From NCBI GenBank assembly GCA_002812745.2, contig NCSJ02000519.1, positions 1 through 21,058 of the forward strand: DNA of 21,058 nt, read 5' to 3'. Made by a program: the position numbers and the translations under genes. Shown here one piece after another: positions 1 through 21,058 of this stretch (position 1 is the first letter of the stretch; each line of letters opens with the position of its first letter). This DNA comes from Scytalidium lignicola. Lineage: Eukaryota; Ascomycota; Leotiomycetes. Under the pieces are notes generated by a model. The model did not search any database. It was given only the letters and a program-made list of their open reading frames with translations, and was not told the origin of the DNA.

Positions 1-1703
1 GGTCCGTCAACTGCCAAACGACCTGCAACCGCCGTAGCAAAGAATGCAACCTCGACGCAGCATCAGCTCGACCTCCAGAATCACCGCCGCCTGTAACCTC
101 CACTGCCTCGACATCGGCAAACCCTCGAATCCCTTCTCCTAGCTTCCAACCACCCTACCCGTCGCCAGTTCCCCTGAGCTCCAATTCCTCCGAGCCCCAA
201 GTCCGTGTATCCAGTCCGACTCGTTGGAGCCTGCGAAACGCTCTTGCTGGTGGTACCAACCATCCCTTCTCGACTCCGTTTTCCCGGTCACGTTCAGGGA
301 CCGCAAACAGTTCGTCATCGAGAGTCGGACGACCCAGCGCATCACGACTCTGGAATCCGACAAATTCAACGCCTAGACCTGTACGACAACCTCAACAGCA
401 ACAGCAGCAACAATATCTCTCGACTGGTGATTCACGACCACCGGTGCCTGTTCCGCTCTCTCACCCAATCCTTGGTCCTCGCAGTCCAATTCCTGGTGCT
501 GAAGGAGGAGAATATCCGCTATTAACACTCCCTGAGCAGAGACAGAACCGGCATTCGGCTTCTACGAGGGCTAGTCTGCAGGTTGAGAGGAGTGCCAGTT
601 CGACTGGGACCAATAGGATCTCTTTACCACGGAGTGTGAGTATTGAGATATCGAGAAGGAGCTTTGCTTCTCAGCCGTCACCCGGATTAGAACAGGCTGG
701 ACTGAAAATTGATAAGGGAAAAGGCAGAGCTGTTGACGAGTTTGTAGATATCGACCTCGAAGCGCGAGACGGAGATAAAGAAAGAAGGATAGAAACGGGT
801 CTCAGGAAGAGAGGGAAAAGCGTCTCGAAACTACCCCACGGCGCCGTCGTCGCTGGCCTCTCATTTCACCACGAAGACAGAAGTAAAGGCAAGGGACCTG
901 CAACTGCCGCCATGTCCACCGATCTCGAACGCGGCGATTCATATTTAACGGGCATTGGGTCGTCTCATAACCCAAACCTCCCTAATAACTCCTCTAATCA
1001 CTCTCTTAATGGCATCGGTCCAGCTCTTTCATCCACCAACACATCGATAATAGGTGATGAAGTTCCCACAAACAACGCTGAAGAATGGGGTCCTCAGCAT
1101 CCTTGTTTTCCGCACATGAACCCGCACGTGCCTGTCGACTCTCCCTTATATCAATCCACACGCATAATTCGAATCCATAGAGACTGGATGTTAGAGGGTG
1201 ATCTAGCACCAACCTTCTCGAATCTCTACCCCGAGATCCTAGACCCCGCTGGAGTGTCCGAGCAGGATTTCCGACGATTAGTGGATCGCATAAATAAAGT
1301 TCTCATTCCCGTGTTTAATCCTTGGAGCTTCCGGAACATCCTGGATGGCTTTCTGGGATTAATTACGGGTTGGGTGTGGGATGATCTAGGACTCACGGCT
1401 ATCAAATCTAAATTACAGACCTTGGAGGTATTTTTGGAAGAGTGGAACAAGGAAATGAGGGAGAAATCGAAGGATATTGGGGCTGAAAATGCACCGAAGA
1501 TCGTCAGTTTAAGGCGGACTGGATATATGCATGTGAGTCTTTTTTTCCTACCCAAGGATACTATTCATGTTTTCATCCCAATACATTATATACTGACTAT
1601 GTCCTTATAGCTTGACATACAAGTCCCAGACCCTGAAATATCATATCCGGTCTCAACAACGGACGCCGGCAGAACGGGCACTGGCCGATCATCAAAAGAT
1701 TAA
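1..1703 (+). CDS. ERF4 / Golgin subfamily A member 7 family protein (5' partial)
   Basis: Likely regulatory subunit of an Erf2-type DHHC palmitoyltransferase that palmitoylates Ras-like proteins at the ER/Golgi (family knowledge). The frame starting at base 3 has no stop back to the window edge and no ATG before base 912, so the true start lies upstream. Exon to 1532, intron 1533-1610 (gtgagt..ttatag), last exon 1611-1703, stop TAA. The N-terminal part is low-complexity Ser/Pro-rich with a Gln run near 390-415. The conserved ERF4 domain is at about 1095-1500, from EEWGPQHPCFPHMNPHVP through RIIRIHRDWML, NPWSFRNILDGFLGLITGW and VWDDLGL to LEEWN. After splicing the C-terminus reads TGYMHLDIQVPDPEISYPV and ends in RSSKD. 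Reading through the intron would give an unrelated hydrophobic tail, which supports the splice. Family assignment is firm; enzyme partner and substrates are inferred. Confidence 0.9.
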
Positions 1704-2721
1704 CCCGGAGAACTTCCTTTTTTTGCATTCGGGCTCATTATCTCTTCGAATTTAACCTCTTTTTATCATCCAATTATATAAAATCGTTCATTTTTTTTCA
1801 TTTAAAGTTTGATTGTTTTTTTGTTAACGAGAAAGGAAGGAGAAATATACCCGTTCCGTTTTTGCTCTAGCGTGCTTCTTCTCTCTCCCCACCCTGTTTT
1901 CTCTCGTTATTTTTTGGGAGGAAATATTGTTTCCATAATGTGTGAAGAAATGGCGTTAGTGGGTGTGTTTTTGGTTTCGTTTTTGTCCTCTTCTAGCCTT
2001 GTTTCATGAAAAACTGGGTTAAAGGGGTTCAAAGGAGACTTCTCTCTTGGGTTGTGTTACCCTTTTTGTTTTTGTTTTTGCTTTTTGTGTGTATATGTGT
2101 GCGATTTGCATAGCATAGCATAGCGTAGCGTTGGTGTCTCTGAGGAATAGAGAGAGAGCCCTTCTTGGATTGGAGGACCTATGTATATATCATGTATGCG
2201 TTTGGACTCCGTTAATATAATTTTATGTATATATCATGCTCGTTTTCCCAGAGGTGAATCAGTTGATTGATCGGTTTTTGGTGGCATTTGCGTCAAGGGA
2301 TCTTTCTTATCATTTTAAGCTGCATTTATTATCACACGAACAAAATTACAGTGGTGAGAGTTTTTATTACGTCTTTAAGATCGTATGGTCATTTTCTTTT
2401 TGGTCAACTATCTAAGGCTCTCAGTGACATTCCCCTTAGAAGCTATAAACGTCCATTAACGCCACGTCCTTAGCCTGACCTTTGCCTGCAAATGCTAAAA
2501 CGAAAAGAAGAAGAAAAAAATGCTTTGTGATCCTATTACGCCATGAGACTGCTCCATGTTATCGTAACCGATACTCCATATTAAGCAAAAGCTAATGAGA
2601 ATTCAAGTGAAAAAGTAATGTGGAGATGACATGGTGACAGAATTGTCAGTGAGTGCAGATGTGAGATAGCCTGTATGATCGTAGCAATAGCCACCTTCTT
2701 CGTATCTGTCCACTACACTTC
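1704..2721. other. Convergent intergenic / 3' UTR region
   Basis: About 1 kb between the convergent ERF4 and STE3 stops. It is T-rich near 1775-2100, with a pentanucleotide microsatellite of GCATA/GCGTA units at about 2108-2130 and a 15-bp direct repeat (see separate entry). Short open frames here (1809-2009, 2267-2473) have no recognisable protein features and are not called. Confidence 0.6.
2180..2238 (+). repeat. 15-bp direct repeat containing two TGTATATA motifs
   Basis: TATGTATATATCATG occurs at 2180-2194 and again at 2224-2238, 44 bases apart. Each copy holds TGTATATA (2182-2189 and 2226-2233), which as RNA matches the Puf/Pumilio consensus UGUANAUA. It lies about 480-530 bases after the ERF4 stop on the sense strand, so it could be in that 3' UTR if the UTR is long enough. 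The repeat is directly seen; the role is inferred. Confidence 0.4.
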
Positions 2722-4580
2722 CTAGACTGTTGTTGTATCCTCCTCCATCCTCTCCAATACGGTATTGACTACGACCCTTGACTTCGACTGCTCTCTGGAG
2801 CCGGAACTGGAAGAATCCGTATTTGCGATGCTGTCATTTCTGTCCTTCCTCTCACGCTCAAGCTCTCGGTAAGATCGTGTGCCCATTCTTGGGTCGCTCC
2901 AGATTGTGGTCTCAACCATCGAGTTCTGGACCATGGGTTGTTGGAGCGATTGCACTGTGAGATCCAAGCTTGCGAGTGTCGAGTCAGTGGTAGTGTTGAT
3001 ATTATGGTTGGTGTCGACTTTTTTGGAGGAGGAAATGGCCGGCATTGGGATATTTAGATGAGTCCGAAATGTAGAGAAGAAGTTACGGTAGCCAATTCGA
3101 GGAGCTTGTTCATCGCTAGATGAAGGTTGGATGAGGTGAGATGATGAGAGGATAGGTTCTAATCGGCGGGGAGAAGATGATGGTGTGATCGTGTCTAACT
3201 CATGAGATGGGAGATTGTTAGGGGTCGATGGACGTTCTAAATCAGCCTGGGTGGAGTGTGCTTGATGTGCTGCGCTATGTGAGTTTGTGAAACTAAGGTG
3301 ATCGAAGGTTGGCTGAAAACCATCTCTGCAGGCCGAGCTGAAAGAAAAATTAGTTATTTGCTCCGTAACATTTATCACAGTGTGTATAATAAATAACTGG
3401 AGATAGAATAGTGGTCATACTTGTTTAAACTTCCCATGTCATCGCTGCCTTGTCTACTCTTGTCAAAGTATTTCATCGCCCGATGGACAAGATTGAAACG
3501 ATGAGTCCATCCACTAGTTGGGCCTCTTCTTCGCTGTCTAGGCTGCTTTAGACTGGGCCAGATTTTCCCAAAGCCGAGCTTGACAAGGAAATCCCGGTAT
3601 ATCTCAATGGCTTCATCTCCAATGCCGTAGAAGAATACAATTAAAAAACCCATGGAGATTGGTAGCCATCCATCCCATTGAAGATCAGGGGCATCCTCTA
3701 AGCTCAAAAAGATGATCGGCTCCCATGTGGCAGGGTCGTGGATTCTCGAGAAGGAATATGGTATCCAGGGAGAGCTGCCTTTCATGTTGACATAGAGAAA
3801 GTAAAACATCACTGGAAGATAGATGATGAGAAGAGACAGGGAGAGCATGAATAGCTTCAGGAATCGGGTAGCACTGAGGCCAGAGCCAGTACTTGACAGT
3901 GTATTGGAGAACTGGTGTCGATGTTTACGCAGGCGGATAACTACCAACACTAGGAGATAAAATCAGTATCTGAAAGAGGATTCTGAAATTGTGAAACTGA
4001 AGGGATACGTACAAGCGTAATATGCGTTAATAACTGCGAAAATCGGCGCCCACATATGGACAATAACGATGCTGGGCCAGCTGTTGTCAACTGAATTGGC
4101 GCAGCCTGTGATAGTAACTATGATATATCTATCTACCTGGACGATATAATATAGACCTAACTGAAGCACCGGAATACCGAGGCATATAAAGAGGTCGATG
4201 GCGATCCTGCGATGTCTCATGGCCGGTGTCTCTAGGAGGTTGGCGTTATCGGTGTCAACTGCCTTAGCCAGATTTCTAGAGACGCAGGCCAGACAACTAG
4301 CAATGGCGGTTGTAATCGGAGATCGAAGTTTGCCCTCGACATCACAGAGGCCGGCTCCGTTCCACCATTTGGAGAAGTCGTCAGTTGGCCAGAGAGCAGC
4401 ATTGATAAGGTCGAAGAAATTTTGGACGACAATGCAGGTGACCAAGAGGCAGGTGGCTATGTTCTTTCTCCGCCAGAGCAAGTAGAATGGAACCGCACAC
4501 ATTACCATTGCTATACCGGCAAAGAGTGGTAGAGCTACAGCATTGGGCGTGAGACCGTAGTCTGGAACGGTGGTATTCAT
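2722..4580 (-). CDS. ste3: Ste3-type a-factor pheromone receptor (GPCR)
   Basis: Plasma-membrane receptor for a lipidated peptide pheromone; couples to a heterotrimeric G protein in mating. Exons (minus strand) 4580-4013, 3949-3421 and 3337-2722; introns 3950-4012 (gtacgt..cctag) and 3338-3420 (gtatga..tttcag). Total 1713 nt, 570 residues. ATG 4580 opens MNTTVPDYG; the upstream in-frame codon at 4646 is GTG and was not used. Seven membrane segments lie at about residues 13-36, 41-63, 86-108, 126-149, 169-193, 221-241 and 273-293. Ste3 family marks include GLCDVEGKLRSPI before TM3, SRNLAKAVD after it, and GCANSVDNSWPSIVIVHMW leading into TM5. The last exon (from about residue 366) is a Ser/Thr-rich cytoplasmic tail of about 200 residues, typical for the family. 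Intact, no frame damage. Not beside a recognisable MAT gene or pheromone precursor here. Confidence 0.92.
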
Positions 4581-5843
4581 CTTGACTGAAATAGTTCTAT
4601 GGTTTGAAAACACTATCCCAAGGAAACGAGGACAGCCTCTCGACACATATATGTAGTCTTCCTCGACAGACAGTGATCCTCAAGTAGAGATGCAATTAGA
4701 CAGTCCTGCGGAACATGCAATAGTGGGACGAGTCCAATACCAACGAAAATGACAAATCAGAGCCTTCTTCGAGTAGAAGAGTAGAACTTCGGAGGTACTG
4801 ATTGACAAAGTTTGTGACAAGTATGTGAGAAAGTGGAACGGTATGTGAAATAGATTGGAAGAGACAAACAGATTTCAGAGAAGATTGAGACATTTGAGGC
4901 GGTAGCAGTTGACCAGTCTCAATAGCATCATGACTCTCAATAGCGCTCAATAACGGGAGTATGTGATGAGTCTCACTGACGCCGCAAAACACCACCGCAT
5001 GCTTATAACAAGTCGGACCGGCAATGCCAATGGAACAGGCACTATAGCTGCATGACTGACAATAAGATGCGGGCCAGAAGATACAGAAACATGATCGCTC
5101 ATATCTGGCCGACATTAATCGCATTATGTGCGCGGCTATTGAGAAGAGGGCAGTGCCGAGACAGTGTTCTTTTCATAGCAAGCACTTTACTTGTGGTTGC
5201 TGCGCGCTTTTGTGAGGATTTCTATTGAGGCCTCAATTGAGGATAGTGGCCGAATGCAGGTGAACTGCAGCCCTTGGACCAACACGAATTGTCAAAAGAT
5301 CGTCGAAATAGAAACAAGACAATTGTGACCCCTCAATAATGACAAAGAGGGGCAAGCAAGATGGGAAAATCAAATTGCGAGCGAGATTGAGAAAAAGAGA
5401 GTTTCACATGTTGTTACTTGGCTACAGATCACTCGCAGGATGAGGTCTAAGAATACAGACTAGACTCTCTACAACAGGCGATTTCAACACATCAGAGCTT
5501 GTTTTAGAGCTTGAAATGTCAGCGACGATCTTCTTAGAAGTGATAGTGGCGCATGAATTTGGGCATCCAAATCCTCCATTCCGTTAGGATGTCTTGGCTT
5601 TGAGGAACGATGAGAAATGTTGTAATGGACGCCTTTGTGTGTTGATTATTGCAGGCTGTTGGTTCCTTCCGAGGTTTAGCTTCTGCATCACGTGTTAAAC
5701 AACAAGCTATTCAAGAGGGAAAAATATCCCCAGCCAACCAGCATCTCAAGATCATAGTCGTATTTAGTTTATTCTTACTCTATTTGCTATGATATGACCT
5801 AATATCGGGCCTGTGGACGGGCGCCCGCAAAGCCATACTTTGG
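4581..5843. other. Upstream region of ste3 (1.26 kb, no supported gene)
   Basis: Lies between the ste3 start and the hydrolase stop; both genes run on the minus strand, so this holds the ste3 promoter and leader. An ATG-started open frame of 142 codons (5124-4696, minus) begins MRLMSARYERSCFCIFW, is Cys-rich early, and matches no family I know; it may be chance or an upstream ORF. Palindromes: ACAAAGTTTGT at 4805-4815, ACAATTGT at 5319-5326, ATTGAGGCCTCAAT at 5224-5237. Confidence 0.5.
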
Positions 5844-7110
5844 TCAAGACAGAGCCATCTGCTCCTTGATATACTCCGCAATATCGCGCAGAGCCTCGGT
5901 AGCAATTGAAATAGGAAAAGCAATAAAGGCATGAGCACCACCGGGGTAAATCTTAATGTAAGCTTTCCCGCCAGCAATTAACCATTTTGTACCCATAAGC
6001 ACAGAGTCATCCAGTAGCGGGTCATCCGTACCACAGGTGAACAATGCAGTAGGTAATCGTCCCCGAAAATTTTCAAGGTTTTCATAGAGAGGCGAGACAG
6101 CGGGGACTTTCTTTTGTTCCGTAGTCATCCCTGGCAGGAAAACTTCGTCCGTTTTTAGAATTCCTTCATTGTTGAGGACGAGGGGCTTAGAATAGGATCG
6201 CGCCTGAGGGAGGAGAGACATGTCATAACAGCCGAAGTGAAGAAGGAGGCCCGAAAGATGTAGATCAGGCGCGACTTTGAGGAGATGGAATGCCGTAAGA
6301 AGTGAGAGGTGTCCACCCGCAGACTATGGACCAGTAGTGAGTCAATGCTGAATTGTAACAAGAACAATACCTTCTCATTAGGTTCATGACTTCAGTCACA
6401 AGGTAATTGCTCCACTGGAACAGTATGCTTGATATACCCGCCCAAAACTCAACATTTGAAACCAGATATGTAAAAACAGTGAATAGGAAATGACTTCAAC
6501 CTACCTCTCCACCAATGAATCTTAGTGGTCCTCCATACTCCTCCGTAGAGTTCTTTGCTAGATACTCTGCAACGTCATAGCAATCCTCCGGCCCAGCGGG
6601 GAATGGATGTTCTGGAGCAAGTCTATACCCAGCAGAGAGAACAGCAACATCACCCGCATCCGCATAGTGGAGTAAGAGCCTATCCGTAGATTCATGGTCC
6701 CCAAGAACCCATCCGCCACCATGAATATGCAGGATCGTGCCTTTACATTTCTTACGTTGCTCCTCAGTCTTGCGGGCGGAAGGGTACATCAATCGACAGG
6801 GAATACTTCGCCCAGATGCACGTGAAGGTATATCAATATTCAGGGCGTCTGGATGGAGAACTGGCGCTGCCATGAACGTCTCTCCCTTTCTGCGCATCTC
6901 CCGGAACTTTGCAGCACCGACCTATTCAAGTAAGCTTACATTAGCTCTAGACTTGAACACAATTACATGAAACAGTATACATACTTCCCACCATTTCTTC
7001 GCCGGCCCAAACCTATCAATCAACCCCTGGTTGAATTTTGCTGTCTCATCAGATACTGATGCGGGGTCAAACTTGACCACGTCAATTGTTATATCCGATG
7101 TAAGAGGCAT
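5844..7110 (-). CDS. Alpha/beta hydrolase, HSL-type (fold-3) esterase/lipase
   Basis: Serine esterase of the hormone-sensitive-lipase group; substrate unknown. Exons (minus) 7110-6985, 6921-6505 and 6323-5844; introns 6922-6984 (gtatgt..aatag) and 6324-6504 (gtaggt..catag, 181 nt, long for this window). Total 1023 nt, 340 residues, ATG 7110 (MPLTSDITIDVV). The oxyanion motif HGGGW is at residues 109-113. The nucleophile elbow GESAG is at 180-184 with Ser182, and intron 2 falls exactly between Glu181 and Ser182, so the motif appears only after splicing. Catalytic Asp is probably D282 in GTDDPLLDD and His H312 in PGGAHAF, so the triad is complete. No signal peptide or membrane segment is evident, suggesting a cytosolic enzyme. 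Homologues are often linked to secondary metabolism or detoxification, but no such cluster is visible here. Confidence 0.9.
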
Positions 7111-7528
7111 GATTACAATTTCTGCTGTGAATATATGAATCGTAGCTGATATTGCACAATACAAGGAATCAGGATGACTAGATAGAGCATCTGGTCAAGA
7201 TAGTCGAGTGGGTGAGGTTCATGAAACGGGGGCTATGCACTTGTCCCGCCCACCTATGCAGGGACAAAAGCAGCTGGACTTCGGCAAAGCTTCTATGGAT
7301 GATTGAGGGGTATTATGTATGGTGGAGAATGAGATTCCCCCGAATATTATAAACACGTAGTTTATACAATCCGGCCACAAACGACCTTTCATGTGGCGGA
7401 TACATAGATCCGCCTTGCTCAGTGAATTACATTTTGAACGATTTCCCAATAACTCCGCCGCCAAGAAAAACCCAAACTTCGAATACATATAGTTTTAGGT
7501 TTTACACCCTTTGTGTTCGTGAGCTTCC
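7111..7528. other. Intergenic region upstream of the hydrolase gene
   Basis: About 420 bases between the hydrolase start and the stop of the next minus-strand gene. It has an ATG open frame of 89 codons (7488-7219, minus) without recognisable features; not called. No other structure seen. Confidence 0.5.
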
Positions 7529-9019
7529 TTATTTTTTAAGAACTCTGCTCTGATGGCGGTCTCCGGCAAGACGAGTATTTGGTGGGTATTTTCCGCTCGC
7601 TGGTTTCCGGCTTCTATCCGAAGTTGAGGGACCAACAGTATCCCTTTTACTAGAGTTGATCAATAACATCGTCGCCTTGAATGGTAGACTAGTAAGAATA
7701 GCGAACATGTGTAGGGGGAAAATAGCAGCTGCCATAGCCCAGTCAAATAGGACAGCTACTATGCCATGAGAAGCATGTCGAGAATTTGCCGCTGCTGCGG
7801 CGAGTGAAATAGCATCGTTTACTTTCGATTCCAGTTCAGATAGCCTTGACTCGGTCTGAAAAGTTTGAAGAGTTGCGCGCTTCTCATATCTTCGAACAGC
7901 ACGGTTTAGGGCATCAAGATCTGGTTGGAGTGATCGTCGAACTTCTGCTGCAATGCTGTTTGGTTGCTTGCCGTTCAAAGTAGACTCAGCTCCTGCATCC
8001 TCAGCTGGACCTTCTACGGTAGTGAAAGCTCGGGTTTCTAGGGTATCTAATCGTCGTACAATATCCGCGTGGGTAGCTGCTGTTACGACTGCTTTGCCGT
8101 TGGAGCTAGCATAAGGATTTGCATTCACGATCCGCTGCAAATGTAATGTCCTTGATTGAATGAGCTTCACCAAATGTCCTATAGGGCGTAATTCCGAGGC
8201 GAGAAGGAAGATTGTTAGGTTATAATTAGACACGAGGCCCTCCGATGGTCGACTGAGCTGCGATCGAATAGTATGCAATAGATATGCGCCAAGTACCGGG
8301 AAAAGGAAGCACGATAATAAGGCAAACACTTCATGTAGGTAAAGTTCTTTTAAGGCGGTCTGGTAAACTGGTAGTCGTCGAACTTCATGCGGAGCTGGGT
8401 CCGTGGATGGCACCTCCTCTGATCTCTCCTCCGAAACCTCACCAGGCAACTCTTGTGGCGATTGCAATCCATGGTCTCCTATTCCTTCCTCCGCCATTAT
8501 ACTCTCGCTATTTTGCTCCTCCCTCAGCCGTATTTCTTGTGCCGAATGATACCAGGTCCTGTTCATTCGTCAGTATACTAGCCAAGTCTTCCTAATGGGT
8601 TTGAATTCTTACCATGGTATCCGTACGGACCAGTTAAGGAAAATAGCAGCTAGGCCGAGCAGCGTTATATCGGTGACAACTGAACTTCCATTCTGAAACA
8701 TCATCCCACCGATAGCAGGAAGCAATGCAAATGCGAGGGGCGCGGAATCCCAATGCGAATCATGTTTGACTTCAAGTTGCGGATCGTGCGGTGTGGGAAG
8801 TAAGAGGTCATCAGTCGTCCTCCGCGCCTCATTAAGAGAGAACTCAGAAAAGTTCGAGCTCCTCCGTCGTTTTATCTCTGGACTACCATCGAGGGATGGG
8901 TTAGAGAGGCGAGTCCTCGATGGTTTCTTGCGAAGTCGCAAAGATTCATCGACAGTTTGAGCCCTCCTAATGCCTTGAACGGGAGGCGCATTCTTTGTTG
9001 ATGTAGGATCGTCGGCCAT
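7529..9019 (-). CDS. Unrecognised multi-pass membrane protein with coiled coil
   Basis: I do not recognise a named family. Exons (minus) 9019-8613 and 8558-7529, intron 8559-8612 (gtaaga..aacag, 54 nt); total 1437 nt, 478 residues. ATG 9019 (MADDPTSTKNAPP) was chosen because the longer reading begins with TTG at 9121. Residues 1-90 are polar and basic with RRR and Ser-rich patches. Hydrophobic stretches lie at about 93-108, 112-130, 211-233, 249-258 (weak) and 402-436. A probable coiled coil lies at about residues 300-390 (LDTLETR, LDALNRAVRRYEKR, ESRLSELESKVNDA). The splice yields VRIPWTWYHSAQE, an aromatic stretch that looks like a conserved core. Probably an organelle or endomembrane protein, inferred only from topology. 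It diverges from the H3-like gene, sharing a 755-base upstream region. Confidence 0.75.
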
Positions 9020-9774
9020 GCTCGCGCGCGCTGAGATTGTGAGCTTGGGCCAGTGTGGAGTGGCGGAGAAGTGGATGCGATGAAGAAGGTAGGATGGCTT
9101 TTCCGGCGCGACTGTTTTCAAACAATATCAACTTCGATATAGATATTTATAAGAGGCGCTGTGAGCATCATAGTGACTCGGCATCCTTGGGGAGAAGCAG
9201 ATCAGCTGCTGCGCGCGTGTGCTGAAGTGGTTTCAACTCAGCTGGCAATTAGCTGGCAGCGTGTTGGCGTCATTATGCTCCGTACCTGCAACGAATCGGA
9301 GAGTTACCGACCAACCAGGAACAAGCACCCAAGGTCCAATCGTGACGTCTTGGATTTCAACAAGCATTCTATAGCTTCAAAACAATTTGGCAGTGTCGTA
9401 GCCATGAAAATTTATATTGTATATATACCATTAGTATAAAGACTAAGTGTGTAGAGATGGGCTCTGAATATCTCAAAGCTTTTATAAAAAGTGGCTTGTA
9501 GTTTACCGCTTCAAAGTAAATAAGCAAATGGGAAAGGTATCACAGAGTACAAACGGCATGGTATTGGTGCTGGAAAGGCAAGCGACGTGAAGTCGTGTTT
9601 ACCAGTCCCTCGGGATCACCTTTGATCCCTTTCTTTGCTTACTAGATACAAATTGCAACTATACACATACAGTACACACCCGGCTTTCTCTCTCGCAAAC
9701 ATCAACTTCTCAACTAATCTTATCTCGTACGTACCCTTTCCACACCATGTGATAATTAATATACTAACCGTGAG
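9020..9774. other. Divergent upstream region
   Basis: About 755 bases between the starts of the membrane-protein gene (minus) and the H3-like gene (plus). TATAAAA is at about 9482. From 9650 to 9740 the plus strand is C/T- and CAAC-rich, as in many fungal 5' leaders. A possible leader intron runs from GTACGT (9727) or GTACCC (9731) via TACTAAC (about 9762-9768) to AG at 9774, just before the ATG. No protein-coding signal is supported. Confidence 0.4.
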
Positions 9775-10287
9775 ATGAGAACGGCGAAAATGAAAAGATA
9801 TGCAAGCTTAAGATCCATTGGAGCCGGATCAGTTTATAGAAAGGCCCAGAAACCTCTGAAGTTTAAACTTGGCAGTAAGCAGATCACCACAACAAGCATA
9901 CTATGATCAAACTAACTCTACAATAGCCCGTACAATCACCAAGATTTGTCCTCCAAATGCCTCTCAGTTGTCAATTGCAAAATCGCCATTTGGTCGGCTA
10001 GTTCGTCAGGTCACGGAAGTAGATATTGGTAAAAAGCACGTTAGATTTGAACTCTTGGCATTGCAAGCCTTGGAAGAGGTAGCAGAATGCATTCTGATTT
10101 CTGAATTGGAAAGTATGGATGCACCTGAAATAATTTCCACGTAGCTCTTTAAGACTAATAATAGATAGTGGCCAACTCAGCTGCTAAAAATGCCGGAAGG
10201 GTCACTCTGCAAGCAGAAGATATGCAACTTATAAGAAAACTCTGCTCTATTATGTTTGGAAAAGAGTATCCTGGTGGCTTGAGATAA
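9775..10287 (+). CDS. Highly diverged histone H3-like (CENP-A-like) protein
   Basis: Predicted histone-fold protein of the H3 family. Exons 9775-9874, 9927-10112 and 10169-10287; introns 9875-9926 (gtaagc, ACTAAC branch site, aatag) and 10113-10168 (gtatgg, ACTAAT, gatag). Total 405 nt, 134 residues; canonical H3 has 135-136. Marks in order: basic tail MRTAKMKRYASLRS; KPLKFKLGT (27-34) matching H3 KPHRYRPGT before helix alphaN; AKSPFGRLVRQV (51-62) matching RKLPFQRLVREI; VRFELLALQALEEVAEC (72-88) matching LRFQSSAVMALQEASEA; EMANSAAKNAGRVTL (95-109) matching EDTNLCAIHAKRVTI; DMQLIRKL (113-120) matching DIQLARRI. Loop 1 is two residues longer than in H3, as in CENP-A. The other in-frame ATG at 9790 is an alternative start. 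AATAAA at 10367-10372 could be the poly(A) signal. Being the organism's centromeric H3 or an extra paralogue are both open. Confidence 0.8.
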
Positions 10288-11223
10288 TTATGCATTGCAA
10301 AACGTTTTAGACAGTGCTAGAAGGCGTGTAACTGGTGGGAAGTATACAGGTTAAGACGATAGCCTTAATAAAACATGGGAGGACCTTGACACTTTTTTTT
10401 CAAATATGGTGAACCTTTGAAGACTGATACTTCTAGCTCTTTGCGTGGTAATTCCTACCATAATTGACGAACAAAATGTCATATATATTTGCATACTTCG
10501 GGTGAATACCATATTTGCCAATAATTCCCAGTAGTGTCCAAAAATAGAGATAGAAACTAGGAGATCTAACAATCGAAGCTGTGAGTGCATTTCAACTCTT
10601 CACCACATCCTGTGATTTAGGCCACCTGAGACCGTAGAACCTTCCTAAGCCTCCAGAAGTTGATGAATTCGACAATAGCACGAACATATTGACACATCCG
10701 ATTAATTCATTGAACTTTTGCAAATGAACATTAAAGAAGCTATTAAGCTTGGGATAATTAGGTTCTCGGTAAGTGAGAGTGGGTTTCCCCAAAGAGCCTA
10801 GAGTTGGCGAGCGGGTCCCCGCGGGAGCTGCCGTAAGCCTGTAAGAAGCTTAAAGCTTGACTTGCAGTAGGCATGCATGGCGCGCCCCTTGCCCAGAAAC
10901 GAACACTTGTCACCGCCATATACCAGCGGAAACATCCACAAGCAAGTATCCATATCGTCATGTAACCAACAATACTCGAAGGCTAGCCACATTGGATAAA
11001 GTTATTGTATTAAGAGCGGTTATTAGACAACTTTGACTCTTTTTTTTTTTTGCTTAAGAATTTTCCATCTTTAAATCGTAAACTATGCTTTCTACCTTCA
11101 AATTGGGCTACTAATATCATCCAGATAAAAAAAANTTTTAAAAAATTTTTAAAAAAAACCCCTTCCAAAATGTCGTAAATTTCATCAAAAAATAATCCGA
11201 GTATATTTCCCTTCATAGAAACC
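10288..11223. other. Convergent intergenic region
   Basis: About 940 bases between the H3-like and S41 stops. AATAAA at 10367-10372. A GC-richer island lies at about 10797-10930, with a small hairpin and CCCGCGGG (10818-10825) plus GGCGCGCC (about 10879-10886). An A/T homopolymer patch with one N lies at 11125-11160. Open frames on the minus strand here mostly start with non-ATG codons and show no family features. Confidence 0.5.
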
Positions 11224-12735
11224 TCACAATTCATCTCTGCCTTGAAGTTCTATCACCGCAAGCCTTCTAGCTACCTCATGAGCATCAGTCGTATCTTTCC
11301 AATCCCCCTGTCCAGCAATCACATCGCTTTCCACACCAACACCCTTCCAACTCACCCCAGTGACTGAATGCACGGCTCTAAGGCTAGGAACACCGGCCAT
11401 CCACCACCGCTTTCCAAATTCTTCTTCACAGATATACTTCACACTTGGGTTAGCACTTCCAAAACCAGTAGTCGCATTATTCCCTTCTCCGATAATAGTA
11501 GCGCGCTTGAAAGCTTGGAGGTTATACGCCATATCCTCACCTGCGCCGAAGGTCGTGTTCGAAGTGAGAACGAAGACTGGTTTAGATGTTCCAAGAGGTT
11601 CTGTGCCTCCTGGAAGTAGTTCTAAGGGGGTAGTGTACATAGAGCGGTTAACCTTTCCAGAGTTATCGATGAAGTCAGTGAGATGACGACCATTGGGAGA
11701 TCCGTCGTAGAGGAAGTAAGACAGAATAAAGGCCACGGTATTCGAATCTCCTCCGTGATTACCTCGTAAATCAATAATAACAGCATCTGCACTTCCAACA
11801 CTGCTAACGATCTCACCCACAGCGGCGAGGATCTGCTCCGAGTCACTCGCATACTCAGGGTTTGTAGGAGCAAAGCTATTGATAGGCAAAGTCGCGATGG
11901 TCCTTCCTGGAAGCGAGCTTGTATCGAAGGAGATATTCTTGTCGAAATGGAAATTTCTTTCCTGCAACTCTTCAAATAGCTTCCTTGGACTCTCTAGTTC
12001 AGCAGCGTCGCCGGACTCGGTTCCGATAAGAGGATCGGAGAAAGCAATAAATACACCGGCAGTGTGATTGAGACGATGCAGAGTAGAAAATAGTTCTATG
12101 GAGAAATCTTGGCTATTGGTGATATTATCGAAAGTCCCATTTTGCATGGACTCCTGCAGGGTCGATACTATCGTTGCGCCAATCTCCACGTCGATATATT
12201 CCCGTTGAATAATCCCAGTAAGCTCCTGAACCACGGCTTCTCTGAGTGCGGGCGTCAATGGTTGCAGTCCCTTCTCATACGCCTTTCTTCGCGGATCATC
12301 ATTCGGCACTAGATGGAGAGGGATATTGCCAGGCTTGAAGAAGAATCTGGTAGCCGGGAGGTTATCCTTCGAGACATCAACACTCATTTCAGCACGAAGA
12401 TAACTCGCCCACTTCTTCCCTTTTAGTAGAACAGTGATGGAGGATGGCACTGAGCTGTTCAACACCTCAACGACATCAAACCCTCCGGAAAATTGCTGCA
12501 TCGAAAAGTCATTTTCAACAGAGAATACTGGAAGCCCTGCCGCTTCCGTGAAGTTTACCTCGTGGTATCTTGTGATCGTTTCCTTGTCACCGGAATTATG
12601 TGCGGCCAGCCATGTTGAGAATTGTATTCCTGCGGGGTGGTCTGTTGGCACCACTGGTTCTCCGGCCACACTTGGGGTTTCGAGTTGAGGTACTAGTAAC
12701 CCAGAAACACCAAATATATACTGGAGAAAGCGCAT
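11224..12735 (-). CDS. Secreted S41 / IRBP-like protein, likely without its catalytic Ser
   Basis: Single exon, 503 residues, ATG 12735. Residues 1-18 (MRFLQYIFGVSGLLVPQL) look like a signal peptide, and about nine N-glycosylation sequons (e.g. N61, N93, N223, N267, N363, N393, N420) fit an extracellular protein. The C-terminal half is a tail-specific protease (TSPc/S41) domain: SADAVIIDLRGNHGGD (315-330), KPVFVLTSNTTFGAGEDMA (385-403), then LQAFKRATIIGEG (406-418). In S41 enzymes the nucleophile is Ser in a T-F-S-A-x-E context; here the codon at 11547-11545 is GGC, so Gly397 sits there. Lys410 and the GE turn are kept. It may be an inactive homologue or bind ligand like IRBP, unless another Ser (S392) serves. 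No PDZ domain is visible. Upstream lies a transposon, 317 bases away. Confidence 0.85.
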   Translation of the reverse strand: MRFLQYIFGVSGLLVPQLETPSVAGEPVVPTDHPAGIQFSTWLAAHNSGDKETITRYHEVNFTEAAGLPVFSVENDFSMQQFSGGFDVVEVLNSSVPSSITVLLKGKKWASYLRAEMSVDVSKDNLPATRFFFKPGNIPLHLVPNDDPRRKAYEKGLQPLTPALREAVVQELTGIIQREYIDVEIGATIVSTLQESMQNGTFDNITNSQDFSIELFSTLHRLNHTAGVFIAFSDPLIGTESGDAAELESPRKLFEELQERNFHFDKNISFDTSSLPGRTIATLPINSFAPTNPEYASDSEQILAAVGEIVSSVGSADAVIIDLRGNHGGDSNTVAFILSYFLYDGSPNGRHLTDFIDNSGKVNRSMYTTPLELLPGGTEPLGTSKPVFVLTSNTTFGAGEDMAYNLQAFKRATIIGEGNNATTGFGSANPSVKYICEEEFGKRWWMAGVPSLRAVHSVTGVSWKGVGVESDVIAGQGDWKDTTDAHEVARRLAVIELQGRDEL

Positions 12736-13052
12736 TATGATGATTGCGAGGTAAAGTCAAGAGATGTTAATGTTTATTGACTGAGAAAATTTAAGATAAA
12801 AATGTCGTTTACATTAAGTATCTCATGAGGGTTTTATGGTTCTGCGGCACAGTTCGGTGAGTAAAGGTGTAACCTGTTGGGGTTGTTTGTGAACCTTGCA
12901 ACGTTAGGCAGCGAATGTGGGAAAATAACTGGACGATATTTGCAGTGAAATTCGGCGAAATAAGTCCGCCTACTTAATCAGGAGGAATTTATAATTCTCA
13001 TGTTCAACTGTTGTTCCTTAAGGTTTATACACGATGCGCTTTGGTACCTTTA
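12736..13052. other. Upstream region of the S41-like gene
   Basis: About 317 bases between the S41-like ATG and the transposon edge. No gene or clear motif was seen. The transposon therefore inserted within or just beyond this gene's promoter. Confidence 0.4.
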
Positions 13053-13100
13053 ACGTAAATCCCTGTCCAAAGGATCACCCCACCCAAGGGATCACTTCCC
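13053..13100 (+). repeat. Left terminal inverted repeat (48 bp)
   Basis: Begins ACGTAAATCCCTGTCC and ends GGGATCACTTCCC. It matches the reverse complement of 14892-14939 at 47 of 48 positions; the one difference is base 13072-side A versus G in CCAAAGGATC / CCAAGGGATC. It contains GGATCAC twice (13072-13078 and 13089-13095), a possible double transposase-binding site. Confidence 0.95.
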
Positions 13101-13159
13101 TTCCACCTTTGCATTCAATACCAAATATTCAAGCAACAACAACGTTTATTTGAATAAAT

Positions 13160-14824
13160 CTAATGACTAGCTAAATCAGGATATTTGAGTCTATTATGTC
13201 CTACATTTCCACATTCTGAGCACTTTGGTGGCCGTCGTGGTTGTGCTTGCAAAGGATTGGTGGATGTTGAAGAATTGGACCCCTCCACTATATTTGACAC
13301 CATAGCACTTGATTGAGCTAATTCTTGAGCCTCCTGCCTTGTCAAGAAACCTGTATAAACTAACTGTTTCCTAGATCTACGTAACTTTTGTTACATTAAA
13401 GCATTTTCAGCTTGTAATCTCTCGTTATCCTTAACCATAAATATAATACTATGCATAGCCATTTCACATCTCTTGAATGCTTGATTTATAGTTGTTTTTA
13501 TAGGAGTTGTAGGGCTATACTGTTCCTTAAGTAATTACTGAATAGATTGAGATTGCAAATGCAATTGAACAAGGTTATAAGGTGTTTATGGAACTTATTA
13601 TACTCTAGAATTATTATTATGAGTACTCCTTGGAGATATAGATATTTGATCAACCTAAACATACAATTTAGCTAGTATATACTTTGGTTTATAAGAAATC
13701 AATTTAGTAATTGTAAATCTATTCTGAATAGTTGTTGATTTGAAGGTTTGCTAATGTATAATTGGATATATCTCCAGGAAATCTTCCTTGTCAATATGTT
13801 GAATTCCATTATACACTTTGTTTTCAAGTTGAGTACTATACATACGTTTGAGAATTGAAAAACAAGTTATATCAAGTGGTTGAAGGAGATATAAGGAATA
13901 CAAAGGTATACAAATTAGAACAATTTTATGTTAAGAATAAAATAAGTCAAATTCAAGTGTTATATAACTTTCATAACTATCAAGAACTAACATGTGATAT
14001 TAACCTTTAATTTTTTCTTTAATAGTAAGTTCAAAGGGTTTTTCAAGTTATTCAAGGCTAATTTAATTATTTGTTCATCCATTATTACTTTGTTTATTTC
14101 TCTAATCTTTAAGTAACAGATTACTTAAAGCTAATTGATGATGTTTACCTTTAAAAATAATTAAAGGTAGTAAAACCTATTCATCAACATTAATTAATTT
14201 AATAATTATAATCTATTCACAATTCTTAAGTTGTAATAATAAAGGTTTTTTAAAATATTTAAAGATTATAATTACTTTTATAATAACAATTATACTTATA
14301 ACAAAACTTGTTTCATCGAAATTGTAGATATCCTCGTCTAAGATTCCATATTGAAGTTTGGTTTCAAGGGACTGGTTAAACTATTGCTGAATAAGCTTTA
14401 GATCTTCACATTTAGCTTGTTAATAACTATATTTGCGAATATATTTAGTAGTTAATTCAACATGATAGCTTAAAGATCGTTAAACCTAGTTTTTACTTAT
14501 AAGTGAAGGAGAAGTAGATTCACCCTGCTTAGAAATCAAAGTATAAGCTATTACTTGCACTTATAAAGGCCTAGAAGGCATTCCTCGGTTTCCCATAAAG
14601 ATAATCCATTATACTAGCGATTCCTCTTCAATTTGAGTTAACTTAAACACTTTGGTGTAAGTTGTGAAAGCTTCAGGGTGTCCATGGAGTCGTTTATGCA
14701 AAGTAGTATATGGAACATCAAAAGAACGCGTTGCAGCCTGAAGTGACTTGATTTTGTTGTTTTTAAACGCGTTTATAACTAGAATGATTCTTCCTTCTTG
14801 TTGTACAGGTAGCTTTTTAGGCAT
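13160..14824 (-). pseudogene. Fot1/pogo transposase, RIP-like decay
   Basis: ATG 14824 opens MPKKLPVQQEGRIILVINAF, then KSLQAATRSFDVPYTTLHKRLHG, the HTH/psq DNA-binding region of pogo transposases. The frame stops at 14611-14609 and 14563-14561. At both places the expected residue is Gln (VQW, PLQV) and the codon is TAA, the product of CAA after C to T in CpA. Farther on, YGILDEDIYNFDETSF is the segment with the first catalytic Asp (codon 14317-14315), and PLIIFKGKHHQ (about 14131-14165) is another pogo signature. The last frame, 13345-13160, ends in PPKCSECGNVGHN, a zinc knuckle whose final Cys has become Tyr (KYPD for KCPD). No functional product is expected. Confidence 0.9.
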
Positions 14825-14891
14825 TGCAACGTGTTTTGGTTGAAAAATAATCAATTCAAATTGTAGGTGTTGATAAATTCAATAATCTGAG

Positions 14892-14939
14892 GGGAAGTGA
14901 TCCCTTGGGTGGGGTGATCCCTTGGACAGGGATTTACGT
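14892..14939 (-). repeat. Right terminal inverted repeat (48 bp)
   Basis: Reverse complement of the left repeat with a single mismatch. The outer end is followed by TA at 14940-14941. Nearly identical ends beside a heavily mutated interior suggest that the end positions were poor mutation targets or that the insertion is not very old. Confidence 0.95.
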
Positions 14940-14941
14940 TA

Positions 14942-15983
14942 CAGGAATGAACATTTTGAAAGATATGTAACCAGTTCTATATGGGTATGGAGAGGAATCC
15001 ATAAACAGACGTGACAGAGGTACATAAACTTATGCTGGGAGTGAATAATCTGCTTAAATAGTTCACGAGATAATCTTGATAGTTACGCCTATTCGAATAT
15101 GACAAAGGTAGCAGTGAGCAGAAACTAAAGCAAATAACAATCTTTCAATAAATTGTTGTCTGATATAGAATAACCTAAGCCAGTATTAAAACTCTTTCAT
15201 CCAATAAACCCCCCAACCCCCCCTTTTCATGAGCTATAATGTGACTTAAAGAAACAAATAAACACCAGTGTCTCCCAGGTTTTTGCGCGTAAAAAAAGGA
15301 TAAAATCGCCGCTCCACTCCAATTAGACAAATTAACCTCTTTAATAACCCCACCCTCTCCTAGAGAAATCAAAACCATGTCCCCAAAAAAAGGTTGGTCG
15401 AGAAAATAAAAAAAAATATTCCTTGTCATTTCATTGTAATCATGATATAAGACGTTCGATCCCAAAATATCCCAAATCCCTAGGCTGAAAAGTTACAGCC
15501 CATTACCCATCGTTAAACACGTACTTAAGCAAGTACTAAAGCACTTCCGAAATAAAAGTTCCACGCAGTGAATGGAATATAAATGAATAATACTGTTTTC
15601 TCTTCCTGCCGTGCTGGAGCAGTTCTGTGTAAGAATATAAACCGTTTTGACCGTTGCAAATGAACCCTTTCCTAATCACTGTTTTGCAACAAACNAAAAG
15701 TCGCAAGTTGCTTCAGATGCTGAAGTCAGCCAAAATATAGTGAGCGAACCTGATTATCGTAATTCAAAATAGCAATGCCTGTAAGAGGTCCAATATGTCT
15801 CGATATATTGTAGATATGTTTGGAAGAATCGCAAATTAACGGGTCGTGTATTTGGGGTATATTGTAAGACGAGTATAAAGTTGAAAGAGGTCCAAAGTGA
15901 GACGAATATCAATGCTAAACAGTTCCTAAAAATGAATATGATTCCATCAGAGAGGCTGAAGTCTGCCGGATATCCGGCAATCC
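14942..15983. other. Intergenic region between the transposon and the DUF2841 gene
   Basis: About 1 kb, A+T-rich with A, C and T homopolymer runs (15210-15420) and an N at 15695, so base quality may be poor. A 96-codon minus-strand open frame (15465-15175) starts with TTG and has no family features. The part next to 15984 is the DUF2841 3' UTR. Confidence 0.5.
15964..15979. repeat. 16-bp perfect palindrome just after a stop codon
   Basis: TGCCGGATATCCGGCA, GC-rich in an A+T-rich setting, starts four bases beyond the TAA of the minus-strand DUF2841 gene. As RNA it could form a stem of up to eight pairs at the beginning of the 3' UTR, although with almost no loop. As DNA it could be a dimeric protein site. 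The palindrome is seen; function unknown. Confidence 0.35.
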
Positions 15984-17997
15984 TTAACCATGATGAACAT
16001 GTTTCACATGGTTGTCATCTTCGTTCCCAGCGTATGGGTTATCATGCATGTATTCGTGAAAACTATTGTGTGTCTGCAGTTGGTGAGGATGGCCGATACT
16101 AACGGTTCTCATTTGATGACCTAAAGCGGGAGCCGTGGTATCGTACTGCTGCATTGATGTTGGAACACTGTCATAAGTGGGTTTGTTCATAGAAGGAGGT
16201 GGTAGAAGGTGCTGTTGTGTATTTGGTAGAGGGAGTTGATATCCTACGTTCGGTGGAGCAAGTGCCGATTGAGGTGAAGAGACATAATAGTTCGACGAGA
16301 TCGGTCCATTGCTAACCATATTGTTTTGCCAGCCATATATATTCTGAGACTGATTCTGATAGGGTTGTGAACTATAGGCTCGTCGATTAGGATCTTGAAG
16401 TATCGGACTTTGTTGTTGATAACCTAGAGTCACAGGACGCGTGCTGTATGAATTATCGGCAAATTGAGGCTGGCGCATGCTATGGAACAAGCTGCTGGAA
16501 TCATCTTCTTGTCTCGGCTGGTGATGCATAGATGGGCCAGGCTGCGTAGAATGAGGAGATATTTGGCTGTCGGGACTCGGTATTGTTGGCTTCGTGTCGG
16601 ATTCATCAGGCTCTGAGCCACCATCATCCTCCTCTTCATCCTCCGAAACATGACCCTGTCTATTGCGGTCCATGACGGGCACAACCGTATCATCATCTAT
16701 GAATATGATTAATCAAGTGAGACCAATAATCTCCAAACGAAATCTGGGGAACATACCAATCTCGCCGTTCTTAAATCGTTCTTCAGCCTTTGCAACCTTG
16801 AATATTTCCTTGAGGAAGACCTTCTTTGCTGCATTAGCAGGATGTGCCGAATCGTTGAACCAATTACCCATGGCCTCCATGGTCTTCGCTTCCAGAGTCT
16901 TCACATCAAGATTCCATCTCCTGACAGATTGGTGCTGCCTTTCCGCAGGTTCTATAATCATTCGTAAAATCTGAACAAGCAACAGTACACGTTCTAGACA
17001 AAAGGTTGTTAGACTCCTAACGTAAACTTGGTCCTGGGAAGAATCTGACACAACTCACCATGTTTATACAAGTGGTCTGGCTCTTTGTGACGAATAGCAT
17101 TCTCGCCTGTAGTGGGAGGCCACCAGGGAGGAGCTTTGGCAGCACCTCCCGTATACGGATAGTGGGTCTGTTTCTTTGGCTCGACGACCTTGACGAATAT
17201 CTTGCCTATTATTTTACAAGCAGATTGTTGCAGGTCCTTGAATCTAAGATGGTAAAATTTGGTCACTTCCTTCTCATCACCAATCCTTAACTGTTGAGTG
17301 CTCTGTACAACGACCGGTGCAGCGTCTATGGAACGCTCGCGGCGCCTTCCAGAATTTTGACCATAGGACCGTTTTCTCCTTTTGCCCGAGGTATCGGAGT
17401 CAGAGTCGTATGATTGCCCACGTTGATACATGCGGCTCCCTGACTGGGACATCCTTCTTCTTCGAGCTTTCTGGTACCCATTTCCACCATCGAAATCGAA
17501 CTCTCCAGAATCACCTTCTTGACTGTGAGCTGTTTGGATAGTCAGTGACGAGCTCTTCGTATGAAAGGGCAGTGGAGTAGGGGTGATTCACTACCTGAGT
17601 CGGTGAATGGCTCCCCGAGTGACCGTTGGACACCTCGGCGAAAACCGTGCTTGAATTGATCAGTGAAGATCTGGGGCTGAAATGGCGTCAGGCTGTGGGA
17701 GGTGTAGGTTTTCTCCTCTCCATTTTCAAGAGACACTATAAGAGCAAAGTCCTTGACTGGCAAGCCGACGCAGTCTCTTAATGCTGTCTCGATACTCTGT
17801 GGATAGATATTAGTTTATTTGCCACATGGCATTTCATTATTGTTAAGACCCACCAAGCTCCTAGGATGCACACCACCACCGGTCGAAGATCTGTCATCAC
17901 ACAGTGACGGATCTTGGAATCTCTCTAGAGGATGCCATAGAGGGTCCCGTGGAGGGCCAAACCCCTTACGAGGCAAAGGATAACCCGAACCCACCAT
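15984..17997 (-). CDS. DUF2841 / YDR124W-like helical-bundle protein
   Basis: Matches the fungal family known as DUF2841 (YDR124W-like, which includes a protein of the Aspergillus fumigatus hrmA-associated cluster); molecular role poorly known. Exons (minus) 17997-17854, 17796-17595, 17529-17059, 16993-16757 and 16696-15984; introns of 57, 65, 65 and 60 nt, all GT..AG. Total 1767 nt, 588 residues. ATG 17997 (MVGSGYPLPRKG) is the first ATG in its frame; the earlier opening at 18093 is TTG. Core domain about residues 203-350: VTKFYHLRFKDLQQSACK, VVEPKKQTHYPY, PPWWPPTTG, RHKEPDHLYKHERVLLLVQ, KVFLKEIFKVAKAEERF. Basic GKRRKRS and GRRRER stretches before it could be nuclear signals. After it come an acidic stretch (EDEEEDDGGSEPDE) and a long Gln/Asn/Pro/Ser-rich disordered tail. 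Composition suggests a nuclear regulator; that is inference. Confidence 0.88.
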
Positions 17998-20900
17998 GAT
18001 GAGGTTGCGGTGACGTTTGAGTAGTGGCAGAGGAGGGTAGGGCTTGACATGCAAGTTCCTATTCTTGGATGAACGAGTGTGATAGGTTATCAATCAAAGC
18101 TATCATGAAGAGAAATGATCGATGGACGATCTGTAAATTCTGTGGAATTACGAGCAAAGATTGAGTAAGATATATCAGTTTTGTAAGAGGGTCGATGCAA
18201 AGCGAGCGCTGCTGAGTGGATTGAAGCGTCGTCTATCGGCAAGAAGGCAAGAAGGCTCAGACAATGGTCAGGGTTTTGGATTATAGCCTCAAATAGTATC
18301 TGGAAAGACCAATGTCGATGACGGGCAAAAAGCAAAGGCTGAGTGGACCACCAATAAGTTGTTGCATGAACGATTGCGGACTGGGAAGCAGACAGGTAAA
18401 CAAGGCAGTGTTGCTGGTACGAGTTGACGAAAGCGTAAAGTCATCAACAACCCGGTGGCTAGGCGCTAGCCTTATTCCAAGCAAGTACCGTAGGTGCTGG
18501 GGAGCCAGCGGAGGAATAACAAGGATGATCGAGGAATTGCGTGGTGAATTGGTGGATCTGAAGATTTCCAACGGCTCGGGGATGCGTTTTATGCTCGGTG
18601 GTTGATGGATGATGGATGAATGTGGAACAGCAATTGAAACAGCACTGCTAAGGTCCAGATCTGCAAATGGCCCAGGTCGCTAATAACGCCTCGTCGAAGC
18701 CACGAGGCGTCTTGGAGAGAATTGTCAGGATGAAAGAGGAAGGCAGTGGATCGGAGTGTTAACCCGCAAGATGGGGAAAGTTTTCTGGTCGCGCAACCGT
18801 AAATACCTTTTTGCGGCGGGGGTTGCCAGTGGTTCGGCACCCTAGAAGAGAANGGGGGGGGGGGCCTGAGGGTGGTTAGTGGGCGTGGCGAGGTTGTCGA
18901 GGCCTGGTCAGTGTACAGTATTGGAGTGGATTAGGGGCCACCGTCAGCAAAGTCCAGCATGCCCAGGTGAGGACCAGATGAACCCTGAGGAAGCCGAACC
19001 ACAGACTGGCCCGTGAGTGTTCCCAACCGAACTGGAACGGGACGCAGGCGTGGCAAGCCGGCGCCGTGGTGGACTCACGGCTACGGTAGGGGGTGCGCAA
19101 AAGACGGGTCAGCCGCGACGAAGCTTCCGAGTGCGTAAGTCGAGACCTGTTTAGGATTACGGGAGAAGCTAGGACCTAGAGCCTGGAGCTGGAGTGGATG
19201 CGTGTCGAAAAGGGAAGAGAGTTGTGAAATGGCCGTCGACGGACGTATTGAAGCGTCAGTGCAGTCGAGTTAACGTCGCAGCAGTAGGCGGTCTGTTTGC
19301 TCTGCTGGACCCTAGCTCGAATCAGCAGCAACAGCAGTTAGGATCGACTCCCAGATATGGCAATGGTAACACTAGACACTCGCAGTTGAAGGCCGCCCCG
19401 TGTCCCGAAAGGAGGTCAGAAACAGCGTCACACAGCAGCTGCAACCCCGAGTGGCGATCTCTTTTAATGTATGGAGGTCGCCAGCCTTCCAAGCCTCTGA
19501 ACCTGCCAAATTCGAGGATGGTAATCTGGACCGTCTGTCTGTGTTGGCGTGAAACACAAATCGGTGGTGGACGGGGTCGAGAACAGAATGCGCAAGAGCA
19601 GGATGCCTTGGATGGAGGATGTAACTTAAAAAGCGAGACGTGAGAGCCGAGATTCTCTACCGTACAGAGACAGCAGCTTGAGTGTTCGATGGCAGATGAT
19701 TTGAAGCAGCCTGCCGGCGAGAGATACTTCCCGATGCGTCCGTCCGCGACCTGTTCGGGTCCTGGTGGGCCTGGTACGATCTGCGAACAGCCAAACGGGC
19801 TCTAGAAGGGGATGATGTGCTGCTCAGAACAGCTGGTTAGGCGATTGGCGATAAGATGACAATTAATAGATGTTGACGGGAGTCGTGAGTGGGTGGAGGG
19901 AATGAGAAGGTCGTGGGTACATATAGCGGATAGATCAGTACGCTTTTGGGAAGCAAAGCAGATACCCGACCTCCCAACTAGGCTAGCTCCTCGTTGGGAT
20001 GGGGACTGAGGCTCGAAAGTTCCTTGTCGTACAGTACGTACTGCCCGCTCCTACTTCCTGCTTTCTAGCCCGGCTCTAGCCAACAGACACACACACACAC
20101 ACACGGAAAGACCGTAGAAAAGATAGAAGGAGAGCGTGCGGTAGGTACTGGAAGGGGCGAACAAGGAAACAAAGTAGTTACATAGAGCAGTGTGTAAGAC
20201 GTTGTTGTGGCGAGAGTACCGTAACTATATTAGCAATTGCCAGGATGAGCAAGAGACAAATTTGGGTGATAGCATGGCCAATCGAGAATTCCCCCTAGAC
20301 CTCAATTCGCTGCTCCGACCCACCACCACAAGCGCAGGTTTGGCGGGTCTGTGATAGTCCAACACCGGACGCACCTAATTATGCGGGAGAGGGTGCGAAA
20401 AAAAAGCAGGACGTGCAGATGGGATGTACAGGTACCAGGTAAAGTACGGTCTGTGCTGCCCGCCCTATTGTATCTTTCCATCTTCCCAAGGGGCACACAC
20501 ATGAGGGCCAAGACTTGTGTGTCACATTGTAGATCGCCAGAGCCACAGACCCGAGATGCTCGCCGGTCATAACTTAAAACTCGAGCTGTCGCCCGCCCTC
20601 GATTTGGAGGCAGATCGAAAGAGCAGGAGGAGGGATGCTGGTGCTGGTGCGGTTGCGGGTTGCTGGTGCAAGCATCAAAGTCGTCTACAATCTGTTCTGT
20701 TCCACGATACGCCGCCATTCTGCACTACTGTGGCCACCAAACCGAGACACACCAGCAGCAGAAGTGTCCCTCGGCAAGTGGTTTAGGTGGATAAAGGCAG
20801 GCAAGCAGCAGGCCGGTCCAGCGAGAGAGAGTCTGGCGTGTTTGGTTGGAAGGGGGCTTTTTGGTGTTCCCATCAATAGTCTTGTGTTCCCACCCATCTC

Positions 20901-21058
20901 TCCCCTCAAGTTGGCGTATCGTGCGTCTGTCCCTAAGGCCGTTCCAGGCCAGTGCTGCATTGGTGGAGGCATGCGGGCATCCTGGAGGACGCAGCCGTTG
21001 ACATCGGTTGGACACCAGCGCGCAGCTCTAGCGGCAGCCCGACGGACTCGTGGCGATG
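17998..21058. other. 3-kb region with no supported gene, upstream of DUF2841
   Basis: GC-richer than the rest of the window. Open frames are present on both strands (e.g. 19194-19643 plus, 149 codons, GTG start; 20972-20685 minus), but none shows domain features, splice structure or convincing codon use. An N next to a G run lies at 18853. It could be a long promoter and leader of the DUF2841 gene, or the upstream region of a gene beyond the window. Confidence 0.5.
20087..20104. repeat. (AC)9 microsatellite
   Basis: Eighteen bases of perfect alternating AC, preceded by CAG and followed by GG. Confidence 0.95.

Follow-up and report, generated by a model that had tools for sequence, protein, structure and literature searches.

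A strongly diverged, spliced histone H3-like gene of Scytalidium lignicola with relatives carried by hAT-type elements

Gene structure and surroundings

The window, the whole stretch of 21,058 nt of Scytalidium lignicola DNA analysed here, corresponds to contig C465 in the 46.85-Mb, 664-contig assembly that was searched. The published genome comprises 826 contigs and 47.7 Mb, and was obtained from Ion Torrent reads with genes predicted by AUGUSTUS (PMC6256649). An H3-like gene (H3L) lies on the forward strand of the window at nt 9775–10287, running from an ATG at 9775 to a stop codon whose last base is 10287, and encodes a protein of 134 aa. Exon 1 (9775–9874) specifies a tail that reaches up to KFKLG. 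The frame has neither the ARTKQ nor the ARKS motif found in the tail of canonical H3, and the protein is therefore described as H3-like rather than as canonical H3. Exon 2 (9927–10112) carries a broken alphaN helix (CPPN), alpha1, a long loop 1 and most of alpha2, while exon 3 (10169–10287) supplies the end of alpha2 (MAN), loop 2 (GRVT), alpha3 and a C-terminal extension, MFGKEYPGGLR.

Both introns are in phase 1. Intron 1 (9875–9926, 52 nt, GTAAGC...TAG, with CTAAC within) interrupts the codon corresponding to H3 Thr45, and intron 2 (10113–10168, 56 nt, GTATGG...TAG, with CTAAT within) that of H3 Asp106, splitting the M codon of MAN. Retention of intron 1 leads to a stop after 43 residues, and retention of intron 2 to a stop after 105. 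Intron 2 has two AGs four bases apart; use of the upstream AG gives an early stop, so that the downstream one is required.

The spliced frame is 100% identical to a GenBank entry of S. lignicola, 'hypothetical protein B7463_g12269, partial' (P0001), and the gene had therefore already been called, though not named. The first-pass annotation had described a complete H3-family gene with two canonical introns at this position, and its coordinates proved exact. It had also expected the gene to be missed by simple ORF calling. Taken one exon at a time, the gene is indeed difficult to detect: a search of the whole genome with the Pfam histone model gave 12 matches at E ≤ 0.001, and the gene is not among them.

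The H3L gene is adjoined by a gene for a 503-aa S41 peptidase on the reverse strand (11224–12735) and, on its other side, by a gene at 8609–9121. The reverse strand also carries a STE3-type pheromone receptor gene (3378–4646, matched by Pfam STE3 in two parts, at 7.3e-56 and 4.7e-24) and a YDR124W-like helical bundle domain (17009–17452; PF11001, 9.5e-29). An AT-rich stretch at 13049–14942, with a match to HTH_psq, is likely a pogo-type element; it is 78% identical to C296:11828–13721, which points to the contig being part of this genome.

Histone family and predicted fold

The 134-residue protein matches the histone model PF00125 at 5.8e-15 (56.1 bits, the cut-off being 26.4). A sequence search of the PDB returned 178 sequences at E ≤ 0.1, the best being a histone H3 chain (4jjn_A, 8.4e-12). 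The best 60 of these 178 are all H3, H3 variants, CenH3 or H3/CENP-A chimeras, and among these 60 the best match is of H3 type, not H4, H2A or H2B. An AlphaFold2 model built from a 65-row alignment contains the three helices of the fold (alpha1, residues 52–67; alpha2, 76–103; alpha3, 111–125), with block pLDDT values of 87–96 from about residue 51 to 130; in the alphaN region pLDDT is only about 60. All 50 rows listed by Foldseek for this model are nucleosome or histone-complex entries, nucleosomal H3 among them, with TMt up to 0.84.

The histone HMM match and the H3 fold predicted for the single protein bear out the earlier claim that the resemblance to H3 goes beyond chance. The alignment to H3, which had been called nearly gap-free, is so apart from one residue missing in alphaN and a loop 1 that is longer by two residues. 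Chance similarity and mis-splicing were rejected in view of the Pfam match, the stops that follow intron retention and the exact junctions. The gene at 9775–10287 is a strongly diverged, spliced member of the H3 family.

Canonical H3 and CenH3 of the same genome

Among the 12 histone-model matches in the genome are a canonical H3 (C110) and a CenH3 fold (C444). Both have the H3 histone fold in common with the window protein, but their introns lie elsewhere: those of canonical H3 are in the Arg8 codon and after Ser121, and those of CenH3 fall within alpha1 and the tail. They also differ at their C-terminal ends, which read RRLRGERS in canonical H3 and RRIRGAWGGLG in CenH3, in contrast to the MxGxEYPG tail of the window protein.

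The first-pass annotation had considered that the gene might be the centromeric H3 of the fungus and had proposed looking for a conventional CenH3 elsewhere in the genome. Strong divergence agrees with that reading, as does loop 1, whose two extra residues relative to H3 are a CenH3-like trait. A tryptophan after the loop-1 arginine is typical of CenH3; the C444 fold has this Arg-Trp (MRWQ), whereas loop 1 of the window protein reads VRF and lacks the tryptophan. A clade of the window protein with three CenH3-type rows (S. lignicola CenH3, shark CENP-A and the metagenome sequence P0020) was rejected (p-AU 0.025); a clade with the C444 CenH3 alone was not (p-AU 0.066). The tree described below places the window protein with Leotiomycete H3L proteins instead (97/94). 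Given the conventional CenH3 fold on C444, the missing tryptophan and the tree, a centromeric role is so improbable that we count it as ruled out.

The CenH3 fold gene itself (C444:275768–276129, L037) has ten consecutive A immediately ahead of HRYKPGT, which may reflect a homopolymer error in the Ion Torrent reads. The join of its N-terminus to an upstream exon is uncertain by one base, while the fold itself is open.

H3-like genes carried by hAT-type elements

The closest relatives of the window gene in the genome are H3L genes carried as cargo by repeats, the hAT-type elements. Six copies of family A were compared; their similarity is 86.7–92.1%, and one pair can be aligned over as much as 5.7 kb. 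The element is about 5.95 kb long: the copy on C488 can be followed for 5945 bp, from TAGAGTGAGGAATGGGG at its left end to the point where its right end is lost, and the right ends of other copies read, inward, TAGAGTGCGGAATGGGG. The A end sequence occurs at 18 places in the genome with at most one mismatch, against none for a reversed control. In all six copies compared H3L lies less than 1 kb from the right end, the C488 copy being without its last bases.

The 8-bp flanks of eight right ends and six left ends include four identical pairs (C642/C405, C377/C321, C81/C512 and C482/C139), the two ends of each pair being on different contigs. About 0.0007 identical flanks are expected by chance (48 comparisons, 1 in 65536 each), and the paired flanks are as would be left by the 8-bp duplication of a hAT. 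The simple reading of paired ends as one element cut by a contig end does not fit their interiors: in both pairs with comparable interiors (C482/C139 and C377/C321), the contigs are only 87.8% alike inside. The short-read assembly therefore appears to have mixed copies within repeats, so that none of the elements can be taken as whole with certainty.

A hAT transposase on C339 of the same genome is matched by one stretch of element A at 57 bits, whereas 50 shuffled elements reached at most 33.5; once a low-complexity filter and composition correction were applied, this comparison gave no hits. The C339 transposase has a dimerisation domain (4.2e-23) and one stop in its DUF659 part. Pfam searches found no hAT family in any of six RIP-damaged element pieces, and all four DUF659 matches lie on other contigs. 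The second family, B (C46, C151 and C379), has coding stretches related to those of A (79 aa, E 2.7e-6, from one of three A copies to one of two B copies). In both families H3L is on the strand opposite the transposase-type stretch, near the opposite end. An assignment of the family B (C151) and C377 stretches to hAT by way of the C339 transposase was withdrawn, their 34–35 bits being about the best shuffled score. From the terminal repeats, the paired 8-bp flanks and the one transposase match above the shuffled controls, we take the kin of the window gene to be cargo of hAT-type elements.

A-type H3L is present on at least 10 contigs, with a weak piece on C87 (Xylogone protein as query), and B-type H3L on at least six contigs and on C4 (C4 sequence as query); these counts are lower bounds for contigs, some of which may share one element. 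The closer reading covered the H3L contigs other than C399, C87, C35, C544 and C521. The locus on C4 (76.4–77.2k, L032) is a further kind of H3L, with introns as in the window gene, a GC content of 0.41 and no strong sign of RIP. Its first exon has an in-frame TGA upstream, unless a further intron exists, and it may be a second open stand-alone H3L.

Pairwise differences among the six A copies comprise 1245 transitions and 35 transversions. C to T changes fall mostly before A (682) and T (431), compared with 73 before C and 59 before G, which is the signature of RIP (repeat-induced point mutation). The TA/AT ratio is 0.65 in the coding sequence of the window gene against 1.08–1.13 in the six A copies, and (CA+TG)/(AC+GT) is 1.84 against 0.93–1.05. 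The window gene is free of RIP signs.

Relationships of the H3-like genes

Intron positions were compared among the S. lignicola loci (window gene, C642, C4, C46, canonical H3 and CenH3). Both introns fall in the same codons (H3 T45 and D106), in phase 1, in the window gene, in C642 of family A, in C4 and in C46 of family B, and at these positions neither the canonical H3 nor the CenH3 of S. lignicola has an intron. In the window gene and C642 alike, the MAN after intron 2 arises from a split A|TGGC codon. The two proteins are 41% identical and have EMAN and GxEYxG in common; past the end of H3 their tails read MFGKEYPGGLR and MTGFEYSGNNK, both containing MxGxEYxG.

H3L proteins of the same kind were found in Xylogone sp. 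PMI_703, Botryotinia convoluta, Monilinia laxa, Bisporella, Stromatinia cepivora and two Pseudogymnoascus, and a looser relative in Eremomyces. One protein search scored the 7992 candidates sharing most words, and no close orthologue of the window protein is among the best 120 of its 7599 hits. Features of the H3L clade present in the window protein are A63, ELEMAN at the end of alpha2 (E-[L/F]-E-[M/L]) and MFGKEYPGG (MxG...G). The proteins of Xylogone (P0009), Monilinia, Stromatinia, Bisporella and Pseudogymnoascus likewise have R63 replaced by P or A, and the Leotiomycete relatives show EFEM or EFEL after alpha2 and a C-terminal MxG...G extension. R63 is replaced in all 10 H3L rows (P in eight, A in two), and by P also in the H3L of C4 and C46. 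ARKS is absent from nine of the 10 rows, being present in Pseudogymnoascus WSF 3629, and ARTKQ is kept in the Bisporella protein. The window protein is far more diverged than the H3L of Xylogone, Monilinia, Stromatinia, Bisporella and Pseudogymnoascus, which are known here as proteins alone.

In a first tree of 31 rows, the window protein formed a long branch in no starred set, and Stromatinia fell outside the group. A second tree had 28 rows, with Botryotinia, P0054 and P0050 dropped as long or odd. Here, eight Leotiomycete H3L rows, including the window protein, lie on one side of a branch with support 97/94, and the full set of 11 H3L rows, to which B, C4 and Eremomyces also belong, is united at 91/91, in both cases with a bootstrap that had not settled. 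Pairing of the window protein with the hAT-A and Xylogone proteins reached only 53/61, and its branch (2.25–2.6) is the longest of the clade. Neither constraining it with canonical H3 (p-AU 0.07) nor with the B clade (p-AU 0.21) led to rejection. An H3L clade is thus supported, with the branching order inside it unsupported. The alternative held out by the first-pass annotation, a further H3 variant, is supported.

The distribution of H3L bears on a rival to transposon descent, namely that H3L has come down vertically in Leotiomycetes as a host H3 variant and was captured by hATs, the window gene representing the host line. The H3L proteins of Xylogone, Monilinia, Bisporella, Stromatinia and two Pseudogymnoascus would suit such a history. 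What speaks against it is that B and C4, which like Eremomyces fall outside the clade of Leotiomycete H3L, nevertheless have the same introns, the H3L of B also lying opposite a stretch related to the A transposase. A window branch unlike that of a conserved host line tells against it as well.

The locus and signs of coding constraint

A 2.65-kb stretch around the window gene has itself as its sole match in the genome at E ≤ 0.01 and is thus single-copy. The A-type end sequence has no match in the window at up to three mismatches, and no hAT transposase match to the window was found. The best 25 of 39 inverted pairs within 9000–11400 include no pair resembling element ends. With no such repeats among these pairs and no A-type ends in the window, a short non-autonomous hAT around the gene was rejected, although one bounded by ends of another sequence is conceivable. 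Lacking an A-type end and a hAT match, and being single-copy, the gene is therefore kin of cargo and not itself cargo today.

Between the window gene and C642, dN is 0.53 and dS is saturated (3.3), and codon positions 1, 2 and 3 are changed at 49, 31 and 57%. The third-position value is raised because C642 is itself damaged, but against C4 the pattern is the same (48, 30 and 58%; dS not computable). Had the sequence drifted without constraint by 0.5 substitutions per site, it would have stayed free of stops with a probability of 0.006. By these comparisons, the window gene appears to have been under coding constraint in the past. Its single-copy position between other genes, its open frame without RIP signs and this constraint would also be natural for a host line of an old H3 variant.

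The same data bear on whether the gene is a relic, meaning a cargo copy whose expression or selection has ceased and whose frame is still open by chance. Its long branch, the loss of the tail motifs, the PP in alphaN and the lack of an orthologue among the matches listed would fit decay. Against this stand 134 codons without stop or frameshift, two introns that can still be spliced in frame, the absence of RIP signs and the second codon position being the most conserved. We regard a relic as rather unlikely.

Predicted properties of an H3-like nucleosome

Arginines R49, R52, R53 and R63 and lysine K56 of H3, which we take to be DNA contacts or sites of marks near the nucleosome entry, are replaced in the window protein (R49, R52, R53, K56 and R63 by T, C, P, N and A). 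R69, R72, R83, R116, D123, L126 and L130 are kept, and H113 is N. The surfaces for H4 binding and H3–H3 contact, which presumably include R116, D123, L126, L130 and H113, are largely kept.

The protein would accordingly be expected to take H4 as its partner and give rise to a variant nucleosome, which could not bear H3K4, K9 or K27 marks. A weaker grip on the DNA ends is predicted because R49, R52, R53, K56 and R63 are replaced while R69, R72, R83, R116 and D123 are kept. Judged from its residues, an H3L nucleosome would be looser and blind to K9/K27 methylation.

Carried by a transposon, H3L would dilute silencing marks and so weaken silencing, an action that may be likened to that of the plant VANC proteins, as far as the portions available of PMC5735166 and PMC10398659 describe it; a settled copy would serve as a host H3 variant. 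That fungal hATs carry an H3 without the K9/K27 silencing sites as an anti-silencing weapon, and that S. lignicola has domesticated one as a mark-resistant stand-alone variant, is a speculative proposal that we consider improbable as a whole.

Origin and comparison with known systems

We favour the reading, with a probability of roughly 0.55, that the window gene is a copy of hAT cargo H3L that settled in the host genome, was spared RIP and has been maintained there. A hAT-type element would have carried the ancestor of the gene, one cargo copy would have come to rest between host genes, and this copy would have escaped RIP and then been retained. We infer this descent from two things: A and B both have H3L with the same introns, opposite related transposase-type stretches, so that their common ancestor was likely already cargo, and the window gene falls within the A side of the group. 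With no A-type end and no hAT match in the window, the descent is not something seen at the locus. This tells against a vertically inherited host variant as the source, a history that we hold to be possible but clearly the less probable one.

Carriage of H3 by hATs has been published for Dothideomycetes, where the main texts describe it as gene capture (PMC3538342, PMC6710886). Since hATs took up H3 there, repeated capture is possible, and may apply rather than a single cargo ancestor. According to the main text of PMC3538342, Pyrenophora tritici-repentis has 26 very similar hAT H3L copies, 21 of them identical, with ESTs. Those copies are mostly open and lie inside hATs, in contrast to the RIP-damaged cargo of S. 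lignicola and to the window gene, which is outside any recognisable hAT. Pseudocercospora fijiensis and five other Mycosphaerellaceae carry 135 to 784 H3-like copies per genome in hATs, by the main text of PMC6710886, and resemble S. lignicola in their 8-bp duplications and RIP-inactivated H3-like copies. They differ in that their captured copy is intronless and the sole open gene is the original H3, whereas S. lignicola H3L has two introns foreign to the host H3, and the diverged H3L is itself open.

For hATs with H3, the literature searched yielded these two papers. No description of an H3 variant in Leotiomycetes was found in the literature searched; the sole match was, by its abstract, on another subject. 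As far as this search reaches, a hAT-borne H3L in a Leotiomycete, with two introns of its own and a Leotiomycete clade in which R63 is replaced, is new, and so is a diverged, undamaged, open H3L member outside elements.

The H3L cargo thus forms a diverged lineage of its own, with introns foreign to the host H3 and relatives in several Leotiomycetes. Two ideas become testable with it: that carrying a histone closed to silencing marks may benefit a transposon, and that a host may keep a transposon-borne histone as a new variant.
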